A stretch of DNA of 64,000 nt from Opitutales bacterium (GTDB taxonomy: Bacteria > Verrucomicrobiota > Verrucomicrobiia > Opitutales > JABSRG01). Location of the stretch: assembly GCA_028280845.1 (NCBI GenBank), contig JANQKZ010000035.1, positions 1 through 64,000 on the forward strand. The letters are read 5' to 3'. Shown one piece after another: positions 1 to 64,000 of the stretch (positions are counted from its first letter, which is position 1; every line of letters begins with the position of its first letter). The notes below the pieces were generated by a model. The model did not search any database and had not been told where the DNA came from. It saw nothing but the letters and a program-made list of their open reading frames with translations. A program made the position numbers and the translations under genes.

Positions 1-846
1 ATCGTGTCCGCTACGGGCCGCACGGATCTGGGTATCCTCGGATTGGGAGGGTATGAGAATTTCATTCAAACCGATGCGTCCATCAACCTGGGCAATTCCG
101 GCGGAGCGTTGGTCGACGCTGACGGACGTTTGATTGGGATCAACACGGCCATCATTTCCCGGACCGGGGGTAACATCGGTTTGGGTTTTGCTATTCCCTC
201 TAACCTCGCCCGGAACGTGATGGATAACCTCATCGAAAATGGAACCGTGGAGCGCGGATTTCTTGGTGTTCTGCCGGGTAATCTCACTCCGGATCTGGCC
301 GAGTCCTTTGGCATGGAAAACGCCGAAGGAGCGATTGTGAATCAGGTGAGCGAGGGCATGCCCGCGGATCGTGCAGGCATTCAACATGGTGACGTCATTA
401 CCAAGGTAGATGGACGAACCATCCGCTCTGCCGCGGATTTGCGCCTTCGGATTTCCCAGACGCCTCCGGGTACCCCTGTTGATCTGGAGGTGGTCCGCGA
501 TGGCGATATGATAACCATCCCCGTTGTCCTGGGTAATCTGGAAACCGGTATGGCAACCCTGCTTCCTGATTCCCCTCTGGAAGGCGTGACATTCGAAACG
601 GTGTCAGATGCGCTCCGTGAAGAATTTGATATTCCAGCTGAGGTGAATGGCCTGGTGGTATCGGACGTAACCGGCCGGTCGCCCTACAACGATGTGCTGG
701 TTGCTGGGATGATCCTGGTCGAGGTAAACGGGCAACCGGTTACCAGCATGAGCGCATTGAACGATGCCTTAGATCGCCGCGTGAACCGGGTGTATACCTG
801 GGATCGCGGGGTGTATGGCTACATCGCCCTCACCGTCGAAGAATAG
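1..846 (+). CDS. HtrA/DegP-type periplasmic serine protease, C-terminal part (5' end outside window)
   Basis: The reading frame is open from base 1, so the start and the catalytic His and Asp lie before the window. The visible 281 residues begin in the IVSATGR segment that precedes the active-site loop of the trypsin-like domain. The catalytic serine motif GNSGGAL follows at about residues 30-36, then GINTAI and GLGFAIPS, all typical of the S1C family. Two PDZ-like regions follow, one with GFLGV and [13 protein letters not shown] and a more divergent second one ending the protein. Members of this family degrade or chaperone misfolded envelope proteins. The gene ends 198 bp before the convergent pyrE. 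Family assignment is firm; which paralog (DegP, DegQ or DegS type) cannot be told without the N-terminus. Confidence 0.93.
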
Positions 847-1044
847 GGAAACCGATTGGACGGTGGGATTGAGAGCTTTGTGCTAGGCCTTTAATCAATC
901 TCGACCTTGAGTCCATATGCGAAGTTTTCCTTCGCCGATCCCGATATTCAGGCCTGGTTAAACGCTTCCCGTCAGCGCTTAAGCGTGTTCCCGAACTCAA
1001 ATCTCAGATTTAAAATTTTAAATAATTGATGGCCTGGCGGGTCA

Positions 1045-1611
1045 TCAACTCCCGGGTTTCTCGACCGGAAGGGCGGCCAGCGCCTCGGGAAGATCGTCGG
1101 GGGCATAGGTTGGAAAACTCATTTGGACCAGGGTCGTCAGGGGAACGTCAAAGGTAGTCTTTCCTTCACTACGGTCGACCAGGACGGCGACTCCTACGGT
1201 ATTGGCCTGCTTGTCTTTCACAATCTGAAGTGCTTCGCGGACCCGACCGCCCCGGGTGATGACATCTTCCACAATAAGGATGGGTTCCTCGGGGGCCATC
1301 TTGAAGCCGCGTCGCAAAGTGAGCCGGTCCTCCACTTTTTCGACAAAGATAAACCGTTTGCCCAACTGCCGGGCGACTTCTTGCCCGATGACGAGTCCTC
1401 CCATGGCGGGGGCCAGGACGGTCGTGCAGTGTTTACTTTTTTCGGGTAGTTTCTCGATCAGGAGTTCTGCCAGTCGGGTGACCTTGTCCATGTATTGGCA
1501 GACCTGCGCGCACTGGAAAAAGTGCCCGCTGTGTAGTCCGCTTCTCAATACAAAGTGGCCGGTCAGGAGAGCTTGGCTTTCCTTGAATATAGAAATGGCT
1601 TCGTCTTCCAT
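1045..1611 (-). CDS. pyrE: Orotate phosphoribosyltransferase
   Basis: This cytoplasmic enzyme joins orotate to PRPP to give OMP in de novo pyrimidine synthesis. The 188-residue product has the PRPP-binding motif IVEDVITRGG (residues 113-122), the substrate-loop segment LTLRRGF near residues 98-103, and LAPAMGGLVIG near 67-76. Length fits the short PyrE class. ATG at 1611 is the only good start. It is divergent from lptF, and the 110-bp gap between them is largely filled by a degenerate TAGTGTCT repeat, so both promoters must lie in or beside that repeat. No pyrimidine-synthesis neighbour is visible. Confidence 0.93.
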   Translation of the reverse strand: MEDEAISIFKESQALLTGHFVLRSGLHSGHFFQCAQVCQYMDKVTRLAELLIEKLPEKSKHCTTVLAPAMGGLVIGQEVARQLGKRFIFVEKVEDRLTLRRGFKMAPEEPILIVEDVITRGGRVREALQIVKDKQANTVGVAVLVDRSEGKTTFDVPLTTLVQMSFPTYAPDDLPEALAALPVEKPGS

Positions 1612-1618
1612 GGGAAGA

Positions 1619-1692
1619 GTGTCTGGTGTCCGGGGTCCGGTGTCTAGTGTTTTGTCGGTTCACCAGCCACTTGTCATTAGACACTTGTCACT
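1619..1692. repeat. Degenerate TAGTGTCT repeat island with inverted copy
   Basis: Between divergent pyrE and lptF the sequence cycles through GTGTCTGG, GTGTCCGG, GGTGTCTAGTG and then an inverted copy CATTAGACAC. The direct and inverted copies can pair imperfectly. The same words recur at 17204-17242, 26388-26411 and 45271-45367. Confidence 0.6.
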
Positions 1693-1721
1693 CCCGGTGA
1701 TTTGTTAGGGAATCACGGGGT

Positions 1722-2861
1722 ATGACACGTCTGCAACGCTACCTGTTTAAGGAGGTTTTCATGGCCTGCTCCATGGCAGTGGTGTTGTTTGTTTTTATTT
1801 TGCTGGCGGCGAATGTGTTGAGCGACCTGGCGGGGCTTCTGGCCTCCGGTCGACTGTCCTTTGGCATTTTTTCACAGCTGATTCTACTGCTCATCCCTTT
1901 TGTTGCGGCCTACGCTTTGCCCTTGGGTATGTTGTCCGGAATCATGATCGCTTTTGGGCGATTGACCTCCAGCCAGGAATTGACTGCGATGCGGTCGTCT
2001 GGCCTGAGCCTCTATTATCTGGCCGCTCCCGTGTTCTTCCTGGCCGGATTGGGAGTGATACTTTCGCTGGCTTTTAACTATTATTATACTCCGGTTACCC
2101 GCACCCAATATAAAGCCCTGAAGGCCAAAGTTGTTCAGAACAACCCGCTGACTTTTCTTCAACCTAAAACCTTTATTAAAGACTTTCCCGGATTTGTGCT
2201 TTATGCGAGCGAGCGAGATGGAACGAGCCTGAAAGACTTCTGGATCTGGGAACTGGACGACGAGAATCGCGTGCGCATGTTCGTTCGAGCCGAGGAGGGG
2301 CGTTTGGAGTATCTGGAGGCGGAGGCAGCGATGGTTCTACGCCTTCTGAACGGGACCGGCGAGCGCCGAGATCCAGAGGATCCGGAAAACTTATCTGACC
2401 CGAGTAACCCGACCCTGTTTTTCAGGGAGCTTCCCATTCGTCTGTCATTGGAGAAGATCCTGGGTCGATCCACGCCTCGGATTAAATTGAGCCAGATGAA
2501 TATTAACCAGTTGATGGGAGAGTGGAATCGATTGCGGACGATTCCAGATCCGGATCCGCAGCAACAAACCCAACTCTTGCGGACCAAGATACAAATTCAA
2601 AGCAACACGGCGATGGGGATGGCAGTTCTATCGCTTTCTTTAGTGGCGCTACCTCTGGCAATCCAGGTGGGACGAAAAGAAACCTATGCCAACTTTGTTT
2701 TGGCCCTGATTCTGGCCCTGACGTATTACTTTATGATGATTATTGTCTCTTGGCTGGAAGGCAAACCGCACTTGCGCCCTGACCTTTTGGTATGGATTCC
2801 CAACCTGATTTTTCAATCCATGGGACTCTTCATGCTTTCCCGGGCAAATGATCATCGGTGA
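1722..2861 (+). CDS. lptF: LptF/LptG-type permease (YjgP/YjgQ family)
   Basis: This is an inner-membrane subunit of the LptB2FG ABC transporter that extracts lipopolysaccharide from the inner membrane. The 379-residue protein starts RLQRYLFKEV, the typical N-terminus of the family, and has transmembrane segments near residues 13-33, 50-75 and 95-120. A soluble periplasmic domain of about 170 residues comes next, then a final block of hydrophobic segments from about residue 290. No second permease lies next to it, so the partner must be encoded elsewhere. LptF is preferred to LptG on overall impression only. The gene is convergent with the flavodoxin gene and shares a hairpin terminator with it. 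Confidence 0.88.
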   Translation: MTRLQRYLFKEVFMACSMAVVLFVFILLAANVLSDLAGLLASGRLSFGIFSQLILLLIPFVAAYALPLGMLSGIMIAFGRLTSSQELTAMRSSGLSLYYLAAPVFFLAGLGVILSLAFNYYYTPVTRTQYKALKAKVVQNNPLTFLQPKTFIKDFPGFVLYASERDGTSLKDFWIWELDDENRVRMFVRAEEGRLEYLEAEAAMVLRLLNGTGERRDPEDPENLSDPSNPTLFFRELPIRLSLEKILGRSTPRIKLSQMNINQLMGEWNRLRTIPDPDPQQQTQLLRTKIQIQSNTAMGMAVLSLSLVALPLAIQVGRKETYANFVLALILALTYYFMMIIVSWLEGKPHLRPDLLVWIPNLIFQSMGLFMLSRANDHR

Positions 2862-2955
2862 GTTTTTGAATGTGGATTTGCGGAGGGCCCGCGCTCTTGA
2901 ATCGGCACAGTCGCAGTTCACGACGACCACGCGTGATCGTAAACGGACGGAAGAG

Positions 2956-2980
2956 AAGCCGGTTCTCCATGGACCGGCTT
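2956..2980. terminator. Hairpin between convergent lptF and flavodoxin genes
   Basis: Perfect 8-bp stem AAGCCGGT (2956-2963) and ACCGGCTT (2973-2980) with a 9-nt loop, about 95 bp after lptF and 18 bp after the flavodoxin stop on the other strand. T-runs are weak, so it is a probable bidirectional terminator rather than a strong one. Confidence 0.5.
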
Positions 2981-2998
2981 TGGAAAAACTGAAACTAC

Positions 2999-3457
2999 TT
3001 ACTGGGCGGGAGCGAGCAGCTTGAATAGCTCATCGGCCCACTCTTCGTATGCTTCGTCAAAGTCGACGTCACATTCTTTGCGAGTGAGGATATTTTTAGC
3101 CCCGTTGCGCGCCAGGGCTTCGTCAATCTTACGGCCACAACCGCAAAAATCATCGTAGCCTGTGTCTCCCAGGGCGCAAATGGTGTATTCGAGGTTGTCG
3201 AGACCGGTTACTTCGTCGTTCCAGAGCGATTCGCAAAAGTCAGTAGCTTCGTCGGGGGGGTCTCCTTCACCCCAGGTGGAAATGACGATGGCGACCCGCT
3301 CTGCATCTTTCAGGTTTTCGGCGGGGAAGTTGAACACGTTTTCCACACGCGATTCGATTCCCAGCTCTTGGGCGCGGGCGTGGGTGCGTTCGGCCAAATC
3401 TTCGGCATTCCCGGTTTCGGTGCCGTAAAGGATGAGGAGTGGTTTAGGGTCTAACAT
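2999..3457 (-). CDS. Flavodoxin / FMN-binding MioC-like protein
   Basis: This is a small cytoplasmic FMN electron carrier. The 152-residue protein has the FMN phosphate loop YGTETGNAEDLAE (about residues 11-23), the STWGEGDPPD segment (about 60-69) and the CALGDTGYDDFCGCGRKID segment (about 92-110), in the order found in flavodoxins and in the FMN domain of sulfite reductase. It stands alone, with no reductase partner next to it. On the upstream side it faces smc across a 320-bp gap. The exact redox partner cannot be told from sequence. Confidence 0.88.
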   Translation of the reverse strand: MLDPKPLLILYGTETGNAEDLAERTHARAQELGIESRVENVFNFPAENLKDAERVAIVISTWGEGDPPDEATDFCESLWNDEVTGLDNLEYTICALGDTGYDDFCGCGRKIDEALARNGAKNILTRKECDVDFDEAYEEWADELFKLLAPAQ

Positions 3458-3777
3458 AATTAGCTGCGTTAAAATTTTAAGAAGTTAATAACAGGAAATC
3501 TTAAGCATGTTTCAAGCCGCTTTTATGGGAAAATAGACAGGCTCCACAATTCTTAAAGGTCGTGTGAAGCGGTGCTAATATCCCCCGGGGTGTGGGACAG
3601 GGAGGTTGGGCGCTGAGGAGGATTTCGGACTTATTCACAAAATACTCGCAAGGCGGACTTTATCATTGCTCAAGGGTGGGCGTGCATTTGTAGTTTTTCG
3701 TTTTTCCAGGAAGAACTCCCCGGGAGGCCTATCGAGGTTTATGCAACCATCAACCGCCTGGACCTTCCCACAGTCCT
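3458..3777. other. Intergenic region between divergent flavodoxin and smc genes
   Basis: This 320-bp stretch must carry both promoters. It contains the 12-bp palindrome TTAAAATTTTAA (3469-3480) just upstream of the flavodoxin start; the same 12-mer occurs at 1010-1021. No convincing -35/-10 pair, RNA gene or coding region was found. Confidence 0.4.
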
Positions 3778-6700
3778 ATGTACCTCGCAGAAGTTGTCAT
3801 TAACGGTTTCAAAAGCTTCGCTGACCGTACCCGCTTAGATTTACAGCCTGGAGTGATCGCAATCGTCGGTCCGAATGGGTGTGGAAAAAGTAACATCGCC
3901 GATGCGATCCGATGGGTATTGGGGGAACAGAGCGCCAAGGCGTTGCGCGGAGGAAAGATGCAGGATGTGATTTTTGAAGGAGCGGACAACCGGAAGCCGC
4001 TCAATCTTTGTCAGGTGACCTTGAAGTTTACAGACTGCGAGGAACAGTTGGGGACTGCCTATAATGAAGTGGAAATTGGGCGGCGGGTGTCGCGGGATGG
4101 GCAGAGTGACTATCTGTTGAACGGCAAGGTATGCCGGCTAAAGGACATTCAGCGCCTATTTATGGATACCGGAGTAGGTCGAGTGAGCTACTCATTCCTT
4201 GTCCAGGGGCAGATCGATCAGATATTATCGACCAATCCGGCGGATCGTCGGGTAATATTTGAGGAGGCCGCCGGCATTACCCGCTACAAAGCCCAGCGGC
4301 GGGAGACGATGAATAAGCTGGCGCTGGTGGAAACCAACCTGGCACGGGTTACCGATGTGATCGAAGAAGTAGCCCGGCAAATTGGTTCACTGAAACGACA
4401 GGCGAGCAAAGCGATTCGCTATAAACGTATTAAACATCGCTTAACTCATCTGGAACTGGCTCTACTTTCTCACAAAAACAGCGCTTTCCAGGAGGAGATT
4501 GATACATTGACCAGAAAACAGTCGGGACTCAGCAAGGCCCTGGAAAAGTTCCGGAGCGAGACTTTGGAAGGAGAGGCGAAGCTGGAGTCGGTTCGGACTT
4601 CCCGGCAAGTCCTCTACGAACGTATGCAGGCCGCGCAGCAGAAGGTCTACAACCTGCGCTCGGAAAAAGAGAACGCCGAAAATAAGATGGAGTTCGCGGT
4701 GCTCCGGCGTGACGACCTGGAGGCGAGGATTGTCGAAATTGAGGAGGAGCTGGCGACCTTGGAGTCTCAGCGACAAAACCTCGCGAAGCAGGCCGCGGAT
4801 GACACCCAGGTCAAGCAGATGCAATTGGATCTGGTCGGTTCCGGCGATGAAATATTTCAGGAGAAGAACCAGGAGCTATTCGAAGCCCAGGAACGTCTGA
4901 ATCGGGCGGAAAATACGTTGCAGGACCGCAAACAGCAACGGGTGCAGGAAGACAGCAACCTGACCCGGTTGCGCTCCAGTCTGACGTCGCTTGAAGTGGA
5001 CCTGAAGACTTACCAGGTAAAACACGGAGGACTGAAGGATTTTTTCCAGGAGTTGTTAAACAAACGGGCTGAGCTGGAAAAACAACTGACCGACATCCAG
5101 ACCACTTATGGCCAGCGGAAAGGGGATCATGACGCCCAGGATTCGATGATGGTGAAGTGTCGGGAAGCGGCCGAGTCTCTGCAGGAAGCATTTCGTGGGG
5201 CCCAGGTCGAGATCCAGGATTGGGACCGGCAGATTGCACGCAAATCCGCTCACCTCCAAGTGCTGGAAAATTTGAATGCCAACTTCGAGGGGTTTGGCGA
5301 GGGGACCCGGGCTATTCTTCAGAATAAGCTCGGGGATGTGCTGCCGGAGGATAAGCGGGAGTTGTTTACGGAAACACTGGAGGTGGATGAGGCCTACACC
5401 GGGGCGATCGAAGGCCTCCTGGGCGCAGCTAAAGATGCTATCGTGGTTCAGGATATGGACTCGGCGGAGGCTGTGCTCGATGCATTGAGTGGCGGGAAAG
5501 TGGGGCGTGCCTGCCTGCGCATCCCTCTGCCAGAAGGACACCAGGAGAAGCAGGCATCGGATAATTCGGGAATCTCCCTGCCGGAAGGGTTTCATCGGGC
5601 CAGTGACCTGATTCAGGTCAAATCCAAATCGCTCGAAGCGGCGGCCAGCCATCTCTTTCATGCCTGCTATGTGGTGGACTCCCTGGAGTCCTTTTTCCAG
5701 TTCTGGAAGGTGAATCCATCGTTTTCATTTTACCGGGTAGCGACGCAGGAGGGTACCCTGGTTGACTTTAACGGGCTTGTTTTCGGTGGGTACACTGCTG
5801 GACGTCAGGATAGTTTCCTCCAACGCCAGAATGAAATCCGTACCTTGAAAGAAGAACTGGAAGCCGATCAGGAAGCGATGGGAAAGCTTCGCGAACAGGC
5901 GGAGGGGCTCCAGAACGAAATGAATGATGGGGAGGCTGCTCTCGAGCAGGCCCGCCAGCGTCAGGTGGAAATCGGCCGCGAATTATCAACCCTGGAAGCC
6001 CAGGAAAAGGGAGTTCAGGAAAATCTATTTCAGAACGAGGCCCAGCAATCCTCCACCCAGCAGCAAATTGAGGCCCTGGAGGCCTCGCACGCGATGAGTG
6101 AGAAACGCCTGGAAGCCGCACGCGAAGATTTGGAGCGAGCTGAGGCCGGTATCGAGTCGATAGAACAATCCATCCAGGATGGGGAAACCCAGCTCCAGAA
6201 ATTACGAGAAGAACGGGATGCCCGGCGTGAAGGCCTGGCCGACGTGCGTTTCCAGTTAGCCGAAAAGAAACAACGCCTTGAAGCCATCGACCGCAACCTG
6301 GCGGCCCTGGAAGAAAAGAGTAGCGAGATTCATGACCTGGTTGTACGCCGCCAACAGGAAATCGTAGGGCTTCGAGACCAGGTGGAAGAACGTCAGGCGG
6401 AAGAGGCCGAAGAGCGAGTTCGTGCCGAGCAGGTTGCAGTGACCTTAACATCGACCATGGAGGCCCTGGAAAAGGATCGATTGGCCTTTGAGAAAGTAGA
6501 ATCCGAAGTCAAAAACCTGGAAAAAGATCTGGCCGCGACCCGTGAATCCGAACGGCAACAGGAAACGGCGGTCAACCGCTTCGAAGTGAAGCTGACCGAG
6601 TTACGTTCGCAACAGGGGTTCCTCCTGAGTCGGATCGATGAGGAGTACCACGTAGAGATTGAGTCAATTGATTGGAAACAAGAGCTGTGGAGGGCAGATG

Positions 6701-7515
6701 AGGAGTTTGAGAAGCGCGTGGACCTGGATGCGCTGGAAGAAGGCGAAGAACTCCAGGCAAAGCCGAAAAAGCCGCGGGGTGAACCGACCGAGGAAGACCT
6801 GGCGGCCTTAGGTCAGACCGATTGGGAAGCGATCGACCAGGAGGTGCGCTCCTTGAAGGATCGGATTCAGTCGATGGGTCCGGTTAACCTTGTGGCGATC
6901 GAGGAATATGCCGACCTCTCCCAACGCTATCAGTTTCTTAAGGAACAAAGCGATGATTTGTGGAACTCGAAGAACAAGTTGATTGCAGCGATCGATGAGA
7001 TCAACCAGATCTCTCAGGAGTTGTTCCGCGATACCTTTGAGCAAGTCACCAACAACTTTAAATATACCTATGATCAGCTCACCGGAGGTGGGTTTGCCGA
7101 CCTCAACCTGGTGGACAATGAGGATGTCCTGGACAGCGGAATCGAAATCGTGGCGAGGCCTCCGGGCACGAAGTTGAAATCGATCTCCCTCCTGTCCGGG
7201 GGGCAGAAAACCATGACTGCAGTGGCCCTGCTCTTTGCGATTTACATGGTGAAGCCGAGTCCTTTCTGTGTGCTGGATGAATTGGATGCCCCGCTGGATG
7301 ATGCCAATATTGGCCGGTTCACTGAGATGTTAAAGCGATTCACGGAGTACTCGCAGTTCCTCATCATTACCCACAACAAGCGGACCATTGCCGCAGCCAA
7401 TTCCATCTTTGGGGTGACTATGCCGGAAAAGGGAGTATCCCGGCTTATTTCCATGCGCTTTGACCACGAGAAAGGGAAGGCGGAGGAAGTTCAGGAAGCA
7501 GTGGTTAGTTCATAA
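3778..7515 (+). CDS. smc: Chromosome segregation protein SMC
   Basis: This is the condensin-like ATPase that compacts and segregates the chromosome. The 1245-residue protein has Walker A GPNGCGKS at residues 31-38. Two long coiled-coil arms flank a hinge at about residues 500-680. The ABC signature LLSGGQ lies near 1138-1143, and Walker B CVLDELDAPLDD near 1164. The Q-loop region has VQGQIDQIL. It is somewhat longer than Bacillus SMC (about 1190 aa), partly from a charged insertion around residues 985-1015 (EEGEELQAKPKKP and following) just before the C-terminal head. The start is at an ATG without a clear Shine-Dalgarno; the next residues YLAEVVINGFKSF match the conserved SMC N-terminus, which fixes it. 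ScpA and ScpB genes are not in the window. Confidence 0.96.
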   Translation: MYLAEVVINGFKSFADRTRLDLQPGVIAIVGPNGCGKSNIADAIRWVLGEQSAKALRGGKMQDVIFEGADNRKPLNLCQVTLKFTDCEEQLGTAYNEVEIGRRVSRDGQSDYLLNGKVCRLKDIQRLFMDTGVGRVSYSFLVQGQIDQILSTNPADRRVIFEEAAGITRYKAQRRETMNKLALVETNLARVTDVIEEVARQIGSLKRQASKAIRYKRIKHRLTHLELALLSHKNSAFQEEIDTLTRKQSGLSKALEKFRSETLEGEAKLESVRTSRQVLYERMQAAQQKVYNLRSEKENAENKMEFAVLRRDDLEARIVEIEEELATLESQRQNLAKQAADDTQVKQMQLDLVGSGDEIFQEKNQELFEAQERLNRAENTLQDRKQQRVQEDSNLTRLRSSLTSLEVDLKTYQVKHGGLKDFFQELLNKRAELEKQLTDIQTTYGQRKGDHDAQDSMMVKCREAAESLQEAFRGAQVEIQDWDRQIARKSAHLQVLENLNANFEGFGEGTRAILQNKLGDVLPEDKRELFTETLEVDEAYTGAIEGLLGAAKDAIVVQDMDSAEAVLDALSGGKVGRACLRIPLPEGHQEKQASDNSGISLPEGFHRASDLIQVKSKSLEAAASHLFHACYVVDSLESFFQFWKVNPSFSFYRVATQEGTLVDFNGLVFGGYTAGRQDSFLQRQNEIRTLKEELEADQEAMGKLREQAEGLQNEMNDGEAALEQARQRQVEIGRELSTLEAQEKGVQENLFQNEAQQSSTQQQIEALEASHAMSEKRLEAAREDLERAEAGIESIEQSIQDGETQLQKLREERDARREGLADVRFQLAEKKQRLEAIDRNLAALEEKSSEIHDLVVRRQQEIVGLRDQVEERQAEEAEERVRAEQVAVTLTSTMEALEKDRLAFEKVESEVKNLEKDLAATRESERQQETAVNRFEVKLTELRSQQGFLLSRIDEEYHVEIESIDWKQELWRADEEFEKRVDLDALEEGEELQAKPKKPRGEPTEEDLAALGQTDWEAIDQEVRSLKDRIQSMGPVNLVAIEEYADLSQRYQFLKEQSDDLWNSKNKLIAAIDEINQISQELFRDTFEQVTNNFKYTYDQLTGGGFADLNLVDNEDVLDSGIEIVARPPGTKLKSISLLSGGQKTMTAVALLFAIYMVKPSPFCVLDELDAPLDDANIGRFTEMLKRFTEYSQFLIITHNKRTIAAANSIFGVTMPEKGVSRLISMRFDHEKGKAEEVQEAVVSS

Positions 7516-7722
7516 TCCCTCATGCTAAATGGTCAGTACTTATGGAAAAGGAGATGCAGGAAGCAGGTTTATTTGTCGCCCCGCAAGACTCAAAGGCGGA
7601 TGCATTGATGAATGCCGATGGAGCGCAATTTCCACTTCCCTGCAGAGGATCCAATTAAGGGGTTAGATGAACATCTGAAACTGGAATTACTGCGATGCCG
7701 TTTCTAAGATTACTTTCATACT

Positions 7723-8208
7723 GTGGCTGAATTATTAATACGCGAGTCGACCCGGGGAGATATCCCTTTGATCCTACAATTTATCATGGATTTGGCGACC
7801 TATGAGAAGGAGCCGGAATCTGCGGTGGCGACCTCCACCTTGATCGAGGAGCACCTTTTCGGAGACCACCCCAAGGCCTATTGTATCCTGGCTTTCCTCA
7901 ATGGGGTGCCGGCCGGGTTTGCCCTCTATTTTTTCAATTTCTCTACTTGGTTGGGAAAACCGGGGCTCTATCTGGAAGACCTGTTTGTGAAACCGGAAAT
8001 GCGGAAACACGGGGTGGGGAAAGCCCTGTTGAGGCGCCTGGCCCAGATCGCGGTAGAGGCCGATTGCGGACGAATGGAATGGGCCGCGCTCGATTGGAAC
8101 CGTTTGGCTATCGACTTTTACCTCAATATCGGGGCTCAGGCCATGGAGGAGTGGACCACGTATCGCCTGACCAGGGAGGGTATCCGGAAGCTGGCGGGTT
8201 CGGATTAA
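7723..8208 (+). CDS. GNAT-family N-acetyltransferase (diamine acetyltransferase-like)
   Basis: This enzyme probably transfers an acetyl group from acetyl-CoA to an amine. The 161-residue protein covers a whole GNAT domain. The strand with LYLEDLFVKPEMRKHGVGKALL holds the acetyl-CoA pyrophosphate loop (R-K-H-G-V-G-K-A), and WNRLAIDFYLNIGA is the usual motif B region. The LYLEDLFV phrase and overall length resemble spermidine/spermine and thialysine acetyltransferases, but substrate is inference. The start is GTG at 7723, since no in-frame ATG precedes the conserved RESTRGD beginning. A GC-rich noncoding stretch follows. Confidence 0.85.
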   Translation: MAELLIRESTRGDIPLILQFIMDLATYEKEPESAVATSTLIEEHLFGDHPKAYCILAFLNGVPAGFALYFFNFSTWLGKPGLYLEDLFVKPEMRKHGVGKALLRRLAQIAVEADCGRMEWAALDWNRLAIDFYLNIGAQAMEEWTTYRLTREGIRKLAGSD

Positions 8209-8261
8209 AGGTGGCATTGTTTTCAGCCGCGCGCAACCGTCGTCGCCTGCGGCGATGCCGA

Positions 8262-8372
8262 ATCAAGGGCGTGGGCCCGGGCTTGGCTATTACTGCGGCG
8301 GCGGCCTGCACGGCAGGTCCGGGCCTCCTCGCACTTTGTCAGGATATGCCTCGGACTGCCCCGACCCTTGAT
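8262..8372. repeat. GC-rich inverted-repeat element, possible structured RNA or mobile remnant
   Basis: ATCAAGGG (8262-8269) is matched by CCCTTGAT (8365-8372), with 12 of 15 bases pairing if the arms are extended. Inside lie GGCCCGG (8274-8280) paired to CCGGGCC (8319-8325) and an apical CCTGC/GCAGG hairpin. The stretch is much richer in GC than its surroundings and has no convincing coding frame. It sits in the 397-bp gap after the acetyltransferase gene. Confidence 0.45.
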
Positions 8373-8402
8373 CTTTTATGAAATGATCGCTTTATTTCAC
8401 TC

Positions 8403-8540
8403 ATGCGCTGCCTTACAGGTTTAATACCTCTGAATAGCGAGACGGTTTCCCTGTCCATCAAACCTGAACCTCCTGCCACCCCCCTGTTCGGAGGATTCCT
8501 GACCTCTGGTGTAATCTGGTGGTGGAAACGTCAGGCCTGA
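8403..8540 (+). pseudogene. Remnant or mini-ORF ending in a PEP-CTERM sorting signal
   Basis: A 45-residue frame ends with PEPPATPLFGGFLTSGVIWWWKRQ: a Pro-Glu-Pro motif, a hydrophobic helix and a short basic tail. That is the complete tripartite PEP-CTERM signal recognised by exosortase. The 20 residues before it (ending SETVSLSIK) look like the final beta-strand of a PEP-CTERM protein. There is no signal peptide, and an in-frame stop lies just upstream at 8379. The simplest reading is the surviving 3' end of a decayed surface-protein gene; a free-standing tail is less likely. A complete PEP-CTERM protein occurs at 18481. Confidence 0.55.
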
Positions 8541-8605
8541 TCGGGGGCAGATGCAACCGGTGGTTTGGATTTATGCGTGTTGCGTGGCCCTGGTGAAATG
8601 AGTTT

Positions 8606-9571
8606 ATGTCCTCTCCTGCTCCATTCCTTGTCATCGCTCACCGGGGAGCCAGTGGGTATCTGCCGGAACATACCTTAGAAGCGAAAACCCTCGCTTACGG
8701 CATGGGAGCAGGAGCGATTGAGCAAGACGTGGTAATGACCCGGGATGATCACTTAATCGTCTTGCATGATATCCATTTGGACACGGTGACGGATGTAGGG
8801 GGACGGTATCCGGACCGTGCACGTGATGATGGCCGCTTCTACGCCATCGATTTTGATTTGGAGGAGATCCAGACTCTACGGGCAACTGAGCGTTTCAGCC
8901 GGGATACGGGGACCGCTGTTTACGGGACCCGATTTCCGGTTGGGAAAGGTCACTTTCGAATACCAACTTTAGGTGAGGAGATTGAGATGATTCAGGGGCT
9001 CAATCGTTCCAGTAACCGTGAGGTTCTGATTTACGTAGAGTTCAAAGCCCCGGCCTGGCATATGGAGGAGGGAAAAGATCTGGGAAAGGCCCTCCTGGTG
9101 GAACTGGGCCACTACGGATACACCACTCGAGCGGACGCCTGCTATGTCCAATGCTTTGATCCTGATGCATTGGTTCGTCTGAGAAACGACCTGAAAACTG
9201 ATTTAAAACTGGTGCAGCTTATTGGATTCAACGAATGGAACGAGAGCACGGCGGATTACGAAGCGATGTTGACGCCTGTCGGGATGCGGGTCGTTGGAAG
9301 GTATGCAGATGGAGTTGGCCCCCACTACTCCCAGTTGGTTCTTAAAGATTCCGATGGAGGGTATCAGCTCAAAGCAGCGGAATGGGTGCGGGGGGCTCGA
9401 GACACCGGGTTGCTGCTTCATCCCTACACATTTCGAGCAGACGATTACCCCCATCAGTATTTTGAAAGCTTTGCGGAGATGATACGGTTTTACGCCAGCG
9501 ATCTCCAGGTAGATGGGGTTTTTGCCGACCATCCCGACCTGGTTTTGAAAGCCCTGCAAATCACACCCTGA
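8606..9571 (+). CDS. Glycerophosphodiester phosphodiesterase
   Basis: This enzyme hydrolyses glycerophosphodiesters to glycerol-3-phosphate and an alcohol. The 321-residue protein begins almost directly with the catalytic AHRGASGYLPEHT motif (His12, Arg13, Glu21). IEQDVV (Glu39, Asp41) and LHD (His54) follow, which are the metal and catalytic residues of the GDPD TIM barrel. The insertion after the first strands and the overall length resemble GlpQ-type enzymes. Unlike periplasmic GlpQ it has no signal peptide, so it is predicted to be cytoplasmic unless the start is misread. It ends 162 bp before the convergent pilus ATPase gene. No glycerophosphate transporter is adjacent. Confidence 0.9.
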   Translation: MSSPAPFLVIAHRGASGYLPEHTLEAKTLAYGMGAGAIEQDVVMTRDDHLIVLHDIHLDTVTDVGGRYPDRARDDGRFYAIDFDLEEIQTLRATERFSRDTGTAVYGTRFPVGKGHFRIPTLGEEIEMIQGLNRSSNREVLIYVEFKAPAWHMEEGKDLGKALLVELGHYGYTTRADACYVQCFDPDALVRLRNDLKTDLKLVQLIGFNEWNESTADYEAMLTPVGMRVVGRYADGVGPHYSQLVLKDSDGGYQLKAAEWVRGARDTGLLLHPYTFRADDYPHQYFESFAEMIRFYASDLQVDGVFADHPDLVLKALQITP

Positions 9572-9657
9572 ACTTGATTACTCGTCAGGTCTCGTAACGG
9601 AAGGCATGGCCTGAATGTCAGGCATCGGCTTGCGGCGAGGTTCTGAATGCCTATGGA

Positions 9658-9692
9658 GGTAGACGCACCCTCATCATGAGGGTCGAGCCACA
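9658..9692. repeat. Short perfect palindrome, REP-like or terminator
   Basis: ACCCTCAT (9667-9674), one base, ATGAGGGT (9676-9683): an 8-bp perfect dyad between two convergent genes. There is no T-run. It could be a REP-type element or act as a shared transcription stop. Confidence 0.4.
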
Positions 9693-9733
9693 AAGCCGCT
9701 CCTTCCTGCTGGTTTCCCCGAAGTCTGGGACAG

Positions 9734-11959
9734 TTAAGAGGCGGCGGCTTCGAGCATTTCTTCGGTCACGCCGTCCTCGCCCTTGATCATGTCCGGTGGG
9801 ACATTGGAGAGCGCTTCGACCATGGTGGAGGTTCCTTCTTTCACCTTGAGCATGCTGTCCTGGTGAAGGGTTTTCATACCGTTCCGCATAGCGACCCGCT
9901 TGAGGGTGGCGGTTTCGGACCCAGCGTTAATGGCCTTGGTGAGCTCCTCACTGTTAGTCATCAATTCATGAATACCGACACGACCTTTCATGGGAGGTCC
10001 TCCGATATCGTTATCGGCCGCTTTGTAAATTTCACCGACCCACCCGAGGGCGTTCTGGAGAATTTCGGCTTCATTTCCCTCTGGAGTATAGGCCACGGCG
10101 GTCTTTTTGTTGACGCGCCGCATGAGGCGCTGAGCGCAGACCACGAGGAGTGAGGTGGAAATCATGAAGGGCTCAATCCCCATATCCGTAAAACGTGCTA
10201 CGGTGGAGGGTGCGTCATTGGTGTGAAGGGTGGATAGCAACAAGTGACCGGTGAGGGCGGCTTCCACCGCGATTTCGGCCGTTTCCTGGTCCCGGATTTC
10301 CCCTACGAGAATGATGTCGGGGTCCATCCGCAGGTAAGCCCGAAGCGCACGGGAGAAGTCCAGGCCGATGGTCTTATGCATCTGCATCTGGTTAATACCG
10401 GGGATGGTGTATTCGATCGGGTCCTCCGCGGTTTGAATATTGATTGTTGGATCGGCAATTTCGCGGAGGGCGGAGAACAGGGTCATGGATTTACCCGAAC
10501 CGGTCGGACCGCAGTGCAACAACATCCCGTAGGGCTGTTCAATACAGGCCCGGTATCGTACCAGGTTTTCTTCGGAGAATCCCAGCGCCGTGATGGGCAA
10601 GGCACTTTTTGACTTATCCAGAATCCGCATGACGACCTTTTCCCCAAAGTTCATGGGTCCGGTGGCTACCCGGAGGTCGATATCAATATTTTTTTTAGTG
10701 TATTTCTTAAAGACAATCCGTCCGTCTTGGGGAAGTCGCTTTTCCGCAATATCGAGCTCGCTCATCACTTTGTAGCGAGCGACGAGGGCTCCGGTTGCCG
10801 TGCGGGGCAGGCGAAGCTTTTCCTGGCATACCCCATCAATTCGATAGCGGACGAGGAGTTCGTTTTCCTGAGGTTCAATGTGGATGTCCGACGCGCCGGT
10901 GATGTAGGCGTCTTCCACAATGCGGTTCGCAAGCTGAATGATGGGGGCGCTCTCCTCATCATCGAGTCCGCCATCGCCCCCGTCGTTATCCATCTGTTCG
11001 ACGTATTCTGCGCCGAGGGCATCGACCAGTTCACCAACATCGCCATCATCTTGTTTCAGGTCGTTCTGGGCTCCGGAGTCTTTGAAGTAGGTTTTGATGA
11101 GTTCTTCAATGAGACTGGCCGGGGCCACAAAGACTTCCTCCACCTGCATTTCCGTCGCGGTCGCAAAGCTTTCGCGACGTGGGTAATCCAGGGGGTTGGC
11201 CATGAGGGCCGAACAGGCTGTAGGGGATAAGCGTTTGATAGGGAAAATACCCTCCCGGCGAACGACGGCATCGCCAACGACCTCCAAGAGTTTTTCATCG
11301 ATATCGTTCAGGCGTTCCTTGTTGTCGATCAGTTCATTGCCGGTGAATTTAGAAATAAATTTCGCGGTATCCTTATCACTCAGTTCGAATTTGGCGTCCA
11401 TCATCCGCCCGAGGAGGGGAGCGGAGTATTCGGCCACTTCCTTTAACACATCGAGATCTTCCGGACTGAATTCGATCATCCCACTGGAGGGCTCTTTGTT
11501 GAGCACTTGAATGGCCCCGATGGTTTTGGCTGCCACGAGGGGGACGGTGATCATCGAGCTGACTTCGAAGCCCGTGTTTTGAGCGATGTTGTGCATCTGG
11601 TCGGCGTTGGTAGAAGCCGAAAAGAAGATACTTTCCGAATTCTCGATTACCTTGCCAACCACCCCGGTTCCCTTGGGCAGGCGAAGTTCTAACAGCTTTT
11701 TTTGTTTCTCTTTAAATTCTTCCTGCAGGCTGGGATCTTCAGCCCAGAGGGTGGGTGAAAAGTAAACATGTTTAAACGCGATATTATCTCCCTCAAGAAG
11801 GTAGAGGGTCATGGCCTGGGCCTGTAGAGCTTCCACGACTTTGCTGGAGGTGAGTTCGATAACAGACTGAACGTCTTCTCGGCTGGGGGAGGGTTTAGAA
11901 ATCACCTTCAGCAATAGCATGCGCCGAAGGGAACCAGACATGGCGGAGGCAGAGGGCAT
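9734..11959 (-). CDS. GAF-domain-fused type IV pilus assembly / type II secretion ATPase (PilB/GspE family)
   Basis: This is a hexameric ATPase that powers pilin polymerisation or type II secretion. The 741-residue protein starts with a GAF-like domain (about residues 25-185; [17 protein letters not shown] and [19 protein letters not shown] are the usual GAF strands). A linker region and then the GspE/PilB core follow. ASDIHIEP is at 356-363, Walker A GPTGSGKS at 484-491, the Asp box near 510-515, Walker B with [12 protein letters not shown] at 547-557, and the His box [13 protein letters not shown] at 570-582. The C-terminal tetracysteine zinc motif common in GspE and PilB is missing: the stretch between CAQRLMRR and KGRVGIHE has no CxxC. 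The GAF domain replaces the usual N1 domain. The pilM-N-O-like genes at 61.6 kb are the only other pilus genes in view. Confidence 0.9.
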
Positions 11960-12070
11960 AAGCGTGCGAGTTTAGAAAGACTATTAATGCTATGTTTCGA
12001 CAATATATGGAAATCTATCTAAAAATAAAATGAAAAACAGGGGAGATCCCCCGGAGATATGGAGGGTAAA

Positions 12071-12502
12071 ATGTCACTTTATGATCTATTTAAGCTATTG
12101 ATAGGCAATAGGAAGCGGAAAACAGTGCGCCGGAGACGGGGAGACTGGGGAGAAAAGAAGGCGGCGGATTACCTCCGGGTTCAAAAGAATTACCGGGTGC
12201 TTTGCCGGAATTGGGAAAACCCACAGAACCGTCGGGAGGAGATAGATCTGGTCTGCCGAAAGGGTGAAGTTACGGTCTTTGTGGAGGTGCGGACGCGCCG
12301 CCGTGGCAGCTTAATTGGAGGGTATGCCTCGATTGGTCCGGGCAAGCGCAAATCCTTACGGCGAGCCGGTCGCTCCTACCTGCATCTCTGCCGGAATCGC
12401 CCGCAACATGTTCAATGGGATGTTGTGGAAGTGGAATATGATCCGGATGCGGGTCTCATAGATATTCACCATTATGAAAACATACCCTTGTTTTCAGGAT
12501 AA
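12071..12502 (+). CDS. YraN/UPF0102 family endonuclease-like protein
   Basis: The family has a restriction-endonuclease-like fold and no settled function. The 143-residue product shows the signature RGDWGEKKAADYL at its start, then EIDLVCRKGEVTVFVEVRTRR holding the putative E-x-D and E-V-R-x-R catalytic residues. It ends with the GKRKSLRRAGRSYL helix. The ATG at 12071 is preferred because GGAGGG lies 4 bases upstream. An ATG at 12059 would add four residues but has a purine run only 2 bases away. It is divergent from the GAF-PilB gene and 25 bp upstream of zwf. Confidence 0.85.
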   Translation: MSLYDLFKLLIGNRKRKTVRRRRGDWGEKKAADYLRVQKNYRVLCRNWENPQNRREEIDLVCRKGEVTVFVEVRTRRRGSLIGGYASIGPGKRKSLRRAGRSYLHLCRNRPQHVQWDVVEVEYDPDAGLIDIHHYENIPLFSG

Positions 12503-12527
12503 ACCTTTCTAGAAAGGAATCCTGCTC

Positions 12528-14081
12528 ATGATTACTTCTGACACAAACCGCCATCCCTTCCTTGCGGGTCTCAGCAAACATCGGGGCGTTCCCCCCACCG
12601 TCATGGTCATCTTCGGGGCCTCTGGCGATTTAACGAAACGGAAACTGGTCCCTGCGATCTACAATCTGGCCCTCGATAATCTCCTCCCGGCGGATTTTCA
12701 TTTAATCGGTTATGGGCGATCCCCGATGGAAGACCGTGCCTTTCAGCAACTGACGGTGGATGCCATCGAGGAGTTTTCTCGTCGGCCCCTGGACCCTGAA
12801 ATCTGGCGAATAAAAGACCAGGCCTTTTATTTTTCCGGAGGTTATGGATCGGTCGACGCCTTCAAGCGGCTTTATGAGCGAATTAAAGCAGTGGAGCAGG
12901 GACTGGGTCGGGATGTTCAATTAATCTTTTACATATCCACGCCACCGACCGTGTTTGGAGACATTATTCATGCCTTGGGAGAGAGTGGAATGGCTCACCA
13001 TAACCGCGATAAGGGTTCGCTTCTGTCAAAGGTTGTCATCGAAAAACCCTTTGGCCGGGACCTTGAATCTGCTCAGGAGTTGAACCGGGTGATTGCGGGG
13101 CAGTTCACGGAGCAGCAGGTTTACCGGATTGACCATTACCTTGGAAAAGAGACGGTTCAGGACCTGTTGGTTCAGCGCTTTGCCAATGCCATATTTGAGC
13201 CAATCTGGAATAGGGAATATGTCGACCACGTGCAAATCACCGTGGCGGAAAGTCTGGGGGTGGGAAGCCGTGGCGGGTATTATGACGAGAGCGGGGCGCT
13301 TCGTGATATGATCCAGAATCACACGATGCAGCTATTGGCTTTGACGGCAATGGAACCTCCGGTCTCCCTGGACCCTGAATCGATCCGTGATGAAAAGGTT
13401 AAGGTACTGAAGGCGATTCAACCGCTTAATCTTAAGGCGGAGTACGGAGATGTGATTCGGGCCCGCTATGGGGAAGGGCTGATCAATGGGGAGGGGGTCC
13501 CGGGCTACATGCAAGAGCAAGGTATTCCTGAAGATTCCACCACAGAGACCTATGCTGCCCTACGGCTGTTTATTAATAACTGGCGATGGAAGGGGGTGCC
13601 CTTTTATATGCGTTCCGGGAAGCGACTTGCCCGGCGGGTGAGTGAAATTGTCGTTCAATTCAAGCGTCCTCCCGGAATTCTTTTTAGCGAGGGGGACCGG
13701 TTCAATGTGGCGCCCAACTCCATGGTGCTTCGCATCCAACCGGACGAGGGAGTGACGGTGGTCATCAATTCCAAAATCCCGGGATTGGAAACACGGACGC
13801 AGCCGGTGAAAATGGATTTCGGGTATAAAACGACTTTCGGGTCCAATACCCCGGAGGCCTACGAACGGTTGATCCTGGATTCAATGATTGGGGATAGTAC
13901 TCTGTTCATCCGTGGTGATGAGACTGAAGCGTCGTGGAGGCTGATCACACCGATCCTGAAACACTGGGAGGCTTGTCAGGATACCGGCCTGGAAGACTAT
14001 GTCGCCGGCTCCTGGGGACCGGTAGCCGCTGACCGGATGCTGTGGGAACATCAACATGAGTGGCGCCGGTCTGGTTCCTGA
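12528..14081 (+). CDS. zwf: Glucose-6-phosphate 1-dehydrogenase
   Basis: This enzyme oxidises glucose-6-phosphate to 6-phosphogluconolactone with NADP, the first step of the oxidative pentose phosphate pathway. The 517-residue protein has the coenzyme motif GASGDLTKRK (residues 30-39) and the substrate/catalytic motif RIDHYLGKE (200-208). Length is normal for bacterial Zwf. AGAAAGGA sits about 10 bases before the ATG. Its stop lies before the start chosen for opcA, with 16 bp between; pgl follows, so the first two steps of the pathway plus the accessory subunit form one operon. The decarboxylating dehydrogenase gnd is not here. Confidence 0.97.
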   Translation: MITSDTNRHPFLAGLSKHRGVPPTVMVIFGASGDLTKRKLVPAIYNLALDNLLPADFHLIGYGRSPMEDRAFQQLTVDAIEEFSRRPLDPEIWRIKDQAFYFSGGYGSVDAFKRLYERIKAVEQGLGRDVQLIFYISTPPTVFGDIIHALGESGMAHHNRDKGSLLSKVVIEKPFGRDLESAQELNRVIAGQFTEQQVYRIDHYLGKETVQDLLVQRFANAIFEPIWNREYVDHVQITVAESLGVGSRGGYYDESGALRDMIQNHTMQLLALTAMEPPVSLDPESIRDEKVKVLKAIQPLNLKAEYGDVIRARYGEGLINGEGVPGYMQEQGIPEDSTTETYAALRLFINNWRWKGVPFYMRSGKRLARRVSEIVVQFKRPPGILFSEGDRFNVAPNSMVLRIQPDEGVTVVINSKIPGLETRTQPVKMDFGYKTTFGSNTPEAYERLILDSMIGDSTLFIRGDETEASWRLITPILKHWEACQDTGLEDYVAGSWGPVAADRMLWEHQHEWRRSGS

Positions 14082-14097
14082 GGCAGAAGGCAAAACG

Positions 14098-15108
14098 ATG
14101 TCATTAATATCCATATTACCTGGGCTGGAGTTGCCAATCGCGGAAGTGAACCGTTCGCTTTCTACCATGTGGCAGGTGGAACAGAGCGGTGAAGCGGAGC
14201 AATCGCCAGCCTCTGAATTTCGAGCTTCCCAGATGAACCTTATCCTGCACTTCGGAATAGATACGACTCCGGAGGAGGCACGGGATCGTTTTGATGGGGC
14301 GATTCGATTTGGCCAACGCTACCCCTGCCGGATTATTGTCCTGTGCCCGGAGTACCCCTCGGACGAGGCAGAAGCCAAACTGTCGGCCAAGTTGTTTACC
14401 CAGTGTTATATTGGTGAATCCATGCGAGAGATGTGTTGCTGTGAAGCCTTGATTCTGAGCTACCCGAGCAGCGCCTTTTATCACTTGAGAAACCAGGTCA
14501 CGGTCTGGCTGGAAGCCGACTTGCCGACCTTCCACTGGTTTCACCGGGTACCGGCAACCCGAATCGAGGCACAATACCTGGATTTCATCAGTAATTTTCG
14601 ACGTGTCCTCTATGATAGCGGAGTCGAAGGGGACGGTTACGCCCAGCTGGATTGGCCATACCCGAATCGGGTTGTCGATATTGCCGTGGCCCGCCTCCTC
14701 CCGATCAAGCAATCGCTCGGGCCCTTTCTCAGCGGGTTTTCCCCGGACGAGTTAGTCAGAGGACTCAAGGCCATCAGGATCTACCACGAGCCCGATCGTG
14801 CCTCGGAGGCCTTCCGCTTTCAACAATGGGTCATCGGTTGTGTGGAGGCGTGTTATCCCAAGGATCAGTCCGACCGGTTCAAGGAGTTGGATGTCTCCAT
14901 CACGGCCAAGGATAAGGAAGCCGGTGAAACGCTCAAAATGTTGTGGGACTATGATCATGCCTATCATTTTGAATGGGTGTTTGACCTGGCCAATAACCGA
15001 TCCTGTATACGGGCTAATCTCGGGCGAGGCGAACTGGATTACCACCAGGTGGTGAACCCTCTGTCGATGGAAAGCGAGTTATCTGAATCGCTTTTCTTCC
15101 AAAACTGA
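14098..15108 (+). CDS. opcA: OpcA-like glucose-6-phosphate dehydrogenase assembly/allosteric protein
   Basis: OpcA proteins bind Zwf and modulate its oligomeric state and activity, best known in cyanobacteria and actinobacteria. The 336-residue product has the family features: an N-terminal helix with LELPIAEVNRSLSTMW, a central RMNLI-like strand (here QMNLILHFG), Cys-containing segment MREMCCCEALIL, and LWLEADLP-like VTVWLEADLPTFHWF. The ATG at 14098 is chosen because AAGG lies about 7 bases upstream and the homologous region starts right after it. An in-frame ATG at 14056 would overlap the zwf stop by 26 bp. Its position directly after zwf and before pgl supports the call. The three consecutive cysteines may matter for redox control, which is inference. 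Confidence 0.82.
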   Translation: MSLISILPGLELPIAEVNRSLSTMWQVEQSGEAEQSPASEFRASQMNLILHFGIDTTPEEARDRFDGAIRFGQRYPCRIIVLCPEYPSDEAEAKLSAKLFTQCYIGESMREMCCCEALILSYPSSAFYHLRNQVTVWLEADLPTFHWFHRVPATRIEAQYLDFISNFRRVLYDSGVEGDGYAQLDWPYPNRVVDIAVARLLPIKQSLGPFLSGFSPDELVRGLKAIRIYHEPDRASEAFRFQQWVIGCVEACYPKDQSDRFKELDVSITAKDKEAGETLKMLWDYDHAYHFEWVFDLANNRSCIRANLGRGELDYHQVVNPLSMESELSESLFFQN

Positions 15109-15177
15109 TGATTTGGAATCTTCTCCTGTCAGCTCACGTCGTGTCTCTGGATTAGGGGTTGGAAAAGAGCCAGGGGT

Positions 15178-15936
15178 ATGTCAATATACGGTCTGACCAC
15201 CTCTCCCATGAAAACCTCAGCTACCCAACTCGGCGAACTCCTGGTTACGTCGAAGGAAGAAATATTTGAATACTTGGCAGAAGCCATCAAGGAGATGGCG
15301 AACCAAACTCCCAAAACGATTTCAGTCGGTCTATCCGGAGGGTCTACCCCGGTGGCCTGGTATCAATGGGCCACCCGGAACCGCGCCTTTTCGCAAAAGG
15401 CGATGCGGAACATCATTTGGTCCACGAGCGATGAGCGCCATGTGCACCTGGCCAGCCCCGAGAGTAATTTCGGCAACGCGTTACGCTATCTCCTGGATCC
15501 CCTTGATTTTAGTGAGGATAAATATTTCCCCTGGCCCGTGGAATTTGAGCCCGAGGCGGCTTCCATTGCATTTGAAAGTCAGTGGACTACCCGATTCGGG
15601 CCCGACAAGGCCTTTGATATCTGTATGCTTGGCATGGGCGATGACTGCCATACCGTTTCCATTTTTCCTGGGAGCGACCTGTTCGAGCGGAAAAAAAGAA
15701 CCCTCTTTGCCGCCGTCAATGTGCCCGATAAAGGCTGGCGGTATTCGCTGACCCCCCTCGGGCTCACCTGCTGCGAGCGCATCCTTCTTGTGGTGTTGGG
15801 GGAGGGGAAGCAGGAAGCCCTTCGGCGGGTCCTCAAAAACAAAGTGTCACCGGAACAACGGCCGGTCCAGTTGTTGGCTCAAGTCAAAGATAAGGTGACC
15901 ATTCTGGCGGACGACGCAGCCACCGCCTTGCTTTAG
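15178..15936 (+). CDS. pgl: 6-phosphogluconolactonase
   Basis: This enzyme hydrolyses 6-phosphogluconolactone to 6-phosphogluconate. The 252-residue protein has the DevB-type motifs: VGLSGGSTPVAWY (phosphate loop), STSDERHVHLASPESNFG, and LGMGDDCHTVSIFPG holding the catalytic-region residues. In the last motif the usual G-x-G-x-D-G-H-x-A is slightly altered (D-D-C-H-T). ATG at 15178 follows AGGGG closely. An ATG at 15208 would give a 242-residue protein and cannot be excluded. It is the third gene of the zwf-opcA-pgl cluster, 69 bp after opcA. Confidence 0.92.
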   Translation: MSIYGLTTSPMKTSATQLGELLVTSKEEIFEYLAEAIKEMANQTPKTISVGLSGGSTPVAWYQWATRNRAFSQKAMRNIIWSTSDERHVHLASPESNFGNALRYLLDPLDFSEDKYFPWPVEFEPEAASIAFESQWTTRFGPDKAFDICMLGMGDDCHTVSIFPGSDLFERKKRTLFAAVNVPDKGWRYSLTPLGLTCCERILLVVLGEGKQEALRRVLKNKVSPEQRPVQLLAQVKDKVTILADDAATALL

Positions 15937-15949
15937 GAGGCACTCATCC

Positions 15950-16117
15950 TTACCGTTTCCTCCCTTTCGCGCGGCTGAGGGATTGTCCTGTGTGAGTCCG
16001 GTCCGGGCTCTCACGGAAACGCATAAGGAACACGGTTTCGGCATTCAATGCTTCAGTGTAGAAATTGAGAGCCTCTTCAGTGCGCCCCGACAGGTTGAGT
16101 GTGGTTATGACAGGCAT
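15950..16117 (-). pseudogene. Truncated VOC/PhnB-like (glyoxalase superfamily) gene
   Basis: The minus-strand frame encodes 55 residues starting MPVITTLNLSGRTEEALNFY. LNAETVFLMRFRESPD follows; this is the N-terminal beta-alpha-beta unit of PhnB-like VOC proteins, normally about 140 residues. After about 45 residues the similarity stops and the frame ends in a basic tail (SRAKGRKR) and a stop. The remaining two thirds, including the second half-site, are absent. It is most likely a gene fragment left by a deletion next to the pgl 3' end. Confidence 0.6.
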
Positions 16118-16189
16118 GGTTTATTTTGATAACGCGAAAATGAGCTAACGCCGCCCGGCACCGTCGGCTCAACTAGGTCGTTGGATGTT

Positions 16190-16720
16190 TTAGTTTAATT
16201 GAAAAGTCTCCAATACAAAATCTGATGCAGTTTTGACGGTGCCACCGGTAAATTTGTCATTAAGTGAGAACCGTCCTGTCCTATCGAAAATCTCTTTCTC
16301 GGATTCGGTATCAAATACAAGGATTCTTAAGACAACCAGGTTGTTCTTCTCGAATCCATCCGGGCTTCTGAATTGCTCACTCACGGAGAATACAACCGTG
16401 TAATCTGGTCCCACTCCGTCATAAGTAAGGCCTTTTTCCCGCAAGCTAAGTGTAATCGACTCTATCAGGTTGCTTTCCAATCGAGATGCACCTTTCGAAT
16501 CGCTTCGTCCTGCAACCGCAGCGTCCCCCTTGTTTCTTATGGTGTATTCTCGTTCTTCGTATCCAACAAGCGGAGCAAAAGACCGAACCATGAAACTAGA
16601 GCCAGGCTCAACTTTAGCGGATTGGTTTTCCCCATCATAGTAACTCAAAGGCTCAACCGTGACACACCCTCCCAAGAGGATGAAAATTGAGCTGATTCCT
16701 AACATTTTTATTGGTTTCAT
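16190..16720 (-). CDS. Predicted lipoprotein of unknown function (DUF4136-like)
   Basis: The 176-residue product opens with a lipoprotein signal: basic start, hydrophobic core and the lipobox LLGGC at about residues 15-19, so Cys19 would be lipidated. The mature part carries a variable N-terminal region, then SNLIESITLSLREKGLTY and PDYTVVFSVSE, a layout similar to DUF4136 proteins in which tandem helices and strands form a small sandwich. Role is unknown. Base composition is more AT-rich than its neighbours, and it borders a large gene-poor gap, so it may be part of a recently changed region. Confidence 0.7.
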   Translation of the reverse strand: MKPIKMLGISSIFILLGGCVTVEPLSYYDGENQSAKVEPGSSFMVRSFAPLVGYEEREYTIRNKGDAAVAGRSDSKGASRLESNLIESITLSLREKGLTYDGVGPDYTVVFSVSEQFRSPDGFEKNNLVVLRILVFDTESEKEIFDRTGRFSLNDKFTGGTVKTASDFVLETFQLN

Positions 16721-17577
16721 AAAAACTAGATTTGCCCTCTATTATCAGTCCAATTCCACGTTCTGTATTGGCCCTTCATGAGGTAATTGAGTAACCAACC
16801 CCAAAATCCCATGGGTTTACCTGTTGTGGTAATGGGAGACAATATTGGGAGGGATTCACCATCTATGAATGGATCTTTCTCTGTGAAGCCTTTTCATGAG
16901 AAGACTGCTTCATTTAAAAATCCGCCAGTAACAGAAATTGGATTTCGAGCCTTCTGAAGCCTGAAGAATGTCCAAGTGGCATCGAGCTTGGTGTAGGCTT
17001 TGATTCTTTGGGCTTCCTGTGGCCGACCGCTATACATTTTCCCTGAACCGTTTCATCGTTTTGTCATCGAACGAAGTAGTATGTTTCCGGGTGCGTTTTG
17101 AGGGGGACGAATTTTGTAAGTAGCTATAAATGAGTGGTTTGGATTTTGGTCTAGTCTATGGAGCAGGGTCAGTACCGTAAGGAACTTGGGAGAGAGTCTG
17201 ATATGGGGTGTCTAGTGACTGGTGTCGAGGGAGTCAGACATGGCGTCCTGGAAGTGTTAGATGGGGAATAAGCGTAAGCAGATATCGGGCAGGCTACCGC
17301 CAGTGTGGGATTGGGGTGGGGTATAGGGTTTCGCGCAACACCATCATTTCCTCCTTGTTGAATTCGTGGTCACTTTAAGGGAATGGGGATGAGATGTCCA
17401 TGCCTATTCTTAAAGCGGTTAAGAGATGGGGGCCCATGTTAGCCGGTGGAAGGGCGGGGTGAAGCTTGCGCCTTCCACCCTGCCTGAACCCCTTTTGCTG
17501 TAAGCGTGGCGAAGAGGGTCCGAACGCCACGTTGCGCCCTGTTGATTCCGGCCTACTGCCTCGGCCGACTTTTTCTT
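16721..17577. other. 857-bp gene-poor region
   Basis: No intact gene is visible. It holds a 47-codon minus-strand frame (16894-17037, beginning MYSGRPQEAQRIKAY and preceded by CAGGGAAA) that reads like protein but is unrecognised. It also holds the TAGTGTCT repeat at 17204-17242, a 9-bp dyad GGTGGAAGG (17445-17453) with CCTTCCACC (17471-17479), and a 7-bp dyad CGTGGCG (17505-17511) with CGCCACG (17525-17531). It is probably a graveyard of deleted genes. Confidence 0.45.
17204..17242. repeat. Degenerate TAGTGTCT repeat island
   Basis: Contains GGGGTGTCTAGTGACTGGTGTCG followed by GAGTCAGACATGG; the first part matches the words seen at 1619-1692 and 26388-26411. Confidence 0.5.
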
Positions 17578-18243
17578 CTAGTCTTTAATGACTACATTCC
17601 GAATCAGACAGGAAGCCGGGGCCTCACTGAGACCCCGAATGCGGAAAGCCAAGTGACCCGGACCGAGAGGATCGGGATCGCGCCCTTCGATAACCAGTTT
17701 GCCGTCAATTTTCAGCCATAGTTTCCCATTTTGCCGACCCGCCTCGATGGTGTGGAATTTTCCACTCATCATGACATTTTTGGGATGTTCACCGATGAGC
17801 GTTTTTTCCGGAAAGCGTCTCGCAAAGGGGGGCCGGTTGTGGGATGCGTTGTGGAACGCAAAAAAGTAGTTTTTGATATTCTGGATCCAATGCCCCATAG
17901 AGCCGTCATAATCGGCAGGAAGGGTGAGCGAGGTTCCGTCGCCGGAGTCAGACGCGGATAGAACCAGGACACAGACACTGGCCGCAGTCATCGGCATGAC
18001 CTCATAGGTTACCTGGATATTGGCCGGGTAGGGCTCCGGGCTTACGATCATGACGCCCTGGCTTCCGGGGGCCTCTTCCATGTAAAGCATCCCGCGTTCG
18101 GCTTTCTTGAGGCCCATACCATGGAAATTCCAAGTGGTGTCTAAGTCATCTGCAGAAACCGATTCTGCCCTGGCGGAGGTTGAAAGCAGCGCGTACGCAG
18201 CCATAGCGAGCACGCCAAGTTTAAGTGAATTTCGATTAATCAT
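17578..18243 (-). CDS. Secreted protein with predicted concanavalin-like (DUF1961/3-keto-disaccharide hydrolase-type) fold
   Basis: The 221-residue protein has a clear Sec signal peptide (NRNSLKLGVLAMAAYALL, with cleavage expected after SARA near residue 26). The mature part reads as a single jelly-roll. Early strands have WNFHGMGLKKAERGMLYMEE, then NIQVTYEVMP. The late segment GKLWLKIDGKLVIEGRDPDPLGPGHLAFRIRG is a phrase typical of YesU-like and DUF1080-like sugar-active proteins. No catalytic residues can be named. Neighbouring genes encode a PEP-CTERM protein and an Sde0182-like protein, so a role in surface glycan or sugar handling is plausible but unproved. Confidence 0.65.
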   Translation of the reverse strand: MINRNSLKLGVLAMAAYALLSTSARAESVSADDLDTTWNFHGMGLKKAERGMLYMEEAPGSQGVMIVSPEPYPANIQVTYEVMPMTAASVCVLVLSASDSGDGTSLTLPADYDGSMGHWIQNIKNYFFAFHNASHNRPPFARRFPEKTLIGEHPKNVMMSGKFHTIEAGRQNGKLWLKIDGKLVIEGRDPDPLGPGHLAFRIRGLSEAPASCLIRNVVIKD

Positions 18244-18511
18244 GATAACAAGAACCTATACCTTTTCAGTGAATAACCCGGGGGAGTGTGTAGAATTTAT
18301 GTGGTTTCTCCAGGATCAGGTCAAATGCCCCATGGAATGGCAAACCCGGGAAAATTTAATCGTTACGTTTAGTCTATTGTCCTTCCCGATCCCTGAAAGG
18401 ATGGAGCAGGGGCTGCCCCTTTTCTTTGATCTCCACAAACTTGAAATTGACGAGGACAGACCCGTGGCTACTTTTCCTCCATGCGCTCGCTTCTCCTCCT
18501 CACCTTCCTGA
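18242..18511 (+). CDS. Possible small protein, unrecognised
   Basis: An 89-codon frame starts MITRTYTFSVNNPGECVEFMWF. Its first 70 residues look protein-like (LPLFFDLHKLEIDEDRP), and it fills the gap between two secreted-protein genes. Against it: there is no Shine-Dalgarno, its ATG overlaps the start codon of the divergent gene, and its end overlaps the next gene by 31 bp in another frame. The low-complexity Ser/Pro tail lies in that overlap. A shorter start at 18299 is possible. It may be a decayed gene. Confidence 0.3.
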   Translation: MITRTYTFSVNNPGECVEFMWFLQDQVKCPMEWQTRENLIVTFSLLSFPIPERMEQGLPLFFDLHKLEIDEDRPVATFPPCARFSSSPS

Positions 18512-19080
18512 TCCTGAATGTTAACGTAACGCAGGCCGCCATTTCGGCCTTCATCGTGGAGAGTGGCTCTGATGTGTTCCTGAGCTACTCCGGCACCTTG
18601 GATCTGACGGATCTTACGCTCACCAGCTCAGCTTCGACGAATGGCGGTGTCTTTGAAATTCTCTCATCCGCCATTTTTGGGGGTCCTTCCCTGACCAATG
18701 TGGATCCCTACTTGGGGATCACCGGGCCTACCACCTTCTTCAGCGCCTCCAGTGCATCCTTTGTCGATGTCCTGAGTGGGACGGGTGACATTTTTGGGAT
18801 CATTGCCGGAAACGGACTCACCACTCCAGGGCTCTATGTTCCGGTAGGATATACCAATAGTGCGCTCTCCGGTTCCGGCACGATTGCGGGCCAGTCCCTG
18901 AGCTCGCTCAACTTAGTTCCCGGCATCTACACCTGGACCTGGGGCTCAGGGGGTACTGCAGATTCGGTTACCTTGACCGTGGGGACTCCGATTCCGGAGC
19001 CGGGGACTTATGCAGCCATCTTCGGCCTGCTTTCTGTGGGATTGGTCTGGTATCGCCGTAAACAGGTCGTCGAGGTGTAA
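18481..19080 (+). CDS. PEP-CTERM sorting domain protein
   Basis: This is a secreted surface protein, predicted to be processed by exosortase. The 199-residue product has an N-terminal signal peptide (LLLLTFLILNVNVTQA, cleavage near residue 19) and a Ser/Thr/Gly-rich beta-structured body. The C-terminus is PIPEPGTYAAIFGLLSVGLVWYRRK: PEP motif, transmembrane helix and basic cluster, the full PEP-CTERM tripartite signal. The exosortase itself is not in the window. It is convergent with the Sde0182-like gene. Function of the body is unknown. Confidence 0.88.
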   Translation: MRSLLLLTFLILNVNVTQAAISAFIVESGSDVFLSYSGTLDLTDLTLTSSASTNGGVFEILSSAIFGGPSLTNVDPYLGITGPTTFFSASSASFVDVLSGTGDIFGIIAGNGLTTPGLYVPVGYTNSALSGSGTIAGQSLSSLNLVPGIYTWTWGSGGTADSVTLTVGTPIPEPGTYAAIFGLLSVGLVWYRRKQVVEV

Positions 19081-19187
19081 GCTATTCGGGGTCCCACCCG
19101 GAGCGATTTAAATTTATCTCTCGCCCGCTTCGTTCGAGACGCAGCGTTCTGTTCCGCGAGACTATGTTCCCGGCCCGTAGCGCAAAG

Positions 19188-20576
19188 TTACAGGACCCGG
19201 AGAATGACGCGCTGGTAGCTCGTGAGGGCGGGTTCACCGGTATCGGTGACCTCGAGGATGAGGTGAATGGAATGCCCCCGGGCTTCCTTGGGGATCGTCA
19301 CGGTCGGGTGGGGGGACGATGGGTCTGCGATCGGTACGGCCCCCGTAAAGGTAGACGGCTCTTCGTATTTCCACCACCGGAGGATGAGGGCATCGCCATC
19401 CGGGTCCTCGACTTCCCATGCGTTCAAATGCATGGATTCTCCGGCTTTGACCCAGACCTCTATGGGGCCTGATGCCGGTTGGCCTTTGTTGTGTATACGG
19501 GGAGGATGATTGGCTTCTTCAGGAGAGAGGATACACCAGTCCAGCCGCGCCTGGAAATCCGCCTGGAAGGCATTTCTCCAGCGGAACACTGTGGCGCGCC
19601 CCGAGGTGATTTCTCCCACGGTATCCTGGGCGTCGGTCCAGAGCTTGCCGGACTTCTGGAAGCGTCCGCCCCAGCCTCCGTAATCGGGAAAGGCGGGATC
19701 TTGAAGTCCGAGCGGCAGGAAATAGAAGAAGGAGGGGGTATCGCCCTCTTTGATAGCTCCGTGCGGATTGTTCTCCTCCCCACCGGTCCAGGTTTTGGTG
19801 GGGTATAAGTCTCCGAGAGGACCATGGCCATGGATATGTTCATGGATCCACTCCCGTGACAGGGTGGACAGGTCGCCGCCCACGAACATGCCCCGGTAGA
19901 CGGATTTGAGCGATGCGCCCCCGGGGTGGCGGGCGTGGATAAGCAACAAATCCGGGATGTGCTGCATGATCCACAGGTTGGTGGAATCCTGATGCCCGAT
20001 GAAATAGACCCTCAGGTGATCCAGCCGGCCGGTTTTTCCCTCCTGCTTGATCCGATACAGGGCTTGAGCCAGGTCGACTGCGCCCCCCCAGACCGCGATG
20101 TTGAGGATGCCCGCATCCGGGCGAAGTATCTCGTTGTAGATATGTTGGGAGCCCGGGGTATCCATGTCTTCCCCAATAGCAGATTCGGCAGGGACATCCC
20201 GCCCCGCCACATTGCTGCCGGCGAATATGGTGGCCGAGAGCGCAGCGGGCGGGGTCATCTGCGGGCTGTGCCGCACCAGATTGGGATATACCTCGGCGTA
20301 GGCCTGGATAAGGTCATGAAGGATGTCCGGCCGGACCTCGGCGGCCTCATGGGCGTAATTGTTATCGGCGGTGGCGACGAGGCCGACAATATCGACGATA
20401 TCGGTGTAGAGCAGAAGGCGGATCAGGGATTGGGTGTCATCCGGGTCCTGCCCGATATCGGTGAGGACGAGCAGGCGGGGTTTGGCTGGTGATTCGGACT
20501 TTGCCGGAAGAAGGGAACTACCGGCTGACAGGAGTATTCCCAAAACCAGGAGTGGGATAACCAAGGGGTGTCGCAT
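19188..20576 (-). CDS. Secreted Sde0182-like protein with nucleoside-hydrolase-like domain (DUF1593)
   Basis: The N-terminal domain has the nucleoside-hydrolase fold. TDIGQDPDDTQSL (about residues 36-48) is the Asp-rich metal loop, and NIAVWGGAVDLAQAL matches the family. The C-terminal about 100 residues form an Ig/PKD-like beta domain containing EVEDPDGDALILRWW. This two-domain layout is that of Saccharophagus Sde0182, described as cellulose-binding. ATG at 20576 is chosen (462 residues) because it directly precedes a signal peptide, HPLVIPLLVLGILLSAGSSL. The longer in-frame start at 20681 would push into the transporter gene upstream. It is divergent from rbsB, suggesting co-regulation with sugar uptake. 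Substrate is unknown. Confidence 0.85.
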   Translation of the reverse strand: MRHPLVIPLLVLGILLSAGSSLLPAKSESPAKPRLLVLTDIGQDPDDTQSLIRLLLYTDIVDIVGLVATADNNYAHEAAEVRPDILHDLIQAYAEVYPNLVRHSPQMTPPAALSATIFAGSNVAGRDVPAESAIGEDMDTPGSQHIYNEILRPDAGILNIAVWGGAVDLAQALYRIKQEGKTGRLDHLRVYFIGHQDSTNLWIMQHIPDLLLIHARHPGGASLKSVYRGMFVGGDLSTLSREWIHEHIHGHGPLGDLYPTKTWTGGEENNPHGAIKEGDTPSFFYFLPLGLQDPAFPDYGGWGGRFQKSGKLWTDAQDTVGEITSGRATVFRWRNAFQADFQARLDWCILSPEEANHPPRIHNKGQPASGPIEVWVKAGESMHLNAWEVEDPDGDALILRWWKYEEPSTFTGAVPIADPSSPHPTVTIPKEARGHSIHLILEVTDTGEPALTSYQRVILRVL

Positions 20577-20704
20577 AGGTTCGAAGGTAGAGGTGGGGCG
20601 GGGGTTTACCATGCTGATCGACCGAACGTTCAACAGGTTCTCAAAAGATGAATGATAATTTTCATAGTCAGGCTGCCGCAACCTTCCCTATTATCTGCGG
20701 AACT

Positions 20705-21640
20705 ATGAACCCCCGTTATTCTCCCATTCTCCTGTTACCCCTGTTCCTTCTATTTAGCGCGTGTGGCAAGCCGTCGGACTCCTCATCCGAAGCCGCTAAG
20801 CCGGAGATCGCCTTGATTATGAAATCGTTGGCCAATGAGTTTTTTAAAACGATGGCCGAAGGGGCAGAACAGCATCACCAGGTCAACGCCGAGTCTTATG
20901 ACCTCATTGTTAACGGGATCAAAAATGAAACCGACCTGGGGCAACAGGTAAACCTGGTGGAGCAAATGATTGCCCGCGGGGTCGACGCGATTGTCATCGC
21001 TCCAGCCGATTCGAAGGCCCTGGTGCCCGTTCTGAAACGAGCCAGCGATGCAGGAATCTTAGTAATCAATATCGATAACCGATTAGATGCGGAGACGGTG
21101 AAGCAGGCCGGTTTGACCGCACCCTTTGTCGGCCCGGATAACCGGGCGGGCGCCAAAGCAGTAGGAGCCGTTCTGGCCGAGAAGCTGAGCCCGGGGGATC
21201 CTGTGGCGATCATAGAAGGGGTGCCCACGGCCTTCAATGGCCAGCAGCGGAGAATGGGATTTGAAGATGCGATGAAAGCGGTCCAGGCCAATATCGTGAC
21301 CACCCAGGCGGGAAACTGGGAGATGATGAAAGCCAACACCGTGGCCAGCGCCATCCTGACGAGCCATCCCGATTTAAAAGCGATCCTGTGCGCGAATGAC
21401 AGCATGGCCCTGGGGGCGGTGGCTGCGATCGAAGCGGTGAACCGCACGGACGTCCTGGTCGTTGGATTTGATAATATATCGGCGGTAGAACCGATGCTGG
21501 AGGCGGGACGCATGTTGGCCACGGCGGACCAGCATGGAGACCAGCTGGCGGTGTATGGAATTGAAGCCGCCATCAATATCCTGTCCGGATCGGCAGCTCC
21601 TGAGGACCGGACCACGGCCGTCGACGTGGTTACCCGTTAG
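20705..21640 (+). CDS. rbsB: Ribose-type ABC transporter substrate-binding lipoprotein
   Basis: This is a periplasmic sugar receptor anchored as a lipoprotein. ATG at 20705 (311 residues) gives a proper lipoprotein signal ending in LFSAC, with Cys20 lipidated; the longer frame from 20648 would bury it. The type I periplasmic-binding fold is clear: IALIMKSLANEFFKTMAEGAE, then VEQMIARGVDAIVIAPADSKALVPVLKRA, VVGFDNISAVEPMLEAG and a C-terminal strand. It starts rbsB-rbsA-rbsC with a 7-bp gap to rbsA. Ribose is the best guess since a ribokinase lies just past rbsC, but other pentoses or autoinducer-like sugars are possible. Confidence 0.9.
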   Translation: MNPRYSPILLLPLFLLFSACGKPSDSSSEAAKPEIALIMKSLANEFFKTMAEGAEQHHQVNAESYDLIVNGIKNETDLGQQVNLVEQMIARGVDAIVIAPADSKALVPVLKRASDAGILVINIDNRLDAETVKQAGLTAPFVGPDNRAGAKAVGAVLAEKLSPGDPVAIIEGVPTAFNGQQRRMGFEDAMKAVQANIVTTQAGNWEMMKANTVASAILTSHPDLKAILCANDSMALGAVAAIEAVNRTDVLVVGFDNISAVEPMLEAGRMLATADQHGDQLAVYGIEAAINILSGSAAPEDRTTAVDVVTR

Positions 21641-21647
21641 GCGATTC

Positions 21648-23138
21648 GTGGACTCCCCCCTTTTAACGGTTACGGGATTAAACAAGGCCTACAACGCCCC
21701 CGTATTATCCGATTTTCATTTCGACCTGAGGCCGGGCGAATTGCATGCCCTGGTAGGCAGCAATGGTGCCGGGAAGTCGACCTTTGCCAAAATTCTTTGT
21801 GGATTAACTCCGCCGAACTCGGGGGATATGGTCCTGGAAGGCGAGGCTTACCAACCCAGGAGCTTGAAGGATGCTCGAGAGCATGGGGTGGTCATGGTCA
21901 TGCAGGAGCTCAATGTCGTGGGGACCCTGTCGGTGGCGGAAAATCTCTTTTTCGATTCCCTGCCGAACCGGTGGGGCTGGATTGCACAGGACACGTTGGT
22001 CGAACAATCGAAGGCGGCGCTTGATCGGGTCGGACTGGGAAACATCGATCCCCATGCATTGGCTGGAACCCTGGGGGTAGGGCATCAGCAGATGATCGAG
22101 ATTGCCTCTGCGCTGGCTCGAAAATGTCAGCTCCTGATCCTGGATGAGCCTACCGCGGCCCTCACCGACACCGAAGCGAAGGAATTGTTTGAGCAGATCC
22201 ACCAGTTAACAGCTGCTGGGGTCGGTATCCTATACGTCAGTCATCGAATGGAGGAGATCGAAGCCCTGAGTGACCGGGTGACCGTGCTTCGGGATGGCCG
22301 GTCTATCTCTACCTACACGCGAGATGCCCTGGATATGGATCGCCTGGTTTTCGATATGTCAGGGAAACGGCAAGTTTCCTCCACGGCTTCCAGGGGGGAG
22401 AGCAGTCAGGGGCCCCCGGCCCTGGAACTCCGGGACTTTGGCAACCATCGGGTCACGGGATTGAATTTCAGTGTCCGATATGGAGAGATTGTGGGGTTGG
22501 CGGGGCTCGTGGGTTCCGGGCGAACCGAAACCCTGCGTACCTTGTTTGGGGCGGATCCGCTCCTGGTCGGGGAGATTCGTATCGATGGTAAGCGTGTAGA
22601 ATTGGGCAGCCCGGAAGCCGCCTTAAAGACGGGTCTGGCACTGTTGACCGAGGACCGGAAGGCGGAGGGGCTACTCTTGCCCCTGGGGATTACGGAGAAT
22701 GCGATCCTGGCCAGCCACGGACACTTTTCGAAACGGGGATGGGTCCAGGGGGACGCGGCAGAGGCGGAAACCCGGGCCCTGTGTGAACGTCTGGAGGTGC
22801 AATACCATGACGTGGATCAGGCGATCGGGAGTTTGTCAGGAGGAAATCAGCAGAAAGTCCTGATGATTCGCTGGTTGATGACGGAAGCCCGGATCTTTCT
22901 TCTGGACGAGCCCACCCGGGGAATCGATATCGGGGCTAAGGCTGTCATCTATGAAGTCATGCGCCAACTGGCAAGAGAAGGGAAAGCCATCCTGGTGGTA
23001 TCCAGCGAGATGCCGGAGCTGATGGAGTTGTGTGACCGAATCCTTGTGCTTTCGGATGGGCAACAGTCGGATGTGTATGAAAAAGACGCCTTTGACGAAC
23101 ATGCTATCACGGAGTCTGCCTTTAAACATTATCAATAA
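21648..23138 (+). CDS. rbsA: Ribose-type ABC transporter ATP-binding protein (two ABC domains)
   Basis: This is the cytoplasmic ATPase of the sugar transporter. The 496-residue product holds two ABC domains. The first has Walker A GSNGAGKST (about 38-46), signature VGHQQMIEIASAL and Walker B LLILDEPTAAL. The second has a degenerate Walker A region (GLVGSGRTE), as usual in RbsA/MglA, followed by LSGGNQQKVLMIRWL and IFLLDEPTRGIDIG. GTG at 21648 is chosen because it sits 7 bp after rbsB and gives the normal length near 500. The open frame extends further back to 21534 only by overlapping rbsB. Confidence 0.94.
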   Translation: MDSPLLTVTGLNKAYNAPVLSDFHFDLRPGELHALVGSNGAGKSTFAKILCGLTPPNSGDMVLEGEAYQPRSLKDAREHGVVMVMQELNVVGTLSVAENLFFDSLPNRWGWIAQDTLVEQSKAALDRVGLGNIDPHALAGTLGVGHQQMIEIASALARKCQLLILDEPTAALTDTEAKELFEQIHQLTAAGVGILYVSHRMEEIEALSDRVTVLRDGRSISTYTRDALDMDRLVFDMSGKRQVSSTASRGESSQGPPALELRDFGNHRVTGLNFSVRYGEIVGLAGLVGSGRTETLRTLFGADPLLVGEIRIDGKRVELGSPEAALKTGLALLTEDRKAEGLLLPLGITENAILASHGHFSKRGWVQGDAAEAETRALCERLEVQYHDVDQAIGSLSGGNQQKVLMIRWLMTEARIFLLDEPTRGIDIGAKAVIYEVMRQLAREGKAILVVSSEMPELMELCDRILVLSDGQQSDVYEKDAFDEHAITESAFKHYQ

Positions 23139-23143
23139 TTCAT

Positions 23144-24133
23144 ATGGACTGGAAACGCCTGCTTAAAACCTACTCTGGTATGTTCGGTCTCTGGATCGGA
23201 CTGGTCATCCTGTTTGGTCTGACCAGCGATCGATTTCTAACCGCAGCTACTTTTTCCACGCTGGCATCCCAGATCCCCACCTTGACCGTGATCGCGGCGG
23301 GGATGACCCTGGTCATCATCGTGGCGGGGATTGATTTATCGGTCGGTTCGATCATGGGTCTGGCCGGGGCCATATTTGGTGCGGTCCTGATCCAATGGAA
23401 TTGGCCGCCGTTTTTGGCCATTCCGGCGGCGCTGGCGACGGCGGCCGTGGCGGGTTGGATCAACGGGTCGATCAGTGTCGCTTTCCGGGTTCCTTCGTTC
23501 ATCGTCACCCTGGGAATGTTGGAAATGGCGAGGGGGGGCAGTTATCTGGTGACCGATTCGCAAACCATGTATCTGGGGGGGGCGTTGCAGGGATTATCCC
23601 GGCCCCTTCCCGGGGTGGGCCTGCCCATTTCGTTCTTTCTCGCCGTTGGGGTTGTCATCGTCCTGCAACTCATCCTGTCGCGGACTGTGTTCGGTCGGCG
23701 CCTGATTGCCATCGGGACCAATGAAGAGGCGGTCCGTCTCTCCGGCATCAACACCAGGACCCCACAAGTTATGGTGTTTGTCATCTGTGGATTCCTCGCC
23801 GGCCTGGGAGCCCTGTTTTACACCGCCCGTTTGGGGTCGGCTGATCCGAACGCGGGAGTAGGGTTGGAACTATCGGCCATTGCCGCCGTGGTCATTGGGG
23901 GAACCAGTTTGATGGGGGGAAAGGGGTCCGTCATCAATACCTTCTTCGGGGTGCTTATTATTGCGACCCTGGAGACCGGGTTGGCGCAGATGGGGGCATC
24001 GGAGCCGGTGAAACGGGTGGTGACGGGTGGCGTCATTGTCGGGGCCGCGACCTTGGATGCGGTGCGCAATGAGGGCACGGCGGGCTTCAAGCTGCTGGTT
24101 CGGAAGTTGTTTGGGCGGCCGAAGGCGGGGTAG
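23144..24133 (+). CDS. rbsC: Ribose-type ABC transporter permease
   Basis: This is the inner-membrane channel subunit. The 329-residue protein is highly hydrophobic with about eight or more transmembrane segments. It has the family phrases GIDLSVGSIMGLAGAIFG (about residues 63-80), NGSISVAFRVPSFIVTLGML and GRRLIAIGTNEEAVRLSGIN, the last being the conserved cytoplasmic loop that contacts the ATPase. SAIAAVVIGGTSLMGGKGSV completes the family pattern. It starts 5 bp after rbsA. It is convergent with rbsK, with 124 bp between. Confidence 0.94.
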   Translation: MDWKRLLKTYSGMFGLWIGLVILFGLTSDRFLTAATFSTLASQIPTLTVIAAGMTLVIIVAGIDLSVGSIMGLAGAIFGAVLIQWNWPPFLAIPAALATAAVAGWINGSISVAFRVPSFIVTLGMLEMARGGSYLVTDSQTMYLGGALQGLSRPLPGVGLPISFFLAVGVVIVLQLILSRTVFGRRLIAIGTNEEAVRLSGINTRTPQVMVFVICGFLAGLGALFYTARLGSADPNAGVGLELSAIAAVVIGGTSLMGGKGSVINTFFGVLIIATLETGLAQMGASEPVKRVVTGGVIVGAATLDAVRNEGTAGFKLLVRKLFGRPKAG

Positions 24134-24257
24134 GAGGAGCTTCCAGTTTTTTTCGCCACCCTGCGATTGGACTTGCGATAACAACTTAAGGTAGGGTCCG
24201 TTGCTTACAACATGGCTGCACTGTCCAGGGCGCACGGGGGAGGCCCCTACGCTCGGT

Positions 24258-25172
24258 TTACCCGAGAAAGTCCAGGATATCCTGCTTCCGGGGCAGGGAG
24301 GGTTGGGCTCCCAGTTTCTGCACGGAGAGGGCCGCCGCTGCCGAAGCAAATTGGACAGCCTCGGGCATCGACTGCCCAGCCACCAGAGCGGCCGCGAGGG
24401 CCCCGCAATAACAATCTCCGGCGGCGGTGGTATCGACCGCATCGACAGGGAAGGCCTGAACTTTCCAGGGCGAGCCCTCCTCCAGGATAAGGGATCCGTC
24501 GACCCCGAGCGTGATGATGATCGTTTGTGCTCCCAGGGCTTTTAGCTGTTGTCCGGCTTTTTCCGCAGAAGCCTGGTCGACGACAGGTATGCCCGACAAC
24601 TGCTCCGCTTCCACTTCATTGACGACCAGAACATCACAAGCGTGCAGGGGGGGATTGGGAAATGCGATCGCGGGGGCAAAGTTCCAGAGCACCTGGTTGG
24701 CTGGTGTTTTGATTTCTTCCAGAAGGGTGCGGATGGTGTCCTCGGGGATTTCGCATTGCAGGATCCAAAAGGGGACGGATTGAATCTGCTGGGCCCGGGC
24801 GGTTACCCAGTCCGGAGTCATGCGCGCGTTGGCTCCCGGGGCGACCGAGATGTAGTTCATCCCGTCAGTTCCCACCATGATGAGGGCGTGGCCAGAGGGC
24901 AGATCCTCCACCTGGTCGAGACAGCTCAGGTCAAGCTTGTCGGCCCGGAAGGATTCCACCATGCGGTCGGCATAGGGATCATTGCCGACGGCGTTGAAGA
25001 ACAGAGTACGGGCGCCGGCCCGGGAGGCGGCTACGGCCTGGTTGGCGCCCTTGCCGCCAAATACCTGGAAGAATTCAGCCCCGGTTACCGTTTCCCCTTT
25101 TTCCGGGAGCTTTTCCATTTTCATGAGGAGGTCCACATTGGAACTCCCGATTACAGCGACCTGAGGATTCAT
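24258..25172 (-). CDS. rbsK: Ribokinase
   Basis: This enzyme phosphorylates ribose to ribose-5-phosphate, a PfkB-family sugar kinase. The 304-residue protein has IGSSNVDLL near the start, the substrate motif GGKGANQAVAASRAG (39-53), NEVEAEQL, and the catalytic/anion-hole motif DTTAAGD (247-253, with Asp253 as base). It lies on the opposite strand to rbsBAC but immediately downstream of tyrS, with a 10-bp gap, so it is probably transcribed from the tyrS promoter. Together with rbsBAC it completes ribose uptake and activation. Confidence 0.93.
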   Translation of the reverse strand: MNPQVAVIGSSNVDLLMKMEKLPEKGETVTGAEFFQVFGGKGANQAVAASRAGARTLFFNAVGNDPYADRMVESFRADKLDLSCLDQVEDLPSGHALIMVGTDGMNYISVAPGANARMTPDWVTARAQQIQSVPFWILQCEIPEDTIRTLLEEIKTPANQVLWNFAPAIAFPNPPLHACDVLVVNEVEAEQLSGIPVVDQASAEKAGQQLKALGAQTIIITLGVDGSLILEEGSPWKVQAFPVDAVDTTAAGDCYCGALAAALVAGQSMPEAVQFASAAAALSVQKLGAQPSLPRKQDILDFLG

Positions 25173-25182
25173 GGCTGAAAGG

Positions 25183-26358
25183 CTAGGGAAGGACTTTGAG
25201 AAATTTACGTTTGCCGGCCTGGATGATGACGGGATCTTCAGCCGGTGGCTCCAGGGCGGTGTTGGGGTCTTCGGCTCGCTCCTGGTTTACTTTTACGGCA
25301 CCGCCCTTAAATAGTCGACGGATTTCTCCCTTGGACTCGAAGAGCATTGACCCCGCCATGGCATCGATGAGGGTGAGCGTTTCAGCCTCTCCGGCCAGGC
25401 GCTTCCAGGAGAATTCCGGCATGTCATCCGGTAGTTTATTTTTTGAGAAGACCTGCTCGAACTGCTGGCGTTGATGGACGCCCTGATCCTCGCCGTGAAA
25501 GCGGCTCACCAACTCGACTGCGAGAGCCTTTTTCATGTCCATGGGGTGAGCTTGCTGCAAGTCCTCGATTTCCTCGTCGGTCTTGAGCAGGAGCAGGCGG
25601 TAATAATCCCACATGACCTCATCGGTGATCGACATGATTTTTCCGAACATATCTTTGGGCACATCGTTAAAAGCGATGAAATTGTCCGCACTCTTGGACA
25701 TTTTCTTGACGCCGTCTAGCCCGACCAGCAGGGGAAGGGTGATGCAGGCCTGCTCGGGTTGTCCGGCGTCTTTCTGGAGTTGCCGGCCCACCAGTAGATT
25801 GAAGAGCTGGTCGGTTCCTCCCAATTCGACATCCGCTTCAATTTGAACCGAGTCATGCCCCTGGAGAAGGGGGTAGAGGAATTCGATGATGGAAATGGGA
25901 TTCCCGGATTGGTAGCGCTTGGCAAAGTCATCCCGCTCGAGCATCCGGGCCACCGTCATCTGGCGAGAGAGCCGAAGGCAGTCCATGAACGCCATGGGGC
26001 CGAACCATTCGCTGTTGCGACGGACGGTGGTGAGCTCGGGGTTGAGGATTTTAAAAGCCTGGTCGAGGTAGGTTTGGGAATTCTCCTCGATTTCCTCCCC
26101 GGTCAGGACGGGGCGGGTGTCGCTCCGTCCACTGGGGTCGCCCACCCGTGTGGTATAGTCACCAATAATGAGGATTGCCTCGTGGCCGGCGTCCTGGAAT
26201 TGGCGCAGCTTATTGAACACCACCATATGCCCGAAAGTGAGGTCGGGTCGCGTGGGATCTACCCCGAGTTTGACCTTGAGCCGTTTTCCGGCGGCCAAGC
26301 GCTCTTTGAGGGCGTCTTCCCCGATGATGGTATCAATACCTTGTAGGAATGGGTTCAT
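25183..26358 (-). CDS. tyrS: Tyrosyl-tRNA synthetase
   Basis: This class I synthetase charges tRNA-Tyr. The 391-residue protein has KLGVDPTRPDLTFGHMVVFNKL with the HIGH-type motif FGHM and the KMSKS motif intact (VKKMSKSAD). A C-terminal S4 RNA-binding domain (IRRLFKGGAVKVNQ) ends the protein. Sequence style fits the TyrZ-like branch, with tyrosine-site residues in DPTRPD and GGTDQLFN. It is the first gene of a tyrS-rbsK pair. The 347-bp upstream gap contains a TAGTGTCT repeat about 30 bp from the start, so any T-box-like control would overlap it; I see no T-box. Confidence 0.95.
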   Translation of the reverse strand: MNPFLQGIDTIIGEDALKERLAAGKRLKVKLGVDPTRPDLTFGHMVVFNKLRQFQDAGHEAILIIGDYTTRVGDPSGRSDTRPVLTGEEIEENSQTYLDQAFKILNPELTTVRRNSEWFGPMAFMDCLRLSRQMTVARMLERDDFAKRYQSGNPISIIEFLYPLLQGHDSVQIEADVELGGTDQLFNLLVGRQLQKDAGQPEQACITLPLLVGLDGVKKMSKSADNFIAFNDVPKDMFGKIMSITDEVMWDYYRLLLLKTDEEIEDLQQAHPMDMKKALAVELVSRFHGEDQGVHQRQQFEQVFSKNKLPDDMPEFSWKRLAGEAETLTLIDAMAGSMLFESKGEIRRLFKGGAVKVNQERAEDPNTALEPPAEDPVIIQAGKRKFLKVLP

Positions 26359-26387
26359 TCGGTGGAAGGTAAAGGGGGGAGGGGCAT

Positions 26388-26411
26388 GGTGTCTAGTGTC
26401 TAGTGTCTACC
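26388..26411. repeat. Tandem GTGTCTA repeat
   Basis: Three near-perfect tandem copies of the 7-mer GTGTCTA make this the cleanest example of the dispersed TAGTGTCT repeat. It lies about 30 bp upstream of the tyrS start. Confidence 0.65.
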
Positions 26412-26442
26412 CGGCTTCACCGCTAGGGGCTGGAGATGGATG

Positions 26443-26516
26443 CTGGATCCCGCTTCCAAGGCTGCGGAGGACATGGTGCTGGGTGGTGGAGGGCCGGGGT
26501 CGGTTCCGGGATCCAG
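26443..26516. repeat. 10-bp perfect inverted repeat with 54-bp spacer
   Basis: CTGGATCCCG and CGGGATCCAG face each other between the divergent genes. It could be a large hairpin or the two ends of a tiny mobile remnant. No duplicated flanks were recognised. Confidence 0.4.
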
Positions 26517-26705
26517 AACGAGAGGAGGTTTTCTCTGAAAACTGAAGTCTGGTGTCTCGTTATCTGCCCCGCTTCGAGCGTCTGGGCTCAGGATTCTGGG
26601 ATCTCTCGACCACATTCGACAATTACCTGTTGCATGGGGAAAGGGGGATGGTAAATTTAAGGTTTTCATTCCGATTCAACAAGCAATTCAACCATAGGAC
26701 TTCAA

Positions 26706-27179
26706 ATGGCACTTACCGTTGGGACTCAGGCTCCAGATTTTATTCTTAAAACAAAAACCGCTGATGGCTTACAGGATGTTAAGCTGAGCGACAATTTCGG
26801 AGAAAGCGCGACTGTTCTCCTTTTTTTCCCCTTCGCCTTTACCGGTGTCTGCACCGATGAGCTTTGCAGTGTGAGTGAGGGGCTTGGCGAATACGATGCC
26901 CTGGACGCCAAAGTTTTTGGGATCAGTGGAGACAGCCCCTTTTCCCAAGAGGTCTTTGCCCAAAATCATCAAATCACGGTTCCATTGTTGAGTGACTATA
27001 ACCACGAAGTGGCCGCAGCCTATGATGTCGCTTATGATGAACTTCTTGGCATGCGCGGGGTCTCCAAACGGAGTGCATTTGTGATCAACAAGGAAGGCAG
27101 CATCACCTTCAGCAGCTCCAGTGATGATCCGCACGATCTGCCTGATTTTGAAGCCATCAAGACTGCTCTGAAAGGGTAG
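26706..27179 (+). CDS. Peroxiredoxin (AhpC/TSA family, AhpE-like)
   Basis: This enzyme reduces peroxides through a peroxidatic cysteine. The 157-residue protein starts with VGTQAPDFIL and carries the active-site motif FFPFAFTGVCTDEL, with peroxidatic Cys49. Pro42 and Thr46 are in the conserved PxxxTxxC arrangement. A second cysteine, Cys54, lies five residues later in CTDELC; no C-terminal resolving cysteine is seen. SGDSPFSQEVFAQ and SKRSAFVINKEG complete the fold. It stands alone between tyrS and acnA and should be cytoplasmic. Confidence 0.9.
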   Translation: MALTVGTQAPDFILKTKTADGLQDVKLSDNFGESATVLLFFPFAFTGVCTDELCSVSEGLGEYDALDAKVFGISGDSPFSQEVFAQNHQITVPLLSDYNHEVAAAYDVAYDELLGMRGVSKRSAFVINKEGSITFSSSSDDPHDLPDFEAIKTALKG

Positions 27180-27305
27180 GGTCAGAAATCAGATGCCAAA
27201 GGTCAGAGGTCCGGAGCCGGTTTTCAGTGTATCCGCCCCTGGCCACTAGCTAGCAGTCGTCCATCACGTGAATCCTTTCGACTTACCATCAAACACCAAG
27301 TCCCC

Positions 27306-30056
27306 ATGTCCTTCATTCCAAACCCGTTTGACACCTTAGTTCCATTTACCAGCGAAAGCACTGGGCAGTCCGGCTACATGTACTCGCTCCCGAAGCTGGA
27401 AGCGCAGGGCCTTGGAAAGATTTCCAGGCAGCCAGTCAGTATCCGCGTCCTGCTGGAAGCTGTGCTGCGGAATTGTGATGGTGTGCGCGTCGAAGAAGCC
27501 GATGTGCGGGAATTGGCCGGCTACAACGCGGAGAATCCCTCGCCGAAAGAGGTGCCGTTTGTGGTGAGCCGGATTGTCCTGCAGGACTTTACCGGCGTGC
27601 CGCTACTGGTGGATCTCGCAGCGATGCGGGATGCGGTGAAAGATCAGGGGCATGATCCTAAAATGATTGAGCCCCTCGTCCCGGTTGACCTGGTCGTGGA
27701 CCACTCGGTACAGGTGGATCGGTCGGGATCGGCCGCGGCGTTTACCCAAAACCTCGACATCGAATTTGAGCGCAATCGGGAGCGGTATGAGTTCCTGAAA
27801 TGGGGCCAGCAGGCCTTTGATACGTTTTCGGTGGTTCCCCCTGCGGTCGGGATTGTGCACCAGGTCAACCTGGAGTACCTCGCCCGTCTCGTCTTTGCCA
27901 AGGAAATAGAGGGAAAGACGGTCTTTTATCCGGACACACTGGTGGGTACCGATTCCCACACCACGATGATCAATGGTTTGGGCATCGTCGGTTGGGGGGT
28001 TGGCGGTATTGAGGCTGAGGCCGGCATGCTTGGCCAACCGGTAGCCTTCCGCACACCAGAGGTGATCGGGGTATACCTGACGGGGGAAATGACCGAAGGC
28101 GTAACTGCTACGGATCTCGTCCTCCGGGTAACCCAGATGCTGCGTGAAGAAAAGGTCGTTGGAAAGTTTGTGGAGTTCTTTGGGCCCGGAGCAGCCAGCC
28201 TCTCCCTGGCCGACCGGGCGACCATCGGCAACATGGCTCCGGAATACGGGGCAACAATCGGATTTTTCCCCGTGGATGAGAAGACCCTCGATTACATGCG
28301 GATGACCGGTCGTTCGGAAGAGCAAATCAATCTGATCCGTGATTACTACCAGGCCCAGGGAATGTTTGGGATGCCCGATCAGGGAGAGGTGGACTATACC
28401 AAAGTGGTTGAACTGGACCTGGTTAGCATTGTCCCTGCGGTGGCCGGACCGAAGCGTCCACAGGATCGCATTAACCTGCCTGATCTGAAGTCGACCTTCG
28501 ATAGCCTGATGGATATGCCAAAGGCAGAGGGCGGTTTTGGCCTAGCTTCAGAGGCTCGTGGCACCCGAGTGCCTGTGAACGGGATGGAAGCGCGTGAGGC
28601 GGGAGTCGCTGTTGCGGAGACTGAGATCGGGAACGGTTCTGTCGTGATTGCAGCCATCACTTCCTGTACGAATACTTCCAATCCTTCGGTGATGGTTGCC
28701 GCGGGTCTATTGGCGAAAAAGGCGGTGGAAAAGGGGATGACCGTGGACCCGGCGGTAAAAACCAGCCTGGCACCGGGATCCCGGGTGGTGACGGACTACT
28801 TAAATGAAACCGGGCTCCAACCCTATCTCGACCAACTGGGTTTCAACCTGGTAGGGTATGGGTGCACGACCTGTATCGGGAATTCCGGCCCGCTGGATCC
28901 CGCGATCGAGCAGGCGATCAAAGCCGGAGACCTGGTGGCTGCCAGTGTATTGAGCGGAAATCGGAATTTTGAAGCCCGGATCCACTCGGCGATCAAAGCC
29001 AACTTCCTGATGAGTCCCCCGCTCGTGGTGGCCTTTGCCCTGGCTGGACGGGTCGGCATCAATATGGAGACTGATCCGATTGGAAATGACCGGGATGGAA
29101 ATCCGGTATACCTGAAAGACCTCTGGCCGACCCACGACGAAATATCCGCCGAGGTGGCCAAGGGGCTTAAGCCTGATATGTTCATTTCCCAATACAGCAA
29201 TATCATGGATGCGAATCCCAAATGGATGAGTATCTCATCTGCTGAAGGGGAGGTCTACCAGTGGAAGGGCGATAGCACCTATATTCAGCTGCCTCCTTTC
29301 TTTGAGGGCTTTACGATGAAGCCGGGGAAGATCGAAGCGATTGCAAACATGCGACCGCTCGGCATCTATGGAGATTCCGTTACGACCGACCATATTTCTC
29401 CGGCTGGGGCCATCCCCGAAGATGGACCCGCGGGTCAGTTCCTTATCGAGAAGGGAGTGGGGAAGCGCGAGTTTAACAGCTTTGGATCCCGGCGTGGAAA
29501 TGACCGGATCATGACCCGCGGAACCTTTGCCAACGTCCGCATCAAGAATCGCCTGGCGGATGGGAAAGAGGGCGGTTACACCAAACTGATGCCCGAGGGC
29601 GAATTGATGTCGGTTTTCGAGGCGGCCAAGCATTACGACGAGCGCAAGGAACCCCGTATTGTCTTTGGTGGTGTTGACTACGGGATGGGGTCCTCCCGGG
29701 ACTGGGCTGCTAAAGGAACGAGTCTGCTCGGCGTTAAGGCCGTAGTGACGAAAAGCTTTGAGCGGATCCACCGCAGTAATCTGATCGGTATGGGGGTCTT
29801 GCCACTCTGTTTTAAAGACGGGGACGATGCCGATTCCCTTGGACTGACCGGAGAGGAAACCTTCTCGCTCAAGGGCCTGGACGACGCGAGCTTTGAGCCT
29901 CGACAAGATGTGACGCTGGAGATCCGCCGTCCAGATGGACAGGTTGATTCGGTTCAACTGGTGGTGCGGATTGATACCGGGATCGAGGCTGAATATTATC
30001 GACATGGGGGGATCCTTCCCTATGTCTTGAGAAACATCATTCAAGCCAATAGCTGA
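27306..30056 (+). CDS. acnA: Aconitate hydratase A
   Basis: This enzyme interconverts citrate and isocitrate in the TCA cycle and may bind mRNA when its cluster is lost. The 916-residue protein has the three [4Fe-4S] cysteines: Cys454 in [10 protein letters not shown] and Cys520 and Cys523 in [12 protein letters not shown]. The [15 protein letters not shown] block and C-terminal swivel domain with [16 protein letters not shown] are intact. Length is standard for AcnA. A STAS gene follows after 21 bp, so acnA may be cotranscribed with the regulatory genes downstream. Confidence 0.97.
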
Positions 30057-30077
30057 ACTTTATTTATCTGCTGACTA

Positions 30078-30593
30078 ATGCCGAACCATGCCCAGTCGGC
30101 ATTTCTTGTAAACGCCCAACAAGACCCGGTTCTCCTCAAAATAATCGGTAAGGCTTCCTACCTCAACTCGGCCCCGGTTAGTGAGTTTTTTGAAGAGATG
30201 ATCGACCAGGGGAGGTCTGCTTTTGTGGTGGACTTCCAGGATTGCACCGGGATGGACAGCACATTTCTCGGGATATTGGCGGCCACTTCGATGGATCTGC
30301 GTCGCATGGAGTCGCCCGGGAGTCTGGTACTGTGTCGCCTGAACGAGCGAAACCTGGAACTGGTGCGCAACGTTGGTTTGCACCGGATCCTGACCGTGAG
30401 CTCCGGGGTCGAGCCAAGGGTGCAGCCGGATGGCACTGCCCTGACCCAGGATGCGGGATCGGCCGACCAGGTCGCGGCCAATGCCAGGCTCGTCCTAAAG
30501 GCCCATGAAGCCCTCTGTGAGGTAGATCAGTCCAATATTCAGAAATTCCAGGATGTTGTCAGTTTCCTACGGCGGCAGATCGAAGAAGAATAA
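30078..30593 (+). CDS. STAS-domain protein, anti-sigma factor antagonist type
   Basis: STAS proteins release sigma factors by binding anti-sigma kinases and are switched by serine phosphorylation. The first about 110 residues match the fold: KIIGKASYLNSAPVSEFFEE, then VVDFQDCTGMDSTFLGIL, in which Ser61 is the predicted phosphorylation site. A 55-residue C-terminal extension (to residue 171) ending in a helix is unusual for the SpoIIAA size class. It lies 22 bp before a SpoIIE-type phosphatase, its expected partner. No anti-sigma kinase or sigma factor is nearby. Confidence 0.83.
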   Translation: MPNHAQSAFLVNAQQDPVLLKIIGKASYLNSAPVSEFFEEMIDQGRSAFVVDFQDCTGMDSTFLGILAATSMDLRRMESPGSLVLCRLNERNLELVRNVGLHRILTVSSGVEPRVQPDGTALTQDAGSADQVAANARLVLKAHEALCEVDQSNIQKFQDVVSFLRRQIEEE

Positions 30594-30615
30594 GATGGTT
30601 TGAGGAGTTGCCGCT

Positions 30616-32082
30616 ATGAGTTTTGTCCTCCTCGTTGTCCTGGTTCTATTGTCCATCGTTTTTTGGGAAACCTTCAAGGTTAAGACGCGGACCATCGTAG
30701 ACTTGGATGAACAGAACCAGCTATTGGAACAGGAACGGGAACTGGTTATTCGCTTCATGCACAACATGGTTGAAGCCCTGGGTGGAGGTGCGGATCGGAG
30801 TGCCCTCTGGGAACAGATTGTACATGCCAGTATCCAGGCGACCGGAGCGCTGAGCGCGGCCGTGTTTGAATTACAGAATGGGAGCCAGTTGAAGGGGGTA
30901 GCGGTCGAAGGGCTGTTTCCCCCGCACCGGCACCTGCCGGAGAGTTCGCGCATGAAGCTGACGACCCGGGCGAAGTATATCGAGCAGATCTTGAAGTCGG
31001 AAACTTTTGTCGTTGGAGAAGGAATCGTCGGGTCGGTGGCCAAGACAAAAAAAGGGGAACTGGTGCCGGATGCCACCGAGGATACCCGCATCAACCAACA
31101 CGATGATCCAGCCCTGCTGGTGCGTTCGATCATCGTTTGTCCTATCTTGTTTCAGAATCAACTCCTTGGTGTGCTTGCTGTGGTGAATCCTGCTGACGGT
31201 CTGGAATTCAATAAAACAGACTTTTCCCTGGTGGAGAACCTGGCTGAACAAGCGGGTCTGGCCATCCACAATGCCGACATCATGCACATTCAGATGGAGA
31301 AGAACCGTCTGGATATGGAATTGGAACTGGCGAGTAATATTCAAGGCCTCCTCCTTCCTAAAGCGTTCCCGAAAACCGATGAACTCGATGTGCATGCCAC
31401 CTACATTCCGGCCCAGAAAGTCGGGGGCGATCTTTACGATATCTTTGTGCTCGATGCCCATCGTGTGGGAATTGCCATTGCTGATGTATCCGGAAAAGGG
31501 GTGCCCGGTTCGCTCCTGATGGCGATCTGCCAAACCAACCTGAGACACTTTGCCCGCCGGCATGACAGTCCGGCCCGGGTACTATCCGCCATCAATGGTG
31601 AGATGATGAACGCCGGGATGCGTAAAGATAAGTTTGTGACCATGGTCTATGGCATCATCGATACCCGGAAGAATGAAATTGTGCTGGCCCGTGGAGGCCA
31701 CGAGCCACCGCTTTATCTGCAGCGGGTTGGTCCTCACCGGCGATCCGAAGTGATATCGGTCCAGTCGGAAGGGATGGCTCTGGGTATGGTCCCCTCGGAT
31801 ATCTTTGACGAAATAGTTGAGGATAAGGTGATCCCGTTTCATCCCGGAGAGGTCTTTGTCCTCTATACCGATGGGGTCACGGAGGCGGTTAATGAGGAGG
31901 GAACTGAGTTTGCCTTTTCACGTTTGGCCGACCGGGTAAGCCTGCTCACGGATCAACCCTCCAGAGTGGTCAATAACGGTATTATGGATGCTGTGGTGGA
32001 GTTTTCTGCCCGGGATTCCTACGAAGACGACCTGACCCTGGTGACCGTGGTGAGGACCGGGAGTTCGGAGGAAAGTGGATAG
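30616..32082 (+). CDS. Membrane-anchored GAF-SpoIIE (PP2C) serine phosphatase
   Basis: This is predicted to dephosphorylate a STAS antagonist, probably the upstream gene product. The 488-residue protein has one N-terminal transmembrane segment (SFVLLVVLVLLSIVFW). A helical linker and a GAF domain come next (about residues 60-215, with EGIVGSVAKTKKGELVPDA and VCPILFQNQLLGVLAVVNP). A coiled-coil joint leads into a SpoIIE/PP2C domain from about 240. Metal-binding aspartates are seen in KVGGDLYDIF, IADVSGKGVPGSL and VLYTDGVTEAVN. The GAF domain suggests a small-molecule or redox input. The next gene starts 2 bp after its stop. Confidence 0.9.
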   Translation: MSFVLLVVLVLLSIVFWETFKVKTRTIVDLDEQNQLLEQERELVIRFMHNMVEALGGGADRSALWEQIVHASIQATGALSAAVFELQNGSQLKGVAVEGLFPPHRHLPESSRMKLTTRAKYIEQILKSETFVVGEGIVGSVAKTKKGELVPDATEDTRINQHDDPALLVRSIIVCPILFQNQLLGVLAVVNPADGLEFNKTDFSLVENLAEQAGLAIHNADIMHIQMEKNRLDMELELASNIQGLLLPKAFPKTDELDVHATYIPAQKVGGDLYDIFVLDAHRVGIAIADVSGKGVPGSLLMAICQTNLRHFARRHDSPARVLSAINGEMMNAGMRKDKFVTMVYGIIDTRKNEIVLARGGHEPPLYLQRVGPHRRSEVISVQSEGMALGMVPSDIFDEIVEDKVIPFHPGEVFVLYTDGVTEAVNEEGTEFAFSRLADRVSLLTDQPSRVVNNGIMDAVVEFSARDSYEDDLTLVTVVRTGSSEESG

Positions 32083-32084
32083 CG

Positions 32085-32930
32085 GTGAGATGTCGGGAGA
32101 TATTTCGGAAGAAACTGCTCCGCTATGGGGTGATCGCATTTGGGTGTTTATACGCCCTGGTTTGCGTCCTTGGCTGTGTGAGTCAGCGGTCCGTGGTTTG
32201 GCCGATGAGCATGGAGGAGGAGGTGGATCGCCCGGTGCCTCCGGGAGCCCGGCTGACCTGGGCGACGACAGAAGAGGGCGACCTGGTAGAGGGTTGGTTG
32301 TTTTTGGGTGAGGGGGTAAGCGTCGAGCGCCCGGGACCGGCCTTGGTGTTTTTCCACGGAAATAACGAGTTGATTGACCACTGCCTGGAGTTTGCCGAGG
32401 TCTACCCGAAGTGGGGCCTTTCTGTGATGTTAGTCGAGTATCGGGGCTATGGGCGTTCCGGGGGAAAGCCGAGCCGAGAAGGGGTTCGGTCCGACATGAT
32501 TCAATTTTATAACTGGCTTGTGGATCAGCCAGAAGTGGATGCGGACCGAATCGTCTTTCAGGGGCGGTCCCTGGGAGGAGCGGTGGCAGCTGACTTGGCG
32601 GGAGAAGTGGCCCCGGCCGCGCTCATCCTGGTCTCCACGTTTACGTCGATGGAGGTCATGTTCTGGCGCTTTGGGATTCCCGGGTTTATGGCGTCGGACA
32701 AATACCGAACCGAATCTTTGATGGAGACCTTCTCCTTTCCGGTCCTCGTGATCCATGGCAATCGGGACAATATCGTTCCTGTTGGTCATGGCCGGGAGCT
32801 GGGCTCCCTGGGAGCGGATACGCAATATATCGAGTACGATGCAAATCATGACCTACCGACCGACTGGGATCGGTTCCAAACGGACATACAACGGTTTTTA
32901 AGAGAGAAGGGGATCCTTGGCGGACCGTGA
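32085..32930 (+). CDS. Alpha/beta-hydrolase, predicted lipoprotein
   Basis: The 281-residue protein has the nucleophile elbow GRSLGGA (Ser in G-R-S-L-G), the oxyanion segment VFFHGNNEL and the acid/His region HGNRDNIVP ... ANHDLP. This places it with the ABHD17/FrsA-like serine hydrolases. GTG at 32085 gives a lipoprotein signal: basic RCREIFRKKLLRY, hydrophobic core, and lipobox VLGC, so it is probably anchored in the envelope. It lies 2 bp after the phosphatase gene, suggesting coupled translation. Substrate is unknown. Confidence 0.82.
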   Translation: MRCREIFRKKLLRYGVIAFGCLYALVCVLGCVSQRSVVWPMSMEEEVDRPVPPGARLTWATTEEGDLVEGWLFLGEGVSVERPGPALVFFHGNNELIDHCLEFAEVYPKWGLSVMLVEYRGYGRSGGKPSREGVRSDMIQFYNWLVDQPEVDADRIVFQGRSLGGAVAADLAGEVAPAALILVSTFTSMEVMFWRFGIPGFMASDKYRTESLMETFSFPVLVIHGNRDNIVPVGHGRELGSLGADTQYIEYDANHDLPTDWDRFQTDIQRFLREKGILGGP

Positions 32931-33131
32931 TAACGGGGGCTTAACGTCAGAATACGCGGAGATGGATTATTCCATGTTAATGGTTGTTTTTCGACCGGGA
33001 TCCCTGGAAAACCGAATATTTGGCGAGCGCAAGGCTACGGAATTTGTCCCGCCCATTGATTGGTGCCCCTGATCCTTGATATTAAATGGGATGGCCTTTG
33101 ACATCCATTTGTCTATAACGACTGTAATTTT

Positions 33132-34382
33132 ATGGCCTTACCATCCACACCCACAGCAAGCAAAGCCGTGATCGACCGGGAAGCCTACCCCGATGCCCGG
33201 GGGCATTTCGGCGAATTTGGCGGCATGTATGTGCCTGAGACGTTAATGACTCCGCTGCAGGACCTGACAGATGCCTATCTGGAAGCCAAGGAAGATCCCG
33301 CCTTTCGGGAGGAGCTCGACATGTATCTGCGTGAATTTGCCGGGCGTCCGACCACGCTTTATTTTGCGGATCGATTGACGGAAGCTCTGGGTGGGGCACA
33401 GATCTATTTTAAACGGGAAGACCTGCTGCATACCGGGGCGCACAAGATTAATAATGCTCTGGGGCAGGCCTTACTCGCAAAGCGCATGGGGAAGCAGCGT
33501 ATTATTGCCGAAACCGGTGCCGGCCAGCACGGGATCGCGACCGCCTCCATCTGCGCCAAGCTCGGCCTCGAATGCGTCATCTATATGGGTGCAGAGGATA
33601 TGCGGCGCCAGGCCTTGAATGTCTACCGGATGCGGTTATGTGGGGCAGAGGTGCGTGGGGTCGAAGCCGGGCAGAAAACCCTGAAGGAAGCGGTTAACGA
33701 AGCGATGCGCGACTGGGTCACTCACGTCCGCCATACCCACTATATTCTGGGATCGGCCCTGGGTTGCCATCCCTTCCCGATGATGGTTCGCGATTTCCAC
33801 CGGGTGATTGGTGAAGAGACCCGCCAACAGATTCTGGAGAAGGCGGGTCGCCTGCCGGATGAGATGATTGCCTGCGTAGGGGGTGGCAGTAATGCCATCG
33901 GACTGTTTTTTGAGTTTTTGGAAGAACCGGACATCCGGCTCATCGGGGTAGAGGCTGGTGGGCGTGGGATTCGTCAAGGTGAACACGCCGCCCGTTTTGC
34001 CGGAGGCAAAATCGGGGTGCTGCAGGGGTGCAAGACCTGGATCCTTCAGACAGGAGATGGACAGATCGAGTTGACCCACTCCGTTTCTGCAGGATTGGAC
34101 TACGCGGCGATTGGCCCGGAGCATGCGTTCTACGAGCAGATGGGGCGCATTGAATATGCCTACGCAACGGACGAAGAAGCGTTGGATGCGTTTCAGACTT
34201 TATCTCGAGTGGAAGGGATCATTCCGGCCCTGGAGACGAGTCACGGAGTCGCTCACACGATTGTGCGGGCGAAGGCCCTGTCCCCGGATAAGGTCGTCGT
34301 TTGCAATCTTAGCGGGCGTGGTGATAAGGATGTGGCCGAGGCCCGACGGGTGTTGGAATCCATGGAGACGGATTCTGCATAA
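33132..34382 (+). CDS. trpB: Tryptophan synthase beta chain
   Basis: This enzyme condenses indole with serine to tryptophan, using PLP. The 416-residue protein has the PLP lysine at Lys105 in [23 protein letters not shown] is the substrate loop, and [10 protein letters not shown] is the phosphate-binding glycine loop; [14 protein letters not shown] also fits. It is the TrpB1 type by length. trpA and the rest of the pathway are absent here. The 201-bp leader shows no Trp-rich peptide or attenuator. yicC follows after 6 bp. Confidence 0.97.
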
Positions 34383-34388
34383 AGCATC

Positions 34389-35261
34389 ATGAATAGCATG
34401 ACCGGATACGGTCGTGGTTCTGCCGCGACGGAGAAGTGGGAGCTGGTGGTCGAGGTGTCCTCCGTGAACCGGAAAAACCTGGAAGCCCAGGTGTCTACAC
34501 CGAAGGAGTGGATTGGGTTGGACCGCATCCTGAACGACAAAATTCGGGAGCAAGCCAGCCGGGGAAAAGTATACCTCCAACTGAAGATTCAGGAATTTGG
34601 GGAAGGGGCTTCCCTGCAATGGGATGAGTCCCTGATCCGAGAGGGACTAAAGCGGCTCAGAACTCTTGCGGAAAGCGAAGGGGTACCCTTCGAGGTGAAT
34701 GCTGAGCTTCTGTTACAGCTGGCAACCGGCTTGCAATCGAATGGCCAGATACCGGACTGGGTAGAGTTGGAGGAAGAGATTCTGGCCGCCAATCAGCTTG
34801 CCCTGGACGAATGGGTAACGATGCGAGCGACGGAGGGAGAGGCCCTCAAAGTTGACCTGGACCAGCGGCTGACCGAGTTGAGAGCGGATGTGGATCGTAT
34901 CGAAGGGTTTTCCGGCAACACCGTAAAGGAGTATCGCGAGAAGTTGATGGACCGGCTTCGGTCTGCCGACCTCGAGTTGGATCCTGAGGATGACCGGGTC
35001 TTAAAAGAGATCGCCCTTTTTGCTGACCGCTGTGACATCTCCGAAGAGATCACCCGGTTGAACAGCCACCTCGATCAATTGAGTGCCGCGATGGCAGAGC
35101 AAGGTTCGGTCGGACGAAAAATGGACTTTATCCTGCAGGAGGTTTACCGTGAGCTGAATACGATTGGAAGTAAGTCGAACAATATCGACATCAGCCGGCT
35201 GGTAATCGATTGCAAAAACAATTGGGAACGCCTCCGGGAACAGGCAGCGAATGTTGAATGA
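34389..35261 (+). CDS. YicC family endoribonuclease
   Basis: YicC proteins form a toroidal RNase that cleaves certain RNAs, including small RNAs. The 290-residue protein has the hallmark start NSMTGYGRGSA, the middle strand VNRKNLEAQVSTP, and the C-terminal DUF1732 block. That block shows EEITRLNSHLDQL, GRKMDFILQE, REvNTIGSKSNN-type residues and ISRLVIDCKNNWERLREQ. Length is normal. It is joined to trpB by a 6-bp gap, which looks like chance operon packing rather than pathway logic. Confidence 0.93.
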   Translation: MNSMTGYGRGSAATEKWELVVEVSSVNRKNLEAQVSTPKEWIGLDRILNDKIREQASRGKVYLQLKIQEFGEGASLQWDESLIREGLKRLRTLAESEGVPFEVNAELLLQLATGLQSNGQIPDWVELEEEILAANQLALDEWVTMRATEGEALKVDLDQRLTELRADVDRIEGFSGNTVKEYREKLMDRLRSADLELDPEDDRVLKEIALFADRCDISEEITRLNSHLDQLSAAMAEQGSVGRKMDFILQEVYRELNTIGSKSNNIDISRLVIDCKNNWERLREQAANVE

Positions 35262-35379
35262 GCTTTTGCCTGTAATAGAGAAATCCTAAATTCTAATATC
35301 CAAATCCTAAAAGAATCCGAATGGCGAAAACAGGAATGAACCAAACCACTCGGATTTCGGAATCTTCAACCGTGGTCTC

Positions 35380-36870
35380 ATGAGTGAGCCTGTAGCAGTG
35401 GTCGGTGGCGGTCTGGGTGGCCTGGCTGCTGCGATCCGGCTGCAGGCTGCCGGGGAACAGGTGTTGCTGTTGGAGCAGGGACCCCACCTGGGGGGTAAGT
35501 GTAATCGTCTGGAATGGGAGGCCTATACATTTGATACCGGACCATCGCTCCTGACTATGCCCTTTGTGGTGGAAGCCCTATTTGAGTCGGCTGACCGGGA
35601 GCGGACTGATTATCTGGAATGGGACCGCCTGGAGCCTGCGTGCCGGTATTTTTTCCCGGATGGAACGCGATTCGATATGATGGGGAATCTGGAAGCCAGC
35701 CGGGAGGGCATTCGGGAGCACTTTCCCGATCAGCTGGACGGTTGGGACCGGTTTATCCAGTACGGGAAGCAGTTGTGGGATATTAGCGGGCCAGCCTTTC
35801 TCTTCCACCCATTGGACTGGAAGGTGCCGTTCCGGGTGAACGTATTTCAGGCCCTGGCCAACCTGGGGAAACTGCGGCCCAAACCCATGGATCAAGCGAT
35901 CCAGGAGCATTTTTCAGATCCACGACTCATTCAGCTCTTTCGCCGGTATGCAACCTACAATGGTTCCGACCCCAGTCGGACCCCGGCAACCTTTAACGTG
36001 ATTCCATATGTAGAACTCGCTTTCGGGTCCTGGCACTGTAAGGGAGGGATGTATGCCCTGGTGTCGGCGCTGGAGCAACTTGCCCTGGACCTGGGTGTGG
36101 AAATCCAAGTGGGGACGGGAGTGGAAACCTTAAGCTTTTCGGCGAATGGTAAACAGGTGAGCGCCCTGAACCTCGTCGGGGGCGAACGGCTCGGGGCCAA
36201 GCAAGTGGTGGTGAACCTGGATGCGATTACGGCCTTGGCCGGTGACTTGTTTTCTAATCACCCGCTTCATGCGTATTGGGGAAATCGATACAAGGATCGG
36301 GAGGCCTCAGTCAGTGGGTTTGTCTCCCTGTTGGCAGTAAAGGGAGCAGTGCCCGGATTGGATTGTCACAATATTTTCTTCTGTGAGGACTACGACCGGG
36401 AATTTAAACAGGTCTTTACCGAGGCCAATGCCCTGGAGGACCCTACGCTCTACCTGCATAATCCATCCCATATTGATTCCAGCCTGGCTCCAGAGGGGGG
36501 AGCCAGTTGGTTCCTCCTGGCTAATGCTCCCAGTCTCGACCGTTTTTCCAAGTGGAATGAGTTTTATGGTCCCTTTATTCAGGACCATTTGTGGAGTCAG
36601 ATGCAGCGGCATGAGTTGGACCTAGACTCCCTTGAAGTCTCCTGGACTCACACACGGAATCCCACCTACTTTCGTGACACTTACGGTGCCTGGCAGGGAG
36701 CGCTTTACGGCTTGAGCAGTAATACGGTGAGCGATGCCTTTTTCCGGGTGCGGAATGATTTTCCACGGGTGGAGAATCTTTTCTTCGCGGGGGGGAGTGC
36801 ACACCCGGGGGGTGGCATTCCCCTGGTCCTCCTGAGTGGAAAGATGGCGGCGGAAGCAGCATTGAGATAA
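35380..36870 (+). CDS. Carotenoid desaturase/isomerase family FAD oxidoreductase (CrtI/CrtN-like)
   Basis: The family uses FAD to desaturate or modify carotene backbones. The 496-residue protein has the dinucleotide motif VVGGGLGGLAAAIRLQAAG at its start, GGKCNRLEWEAYTFDTGPSLL, and the CrtI-type C-terminus FFAGGSAHPGGGIPLVLLSGKMAAEA. It could be a phytoene or diapophytoene desaturase, or a CruO/CrtO-like ketolase; sequence reading alone does not decide. cruF lies 131 bp downstream on the same strand, so a gamma-carotene-derived or monocyclic/acyclic hydroxylated pigment is likely. The gap before it is AT-rich low-complexity sequence. Confidence 0.87.
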   Translation: MSEPVAVVGGGLGGLAAAIRLQAAGEQVLLLEQGPHLGGKCNRLEWEAYTFDTGPSLLTMPFVVEALFESADRERTDYLEWDRLEPACRYFFPDGTRFDMMGNLEASREGIREHFPDQLDGWDRFIQYGKQLWDISGPAFLFHPLDWKVPFRVNVFQALANLGKLRPKPMDQAIQEHFSDPRLIQLFRRYATYNGSDPSRTPATFNVIPYVELAFGSWHCKGGMYALVSALEQLALDLGVEIQVGTGVETLSFSANGKQVSALNLVGGERLGAKQVVVNLDAITALAGDLFSNHPLHAYWGNRYKDREASVSGFVSLLAVKGAVPGLDCHNIFFCEDYDREFKQVFTEANALEDPTLYLHNPSHIDSSLAPEGGASWFLLANAPSLDRFSKWNEFYGPFIQDHLWSQMQRHELDLDSLEVSWTHTRNPTYFRDTYGAWQGALYGLSSNTVSDAFFRVRNDFPRVENLFFAGGSAHPGGGIPLVLLSGKMAAEAALR

Positions 36871-37001
36871 TGCTGAGCACGAGTTTCCAGATTCTGGAAA
36901 AAACGTGAATGCGAAGACCTGAGCTGGGAATTGCCCTTATTTTTTGAAATTTGAGATATTTGTATTGTTTAGCATTTAGAGATTAGCATTTAGACATTTT
37001 T

Positions 37002-37838
37002 GTGAAGCGTTTCCAAATTTTTGATACACCGGGATTCGCCCGGCTTTGGACCATCCTGCTCGTGTGGTTTGCCGTATGGAGCCTGGTCGGGTTTTTTGTA
37101 GTGGGCCTCAATCTTGACATTCCCGGAGGAGCGACGGCGGATATGATCTTTATGGGCCTGGCCGCCAGCCTGATCTTGATGGAAACGGCCAAGATGCGGG
37201 GGTGGCGGACAGCCTGGCTCAGTTTTGTCTGGGTGGCGGTATTTTCCGGAGCTGTAGAAATCATGGGGGCGGTGACCGGATTTCCTTTTGGGGTATACCA
37301 CTATACCGATGCCTTTGGCCTGAAAGTCTTCGGGATCCTCCCCCTTACGGTTCCTCTGGCCTGGTGGATCGTGGTACAGCCGATGTATCAGTTGGCGGAC
37401 CTGAGGTTTCGTGGGATGCGGATGGAGCGCTATATCCTAATCCCCTTTCTGGTGAGCACGGCAGCGGTGTGGGTCGATCTCTTGCTAGAGCCCGTCGCCT
37501 GGCTCGTGCGGGGGTATTGGATCTGGGAAGGACCGGGTCGATACTTCGGGGTGCCCTCCCAGAATTTCGCGGGTTGGTTTGGGACAGCCTTTATCATTTG
37601 CCTGGGCTTGTTAAAGGTGGAGAGATCGGTGAATACGGAAACGACCACGCATATTCCGGCGACCTTCAGTTGCGGTGTGCTCGCGGTGGTTATCCTCACC
37701 TTCTGCCTTTCCGCGCTGATGAAAGGCTATATCTTACCCACGCTTATTGGGATGAGTTTCCTGGGCTTTCTGGTGGGATCTTTTTTATCTTTTTCGCGTC
37801 GCTATCGCTCTTGGGTAGCACAAAAAACGCAAGGATGA
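37002..37838 (+). CDS. cruF: Carotenoid 1',2'-hydratase-like membrane protein
   Basis: CruF proteins hydrate the psi end of carotenes in the inner membrane. The 278-residue protein has about seven hydrophobic segments and the family phrases GFPFGVYHYT (about residues 93-102), LPLTVPLAWWIVV and YFGVPSQNFAGWFGTA. The start is GTG at 37002. Its 3' end overlaps the convergent lspA gene by 95 bp, the overlap encoding the last membrane segment and basic tail here. Neighbour of the CrtI-like gene, supporting a carotenoid pathway. Confidence 0.85.
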   Translation: MKRFQIFDTPGFARLWTILLVWFAVWSLVGFFVVGLNLDIPGGATADMIFMGLAASLILMETAKMRGWRTAWLSFVWVAVFSGAVEIMGAVTGFPFGVYHYTDAFGLKVFGILPLTVPLAWWIVVQPMYQLADLRFRGMRMERYILIPFLVSTAAVWVDLLLEPVAWLVRGYWIWEGPGRYFGVPSQNFAGWFGTAFIICLGLLKVERSVNTETTTHIPATFSCGVLAVVILTFCLSALMKGYILPTLIGMSFLGFLVGSFLSFSRRYRSWVAQKTQG

Positions 37839-38346
37839 AGTAGAGGAAGACGCCCGTGGTAATCCCGCTGTCGGCAATGTTGAAGGCGGGGAATCGAGGG
37901 CCGATGAAGGGCACGTCGAAGGGAAAGTGGACATCGAGGAAATCGATGACATGACCATGCCAGACGCGGTCGATGAAATTACCGAGGATTCCCCCAATAA
38001 TAAGCCCAAACACGATCTGAAGGGAGGGGCGATGGAGTTCCAGATCTTTACGAAACAGATATATGGCGGCAATAGCCACGATGGCGAGGATGGCGAGGAG
38101 CCAACCATAACCGGCAAAGGCACCAAAAGCAGCTCCCTTGTTGCCAATGTGGACCAGGTAAAAAGTACCATCGATAATTGTTTTCCAGGGAGGATTATAT
38201 GTCCCCTCGGGAATGGTGTTCAGCACCCATTGTTTGGTGGCTAGATCGAGCGTGAGGATGACGACAGCGGTGGCATGCAGCCGCCAGGCTCGCATAGCTT
38301 TCGCCGCCAGACCCCCTGCGGGGTGGGGCGGAGCAGGGCTATTCAT
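37744..38346 (-). CDS. lspA: Lipoprotein signal peptidase (signal peptidase II)
   Basis: This inner-membrane aspartyl protease cuts the signal peptide from prolipoproteins. With ATG at 38346 the product is 200 residues. It shows LTLDLATKQWV (first helix), GAAFGAF, GNFIDRVWHGHVIDFLDVHF with catalytic Asp135, and FPAFNIADSG with catalytic Asp159. A hydrophilic tail of about 24 residues follows the last helix and is encoded in the overlap with cruF. The start overlaps the stop of the DksA-like gene by 8 bp, so translation is coupled. The order ileS-dksA-like-lspA resembles the common ileS-lspA operon. Confidence 0.94.
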   Translation of the reverse strand: MNSPAPPHPAGGLAAKAMRAWRLHATAVVILTLDLATKQWVLNTIPEGTYNPPWKTIIDGTFYLVHIGNKGAAFGAFAGYGWLLAILAIVAIAAIYLFRKDLELHRPSLQIVFGLIIGGILGNFIDRVWHGHVIDFLDVHFPFDVPFIGPRFPAFNIADSGITTGVFLYFILAFFVLPKSDSDAKKIKKIPPESPGNSSQ

Positions 38347-39235
38347 CGTCGTCGTCGGAGGCGAGGGTCGGTCCGTCATCCACATCCGAAAAGACTCCGC
38401 CACGCTCGACCTTACGCCGGTTCATGCGCTCATATTGCGATTGGCCTTCCACGGAGTAGCGGGTGAAGGGCACGGCCATGAGGCGCTCCCGGGAAATGGG
38501 CTGTCCGGTGATTTCGCACACCCCATAAGTCCCATCAAAAATGCGCTGAATGGCTTTCTCGATCTCGGAAAGGATTTCCTGCTCGTTGGAAACCATGCTG
38601 ATGGCGAGATCGCGGTCGAAGGTATCGGTGCCGGCATCGGCCTGGTGTTGACCATAACCGGAGAGGTCTCCAGAGTCTTCACGACTGGAGCGTTTGAGGG
38701 TCTCATTCGTGTGGAGTTGCAGCTCGTCGGTGAAGTGATTCCTCAGCTCGATAAGGGCCTTGTAGTATTTAGAAAGCTTTTTGGGCACCTTTTGCTCGTC
38801 GTGGTTATTGGCAGAGGAGCTGCCATTGCCTCCGGTGAGACCGAGAATGTCATTGATGGAGGCTGCGCCCAAATTGCGTTTTTCTACCTTGATCTCCGGG
38901 GTGGGCTCGACCTGCTTTTTGGTCGCGGCCTTAGCCGCGGCCTTTTTTTCTTTCTCTGCCGGGGCAGGTTTCTTGGTTTTTAGAACAGCCTGCACATCGT
39001 CGAGCGTAAAGCCGGTCGGTGCGGCCTTTTTGGGAGTGGATACCTTAAAGATAGCCGGGGTATTTTTCTTCTTATTGGAGACGACGGCCGACTTCTTCGG
39101 GGCAGATGTCTTTTTCGCGGCGGCTTTCTTTGCGGGAGCCTTCTTTTTGGCCGCGGTCTTTTTTGCGGCGACCTTTTTCTTCGCGGGGGCCTTCTTTGCA
39201 GCTGTCTTAGGGGATGTTTTTTTCTTAGCCGGCAT
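38339..39235 (-). CDS. DksA/TraR-like protein with histone H1-like Lys/Ala-rich N-terminal tail
   Basis: The 298-residue product (ATG at 39235; a frame from 39328 would run into ileS) has two parts. Residues 1-110 are dominated by AKK, APAKK and AAKK repeats as in histone H1 and chlamydial Hc proteins, probably binding DNA. Residues about 150-270 match DksA/TraR: KYYKALIELRNHF, the D-rich loop TFDRDLAISM, and RIFDGTYGVCEITGQPISRERLMAVPF. The zinc knuckle is degraded: of the four cysteine positions only Cys240 remains (others Thr243, Ser261, Gly264). An acidic tail DDDDE ends it. It lies between ileS and lspA. Role is probably transcription or nucleoid control; partners unknown. Confidence 0.85.
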   Translation of the reverse strand: MPAKKKTSPKTAAKKAPAKKKVAAKKTAAKKKAPAKKAAAKKTSAPKKSAVVSNKKKNTPAIFKVSTPKKAAPTGFTLDDVQAVLKTKKPAPAEKEKKAAAKAATKKQVEPTPEIKVEKRNLGAASINDILGLTGGNGSSSANNHDEQKVPKKLSKYYKALIELRNHFTDELQLHTNETLKRSSREDSGDLSGYGQHQADAGTDTFDRDLAISMVSNEQEILSEIEKAIQRIFDGTYGVCEITGQPISRERLMAVPFTRYSVEGQSQYERMNRRKVERGGVFSDVDDGPTLASDDDDE

Positions 39236-39299
39236 GATATTGAGTGTTACTAAATACAAGAACAGGGCGGTTCTGAAGAACCACCGGAAAGGGTTATGG

Positions 39300-42164
39300 T
39301 TAGGGATTTGAAAGGTTGAGGGATTCAAGGGCCTGGGCGTCTCTGGGGGAGACCGGTCCCCAGGCGGTGTCGGTTAATTCCGGAACCCAGCGCCAACTGC
39401 GCGGGCACTTTTGATATCCCAGGGATTCGGCCGGAACCGCTTCAAGGTGGATAGACGCATCGGTATCATCGGTATCAGCAAGGGATAGTCGGACCTCACT
39501 GACCTGAAAAAGTTCGGCCAGTTTCTCTGAAAAATGTTCCAGGGGGGCGCGGGCCGGGTGCGCCGGGCCAACGGTGAGGCTGACCACGGAGTCGAGCCCC
39601 TGCCCGATTTTCTTGTCCTGGCGCAAGGTTTCCAACTGCTCATTGACCAGCTCCTTTACCCCAAGGAGGCCATCAAAGGCTGTGTTCAGCTCCACATTGA
39701 GCCAGGTCTGGGGCAGGACTGGCCAAGGCTGCTCGGCCACGTAAGAATCGGCAAAATCGGAATTGGACTGATAATAGGCCCAGGCCTCTTCCGTGGTGAA
39801 GGGGCAAATAGGATTTAGAATCGTGACCAGAGCTCTAAAGATATGATCCAGGGCCGTCTGAGAGCTACGTCTCAAGGGATGATCATGCGCCAGGGTATAG
39901 AGACGGTCTTTCAGGATATCATGATAACTGGACGACAGGGTGACGGTGACGAAGTTGATGATCGCCTGGTAGCCGCGGTGGAATTCGTAATGATCAAAAT
40001 TGCTTTCCACCGTTTGGACCAGGGTGGCCGTCTGGTGGAGGGCCCACTGGTCGATGGCGTCCATCTCCCCATAGGGGATGGCCTGGGTGGCCGGGTCAAA
40101 ATCATGAAGATTGCCAATCTGGTAGCGGAGGGTGTTCCGGAGACTACGGTAGGAATTGGAAATGTTTTTAATGATTTTCTCCGAGACCGGGACGTCGCCG
40201 CGATAGTCCTGAGAGCACAGCCAGAGGCGTACGACATCAGCTCCAAACTGCGAGATATAGGCGTCGCTGGTTTGGGGCTTTTTCTTGGAACCGTCAGACT
40301 TGGAGATCTTGGTCCCGTCCTCGTTCACCATGAAACCATGCGTGATGACTTTATTAAAGGGTGCATCGCCGTGGGTCATGATTCCCACCCAAAGGGAAGA
40401 CTGGAACCAGCCGCGATGCTGGTCACTTCCCTCGAAATAGAGGTCACAGGGCCGGTACAACTCCGGATGCTCCAGGAGGACGGAGTTCTGGCTATTGGCC
40501 GAGTCGATCCAGACGTCCAGGGTGTCGCGTCCGCATTTCAATTGAGACGGGGCAGGCCAGCCCTCGGGTAAATCAATACCCTTAAGCAGCTGCTCGGCCG
40601 ACCAGTCAAACCAGATATCTGTGCCATGATCCCGAACTTTGGCGGCAATCCCGCGGATAACCGGCCCGCTGAGATAGGCTTCTCCATTTTCGTCGTAGAA
40701 GGCCGGGATGGGCACACCCCAGCTACGCTGGCGGCTGATACACCAATCCGGGCGGTTCTCTACGGCCCCGCGGATCCGGTTTTCCCCCCAGGCGGGGATG
40801 AAGCCGTGGTTGGCAGCCAACTTATCAATCTCGGAAAGGGCGTCGCTACGCAGACCATCTTTGTCGAGTTCGATAAACCACTGGTCCATGGCTCTGAAAA
40901 TGACCGGTGTTTTGGAGCGCCAGCAGTGCGGGTACTGATGGTGATACACTTCAAAATGCAGGAGGGAACCATTGTTCTCGATGATTTGCAGGACGCCCTT
41001 ATTGGCAGGAGAGCGGCCTTTCACCTCGAGGAGAGAGAGCCCGACAAGGGATTCGGGGAGTTGGCCATCGTCTACGAATTTCCCCTCGTCGTCCACGGGG
41101 GCATAGATCTCCAAGCCGTATTTCAGGCCGGTCACGTAGTCGTCGAGTCCATGGCCGGGGGCGGTGTGGACACAGCCGGTGCCGGATTCGGTCGTCACAT
41201 AGTCGGCCAGGACGAGGAGGCTGTCGCGGTCGATAAAGGGGTGACGTGCTTTGAGTCCTTCGAATTCCTTTCCAAGAAGGATTTTTCCGGAGTCCGCACC
41301 GGACCACCCCGTCTTTTTCAGGAAGTCTTCCACGAGGGGTTCGGCGAGCAGGTATTGCTCATTCTCGTAGGTCACGACCTCGTAACGCACCTCGGGGTGC
41401 AAGGCGATGGCCAGGTTGGCCGGAAGCGTCCAGGGAGTGGTCGTCCAGATAACCACGTTGAGGGGGCCTTCCAGTCCGATTTTGACGGACTCTTCAGCAG
41501 GCAGCTCAAACTTTACATAAATCGAAGGGCTTTTGTGGTCCTTGTATTCGATTTCAGCTTCGGCCAGGGCGGTGGCGTAGGGGATTGACCAATACACCGG
41601 TTTCTTGCTGCGATAGATCAGGTCTTTCTCGACAATCTTGGCGAGGGTCTCCAGCTCGACTGCCTCATAGGCAGGATGAATCGTCCAATATGGGTTTTCC
41701 CAGTCTCCCAGAACTCCGAGACGGATAAATTGCTGGTCCTGACGGACTTTGTACTCAGCGGCAAACTCGGCACAGCGTTTGCGAATCTCCAGCGGCGTAT
41801 AATCCTTCCCCTCCTTTTGCATTTCCTGCATGACTTTTTGCTCGATGGGGAGACCGTGGGAGTCGTACCCGGGAACGTAAGGGCTTTCGTATCCCCGGAG
41901 GCTCTTGTAACGGACAATTGCGTCTTTGATCACCTTATTGAGGGCCGTCCCGATATGGACATCTCCGCTGGTAAACGGAGGACCGTCATGAAGGACAAAC
42001 ACCTTGCCATTCCCCTTAGCGGAGCGATTTTTTTCAAGGATACGGTGGTATAAATTGTCTGACTCCCACATCTGGAGACGTTCTGGTTCACGTTTCACCA
42101 GATTGGCTCGCATCGGAAAATCCGTGACGGGGAGATTCAGGGTATCTTTCAGTTCAGGTGGCAT
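39300..42164 (-). CDS. ileS: Isoleucyl-tRNA synthetase
   Basis: This class I synthetase charges tRNA-Ile. The 954-residue protein has the HIGH motif in DVHIGTAL, the editing domain with TWTLPANLAIALHP-type residues, and KMSKS as KISKSDGSKK. It is slightly longer than E. coli IleS (938). The C-terminal zinc finger found in bacterial type I enzymes is degraded: only Cys920 remains of C-x2-C (CPRS), and the second pair is replaced by GPVS. First gene of ileS-dksA-like-lspA on the minus strand, divergent from the Na/Ca exchanger gene by 212 bp. Confidence 0.97.
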   Translation of the reverse strand: MPPELKDTLNLPVTDFPMRANLVKREPERLQMWESDNLYHRILEKNRSAKGNGKVFVLHDGPPFTSGDVHIGTALNKVIKDAIVRYKSLRGYESPYVPGYDSHGLPIEQKVMQEMQKEGKDYTPLEIRKRCAEFAAEYKVRQDQQFIRLGVLGDWENPYWTIHPAYEAVELETLAKIVEKDLIYRSKKPVYWSIPYATALAEAEIEYKDHKSPSIYVKFELPAEESVKIGLEGPLNVVIWTTTPWTLPANLAIALHPEVRYEVVTYENEQYLLAEPLVEDFLKKTGWSGADSGKILLGKEFEGLKARHPFIDRDSLLVLADYVTTESGTGCVHTAPGHGLDDYVTGLKYGLEIYAPVDDEGKFVDDGQLPESLVGLSLLEVKGRSPANKGVLQIIENNGSLLHFEVYHHQYPHCWRSKTPVIFRAMDQWFIELDKDGLRSDALSEIDKLAANHGFIPAWGENRIRGAVENRPDWCISRQRSWGVPIPAFYDENGEAYLSGPVIRGIAAKVRDHGTDIWFDWSAEQLLKGIDLPEGWPAPSQLKCGRDTLDVWIDSANSQNSVLLEHPELYRPCDLYFEGSDQHRGWFQSSLWVGIMTHGDAPFNKVITHGFMVNEDGTKISKSDGSKKKPQTSDAYISQFGADVVRLWLCSQDYRGDVPVSEKIIKNISNSYRSLRNTLRYQIGNLHDFDPATQAIPYGEMDAIDQWALHQTATLVQTVESNFDHYEFHRGYQAIINFVTVTLSSSYHDILKDRLYTLAHDHPLRRSSQTALDHIFRALVTILNPICPFTTEEAWAYYQSNSDFADSYVAEQPWPVLPQTWLNVELNTAFDGLLGVKELVNEQLETLRQDKKIGQGLDSVVSLTVGPAHPARAPLEHFSEKLAELFQVSEVRLSLADTDDTDASIHLEAVPAESLGYQKCPRSWRWVPELTDTAWGPVSPRDAQALESLNLSNP

Positions 42165-42376
42165 GGAGGCCTACGATCAGATGTTCAAATGGAAGCCGGA
42201 AAGCATGCCCTAAAGGTCCGGTTAGTCAAGGGCGAATCAGCAGGGGTGAGTGGGCCTTGAGGAGAAGCAAATGGGGCGATAAGTGCCGGATTCTGGTTGA
42301 ATTTGCTACACTTCGATTGACGTGAGAGGGATTTCTCTGCACATAAGACGGCTTTTAGTCATAAACGGCCAAATTT

Positions 42377-43417
42377 ATGGATTCATTCCTCACGTCCTTT
42401 TTAGCAGGGCTTCCCCTCTACGTCCTTTTCATCATCATTTGCGTGTTTCTCTATGTATTGGGGAAGGGTGCGGATATTCTGGTAGAAGAAGCGGTCGCGC
42501 TTTCTGTGCGCTGGGGCGTGCCAACGGTCTTGATCGGGGCAACCATCGTTAGCTTGGGGACGACGTTTCCCGAAATGGCCGTTTCGGTCATGAGCGCGAT
42601 TCGGGGAAACCCGGGGTTGGCACTGGGGAATGCAGTGGGATCGATTATTGCGGACACCGGGTTAATCCTTGGGCTGGCGGCTATAATGAAGCCCCTGCCG
42701 TTGAGAAAGGAAATTGTCAATCGGCAGGGCTGGATCCAGGTGGCATCTGGGATTCTCCTCGTCCTGGCCTGCTTCCCCTGGGGGAACCCCGGGCAAGTTT
42801 TCACCGTGGGGGGCAACCTCCCGCAATGGATGGGGTTTGTTTTTGTTGGCCTGCTGGTGGCCTATATTTATTTTTCGATCCGCTGGTCCCGAAACGGGCA
42901 GGCTCCCGAGGAGGCCGGAGTCCTGGAGAATAGCGATAAAAACTCCAATACCTGGGTGGTGTTTTTCAAACTGCTCTTTGGCCTGGCTCTGATCCTGGTG
43001 TCTTCCCAAATCCTGATCCCCTCAGTGGAGGAAACGGCCTATCGGCTCAAGGTGCCCGATGCGATTATTGCGGCGACCCTGGTGGCCCTGGGGACCTCGC
43101 TTCCCGAGTTAGTAACCGCCATTACCTCGGTTCGCCGTGGACACGGGGAGTTGGCTGTGGGCAATGTTATCGGGGCGGATATCCTCAATGTCCTGTTTGT
43201 AGCTGGGATAGCTGCGTCGGTCACCCCGGTCGGGCTGGAAGCCACAGCCTATTTCTTCCGCTTTCTGTTTCCCGCCATGCTACTGCTGCTGATTGTCTTC
43301 CGGATCGGAATTTTTGTGTCGAAGACACACCTGACGCGTCCCTTTGGCGTCATTATGCTCGCCATTTATGCCGGGGTGACGGTGCTGAGTTATTTCCTTG
43401 GCGTGGATATTCATTAA
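42377..43417 (+). CDS. Calcium/sodium antiporter (CaCA family, YrbG-like)
   Basis: This inner-membrane exchanger swaps Ca2+ for Na+ (or H+). The 346-residue protein has the two inverted alpha-repeats: repeat 1 with GATIVSLGTTFPEMAVSVMSAIRGNPGLALGNAVGSI, and repeat 2 with AATLVALGTSLPELVTAITSVRRGHGELAVGNVIGAD. The G-T-S/T-x-P-E signature in each holds the ion-binding Glu. About ten hydrophobic segments are visible. It stands alone. Ion specificity is inferred from the family. Confidence 0.92.
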   Translation: MDSFLTSFLAGLPLYVLFIIICVFLYVLGKGADILVEEAVALSVRWGVPTVLIGATIVSLGTTFPEMAVSVMSAIRGNPGLALGNAVGSIIADTGLILGLAAIMKPLPLRKEIVNRQGWIQVASGILLVLACFPWGNPGQVFTVGGNLPQWMGFVFVGLLVAYIYFSIRWSRNGQAPEEAGVLENSDKNSNTWVVFFKLLFGLALILVSSQILIPSVEETAYRLKVPDAIIAATLVALGTSLPELVTAITSVRRGHGELAVGNVIGADILNVLFVAGIAASVTPVGLEATAYFFRFLFPAMLLLLIVFRIGIFVSKTHLTRPFGVIMLAIYAGVTVLSYFLGVDIH

Positions 43418-43628
43418 GTGAGGAGCGGAGAGAGGTGTGAGGTTCGGGATCCCGAGTTCCGGTTTGTCGCGGCCGGCCATAAGCCCTGACGGTGTCGGTC
43501 TGAAAACTGTCCTCTGAATTCTGGATTTTGGCCTCTGAATTCCGATAACCTGTCGGTTCTGATTACTTTTTTCTGTCCCTCACTTATTACCTCTCTATTC
43601 TCACCTCTTTCATCAACTGATTGACGAT

Positions 43629-45212
43629 ATGGCTGATCCCGACCGTAAACCTGTGCTGCTGGTCATCCGCGATGGCTGGGGCATCAATGATAACCCTGAG
43701 CAACAGGACTGGAATGCCGTAAAACGGGCAACGACTCCCTGTAGTGATGACCTGTCGGCCAACTGGCCCAGCACGGCTTTGGCCGCCTGTGGGCGTGATG
43801 TTGGACTGCCGGACGGGATTATGGGAAACAGCGAGGTGGGGCACCAGAATATCGGGGCTGGACGGATCGTAGACCAGGAGCTGGTTCGCATCGATAAGGG
43901 ATTTGAAAGTGGGAAGATGGGGGAGAACCCAGTCTTGAAATCCACCTTCGATCGAGTGAAAGCCAAGGGGAGTAAGCTTCACCTGATGGGCCTGGTATCT
44001 GATGCCGGTGTCCATGGCATGCTCGAGCACCTGTATCACCTCATTACCCTGGCGAAGCAGGCCGGGGTGGAGCAGGTCTTTATCCACGCCATCACCGATG
44101 GACGGGATACCCCACCCAAAAGTGGTTTGGGCTACATCCAACAGATTGAAGCGAAATGCGAAGCCATCGGACTGGGGAAAATTGCTTCGGTTTGTGGACG
44201 ATTCTGGATCATGGACCGAGACAAGCGTTGGGAGCGGGTGGAAAAAGCCTACAAACTGCTCACTGGTCAAGATGCAGCCAAGGCGGCTTCGGCCGAAGCC
44301 GCGGTGCAGCATTATTATGATCACCCACTGGATAACTCTCGCAGAGGAGATGAATTTGTGACTCCGACCTGGATTGTCGACGGGGCGGGTGATCCCTTGG
44401 CTACGATGGAGGATGGGGATTCGGTTATTTTTTATAATTACCGTGGGGATCGTCCGCGGGAGATCTCCTATGCCTTTCTGCACGATGATTTCGATGGGTT
44501 TGAACGCCTGGTTCGCCCTGACGTCTTTTTTGTCACGATGACGGAATATGAGAAAGGACTTTGCCCCAATGTCCTCTTTCCCAAACCGCCAAAGATGGTC
44601 AATATCCTGGGAGCTTATCTTGCGGATCTAGGGATTGCCCAGTTCCGTAGCGCCGAGACGGAGAAGTTTCCCCACGTGACTTTCTTTTTTAACGATTACC
44701 GCGAGGAGCCCTTTCCGGGGGAAGACCGCGGCTTGGTGCCCAGTCCCAAGGTTCCGACCTATGACCTGCAACCGGAAATGTCGGCCCCGGGCGTATGGGC
44801 TACCTCCGTGGAGGCGATTCGTTCCGGGAAGTATGGGTTGATCGTGGTGAATTTTGCAAATCCTGACATGGTTGGCCATACGGGGGTATTTGAAGCCGCG
44901 GTCAAAGCCTGCGAGGCGACCGATCATGGTCTGCAGCAACTCCTGGATGCCATTGATGAGATGGATGGTCGTGCGATCGTCACGGCCGATCACGGAAATA
45001 GTGACCAACTGTTTGATCCGACCACCGGCGGCCCGCATACGGCCCACACGCTCAATCCGGTGGAACTGGTGATCTACGGGCGCGACTGTAAAGACCTGAA
45101 GCTGGCCCAATCGGACAACCGTCTCGCGGACATTGCGCCCACCCTTCTTGAGTTGATGGAGCTCCCGATTCCGGCTGAGATGACCGGGAAGAGTCTGATT
45201 TCGAAATCTTAG
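43629..45212 (+). CDS. gpmI: 2,3-bisphosphoglycerate-independent phosphoglycerate mutase
   Basis: This glycolytic enzyme interconverts 3- and 2-phosphoglycerate with two metal ions. The 527-residue protein has VIRDGWG (metal Asp15), the phospho-serine motif [14 protein letters not shown] (Ser68), [11 protein letters not shown], and the second metal site with [10 protein letters not shown]. Length is normal. The family metal-binding pattern is complete. The 211-bp upstream gap is low complexity. Convergent with the SET-domain gene. Confidence 0.96.
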
Positions 45213-45270
45213 GCTTTCAAAATCAGGAGCGAGAGTGAACGTGAGGGTAAACGTGTTTCCCTCTGGGGAT

Positions 45271-45367
45271 GTGCCTAGTGTCTGATGTCTAGGGCTTGGT
45301 GAATAGGAGGATTTTCTCAGATTAGACAGATGAGCTAGCTAGACACTAGACACCCGTCATTTAGCAC
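45271..45367. repeat. Degenerate TAGTGTCT repeat with facing inverted copy
   Basis: GTGCCTAGTGTCTGATGTCTAGGG at 45271-45294 faces CTAGACACTAGACACCCGTC at 45339-45358. CTAGTGTCT and AGACACTAG are exact complements, giving a possible long hairpin between two convergent genes. Confidence 0.55.
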
Positions 45368-45369
45368 TT

Positions 45370-45393
45370 AAATAGACCGTTTACGGTCTATTT
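45370..45393. terminator. Hairpin overlapping the SET-domain gene stop codon
   Basis: AAATAGACCGT (45370-45380) and ACGGTCTATTT (45383-45393) form a nearly perfect dyad; the stop codon of the minus-strand SET gene lies in one arm. Probably ends transcription from one or both convergent genes. Confidence 0.5.
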
Positions 45394-45819
45394 TACATCC
45401 TCACCGAGGACATCCCAGTATTCATCGCCGTAGTCGAAGAATAATTCTTCCTCGGGTTCGATTCGCTTCAGGGCTCGGATCTTGGCAGATTTCCAACGGG
45501 TGCTGGTTACCAGTTCGGCGTTGGGGGTGTTGCTGTGATTGATATACTTGGTGTAGTTGCCGTCGTGTCCTTGTGCGTCCAAGTACCAGTCAGTGCAAAT
45601 CCACACGAGGTAGCGCGAATTGACATAGGGCTCATTATTGGCCTGCTCCTCGGTGAGGCGTTTCCCCGTGTAATGGCCAATGATATCACCTTTGCGCAGG
45701 CGCTTCAGGGCGAAGAGGCCCAGCCCGATGCCAGCAATGGTGGAGGGCTTTACTTCGAAGTCTTCCTCAGAAAACCAAACCGGTTTTCGTTTACGGGTTT
45801 TCGGTTTGTTCTTCCCCAT
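45388..45819 (-). CDS. SET-domain protein (predicted protein lysine methyltransferase)
   Basis: SET enzymes transfer a methyl group from S-adenosylmethionine to lysine. The 143-residue protein is one compact SET domain after a basic head (KNKPKTRKRK). It has GIGLGLFALKRLRKGDIIGHYTG, the cofactor motif YINHSNTPNA (NHS at 94-96, with N where NHSC usually has C), and EELFFDYGDEYW with the catalytic-region Tyr130. There is no post-SET cysteine cluster. It lies between gpmI and a secreted-protein gene, divergent from the latter by 20 bp. A possible substrate, the H1-like tail protein, is encoded about 6 kb away. Confidence 0.87.
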   Translation of the reverse strand: MGKNKPKTRKRKPVWFSEEDFEVKPSTIAGIGLGLFALKRLRKGDIIGHYTGKRLTEEQANNEPYVNSRYLVWICTDWYLDAQGHDGNYTKYINHSNTPNAELVTSTRWKSAKIRALKRIEPEEELFFDYGDEYWDVLGEDVK

Positions 45820-45839
45820 GCCTTGAGTAGTCTTGTTGT

Positions 45840-46307
45840 ATGAAATCTCGCATTCCCCTCGGGGTCATCACGATACTGATAGTTATGAGTTCGCTGGAAG
45901 CTAAAGAAGAATTACTTGCTCATGACAAGGCCTTTGCCGATTTATCTTTAGAAAAAGGATACCTGGTCGCTTTTGCGGCTTATCTGCACCCGGATGTAAT
46001 CATGCTCAGCGATGGTAAGCTCCCGACTTTTGGATTGTCCGCTGCGTTGGACGGATTGCGCAGCGGGGCGGATGACTTTGATTTAGCCTGGGTTCCGCAG
46101 GATGGGGAAATCGCGCGATCGGATGATATGGGATACACATGGGGGTATTGGGAGCTGTGGCCGAAAGGCAAGGCAGGCCAAGGAGAGGCGCTCGTGTCCG
46201 GAAAATACCTAAATGTTTGGAGGCGGGATGCGAGCGGGGCTTGGAAGGTGTTGGTGGACATAGGCAATACCAATGGTCCGACCAAGGGATCCGAGTCCAC
46301 AGAGTAA
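45840..46307 (+). CDS. Secreted SnoaL/DUF4440-like protein
   Basis: The 155-residue protein has a short signal peptide (KSRIPLGVITILIVMSS, cleavage expected near residue 21) followed by an NTF2-like domain. AHDKAFADLSLEKGYLVAFAAYLHPDVIMLSDG at the start is the DUF4440 helix pair, and WGYWELWP ... GKYLNVWRRDASGAWKVLVDIGN forms the beta-sheet. Such proteins are often small enzymes or binding pockets of unknown ligand. It is divergent from the SET gene and is 110 bp before the S55 peptidase gene. Confidence 0.75.
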   Translation: MKSRIPLGVITILIVMSSLEAKEELLAHDKAFADLSLEKGYLVAFAAYLHPDVIMLSDGKLPTFGLSAALDGLRSGADDFDLAWVPQDGEIARSDDMGYTWGYWELWPKGKAGQGEALVSGKYLNVWRRDASGAWKVLVDIGNTNGPTKGSESTE

Positions 46308-46417
46308 GCGGGAACAAAACCCACTGAGGGGGATCAGAGGAATGAAAAGAAGTTTGTCCTGATCAGGAAATCGATTTAGGAAGTTGACCCTTTTCTCACC
46401 TTGATCTCCATAATTGT

Positions 46418-48268
46418 ATGATCCACAGCCTTATTCAGCGAGTAGCTCTAAAACCGGATTGGGTCTTCGCTTTTCTTTTGTTTTCTGCTCCTCTTACCGC
46501 TGCGGAAATTCTCCCGCTTGATGCTATTGAGCCGGGGATGGAAGGGGAATTTAAAACTGTGATTGAGGGGACGGATGTGCAGTCCTTTCCCATTCGGATT
46601 GTCGGTGTCGCCCAGAATTTTATTGGCCCGGAACGGGCAGTTATTTTCGCTGAGGCCCTGGATTCCACGAATTTACTGTTTGGTGGGGTATCGGGAATGA
46701 GCGGTAGTCCGGTTTACATTGATGGAAAACTCATCGGCGCCTACGCGTATAGTTATAATTTTCCGAAGGAGCAAACCCTGATCGGAATCCAGCCGATTGA
46801 GCATATGTTTGAAATCACGGAATTTCATCCCCCGGAGCTCCCGGGGATGGGCACTCCTCGCCCCGCCCCAATGGATCGCATGGAAGATGCCGCGGTCCTA
46901 AGCTCGGATGGTTTGGCCAAGCAGCCTGAGCTCTCTTTTGAGTGGGTGAAAGGCGGGAAGGATTTCCCTGCTCAAAGCGCCCTTCAATTCAGCCAACTCC
47001 CCGTGCCGGTTGCCCTTGGAGGGTTCAGTCCCGAGGTAGTGGCCACCTTCCAACCCTATTTTGACCACATGGGACTGGGAGTCATGCAATCTCCGGTTGG
47101 GGGTAACCAGGAAGCTCTGCCTGCATACCTCGAACCGGGATCGGCCGTTGCAGGCGTACTCATGTCGGGCGATTTTAATGCAGCTGGAGTGGGAACGGTG
47201 ACCTATCGGGATGAGGATCGCATCCTCGCCTTCGGGCATCCTTTTTTCCAGAACGGACCGACGGAAATGCCGATGGCCTCGGCGGAAATCATTACGATTG
47301 TGCAAAGTCTGGCGCAGTCGTTTAAGCTGAGTAACATTGGGCCGGTCGTCGGATCGATCTACCAGGATCGATTGACCGGGATTGCCGGTGAACTCGGGCG
47401 GATGGCTCCGACCACGAAAATGAATATAGCAGTGGAAGCCCCGGGAGAGATTCGCCGAACCTATGAAGGGGACTTGTTTGAGCACCGCCAACTGAGTCCG
47501 ATGCTATCCGCGATGGCAATGATGCAATCTCTCTTTTCGACCATGGAGTCTGAAAGTGAGCAGACGATCTATTCTGAAATTACTATCGAGTTGGAAGGAC
47601 ATGATCCCATCGTACTAAAAGACGTGGCTAGCGGGACGAACGGGCCCATGCGGATGGTGATGGATTTTTACTCCATTTATTTTGGCTTGGCGAATAATCC
47701 CTTTGAGTTTCCTCGGGTGGAATCCATCGATTTTAATCTCAAGCTTGAGGACCAATGGAACCAGCAGCTGCTCGAACAGGTGATTGTGGAAAGTGGAGAA
47801 GCGATAGCTGGCGAGACGATCCAGGTCCGCATCCTCATGCGGGATTACATGGGAACTTCGCTATCGCAAGAGATTCAGATACCGATTCCCCATGGGACAG
47901 AGGGCGAAATATTGGAAATCCAGATTGGTGATGCCAGCACGGCCAACCAGAGTTGGTCCGTGAATCAGAATTCCAGTATGTTCCTGCCTCGTCCTGATTC
48001 ACGCAGCCTGACGGATATCGTGCGCTCCCTGGAAGACCGGCAGGGCTACCAGGCACTGTATGTCAAGGTGTTCCAACCGGGAGACGGGGTGCGGATGCGA
48101 GGAATCGACATGGATAACCTGCCCCCGAGTGTGGTGGCGAGTATTGCTTCGCCGAAGACGGCCGAGGTCATGCAGCGGACCAGTAAGTCGGAACGGTGGG
48201 GCGGGTCGTTTGCCACGGAAGGTGAGTTCCGCGGACGTTACACCTTCCGGGTTCAGGTAAGAGATTAA
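46418..48268 (+). CDS. Secreted SpoIVB-type (S55) peptidase-like protein with permuted motif order
   Basis: The 616-residue protein has a signal peptide (about 1-29). An early block, GMSGSPVYIDGKLIGAYAYSY (from residue 93), carries the catalytic Ser (Ser95 by analogy with GDSGG), then GIQPIEHM. A later block, GVGTVTYRDEDRILAFGHPF (258-276), has the histidine (His274). SpoIVB has the same two blocks in the opposite order (GIGTLTF...GH first, GMSGSP second), so the domain looks circularly permuted. The C-terminal about 250 residues are beta-rich. Its role outside sporulation is unknown; it is 12 bp upstream of a secreted beta-propeller gene, its likely partner. Confidence 0.8.
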   Translation: MIHSLIQRVALKPDWVFAFLLFSAPLTAAEILPLDAIEPGMEGEFKTVIEGTDVQSFPIRIVGVAQNFIGPERAVIFAEALDSTNLLFGGVSGMSGSPVYIDGKLIGAYAYSYNFPKEQTLIGIQPIEHMFEITEFHPPELPGMGTPRPAPMDRMEDAAVLSSDGLAKQPELSFEWVKGGKDFPAQSALQFSQLPVPVALGGFSPEVVATFQPYFDHMGLGVMQSPVGGNQEALPAYLEPGSAVAGVLMSGDFNAAGVGTVTYRDEDRILAFGHPFFQNGPTEMPMASAEIITIVQSLAQSFKLSNIGPVVGSIYQDRLTGIAGELGRMAPTTKMNIAVEAPGEIRRTYEGDLFEHRQLSPMLSAMAMMQSLFSTMESESEQTIYSEITIELEGHDPIVLKDVASGTNGPMRMVMDFYSIYFGLANNPFEFPRVESIDFNLKLEDQWNQQLLEQVIVESGEAIAGETIQVRILMRDYMGTSLSQEIQIPIPHGTEGEILEIQIGDASTANQSWSVNQNSSMFLPRPDSRSLTDIVRSLEDRQGYQALYVKVFQPGDGVRMRGIDMDNLPPSVVASIASPKTAEVMQRTSKSERWGGSFATEGEFRGRYTFRVQVRD

Positions 48269-48280
48269 CTTTCAACCTTC

Positions 48281-50512
48281 ATGCGTGTATTCAAATTTTT
48301 CACACAACTGGCACTGCTCGTACCTATGGTGCTTCAGGGCGCCCAGACCCTGCAGCAGGTCCATACCAATTTTAATGATTTTTCCAAGGGTGACCTTGAG
48401 AATCTGTCTCTTGATCAGTCCGGGATCCTAAGACCGGCCCCCAAGTTTATCGAGGTGGCTGAATATGGGGACCCGATTGTCTGGAAAGCGATTGCGACCG
48501 AAGACGGGCGACTCTTCATGGGGACGGGAAACGACGGGAAAGTGGTCGAAGTCGCAGCGAATGGCGACGTGACGGAGGTCTTTGACCCCGAAGAGATCCT
48601 GACTCGAGCTCTGGCGTTCGGGCCGGATGGGGCCTTATATGTAGGAACCTCGCCGAGCGGGCGAGTATACCGGTTAACCCAGCGTGCGGATGGCAGCTGG
48701 AACAATGCAGAGATTTATTTCGATCCCGAGGAATCCTACATCTGGGAACTGAAGTTTGATCCCGAAGGGAATCTCTATATCGCCACCGGGCAATCGGCGG
48801 TGATTTATCAACTGCCTCCTGGCTTCCAGGCCGGCCGGGATAAGGCGGTCGAGTATTTTCGTGCTCTCGAGACCCATTTCAGCGCCATGAGTCTGACCGG
48901 TGAAGGGCATCTCCTGGTGGGGTCCGGGCCGAGCGGGTACATTTACCGGGTAACTGGACGAGGGGAAGGGTTTGCCCTCTACAACGCGGATGTTCCCGAA
49001 ATCCGTGAAATCTTGCCCTTAGAGGATGGACGTATTCTTTTCGCCACTTTTGATACGGGCAGTTCTCGCCGCACGCGGACAAGCAGTGCATCATCTGCTT
49101 CCGGATCTTCGAGCTCATCCGCCTCCAGCCGGAGCAGTGACGAAGAAGGGGATCGGGATTCCGGGTCCGGGGGGAGTAGCTCCGCTGATGTATGGACCGT
49201 AACCGCTTTTTCGGGGAGTGGCAGTGAGGTCTATGAAATTGATGAAGACGGTTTTGTGGAGCTGTTCTGGGAGATTCCGGATGTCCAGGTCTATTCCCTG
49301 TACGCTGACCCGGAGGGCGGTATCCTGATCGGGAGTGGAAAAGATGGTCATATTTTCCGGTCGGACTCGCGCACGGATTGGGAGCTCCTGACGACGCTCC
49401 CCTCCGGTGGGGATGTCTCTGCCATTCTGCCGGTCCCCGGAAATACCCGGGGAGATGTTTACCTGTTTTGCAGCAACCCCTCCCGGGTGTATCGGCTCAG
49501 CGGTATCCGTACCGAATCAAGCCGGTTTACCAGTGAGATTGTGGATGCGAAACAGATTGCTGATTGGGGTCGAATGGACCCGCGATCAGTCGAAGGAGGA
49601 TCCGCCGTTGGCCGGGTTCAAATTGAGACCCGGACGGGAAACACACCCCGTCCTGACATGACCTGGAGTGATTTTGAAGCCCTGGATGGAGACCTGGTGG
49701 TGAGTCCCAATGCCCGTTACATGCAATACCGGATTGAGTGGGACGGTATGGAAGCCGCAGAGCTCCGAGCCATTCGCATGTTTTATCGGATGAAAAATGT
49801 TCCTCCCTTTATACAGAATATAAATATTGTTTCGGCCGGCTTCAGCCTGGTGACCGGGCCGCGCCCGCGGATAAACCTGGACATTAGCAAACTGACTGAT
49901 GCCAAAGATGCACGGGCCCTTCTGGCCGAGCCGCCGGCCCGCCAGCAGCTAGTGTTGGAACGAGAGGAGGCTGCGATGACCGCCGGGTGGAAAGCCTTTG
50001 ACGCGAACAAGGATCCCTTAACCTTTCGGGTGGAGCTTCTCAGTCCAGGGTCCTCTGATTGGCTGGTGGTGGCGGATGACCTCCGGGACCCGGTTTACTC
50101 CATGAACCTGAACGGCCTGGAGGAAGGGTATTACCGGATTCGGGTCACAGCGGACGACCAACTCGGAAACCTGCCGGGTGAAGGACGCACCTTTCAGAAG
50201 GAGAGCGATCCCTTTCTGGTTGATTTAACGCCCCCATCCATTGACTTGAATCTGGAGGAAGTCGCGGGGGACCGGACGATCATCCGAGTAGCTACCGCGG
50301 ATGAGTTTGGGATCGTTGCGGCTGCCGGGTATACCCTAAACGGGGGTGAGTTGACCCGGGTGTTTCCTGAAGATGGACTCCACGACTCTACTTCGGAAGC
50401 CTTTGTCCTTGACCTGAGCGGGCTGGGTGCGGGATCCCACAGCCTCGTTTTTGAGGTGGTGGATGAAGGCAATAATGTGGGCCGGCATCAGGTCGTCTTT
50501 TCCATCGAATAA
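48281..50512 (+). CDS. Large secreted beta-propeller protein
   Basis: The 743-residue product has a signal peptide (MRVFKFFTQLALLVPMVL). The first about 430 residues contain repeated blade-like phrases: GRLFMGTGNDGKVVEV, GALYVGTSPSGRVYRL, GNLYIATGQSAVIYQL, GHLLVGSGPSGYIYRV and GGILIGSGKDGHIFRS, as in NHL/SMP-30-like propellers. A 35-residue Ser-rich low-complexity loop with SSASS and SGSSSSS interrupts one blade (about residues 265-302). The C-terminal half has Ig-like beta domains. It lies 12 bp after the S55-like gene and 96 bp before aspS. Function is unknown; ligand or partner binding at the cell surface is likely. Confidence 0.75.
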   Translation: MRVFKFFTQLALLVPMVLQGAQTLQQVHTNFNDFSKGDLENLSLDQSGILRPAPKFIEVAEYGDPIVWKAIATEDGRLFMGTGNDGKVVEVAANGDVTEVFDPEEILTRALAFGPDGALYVGTSPSGRVYRLTQRADGSWNNAEIYFDPEESYIWELKFDPEGNLYIATGQSAVIYQLPPGFQAGRDKAVEYFRALETHFSAMSLTGEGHLLVGSGPSGYIYRVTGRGEGFALYNADVPEIREILPLEDGRILFATFDTGSSRRTRTSSASSASGSSSSSASSRSSDEEGDRDSGSGGSSSADVWTVTAFSGSGSEVYEIDEDGFVELFWEIPDVQVYSLYADPEGGILIGSGKDGHIFRSDSRTDWELLTTLPSGGDVSAILPVPGNTRGDVYLFCSNPSRVYRLSGIRTESSRFTSEIVDAKQIADWGRMDPRSVEGGSAVGRVQIETRTGNTPRPDMTWSDFEALDGDLVVSPNARYMQYRIEWDGMEAAELRAIRMFYRMKNVPPFIQNINIVSAGFSLVTGPRPRINLDISKLTDAKDARALLAEPPARQQLVLEREEAAMTAGWKAFDANKDPLTFRVELLSPGSSDWLVVADDLRDPVYSMNLNGLEEGYYRIRVTADDQLGNLPGEGRTFQKESDPFLVDLTPPSIDLNLEEVAGDRTIIRVATADEFGIVAAAGYTLNGGELTRVFPEDGLHDSTSEAFVLDLSGLGAGSHSLVFEVVDEGNNVGRHQVVFSIE

Positions 50513-50608
50513 CGGTCGATCCGGGAGATTCCCTCCTTCGAAAAAAGGCATTGCGCCGTTGGTGCTTCTGCTTCACGTTGCGTCTCTTTCATTCCCAACG
50601 AAGAAAGA

Positions 50609-52393
50609 ATGAGTAGGACGCACCATTGCTATGAACTGACTGCTAAAAATACCGGCCAAACGGTAACGTTGGCCGGTTGGGTCGACTCTGTTCGGGACCA
50701 CGGGGGCATTCTCTTTGTGGATCTGCGCGATCGCGAGGGCCTGACCCAAGTGGTGTTTCACCCCACAGTGGAAGCCCTGGCCCCCCATTTTAATGCGCTG
50801 AAGCCGGAAAGTGTGATCGAAGTGACAGGGGAAGTGAGCCCACGACCGGAGGATACCCAGAATCCCAAGTTGAAAACGGGAGCAGTCGAGGTCATGGCCG
50901 CAACCATGGTGGTTCATAATGTTTCGGAAACCCCACCGTTTCCTATGGATGATGAAACCGGAGATAAGGTAAATGAGGATCTTCGCCTCACTTATCGCTA
51001 TCTGGATTTGCGCCGTCCGCGCAATCTGAAGAATTTACGCTTACGTCACGAGGCAGCCCAATCCGTCCGGAACTATTTCAATGGGCAAGGCTTCCTGGAA
51101 GTGGAAACGCCCACCTTGTTTAAAAGCACACCGGAGGGGGCGCGGGAATTCCTCGTGCCGAGCCGACTGAATGCTGGTAGTTTCTATGCCCTTCCTCAAT
51201 CTCCACAGCAATTCAAACAGATGCTGATGGTGGCCGGAGTCGAAAAATATTACCAGATCGCCCGCTGTTACCGGGATGAAGATTTGCGGGCCGACCGCCA
51301 GCCGGAATTCACCCAGATTGACCTGGAGGTCTCCTTTATTGATCGCGAGGGGATGTATGCCCTGATCGAGGGGCTGTTAACGGAGGTATGGAAGGACATC
51401 CTGGGAGTGGACATCCCGACCCCATTTCCCCGAATGTCATACGAGGAAGCGATGAATCGGTACGGGGTCGATAAACCCGATACCCGGTATGGCTTCGAGC
51501 TGGTCGACCTGAGGGAGGTGTTCAAGGAGTCTGAATTCAAGGTCTTCAGTGGCACTATAAAACAGGGTGGAGTGGTCAAGGCGATCAACATGAAGGGCTT
51601 GGCCGATATTACCCAGGGCGAGCTCAAGTTTCTCGAGGATACCGCGAAATCCCTTGGAGCGAAAGGACTGGCTTATATCCAGGCGCGTGAAAACGGCTGG
51701 CGCAGCCCCATCCTCAAATTCATGAGCGAGAAAGAGCAGGCCGGCTTAAAAGAAACGCTGAATATCGAGACCGGCGACATTGTGTTCTTTGCTGCTGCCG
51801 AGTGGGAAAAAGCCTGTGCGATCTTGGGGCGGTTACGTCTGGAGGCCGCCAAATATCTCGAAAAACGGGGAGCTCTGAACATTGATCCCAAGGCCTATAA
51901 TTTTCTCTGGGTCATTGAGTTTCCGCTCATGCTCTTTGATGAGGAGCAAGGTCGGTTCGCCGCTGCTCACCATCCATTTACCTCCCCGGTTCCTGAAGAT
52001 ATCCCCCTCCTGGATAGTGATCCCAAGGCCGTTCGCGGACAGCACTATGACATTGTTTTGAATGGGGTTGAACTGGGGGGTGGATCTATCCGGATCCATC
52101 AACCCGAGTTGCAACAGAAGGTATTCGAGGACGTCCTTCAAATTCCAAAGGATGTGGTTGAATCCCGCTTTGGTTACTTTTTGCGAGCTTTCCAATTTGG
52201 GGCACCGCCTCACGGAGGAATTGCCCTTGGGTTTGACCGGATGGTCGCCATCCTGGCCGGTAAAAACTATATTCGAGATATTATTGCCTTCCCCAAGACG
52301 CAGAAAGGGCAGGATTTGATGGCGAATGCGCCTTCTCCGGTTGCCGGAAAGCATCTGAAAGAACTTCATATTGAAGCACTTAGTGAGGAATAG
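50609..52393 (+). CDS. aspS: Aspartyl-tRNA synthetase
   Basis: This class II synthetase charges tRNA-Asp (and tRNA-Asn if non-discriminating). The 594-residue length is that of the bacterial type with a GAD insertion. The N-terminal OB domain shows LAGWVDSVRDHGGILFVDLRDREG. Motif 2 is CYRDEDLRADRQPEFTQIDLE, and motif 3 is GGIALGFDRMVAIL. No gatCAB is in the window, so specificity is undecided. ATG at 50609 follows GAAAGA. Confidence 0.96.
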   Translation: MSRTHHCYELTAKNTGQTVTLAGWVDSVRDHGGILFVDLRDREGLTQVVFHPTVEALAPHFNALKPESVIEVTGEVSPRPEDTQNPKLKTGAVEVMAATMVVHNVSETPPFPMDDETGDKVNEDLRLTYRYLDLRRPRNLKNLRLRHEAAQSVRNYFNGQGFLEVETPTLFKSTPEGAREFLVPSRLNAGSFYALPQSPQQFKQMLMVAGVEKYYQIARCYRDEDLRADRQPEFTQIDLEVSFIDREGMYALIEGLLTEVWKDILGVDIPTPFPRMSYEEAMNRYGVDKPDTRYGFELVDLREVFKESEFKVFSGTIKQGGVVKAINMKGLADITQGELKFLEDTAKSLGAKGLAYIQARENGWRSPILKFMSEKEQAGLKETLNIETGDIVFFAAAEWEKACAILGRLRLEAAKYLEKRGALNIDPKAYNFLWVIEFPLMLFDEEQGRFAAAHHPFTSPVPEDIPLLDSDPKAVRGQHYDIVLNGVELGGGSIRIHQPELQQKVFEDVLQIPKDVVESRFGYFLRAFQFGAPPHGGIALGFDRMVAILAGKNYIRDIIAFPKTQKGQDLMANAPSPVAGKHLKELHIEALSEE

Positions 52394-52649
52394 GAGTTTT
52401 CTGGCCGACTGGTTTTGAGCAGTTGTTCACGGGCTTTCCATGATCCTGGCAGATCGAATCGCTCCCCCAGATTGACCTCATTCTGGGAAGGTTTGTGTTC
52501 AAAATACGGAATTTTGGGTTTCTTGGTCAGTTTTGGCATGATTCGTGATCTAGTCTGGGGTGAGGTTGGAAATCTCCGACCCTAACCAACTAGAACGATG
52601 TGGATTCCCCGTTCAGGGTATCCAGCAATCTGACTGAAAAACCAACAAA

Positions 52650-53309
52650 ATGAAAAAATATCTCATCTCCTTATCCGCCGGTCTGGCCCTGTTGCCTTCT
52701 CTGGCTTTCTCCCAGGTGGAGTATGCCACCATGGTCGGTTTCGAATCGAAGTATGTATTCCGGGGCACTCAGCTCGGTGATGAAACCCTCTTCGGCTCGG
52801 TAGACATTACCTACGGGGATTTCTACGCTGGCGTATGGGCGGCCAATCCCATCACCGACGATGTCGCGTGGGATAACGAAATCGATTTCTACGCCGGTTA
52901 CGGCTTCGGGATCAGTGAAAAGTGGGCCCTGGATGTCGGGGTTACCCATTATTATTATCCGACTACTACCGACGCTTCTACGACGGAAGTCTTTGTTGGT
53001 ATTGCTGGTGACTATGCATTTTCCCCCGCCGTATACATCTATTATGACTTCGACCTGGAAGCCTGGACCTACGAAGGCTCCTTTGGTTATGGCTGGGAGA
53101 TTGCCACCGACACCACATTCGATATCGGTGCCGGTCTTGGGTATATCGATCCCGATGGTGGAGACTCTGCCTACTACATTATGACTACGGCTGATATCAA
53201 TTACTCTTTCAATGAGTATGCCTCTGGTGGCATTGGTGTCCGCTGGTCTGACCTGGAAGATGCGGATAACCACTTCTACTTCGGTGGAAGCATCTCCGTT
53301 AGCTTCTAA
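52650..53309 (+). CDS. TorF-family putative outer-membrane porin
   Basis: The 219-residue protein has a signal peptide (KKYLISLSAGLALLPSLAFS, cleavage after residue 21) and alternating aromatic beta-strands ending in a terminal Phe (SISVSF), as outer-membrane beta-barrels do. VGFESKYVFRGTQLGDETLFGSVDITYGDFYAGVWA is the TorF hallmark. In related genomes such porins sit next to ammonium transporter genes; amtB follows here after a strong terminator, so a nitrogen-linked role is plausible. Confidence 0.82.
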   Translation: MKKYLISLSAGLALLPSLAFSQVEYATMVGFESKYVFRGTQLGDETLFGSVDITYGDFYAGVWAANPITDDVAWDNEIDFYAGYGFGISEKWALDVGVTHYYYPTTTDASTTEVFVGIAGDYAFSPAVYIYYDFDLEAWTYEGSFGYGWEIATDTTFDIGAGLGYIDPDGGDSAYYIMTTADINYSFNEYASGGIGVRWSDLEDADNHFYFGGSISVSF

Positions 53310-53353
53310 TGGATCTGTGTACCTAGTATCCATTTTTTAGTCGTTGCTTTATT

Positions 53354-53394
53354 GGGGCATGTTCCGGTCGCAGCTGCGACCGGAGCCCCCTTTT
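53354..53394 (+). terminator. Strong hairpin terminator after the porin gene
   Basis: A 22-bp perfect palindrome TCCGGTCGCAG/CTGCGACCGGA (53363-53384) is flanked by GGGGC and GCCCC and followed by TTTTCTTCCTCT. Confidence 0.8.
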
Positions 53395-53468
53395 CTTCCT
53401 CTCAAACCCAAAATTAAGAATCCCTCTGGGGCTAAGCACAACCAGTTCAAGGGGAGCAGGGGCACCTG

Positions 53469-54917
53469 ATGCCCAAGAATTTTGAACCTGTTTCCTCAAC
53501 CGTTCCTATCATGATAAAATGTAATACCATCCTACCATTCCAAGGCGGAGCTGCTCTGATCCGTATTCTTCTGCTGGTAGCGGCGGCGTTTCTTGTTCCC
53601 AGCAGCGGACTGCTCGGACAGGAAGAGGCCGCAGCTGAGGCTGTAGAAGAAGCAGCCGCCGCTTTTGAGTCCTACGAAGCCTTCGCTGAAACCGGGGGAT
53701 TTGCCTACTTCACCGTAAGCAATCTCTGGCTCCTGATCGCTGCGGGGCTCGTTTTCATTATGCACCTCGGCTTCTCCTGCGTAGAAACCGGCCTGACCCA
53801 GTCCAAGAACACGGTAAACATTCTCTTTAAGAATATGTTTATCATCTGCATGGGGGTGCTGACCTACGCAATCTATGGCTTCAACGCCATGTATCCTGGC
53901 GACTTCAATGGCTTTTTCGCTGTGGGGACTCCCATTGCTAACGGGTTCGAAGGAGCCGACGCAGTGGCAAACCTGACCAGCGAGTATGCGGATTATACCT
54001 ACTGGACTGATTTTATCTTCCAGGCCATGTTTGCGGCAACGGCGGCCACCATTGTTTCCGGTGCAGTTGCCGAGCGCATTAAGCTGACCTCCTTCATGGT
54101 AGGAGCTACTCTCCTTGTCATGTTTATCTACCCGATCACCGGCTCCTGGCAGTGGGGTGGGGGATGGTTGTCTGCTGGCGGTTTCTATGACTTTGCCGGA
54201 TCCTCCCTCGTGCATGCCTTCGGGGGCTTTGCCGCCCTGGCAGCTGTTGTCGTTCTCGGGCCCCGCCGCGGCAAATATGTAGATGGCAAGGTAAAGCCGA
54301 TCCTGGGTCACAGCATGCCGCTGGTTGCCATCGGGGTGTTCCTCCTGTTCCTTGGGTGGTTCGGATTTAACGGCGGTTCGGTGCTCAGCGCAGATCCGGC
54401 CCTGGTCTCGCTCGTTTTCGTGACGACCGCCCTGGCGGGCTGTGCCGGAGGATTGGGAGCCGCTTTTACCTCCTGGATTTTCCTGAAAAAGCCCGACCTG
54501 TCCATGGGGCTGAATGGTATCCTGGCCGGTCTGGTGGGGATCACCGCGGGTGCTGATGTGATTCCGCCGTTCCAGGCGATCCTGGTTGGTCTTATTGCCG
54601 GTATCATTGTCGTATTCTCCGTCCTGTTCTTTGACAAGTTGAAGATCGACGATCCGGTTGGCGCTATCTCTGTTCACGGAGTGTGCGGAATCTGGGGTAC
54701 TGTCGCTGTCGGTATTTTCGGCGGTGGCAACCTGGTGTGGCAAATCATTGGCACCCTCTCTATTTCGGCTTTTGCCTTCATCTCTGGACTGATCATCTTC
54801 GGTGTCATCAAGGTTACCATGGGTATCCGTGTGAGCGAAGAGGAAGAAGTCGGTGGTTTGGATGTCGGGGAGCACGGCCAAGAGGCCTACCCGGACTTCG
54901 CCAATGCAGTCCGTTAA
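53469..54917 (+). CDS. amtB: Ammonium transporter
   Basis: This inner-membrane channel takes up ammonium as a trimer gated by PII protein. The 482-residue protein has an N-terminal signal-like stretch, then eleven hydrophobic helices. It shows the twin-His motifs SLVHAFGG and SVHGVCGIWGT, GGNLVW near the end, and the Phe-gate region FMHLGFS-type (IMHLGFSCVETG). A 70-residue Ala/Glu-rich spacer precedes the core. ATG at 53469 has AGGGG upstream; ATG at 53511 would start nearer the signal peptide and is equally possible. glnK follows after 26 bp, the classic amtB-glnK pair. Confidence 0.95.
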   Translation: MPKNFEPVSSTVPIMIKCNTILPFQGGAALIRILLLVAAAFLVPSSGLLGQEEAAAEAVEEAAAAFESYEAFAETGGFAYFTVSNLWLLIAAGLVFIMHLGFSCVETGLTQSKNTVNILFKNMFIICMGVLTYAIYGFNAMYPGDFNGFFAVGTPIANGFEGADAVANLTSEYADYTYWTDFIFQAMFAATAATIVSGAVAERIKLTSFMVGATLLVMFIYPITGSWQWGGGWLSAGGFYDFAGSSLVHAFGGFAALAAVVVLGPRRGKYVDGKVKPILGHSMPLVAIGVFLLFLGWFGFNGGSVLSADPALVSLVFVTTALAGCAGGLGAAFTSWIFLKKPDLSMGLNGILAGLVGITAGADVIPPFQAILVGLIAGIIVVFSVLFFDKLKIDDPVGAISVHGVCGIWGTVAVGIFGGGNLVWQIIGTLSISAFAFISGLIIFGVIKVTMGIRVSEEEEVGGLDVGEHGQEAYPDFANAVR

Positions 54918-54928
54918 CTCAAGTTTGA

Positions 54929-55282
<354 letters not shown>

Positions 55283-55317
55283 GCTTGGCGTCAGACCGAT
55301 AATAAATCTCATACAGT

Positions 55318-55347
55318 CCCGGGCCTGCACGGCCCGGGGCTTTTTTT
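55318..55347 (+). terminator. Intrinsic terminator between the two PII genes
   Basis: CCCGGGCC (55318-55325), loop TGCAC, GGCCCGGG (55331-55338), then seven T residues. A textbook rho-independent terminator. Confidence 0.9.
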
Positions 55348-55374
55348 ACTTTTCCTTGGGGCTGGTGTTGTTAA

Positions 55375-55725
<351 letters not shown>

Positions 55726-55818
55726 CGGTTGGCAGTTTAAGACGAATGGGTTAAGCTTAGCGACCTTGACCGGGGTGGTCGGACGGGTGTCCTGCCTTAG
55801 CCAGAATTGTACGCTCGA

Positions 55819-56607
55819 ATGGAAGTTGTATTTTTAGGAACGGGAACGTCCCAAGGGGTTCCGATGATTGCTCAACCGGATCTACCCGGGGCTTGTGATC
55901 TGAATAATCCCAGGAACTGGCGCACCCGCGCCTCGGTTCACGTGGTGATGGACGGCTACCATATACAGGTAGATGCCGGACCGGATTTTCGTTCTCAGTG
56001 TATCAGCAATGGGATCGATGAGGTGGACCTGTTTATCCTGACCCATTCTCACGCCGATCACATTCTCGGTATGGATGACATGCGGCGCTTTTGTGACTTG
56101 CGGGGGTTTTCGGCCCTTCCGGTGTTTTCGAATCCTAATGGAATAGAACGGATCAAGGTCATTTTTCCCTATGCCATAGGCGACAAACCGGTGGTGCGGG
56201 GCTATCCGGCCTTCCGGGTGTCGGAAATGCCGGGGAAGTTAGATTGCCATGGAGGACGCATACTATCGACCACTTTGCCCCACGGCTCTATGGATGTCCT
56301 GGGATTGATCTTTGTGGACGAACAGGCAGGCAAGAAGTTTGTCTACTACACGGATTGTGAAGATGTTCCCGAGGAGGCGCTCGAGTTGGCCCGGGGCGCG
56401 GATGTGGTGGTACTGGATGCCTTGCGGCATGAACCGCATTCGACCCACATGCATATCGAAAAGGCGGTCGAAGTCGCCTTGGAGATTGGCGCCCCACAGA
56501 CCTATTTGACCCACCTGACCTTCATGGTGGATCATGACCCGGTAAATGCCAGTTTACCCGAGGGGATTGCTCTTGCTTACGACGGCTTACGATTGAATCT
56601 CCATTAA
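55819..56607 (+). CDS. MBL-fold metal-dependent hydrolase (PhnP-like)
   Basis: The 262-residue protein has the metallo-beta-lactamase motifs: FLGTGTSQGVPM at the start, THSHADHILGMDDMRRF (HxHxDH metal site), and HMHIEKAVE ... TYLTHLTFMVDHD near the end. This arrangement resembles PhnP, a cyclic-phosphate phosphodiesterase, and related enzymes. ATG at 55819 is preferred to the TTG at 55807. Substrate is not known. YtoQ follows after 19 bp. Confidence 0.87.
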   Translation: MEVVFLGTGTSQGVPMIAQPDLPGACDLNNPRNWRTRASVHVVMDGYHIQVDAGPDFRSQCISNGIDEVDLFILTHSHADHILGMDDMRRFCDLRGFSALPVFSNPNGIERIKVIFPYAIGDKPVVRGYPAFRVSEMPGKLDCHGGRILSTTLPHGSMDVLGLIFVDEQAGKKFVYYTDCEDVPEEALELARGADVVVLDALRHEPHSTHMHIEKAVEVALEIGAPQTYLTHLTFMVDHDPVNASLPEGIALAYDGLRLNLH

Positions 56608-56626
56608 ACTTTATTGCCAGTATCTT

Positions 56627-57082
56627 ATGAAACCCCAAATCGAACTTACTGTTTTTCTCTCAGGAGAGGTTCACTCAAACTGGCGGGAAGAAATCCGTCA
56701 GGCTATAGAATCGGAGGGGTTGCCTGTCCGAATCTTATCTCCCGTAACCGCGCATACGGCCAGCGATGCGGCGGGCGATGGACTGGGGCCGGAAGCGAAA
56801 GCTTTCTGGAGGGACCATAAATCCGCTAAGGTAAATGCCATCCGTATTCGAGCCGGAATCGCAGCAGCAGACGTGGTGATCGTCAAGTTTGGGGAGCAGT
56901 ATCGGCAGTGGAATGCCGCCTTTGACGCTGGCTATGCTGCAGCCATGGGAAAATCCCTCATCGTCCTGCACCCGGATGAATTTACCCATGCCCTCAAGGA
57001 GGTCGCCGCCGCCGCAATGGCCGTTGCTCAAAACGCGAGCCAGGTCATCGAAATCCTGCGCTACGTGACGATGCAAGAATAG
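56627..57082 (+). CDS. YtoQ family protein
   Basis: The 151-residue protein matches the YtoQ family of unknown function, which has a nucleoside-deoxyribosyltransferase-like fold. VFLSGEVHSNWREEI (about residues 9-23) and VIVKFGEQYRQWNAAFDAGYAAAMGKSLIVLH are the conserved blocks. Paired with the MBL hydrolase gene upstream; convergent with accA by 12 bp. Confidence 0.85.
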   Translation: MKPQIELTVFLSGEVHSNWREEIRQAIESEGLPVRILSPVTAHTASDAAGDGLGPEAKAFWRDHKSAKVNAIRIRAGIAAADVVIVKFGEQYRQWNAAFDAGYAAAMGKSLIVLHPDEFTHALKEVAAAAMAVAQNASQVIEILRYVTMQE

Positions 57083-57094
57083 TACCGATACGCT

Positions 57095-58063
57095 CTAATT
57101 ATTCTCCGCAAAGATACCGATCTTACGGTATTTTTCGTAGCGTTGCTCCAGCAACTTGGAGGTGCTGAGACGTCCCAGTTTTTTCAGGTATCGGGAAAGC
57201 GCGTCTTTGAGCGAATTGGCCGCCAGGTCGAGATCTCGATGGGCTCCCCCTAAGGGTTCTTCCAGCACCTCTTCAGCTACCCCGAATTTAACGAGCTCAG
57301 AGCTGTTCAGCTTTAAAGCCTCCGCCGCATCGGACGCATATTTACGATCTTTCCACAAAATTGCGGCGCAGCCCTCCGGGGAGATAACGGAGTAGTAGGC
57401 GTTTTCAAAAATGAGCACCGCATCGGCTACTCCTATGCCAAGTGCACCGCCTGAACCGCCCTCGCCGATAACCACCGAAACGATCGGAGTCTTGAGGGCA
57501 CTCATTTCGCGAATGTTAACGGCGATCGCCTCTGCTACGTGGCGTTCTTCTGCCCCGATTCCCGGGTATGCCCCGGGCGTGTCGATTATGGCGACGATGG
57601 GCATGTTGAATTTCTCTGCCATTCGCATGAGACGCATGGCCTTGCGGTAGCCCTCCGGATGCGGGCATCCAAAATTGCGCAGAAGGTTTTCTTTCGTATT
57701 CCGGCCTTTTTGCTGGCCGATGACCATGACCGGTCGGCCCTCGAAGGTGGCGGGCCCGCCGACGATAGCAGCGTCTTCCCGATAGAGCCGGTCACCATGG
57801 AGTTCCTGGAAATCGTTAAAAATTTTACCGATATAGTCCAGGGCGTAGGGACGTTGGGGATGCCGGGCAAGTTGCACCTTTTGCCAGGGGGTCAGGTTGG
57901 AATAAATGGTGCGCTTGGTGGCCTCGATTTTCGTTTCAATAGCGGCAATCTCCGTTTCGACGTCTATATTGGATTCGTTGGACATCTCCTCCAATTGGAG
58001 AAGTTTACTCTCCAGGTCGCGAAGCGGTTTTTCAAAATCTAAGGTATACTGCGGTTTCTCCAT
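57095..58063 (-). CDS. accA: Acetyl-CoA carboxylase carboxyltransferase subunit alpha
   Basis: This subunit transfers carboxyl from carboxybiotin to acetyl-CoA in fatty acid synthesis. The 322-residue protein starts YTLDFEKPLRDLESKLLQLEEM, then has LARHPQRPYALDYI and GHQKGRNTKE-type GQQKGRNTKEN. IVSVVIGEGGSGGALGIGVAD and YSVISPEGCAAILWKD complete the crotonase-like fold. Length is normal. The TPR gene lies 61 bp upstream on the same strand. accD is not in the window. Confidence 0.97.
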   Translation of the reverse strand: MEKPQYTLDFEKPLRDLESKLLQLEEMSNESNIDVETEIAAIETKIEATKRTIYSNLTPWQKVQLARHPQRPYALDYIGKIFNDFQELHGDRLYREDAAIVGGPATFEGRPVMVIGQQKGRNTKENLLRNFGCPHPEGYRKAMRLMRMAEKFNMPIVAIIDTPGAYPGIGAEERHVAEAIAVNIREMSALKTPIVSVVIGEGGSGGALGIGVADAVLIFENAYYSVISPEGCAAILWKDRKYASDAAEALKLNSSELVKFGVAEEVLEEPLGGAHRDLDLAANSLKDALSRYLKKLGRLSTSKLLEQRYEKYRKIGIFAENN

Positions 58064-58124
58064 AATTGATGAATGGCAGTTAGTATTGGAAACCAGGAAG
58101 GAGGAAAAGCAGAAAATACAAGGC

Positions 58125-58487
58125 TCAGGAAAGGCCGCCCGGACTGGATGGCGGTTCTTTCAACTCTTCTTTCCAGCTGAGTCGGCGAGCCTCGGCCCCG
58201 TGGCGCTCGGCAGACTCTTTGTCACCTTTTTCCATCCAGATACGGGAAAGGGTCGTGTGGATATGGATGTCATCGGGTTGGATTGAGCACGCCTTTTCCG
58301 CGGCCTCGAGCGCTTCGTCAAACCGCCGGCAGGAAAACAGGATTTCTGCCTGCGCGTGAAGTGCGGCGAAGGAGCCGGGGTCGAGAGAGAGCGCTTGCTT
58401 GAGTTTATCCAGAGCAGACGCTTCCTCGCCTAGTGCATAATCCAAGGTGGCCTCCTCAACGAGGGTTTGGGCGGATAATTCGGACAT
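58125..58487 (-). CDS. Small TPR-repeat protein
   Basis: The 120-residue protein consists of about two and a half tetratricopeptide repeats (for example EEASALDKLKQALSLDPGSFAALHAQAEILF and RFDEALEAAEKACSIQPDDIHIHTTLSRIWMEKGDKE). No signal peptide or other domain is seen. It sits 61 bp upstream of accA on the same strand, possibly one transcript. Likely a protein-interaction scaffold of unknown partner. Confidence 0.82.
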   Translation of the reverse strand: MSELSAQTLVEEATLDYALGEEASALDKLKQALSLDPGSFAALHAQAEILFSCRRFDEALEAAEKACSIQPDDIHIHTTLSRIWMEKGDKESAERHGAEARRLSWKEELKEPPSSPGGLS

Positions 58488-58585
58488 GGTTATAGTAAAA
58501 GGGTAAATCCTCCCAACATTCGATTTTTTTGTTGGATTGAGTGGGGGAAGTGTTTGATTTCATAGCAAGCTGGGCTTGATCGCAT

Positions 58586-59296
58586 ATGATAGATCCTGAA
58601 ATTCAAAAACTCTTATCTCTCCAGGAGCGGGATGCGGAACTCATCCGTCTGGAAAAGGAGCTCGAAAACCTTCCTATTGAACGCCACAAAATCAAGGTGG
58701 AGATTGAGATGGCAGAAGCTAAGATGGAAGAGGAGCGCCAGGAACTCATGCAATTGGAAGTCCGCCGCAAGGATCTTGAAAATGAGGTCGGCCTTCAGGA
58801 AGACCTTGTGACCAAGTATAAGAACCAGCAGATCTATGTGAAAAAGAATGATGAATACCAGGCCCTGACGCATGAAATTGAGAATGCCACCACCCGCATT
58901 GGCGAGCTGGAGGAAGAGGAAATTGGTCTCATGCTGCAAATTGATGAGGAGGCCGAAAAATTTAAATTGGCTTCAGAGAAGTATAAAAAGCAGATTGAGT
59001 CTCTCCGGAGCGATGTCGAAAAGAAGAATGATCGCCAACGCGACCTGGAAGCGAAGCGAGGGGACCTTGAGAATGACGTGGAGCGGCTGCGCGGGGAGGT
59101 GAGTGCTCCCTTCATTCGTGCTTACGACACCGCCAAAAAGAATTTGAGATTTAGACCCCCCTTTGTCGCTCCTATCGAGAATGGTATCTGCAAACGGAGT
59201 AATTTACGGGTCGCCAATGACCTGTTGACAGAGGCCCGGGAGCACGGGTCGCCCCATTTTGACTCCGATACAGGGTGCCTGGTGTATATTCCCTAG
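58586..59296 (+). CDS. Coiled-coil protein of the C4-zinc-ribbon (DUF164) family with degraded zinc ribbon
   Basis: The 236-residue protein is almost wholly coiled coil (residues 15-185), beginning IQKLLSLQERDAEL as in the DUF164/zf-RING_7 family. The C-terminal ribbon normally has two CxxC pairs; here the positions read Cys202, Ser205, Asp228 and Cys231, so half are lost. LRVANDLLTEAREHG fits the family between the pairs. Function is unknown; relatives are linked to envelope or secretion roles in some bacteria. It lies directly before rnpB. Confidence 0.8.
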   Translation: MIDPEIQKLLSLQERDAELIRLEKELENLPIERHKIKVEIEMAEAKMEEERQELMQLEVRRKDLENEVGLQEDLVTKYKNQQIYVKKNDEYQALTHEIENATTRIGELEEEEIGLMLQIDEEAEKFKLASEKYKKQIESLRSDVEKKNDRQRDLEAKRGDLENDVERLRGEVSAPFIRAYDTAKKNLRFRPPFVAPIENGICKRSNLRVANDLLTEAREHGSPHFDSDTGCLVYIP

Positions 59297-59320
59297 GTGG
59301 CAGGGGACCCCAAAAGGATC

Positions 59321-59360
59321 TTGAACTGATGGGAAAATGACTGATAGTGCTGGCTAGGAT
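59321..59360 (+). promoter_or_regulatory. Candidate rnpB promoter
   Basis: TTGAAC (59321-59326) with TAGTGC 18 bases later is one option. Alternatively TAGGAT (59355-59360) lies 7 bases before the G at 59368 where the RNA helix P1 would begin. Neither is a strong match. Confidence 0.3.
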
Positions 59361-59363
59361 TTT

Positions 59364-59740
59364 GAAAGGCAGGCATTCGCTGCTAGTTCTTTGACCAGTA
59401 GAGGAAAGTCCGGACACCATCGGGCAGCATTCCTTATGAAAGTAAGGGCGCTCAGGGCCATACACCCTGGGCGACGGCCAGTGCCACAGAAAGTATACCG
59501 CCCCGATCTTGTAGAGGGGTAAGGGTGAAAGGGTGGGGTAAGAGCCCACCGCCGCAGCGGCAACGCCTGCGGGCACGGTAAACCCATTGCGGTGCAAGGC
59601 AATGTAGGGAATCAGGTGGCCCACCTCATGATTCCGGGTATGCCGCACCTGTCCTGTCCTTGGGCAGGAAGGGAATCTCAGCTCCGGCTGAGGTTAGATA
59701 AATGAATGTCCACGACAGAATCCGGCTTATCGCCTGACAG
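59364..59740 (+). ncRNA. rnpB: RNase P RNA component (class A)
   Basis: This is the catalytic RNA of RNase P, which cuts 5' leaders from pre-tRNA. Diagnostic universal motifs are present: AGAGGAAAGTCCGGACACC (about 59400), ACAGAAAGTATACCGCC (about 59485), GGTAAGGGTGAAAGGGTG and the 3' CGACAGAATCCGGCTTAT (about 59712-59730). P1 can form from GGCAGGC (59368-59374) with GCCTGAC (59732-59738), and P3 from CTGCTAGT with ACCAGTAG. Ends are accurate to about ten bases. A hairpin terminator follows. Confidence 0.92.
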
Positions 59741-59765
59741 AATCCGCCCAAATTATCCTATGACC

Positions 59766-59803
59766 GGCCCTGCTTTCTAAGCGAGAGCAGGGCCGTCCTG
59801 TTT
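59766..59803 (+). terminator. Terminator downstream of rnpB
   Basis: GGCCCTGCT (59766-59774) pairs with AGCAGGGCC (59786-59794), followed by GTCCTGTTT. Confidence 0.7.
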
Positions 59804-59917
59804 CCGGGATTCCGCAGCCCCTGTAGCTTCCTTCAAAAAGACTCTCGTAGAATCTTTCCTCCTTGACAGGAGAGGAGAGGTAGCCCAGTTTGCCCAATTT
59901 CCCTAATCAGACTTTCC

Positions 59918-60169
59918 ATGGCTAATAAAAAACAGGCACTGAAATATATTCGGAAAACCGAGAAGCGGATGGAGCAGAACCGCTCGGCTCGCAGCTATTT
60001 GAAAACCCTCAATAAGAAGGCTTTAGCGCTTTCTGATGAACAGGATGAGGCCGTTCGACAGGAAACTGCCCGCGAAGTGGTGTCGGCTTTCGATCGTGCC
60101 GCGCAAAAGGGGATTATTCACCCGAATAAGGCTTCCCGGAAAAAGGCGTCTCTCGCTCAATACATCTAA
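59918..60169 (+). CDS. rpsT: 30S ribosomal protein S20
   Basis: This protein binds 16S rRNA in the small subunit. The 83-residue basic product has the family sequence ANKKQALKYIRKTEKRMEQNRS at the start and GIIHPNKASRKKASLAQYI at the end. TTGACA occurs about 45 bp upstream but its -10 partner is weak. A strong terminator follows at once, so it is probably a single-gene unit. Confidence 0.97.
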   Translation: MANKKQALKYIRKTEKRMEQNRSARSYLKTLNKKALALSDEQDEAVRQETAREVVSAFDRAAQKGIIHPNKASRKKASLAQYI

Positions 60170-60176
60170 TTCTTTT

Positions 60177-60205
60177 AGCCCCGTCTGGATAGGTGGGGCT
60201 TTTTT
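60177..60205 (+). terminator. Intrinsic terminator of rpsT
   Basis: AGCCCC (60177-60182) and GGGGCT (60195-60200) form the stem, followed by six T residues. Confidence 0.85.
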
Positions 60206-60231
60206 GTGCCCGGACAGCTAGCATTACAGGA

Positions 60232-61062
60232 ATGGAGAGCGACCCATCTGCCTCGACCTTGATTGGATTTGCTCCCCCGCTGTTGGGGGATAAACCGCTC
60301 AGACTCAAGGTTCTGCTACAGGCTGATGATTTTCTCGTGGTAGAGAAGCCCGTGGGAGTAGTAAGTCGCCGGCATCCCGACTTTCCAGGACTTCCCATAT
60401 TGGATGAAGCTATTGATGTTCAATTGCTTAACCAAAAGCCTGAGCTGCTCAGAATGGGCTTGCAATCCGGTCAGCGGGCGCGATCGGTTTTTTTTCTCGA
60501 ATCGGGGATATTTGGAGCTTCGCTGATTACCCTGACTGAGGAGGCCAAAACGTTCTGGCGCAATGCTTGGGGCTCTTCCTTGATTCGACTCACCTTCCGT
60601 TTCTATACAAAATTGAGTGGTGTGGAGTCCGCCACCTGTGATCTTCCCCTTATCTGGCGTCGGGCTGATGGAGGAAAGATGCAGGTTTCGCACCGCCACG
60701 GAAAAAAATGTGAGACCCGTTTTCTGAAAATTCGCGATTTCGAAGCCCTGGGCATTAGCTGTTGGGAAGCCGAAACCTCCTATCTGCGACCGAACCAGAT
60801 TATGGTGCATGCCATGGAAACGGGGGTTCCCGTTTTCGGCGATGCTGAGGTGGTCGGGACTCAGCCCTATTTTCCGCCGCCGGCGCGCAGCCCCCGGCGA
60901 GGGGGGAACTCCCGGGCTCCGCGCGTGTGGTGGAGGCATCCTCATATAGAGCTCAGTCGAATGGAGGGCCCGGGGGCGCTTGGGGTGGTGGAGGTGACTC
61001 CCAGCCCTGAACGGCAACAATTTGAGGCCATGCTCAAACGGCGGACAGGCGAAGGGAGCTGA
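60232..61062 (+). CDS. RluA-like pseudouridine synthase homolog with altered catalytic motif
   Basis: RluA enzymes turn uridine to pseudouridine in rRNA or tRNA using Asp in the motif H-R-L-D. The 276-residue protein has the RluA start phrase DDFLVVEKPVGVVSRRHPD and a late SYLRPNQIMVHAMETGVPVFGD block (Q-x-R-x-H-L equivalent). The catalytic segment reads SVFFLESGIFGASLIT: Arg is Phe, and the Asp position is Glu90. ATG at 60232 is chosen because an earlier in-frame start lies inside the rpsT terminator. It may bind RNA without catalysis or be a slow enzyme. It precedes a ribosomal microprotein gene. Confidence 0.75.
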   Translation: MESDPSASTLIGFAPPLLGDKPLRLKVLLQADDFLVVEKPVGVVSRRHPDFPGLPILDEAIDVQLLNQKPELLRMGLQSGQRARSVFFLESGIFGASLITLTEEAKTFWRNAWGSSLIRLTFRFYTKLSGVESATCDLPLIWRRADGGKMQVSHRHGKKCETRFLKIRDFEALGISCWEAETSYLRPNQIMVHAMETGVPVFGDAEVVGTQPYFPPPARSPRRGGNSRAPRVWWRHPHIELSRMEGPGALGVVEVTPSPERQQFEAMLKRRTGEGS

Positions 61063-61154
61063 GGATTGGAGAAAAAACTTAAAAATACTTTACAGGGTGG
61101 AAGAATTCTGTCTTTTTCCTCCTTTTCCATCAAATCAAACACCTTTTCAATTTT

Positions 61155-61253
61155 ATGGGTAACCTTAAGAAGAAACGTCGGCTGAAAATGAATAAGCACA
61201 AGCGTCGCAAGCGCGCTCGTAGCAATCGCCACAAGAAGCGGACCTGGGGTTAA
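61155..61253 (+). CDS. AURKAIP1/COX24-type ribosomal microprotein
   Basis: A 32-residue, extremely basic protein starting [20 protein letters not shown] and ending HKKRTWG. This matches the AURKAIP1/COX24 domain (mS38-like, bacterial bS22-type), a small-subunit ribosomal peptide found in some bacterial phyla and in mitochondria. A perfect hairpin terminator follows 36 bp later. It lies near rpsT, consistent with a ribosomal role. Confidence 0.8.
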
Positions 61254-61289
61254 GCGATAGCTTCGGGAGGGTTTATTCTACCAATTTCA

Positions 61290-61324
61290 AAGTGCTTCGA
61301 TCTCCGGGTCGAAGCACTTTTTTT
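61290..61324 (+). terminator. Intrinsic terminator after the microprotein gene
   Basis: AAGTGCTTCGA (61290-61300), loop of 8, TCGAAGCACTT (61309-61319), then a run of T to 61324: an 11-bp perfect stem. Confidence 0.9.
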
Positions 61325-61593
61325 GGGGAGGAATGGATGACCAAGTCGAGCGTTTTCGCTGTTCTACAGGCTAAGCCTGTTCCACTAGGGGGTTTTACCC
61401 ATAGTTTGGTAAAAAGTTCTTAAAACCCGAAAAGCCAATGACTAATGGGATTGGTTTCGGTTTTTTTCCTTGTAATGATTTCACGGATACGCATAACGTT
61501 AAATCTTTGTCACCAAGGAGTATTCGAATTTCATTGGTGCTATATACCTAGCCTAGCCACACCACCACTTACTTAGTCTCACCTCTCTCGCCC
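61325..61593. other. Intergenic region before the pilM-like gene
   Basis: Contains the 15-bp palindrome at 61366-61380 and an AT-rich stretch suitable for the pilus operon promoter. No coding frame or clear -35/-10 pair was identified. Confidence 0.35.
61366..61380. repeat. Short perfect palindrome, REP-like
   Basis: ACAGGCT-A-AGCCTGT, with GTTC before and TCCAC after. Similar in style to the dyad at 9667-9683: both intergenic, 7-8 bp arms, single-base centre. Confidence 0.4.
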
Positions 61594-62658
61594 ATGTTAA
61601 AGACCAAAGGAAAGGGCCTATATGTCGACTTCTCCGAGTATGGCATCCTTGCGGCACGCACCACAGGGTTCAAAGCGCCTATCCATGTAGAGAAATTGAC
61701 GGAACGCTCGATGACGGATGATCCGGAAGAAACGGCTGAGTTCTTCCGTGAGTTCGCCGAGTTGGCAGGAGGGACTTATGTACAATCGCATATCGGGGTA
61801 TATCCCAACCAGCGCTTTGTCCGTCGATTTACCCTGGACCTTCAAGCCAAAGCGAAGAACCCCAACTACTTCATGGACACCCTGAACACCCAGTTCCGCA
61901 TCGACCCGGAACAAAACGGGGTGACTATCCTGAATGCGGCGACCGGGGCGGAGTTTGATATGGAGAAAGGCATGGATAAAGAACTCATGTATGTGGGTGC
62001 GCCTTTGAAGGAGTTCAGTGAGTCCCAAGCAGCGGTACTCCAGCGAGCCTTGTATCCCACAACCCTGGAAATGGGAACCCTGTCTTCCATCGGAGGGTTA
62101 ATGCAGTATAGTAAGGTAAAGGGCTTGCTCTCCCCGACTCTGTTGCTCGAGATCACGGGGGAATCTTCGAATGTCTTTATTTTCCGTGATGATATGCTGG
62201 ATGTTTCCCGTCCCATTTCATTCGGGTTAAACAGCATGTTCCCGATAATCCAGGCTGAGCTCGGCTTAAAGGATGAGGGATCCGCCAAGAAAATTTTCTA
62301 TTCCAATACCTTCGACTTTACGGAGATGGGGCCGAAGCTCCTCCGGAAGATGTTGAAAGAGCTCCAGGCCTCGACCGGTTTTTATGAAGTACAGACCGGC
62401 CAAACGATCGGGCAGATCTTTTTAAGCCTGCTACCGAAGAATCTGAATTGGGTGGGGCAGGCCCTGGCGAGATCACTGGGAGTGGATGTGTTGGAAGTAG
62501 ATTTTCCCGCATGGGTAAAGAGTCAGGGGATTACTCTGGCTGATGATGTCGACGTCGCGAGCCTCGATAACCGGTGGCTTGGGCTTTTTGGTTTAATGGG
62601 CAATTATTCAAAAGAGGAAGCGCAAGGTGAAGCGGTCAAAGAAGGAAGTAACTCCTAA
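61594..62658 (+). CDS. PilM-like actin-fold protein of a type IV pilus/secretion system
   Basis: PilM is the cytoplasmic actin-like platform that binds PilN. The 354-residue protein shows the two actin-type phosphate motifs in degenerate form: GKGLYVDFSEYGILAAR (residues 7-23), and LLLEITGESSNVFIFRDDMLDVSRPISFG (about 184-212) matching the family D-I-G-x-x-x-T/S pattern. The later half is divergent. The call rests on these motifs and on the two downstream genes. The 3' end overlaps the pilN-like gene by 32 bp. Confidence 0.72.
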   Translation: MLKTKGKGLYVDFSEYGILAARTTGFKAPIHVEKLTERSMTDDPEETAEFFREFAELAGGTYVQSHIGVYPNQRFVRRFTLDLQAKAKNPNYFMDTLNTQFRIDPEQNGVTILNAATGAEFDMEKGMDKELMYVGAPLKEFSESQAAVLQRALYPTTLEMGTLSSIGGLMQYSKVKGLLSPTLLLEITGESSNVFIFRDDMLDVSRPISFGLNSMFPIIQAELGLKDEGSAKKIFYSNTFDFTEMGPKLLRKMLKELQASTGFYEVQTGQTIGQIFLSLLPKNLNWVGQALARSLGVDVLEVDFPAWVKSQGITLADDVDVASLDNRWLGLFGLMGNYSKEEAQGEAVKEGSNS

Positions 62659-63241
62659 CTGGCATCCGAACTTTCGGGTCGCCGACTCACTGCCGGATAT
62701 CAAACCGATCCGGACAGGGTTCCTCATTAACGTAGCGGCAGTCTCTATTTGCCTTGGCTTGATTTACATGTTTGGACAGCAGGAGATGACTCGGCTCTCC
62801 CTCGGAGGGAAGTTGAAGGAGCTCGAAACAGTGAAACAGGCGAGTGGTGCGCTCAACACAGCCAATCTGGCGAAGAGCAACGAATTTATCAATAATGCCA
62901 AGAAGCTTCAGGACCTCATGAGTTTTTACGGGGGCCCGGTTACCGGATATGACTTTCTGATCCAACTGGCCGGCATCCGTCCCGAGGGGCTCATCTTTGA
63001 TAATTTAACCTTTACGGAAAGCACTACGATTGAGCGACGCCGGCCGGTGACGACTTACACACTCAGGATCTCGGGTGACACCAAGGACCTGACCACTCTC
63101 GATAATTTCAAAGCAGCGCTAAACAGCATGCCGGTCATCGAGAAGTCTGGCGGGACCGTCGATGAAACCATTTTCCAGCGCGATGAACGGATGGGGATCT
63201 TCCCCTACAGCATCGATGTGATACTCCAACCTACCGGCTAA
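62627..63241 (+). CDS. PilN-like inner-membrane protein
   Basis: The 204-residue protein has the bitopic PilN layout: a short cytoplasmic head (SKKEVTPNWHPNFRVADSLPD), one transmembrane helix (TGFLINVAAVSICLGLIYMFG, about 34-54), a periplasmic coiled coil, and a small alpha-beta domain (LIQLAGIRPEGLIFDNLTF, TYTLRISGDTKDL). Overlap with the pilM-like gene indicates coupled translation. Sequence similarity to classical PilN is weak; gene order supports it. Confidence 0.68.
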   Translation: MKRSKKEVTPNWHPNFRVADSLPDIKPIRTGFLINVAAVSICLGLIYMFGQQEMTRLSLGGKLKELETVKQASGALNTANLAKSNEFINNAKKLQDLMSFYGGPVTGYDFLIQLAGIRPEGLIFDNLTFTESTTIERRRPVTTYTLRISGDTKDLTTLDNFKAALNSMPVIEKSGGTVDETIFQRDERMGIFPYSIDVILQPTG

Positions 63242-63245
63242 CCCG

Positions 63246-63848
63246 ATGGACGTACAATTTATACTATCCAAGATAAAGCAGTTCCCGGTAGCGGTGGGCT
63301 CGGTGGTTCTGGCCATTCTGTTGTTGGTGGGCTGGTATGTCCGTGGAAGAGGGCTGCCTGAAATGCAGGCCACCATGGAGGAGCTGGAAAAGGAAGTACG
63401 CTTAATCCGGGCCAATGCGGACCAGGCAACTGGCCTAGAGGATGATCTGACCGCTTTGCAAGAACTGGTTGGCCAAATCGACGATCGCCTCATGGTGCGC
63501 GAAGAGCGCGCGATCAATGTGCAGTATTTTTATAACTTCGACCTGGAAGAAGGCCTGGTCGATATCATATCTGTCAATCAAATGGCGGTTCAGGGCGGAG
63601 GACCTGGACGGGGGGCTCCGGGCCAACCGGGTGCACCGACCAATTATGAACTCATTACATTTTCTGCTCAGGCTCAGGGTACCTGGGACGAGGTTTTGCA
63701 GCTTCTCTATCGCCTACGCAATGGGGATAAGATCATGAGAATCTCGAGCTTTTCGATGACTCCGAAGGGAACCGTGGGCCCCGACGCTGACATTTTAATC
63801 GTTGATTTAAGAATTGAGGCGGTAGGCCGGTTGCCGGACGCCAACTAA
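63246..63848 (+). CDS. PilO-like inner-membrane protein
   Basis: The 200-residue protein has one transmembrane segment (PVAVGSVVLAILLLVGWYV, about 13-31), a coiled coil (LPEMQATMEELEKEVRLIRANADQ), a Gly/Pro-rich loop (GGGPGRGAPGQPG) and a C-terminal alpha-beta domain (TWDEVLQLLYRLRNGDKIMRISSFSM) like the PilO ferredoxin fold. Four bp after the pilN-like gene. Likely forms the inner-membrane alignment complex with it. Confidence 0.68.
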   Translation: MDVQFILSKIKQFPVAVGSVVLAILLLVGWYVRGRGLPEMQATMEELEKEVRLIRANADQATGLEDDLTALQELVGQIDDRLMVREERAINVQYFYNFDLEEGLVDIISVNQMAVQGGGPGRGAPGQPGAPTNYELITFSAQAQGTWDEVLQLLYRLRNGDKIMRISSFSMTPKGTVGPDADILIVDLRIEAVGRLPDAN

Positions 63849-63856
63849 GACTCATC

Positions 63857-64000
63857 ATGGCAAAGATTTTCCAAATTCTCCTTGCTGGCTCTATGTCGCT
63901 TTTAGGGTCGGGGCTTGCGTTGGCCCAGGGTGCTGCTGCTGGTGAGGGAGAGGCCGCTCCCGAAGAAGAAGCCCTTCCTCTCGAAATTCGGATCACGACC
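63857..64000 (+). CDS. Secreted protein, N-terminus only (fourth gene of pilus-like operon)
   Basis: Forty-eight residues are visible before the window ends. AKIFQILLAGSMSLLGSGLALAQ is a Sec signal peptide with cleavage after LALAQ, then a Gly/Ala/Glu-rich start (GAAAGEGEAAPEEEALPLEIRITT). By position it should be a periplasmic or outer-membrane pilus component such as PilP or a secretin, but the domain is not visible. Confidence 0.6.
   Translation, partial: MAKIFQILLAGSMSLLGSGLALAQGAAAGEGEAAPEEEALPLEIRITT

Follow-up and report, generated by a model that had tools for sequence, protein, structure and literature searches.

SpoIVB-type peptidases and related systems

SpoIVB of Bacillus subtilis, an exported peptidase that we take to represent MEROPS family S55 (Pfam PF05580, Peptidase_S55), is the described system closest to the locus reported here, and many Acidobacteria proteins are named in the databases as SpoIVB peptidase S55 domain-containing. 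In the crystal structure of SpoIVB (9LNF) two beta-barrel subdomains meet at the active site, as set out in the available part of the structural report (PMC12502668). Among the literature searched, the nearest published SpoIVB-type domain in a non-sporulating diderm is that of Vpar_0521 of Veillonella parvula, which the available part of its description gives as an outer-membrane protein with an N-terminal SpoIVB domain and a C-terminal DUF1090 (PMC5491611); compared by that description, it shares with our locus the occurrence of such a domain in a non-sporulating diderm and differs in the reported DUF1090. Our searches of the literature on SpoIVB, S55 and permutation returned no description of a permuted SpoIVB or S55 domain, and a swap of the S55 blocks is not a subject of the available parts of PMC3808539, PMC6411480 and PMC5491611.

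Here we describe a peptidase gene in a window of 64,000 nucleotides (the whole stretch of DNA that was analysed) from an Opitutales bacterium. Its product resembles SpoIVB in carrying both catalytic blocks with their flanks and in its presumed export; it differs in the reversed order of these blocks, in the lack of a detected PDZ domain, in a C-terminal region of ~260 residues, in a propeller partner gene, and in coming from a genome without Spo0A_C. The product is not SpoIVB itself, since it scores 29.3 bits against the NCBIfam equivalog model TIGR02860, for which the cut-off is 305.25. The source genome encodes no other PF05580 protein at E<=1. Spo0A_C is absent from it at E<=0.01, the B. 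subtilis control being matched, and this absence supports the suggestion, made in a preliminary description from the sequence alone, that the bacterium does not sporulate.

A putative peptidase with the S55 blocks in swapped order

The features of the gene and its product are as follows, in window coordinates:
46418..48268, + strand: permuted S55-like peptidase gene, an ORF of 616 aa, with PF05580 in two swapped stretches
46418..46504, + strand: probable signal peptide, residues 1-29, the sole strongly hydrophobic segment in a hydropathy scan, with a presumed cleavage site
46511..46819, + strand: Ser block, residues 32-134, corresponding to the C-terminal half of the SpoIVB S55 domain (Pfam 124-191, 9LNF, hhalign)
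46700..46702, + strand: Ser95 codon, putative nucleophile, aligned with SpoIVB Ser378 in the 9LNF alignment (by our own count along the chain)
46820..47122, + strand: linker, residues 135-235, connecting the canonical C-terminus to the canonical N-terminus, without a PDZ match
47123..47473, + strand: His block, residues 236-352, corresponding to the N-terminal half of the S55 domain (Pfam 12-79, hhalign)
47171..47173, + strand: Asp252 codon, invariant acid, equivalent to the Asp preceding AGIGT in canonical SpoIVB
47237..47239, + strand: His274 codon, putative general base, aligned with SpoIVB His236 (same count)
47366..47368, + strand: Asp317 codon, invariant acid, 43 residues past His274; mostly Asn at the matching motif place of canonical SpoIVB
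47474..48265, + strand: C-terminal region, residues 353-616, with at best a weak MG2/Ig-like resemblance (residues 464-519, E 0.21)

PF05580 matches the window peptidase with 36.3 bits, above the curated cut-off of 25. In a whole-genome search the match falls into two stretches, profile positions 123-192 at residues 43-111 followed by profile positions 12-79 at residues 254-318; a single collinear domain with the His block first was not found. The split and swapped matches are those that the preliminary description had proposed to look for, and its placement of a GMSGSP block with Ser95 first and a His274 block about 165 residues later holds: Ser95 and the His274 of the FGHPF motif are 179 residues apart, and the GVGT start lies ~162 residues past Ser95. 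The peptidase is related to Peptidase_S55, with a block order unlike that of the family.

The canonical order, claimed in the same description to be the His block followed by the Ser block, was compared in nine ORFs of the SpoIVB type taken from records of plasmids and phages; two of the nine carry the annotation SpoIVB peptidase and lie beside spo0A. All nine agree: the GxGT...GH block comes first in each, and an exact GMSG.P follows in eight, the ninth having GNSG. As a separate observation, SpoIVB together with spo0A occurs here in records deposited as plasmids (L126-L128), and SpoIVB-type ORFs occur in records deposited as "phage" (L129-L134); these may be misassigned pieces of clostridial chromosome, the phage ones being unverified faecal scaffolds.

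Evidence for a circular permutation

Residues 32-134 and 236-352 were excised and fused with the second piece ahead of the first. For 4/4 proteins treated in this way the construct matches PF05580 as one stretch, from profile position 12 or 13 to 192-203, with 42.4, 48.7, 33.9 and 42.6 bits, whereas the pieces of the window protein, left in their native order, match in two stretches (the best covering 124-192) with a total of 40.7 bits. The gain in bits is small, and it is the gain in collinearity that speaks for the rotation. A rotated profile of eight sequences aligns from 20-201 with SpoIVB 9LNF chain positions 119-302 (E 9.6e-10), whereas the native full-length profile aligns through the Ser block alone (chain 220-297, E 2.3e-8). 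Profile-profile comparison with hhalign scores 122.8 over 179 columns for the rotated order versus 104.4 over 101 columns for the native order, the Ser block by itself scoring 103.3.

The joint presence of the two motifs could instead be accidental, with homology to S55 confined to the Ser half and none in the GxGT...GH half. The His half is indeed weak when taken by itself, with 17.5 bits in Pfam (E 0.0043; below the cut-off of 25) and an hhalign probability of 16.4%. Its hhalign score of 29.0, however, compares with 60 column shuffles that average 14.1 and do not exceed 20.5, a shuffled His block joined to the true Ser block reaches at most 105.7, and the single collinear alignment appears after rotation in 4/4 proteins; we therefore regard an accident as very unlikely. 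Searches of the linker and the C-terminus of the peptidase found no extra copy of either block, and no duplication intermediate of a permutation was seen in these two regions. Because of the collinear matches after rotation, the shuffle control and the lack of an extra block copy, a circular permutation, as first suggested in the preliminary description, is well supported at the level of sequence: the rotated construct is collinear with PF05580 12-192 and with 9LNF 119-302. A domain permuted so that the Ser half precedes the His half, without a PDZ domain, is the best reading, and the swapped blocks plausibly correspond to the two beta-barrels of 9LNF. AlphaFold2 gave a mean pLDDT of 37.5 for the full length and 35.7 for the domain only, figures obtained with five input sequences of which four lie close together; at these values the models speak neither for nor against the fold.

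A Pfam scan of 14 family members returned no PDZ domain at E<=1. We considered a PDZ domain hidden in the linker, as there is a weak second-best alignment into the canonical PDZ, but rejected it: the linker alone scores 9.0, shuffling the linker has no effect, and its comparison with canonical SpoIVB is not significant. When the PDZ was deleted from canonical SpoIVB (in 6/9 canonical sequences, those matched by the motif pattern), the rotated alignment lengthened from 180 to 193 columns and 3/100 shuffles reached the His-block score; in an earlier version with 1/9 canonical sequences, 9/100 shuffles reached the score. A canonical PDZ inserted in the His barrel is kept as a lead only.

Candidate catalytic residues

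Conservation was counted in a wider set of 57 family sequences, leaving out the aligned His of L110, a 174-aa fragment without the GH motif. Ser95 is Ser in 57/57, and His274, Asp252 and Asp317 are each invariant in the 56/56 sequences that reach them. Glu290 was considered as the catalytic acid and set aside, being Glu in just 47/57. The counterpart of Asp252 is the Asp of an R/K-D pair in all nine canonical ORFs, one residue nearer to AGIGT. Asp317 lies within the motif GxIxQDRLxxIxG, whose canonical counterpart is GDINRNSPFGIFG, where the residue is mostly Asn (Asn290 in B. subtilis, by our own residue count); this pairing is a reading, since HMM alignments put the stretch elsewhere, with low confidence. 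The distance of 43 residues between His274 and Asp317 is near the His57-Asp102 spacing of chymotrypsin.

For SpoIVB, the available part of the 2025 crystal paper places Asp363 ~24 A from His236 and proposes Thr393 instead (PMC12502668). In the permuted family the Asp363 place (position 82) is Gly in 13/57 members and the Thr393 place (position 110) is Ala, Ser or Gly and never Thr in the 57 sequences, so that neither of the third residues proposed for SpoIVB is kept. In catalysis Ser95 is probably the nucleophile and His274 the base, the candidate acids being Asp317 and Asp252.

The existence of more than one candidate acid, and the C-terminal ~260 residues without an S55 element, would also fit a domain that has lost its enzymatic role and acts as a scaffold to which the propeller described below binds. 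The invariance of Ser95, His274, Asp252 and Asp317 speaks against this, given a mean identity of ~31% in the 37 two-gene loci, and we think a scaffold distinctly improbable.

Distribution of the permuted family

The swapped order is shared by the whole family as sampled: the Ser block is ahead of the His block in 34/34 sequences, a set made up of the window protein and 33 ORFs, 4 of which are near-copies of one lineage. All 14 members of the family alignment A1 match PF05580 at E<=1, and the window peptidase matches A1, which includes it, over its whole length (E 7.8e-218). The family was found in 33/288 sampled genomes of the window's phylum by its own profile, in 25/52 relatives (partly the same genomes as the 288) and in 7/7 genomes of a second phylum, that of bacterium ADurb.Bin236 / UBP15. 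A count by PF05580 of 53/288 genomes was reduced to 33, the 20 weaker loci having no family-profile match at E<=1e-3. No match to the window peptidase or a homologue was found in the plasmid collections, nor to the A1 family in viral contigs.

The ADurb.Bin236 / UBP15 phylum also has a second, longer group of paralogues (714-786 aa; L106, L107, L108, L109 and L083) with the same swapped order, some of them near purine-synthesis genes; no propeller gene was found in their fetched flanks.

Co-occurrence with a secreted propeller protein

The gene downstream of the peptidase is the following:
48281..50512, + strand: partner, a secreted beta-propeller and Ig-like protein of 743 aa, 12 bp downstream of the peptidase gene

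Pfam identifies Reg_prop repeats and weaker Ig-like matches in the partner, which by profile comparison is similar to beta-propellers of the PDB. It shares Reg_prop repeats and a weak similarity with the periplasmic Reg_prop / Y_Y_Y sensors of hybrid two-component systems (4a2l, 3v9f), and differs from these in being a free secreted protein encoded beside a peptidase gene, with a match that comes without a kinase. Both proteins have a signal-peptide-like N-terminus by eye, while a hydropathy window above 1.6 occurs in the peptidase only.

The propeller profile matches 33/288 genomes, exactly the 33 with the peptidase; among the 52 relatives it matches 26, the same 25 with the peptidase and G320, an assembly 86% complete in which the match is a 197-residue piece at a contig start. 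Both genes are present in 7/7 genomes of the second phylum. We examined 64 loci: 37 have both genes, in all 37 on the same strand with the peptidase first, and 33 of these pairs are directly adjacent, the remaining four (L087-L090) having at least one gene between. Six loci have the peptidase without a propeller at the cut-off used (L033, at a contig end, and five of the paralogue type), L110 has a peptidase fragment at a contig end, and 20 others have neither gene. Gaps between the two genes range from -35 to 88 bases in 25 loci, figures that depend on the choice of the first start. The distance matrices of peptidase and propeller correlate with r = 0.94, a value that shared descent alone could yield; it should likewise be noted that co-occurrence was measured among related genomes, which are not independent evidence. 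There is strong support for a link between the two genes, and the pairing suggests a two-part protease system in bacteria without apparent sporulation. The paralogue group without a propeller nearby is a point against a two-gene system.

Across the lineages compared, no third neighbour gene is common: the hemL-type aminotransferase, the TIM-barrel protein, the MauG-like cytochrome, iPGM and aspS are not shared, and nothing firm about a pathway can be drawn from them.

Proposed function

We consider it fairly probable that the gene product is a serine peptidase of two barrels, exported and circularly permuted from S55 (SpoIVB), that acts outside the cytoplasm together with the propeller of the next gene; the fold, the catalysis, the export, a physical complex and a substrate are the parts that we infer. 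An S55 (SpoIVB) ancestor would have undergone a circular permutation that placed the Ser-bearing half ahead of the His-bearing half. The product would be exported and act outside the cytoplasm, where Ser95 would attack as the nucleophile, with His274 as base and Asp317 or Asp252 as acid, and the secreted propeller would bring substrates to the peptidase, detect a ligand or control entry to the active site.

The presence of a single fixed partner, with no third gene conserved across lineages, would also fit a peptidase whose only task is a single maturation cut, in itself or in the propeller, with no other substrate; SpoIVB itself has self-cleavage sites, according to the available part of its structural report (PMC12502668). 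We think such self-processing unlikely as the whole function. A role in signalling of the site-1 type, with the propeller as the sensor of an envelope signal and a membrane regulator as the target of the peptidase, is suggested by the homologue SpoIVB, which works in a regulated intramembrane proteolysis pathway according to the available parts of the literature on it, and by the Reg_prop type of the propeller, known from hybrid two-component sensors. The neighbourhoods argue the other way: apart from the propeller, the lineages compared have no neighbour gene in common, so their flanks show neither a conserved regulator nor a conserved sigma factor or site-2 protease, and we rate this role as improbable too.

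An extended version of the favoured reading, a permuted exported peptidase working with its propeller, is possible, and we put it forward tentatively and with considerable doubt. The two proteins might form an undescribed protease system of the envelope, occurring in two phyla or more, in which a dedicated propeller controls in trans how substrates reach the PDZ-less peptidase. The peptidase might have kept a real Ser-His-Asp triad in which Asp317 stands where chymotrypsin has Asp102 and whose acid became Asn290 in SpoIVB, and the PDZ of canonical SpoIVB might have been inserted later, between strands one and two of the His barrel. A triad kept here and changed in SpoIVB would explain why the SpoIVB crystal lacks a proper acid.

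Natural circular permutations of two-barrel serine proteases are uncommon, and the swapped S55 domain is a family in two phyla, not a single oddity. It gives SpoIVB an external reference on the question of the third catalytic residue: the family keeps two other Asp residues and neither Asp363 nor Thr393. The co-occurrence of the propeller with the permuted peptidase is new here, and through this strict pairing a protein family with poor annotation acquires a definite partner.

Other genes of the window and the compared loci

In L089 the gene between peptidase and propeller (L089:6111-7187) encodes a MauG-like di-haem cytochrome c peroxidase, and an intervening gene is also present in L087 and L088, loci of the one lineage that shows this arrangement. 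Directly upstream of the window peptidase lies a gene for a DUF4440 protein (45840-46307, + strand), which has no match in the 24 neighbourhoods compared. Also just upstream, a gene on the - strand (45388-45819) encodes a SET-domain protein of 143 aa (PF00856, E 2.3e-19); SET domains are better known from the methyltransferases of eukaryotes. Elsewhere in the window, an ATPase of the T2SSE type (9734-11959, - strand), which carries GAF and MshEN domains, combines a motor of the pilus or type II secretion kind with a sensor domain.
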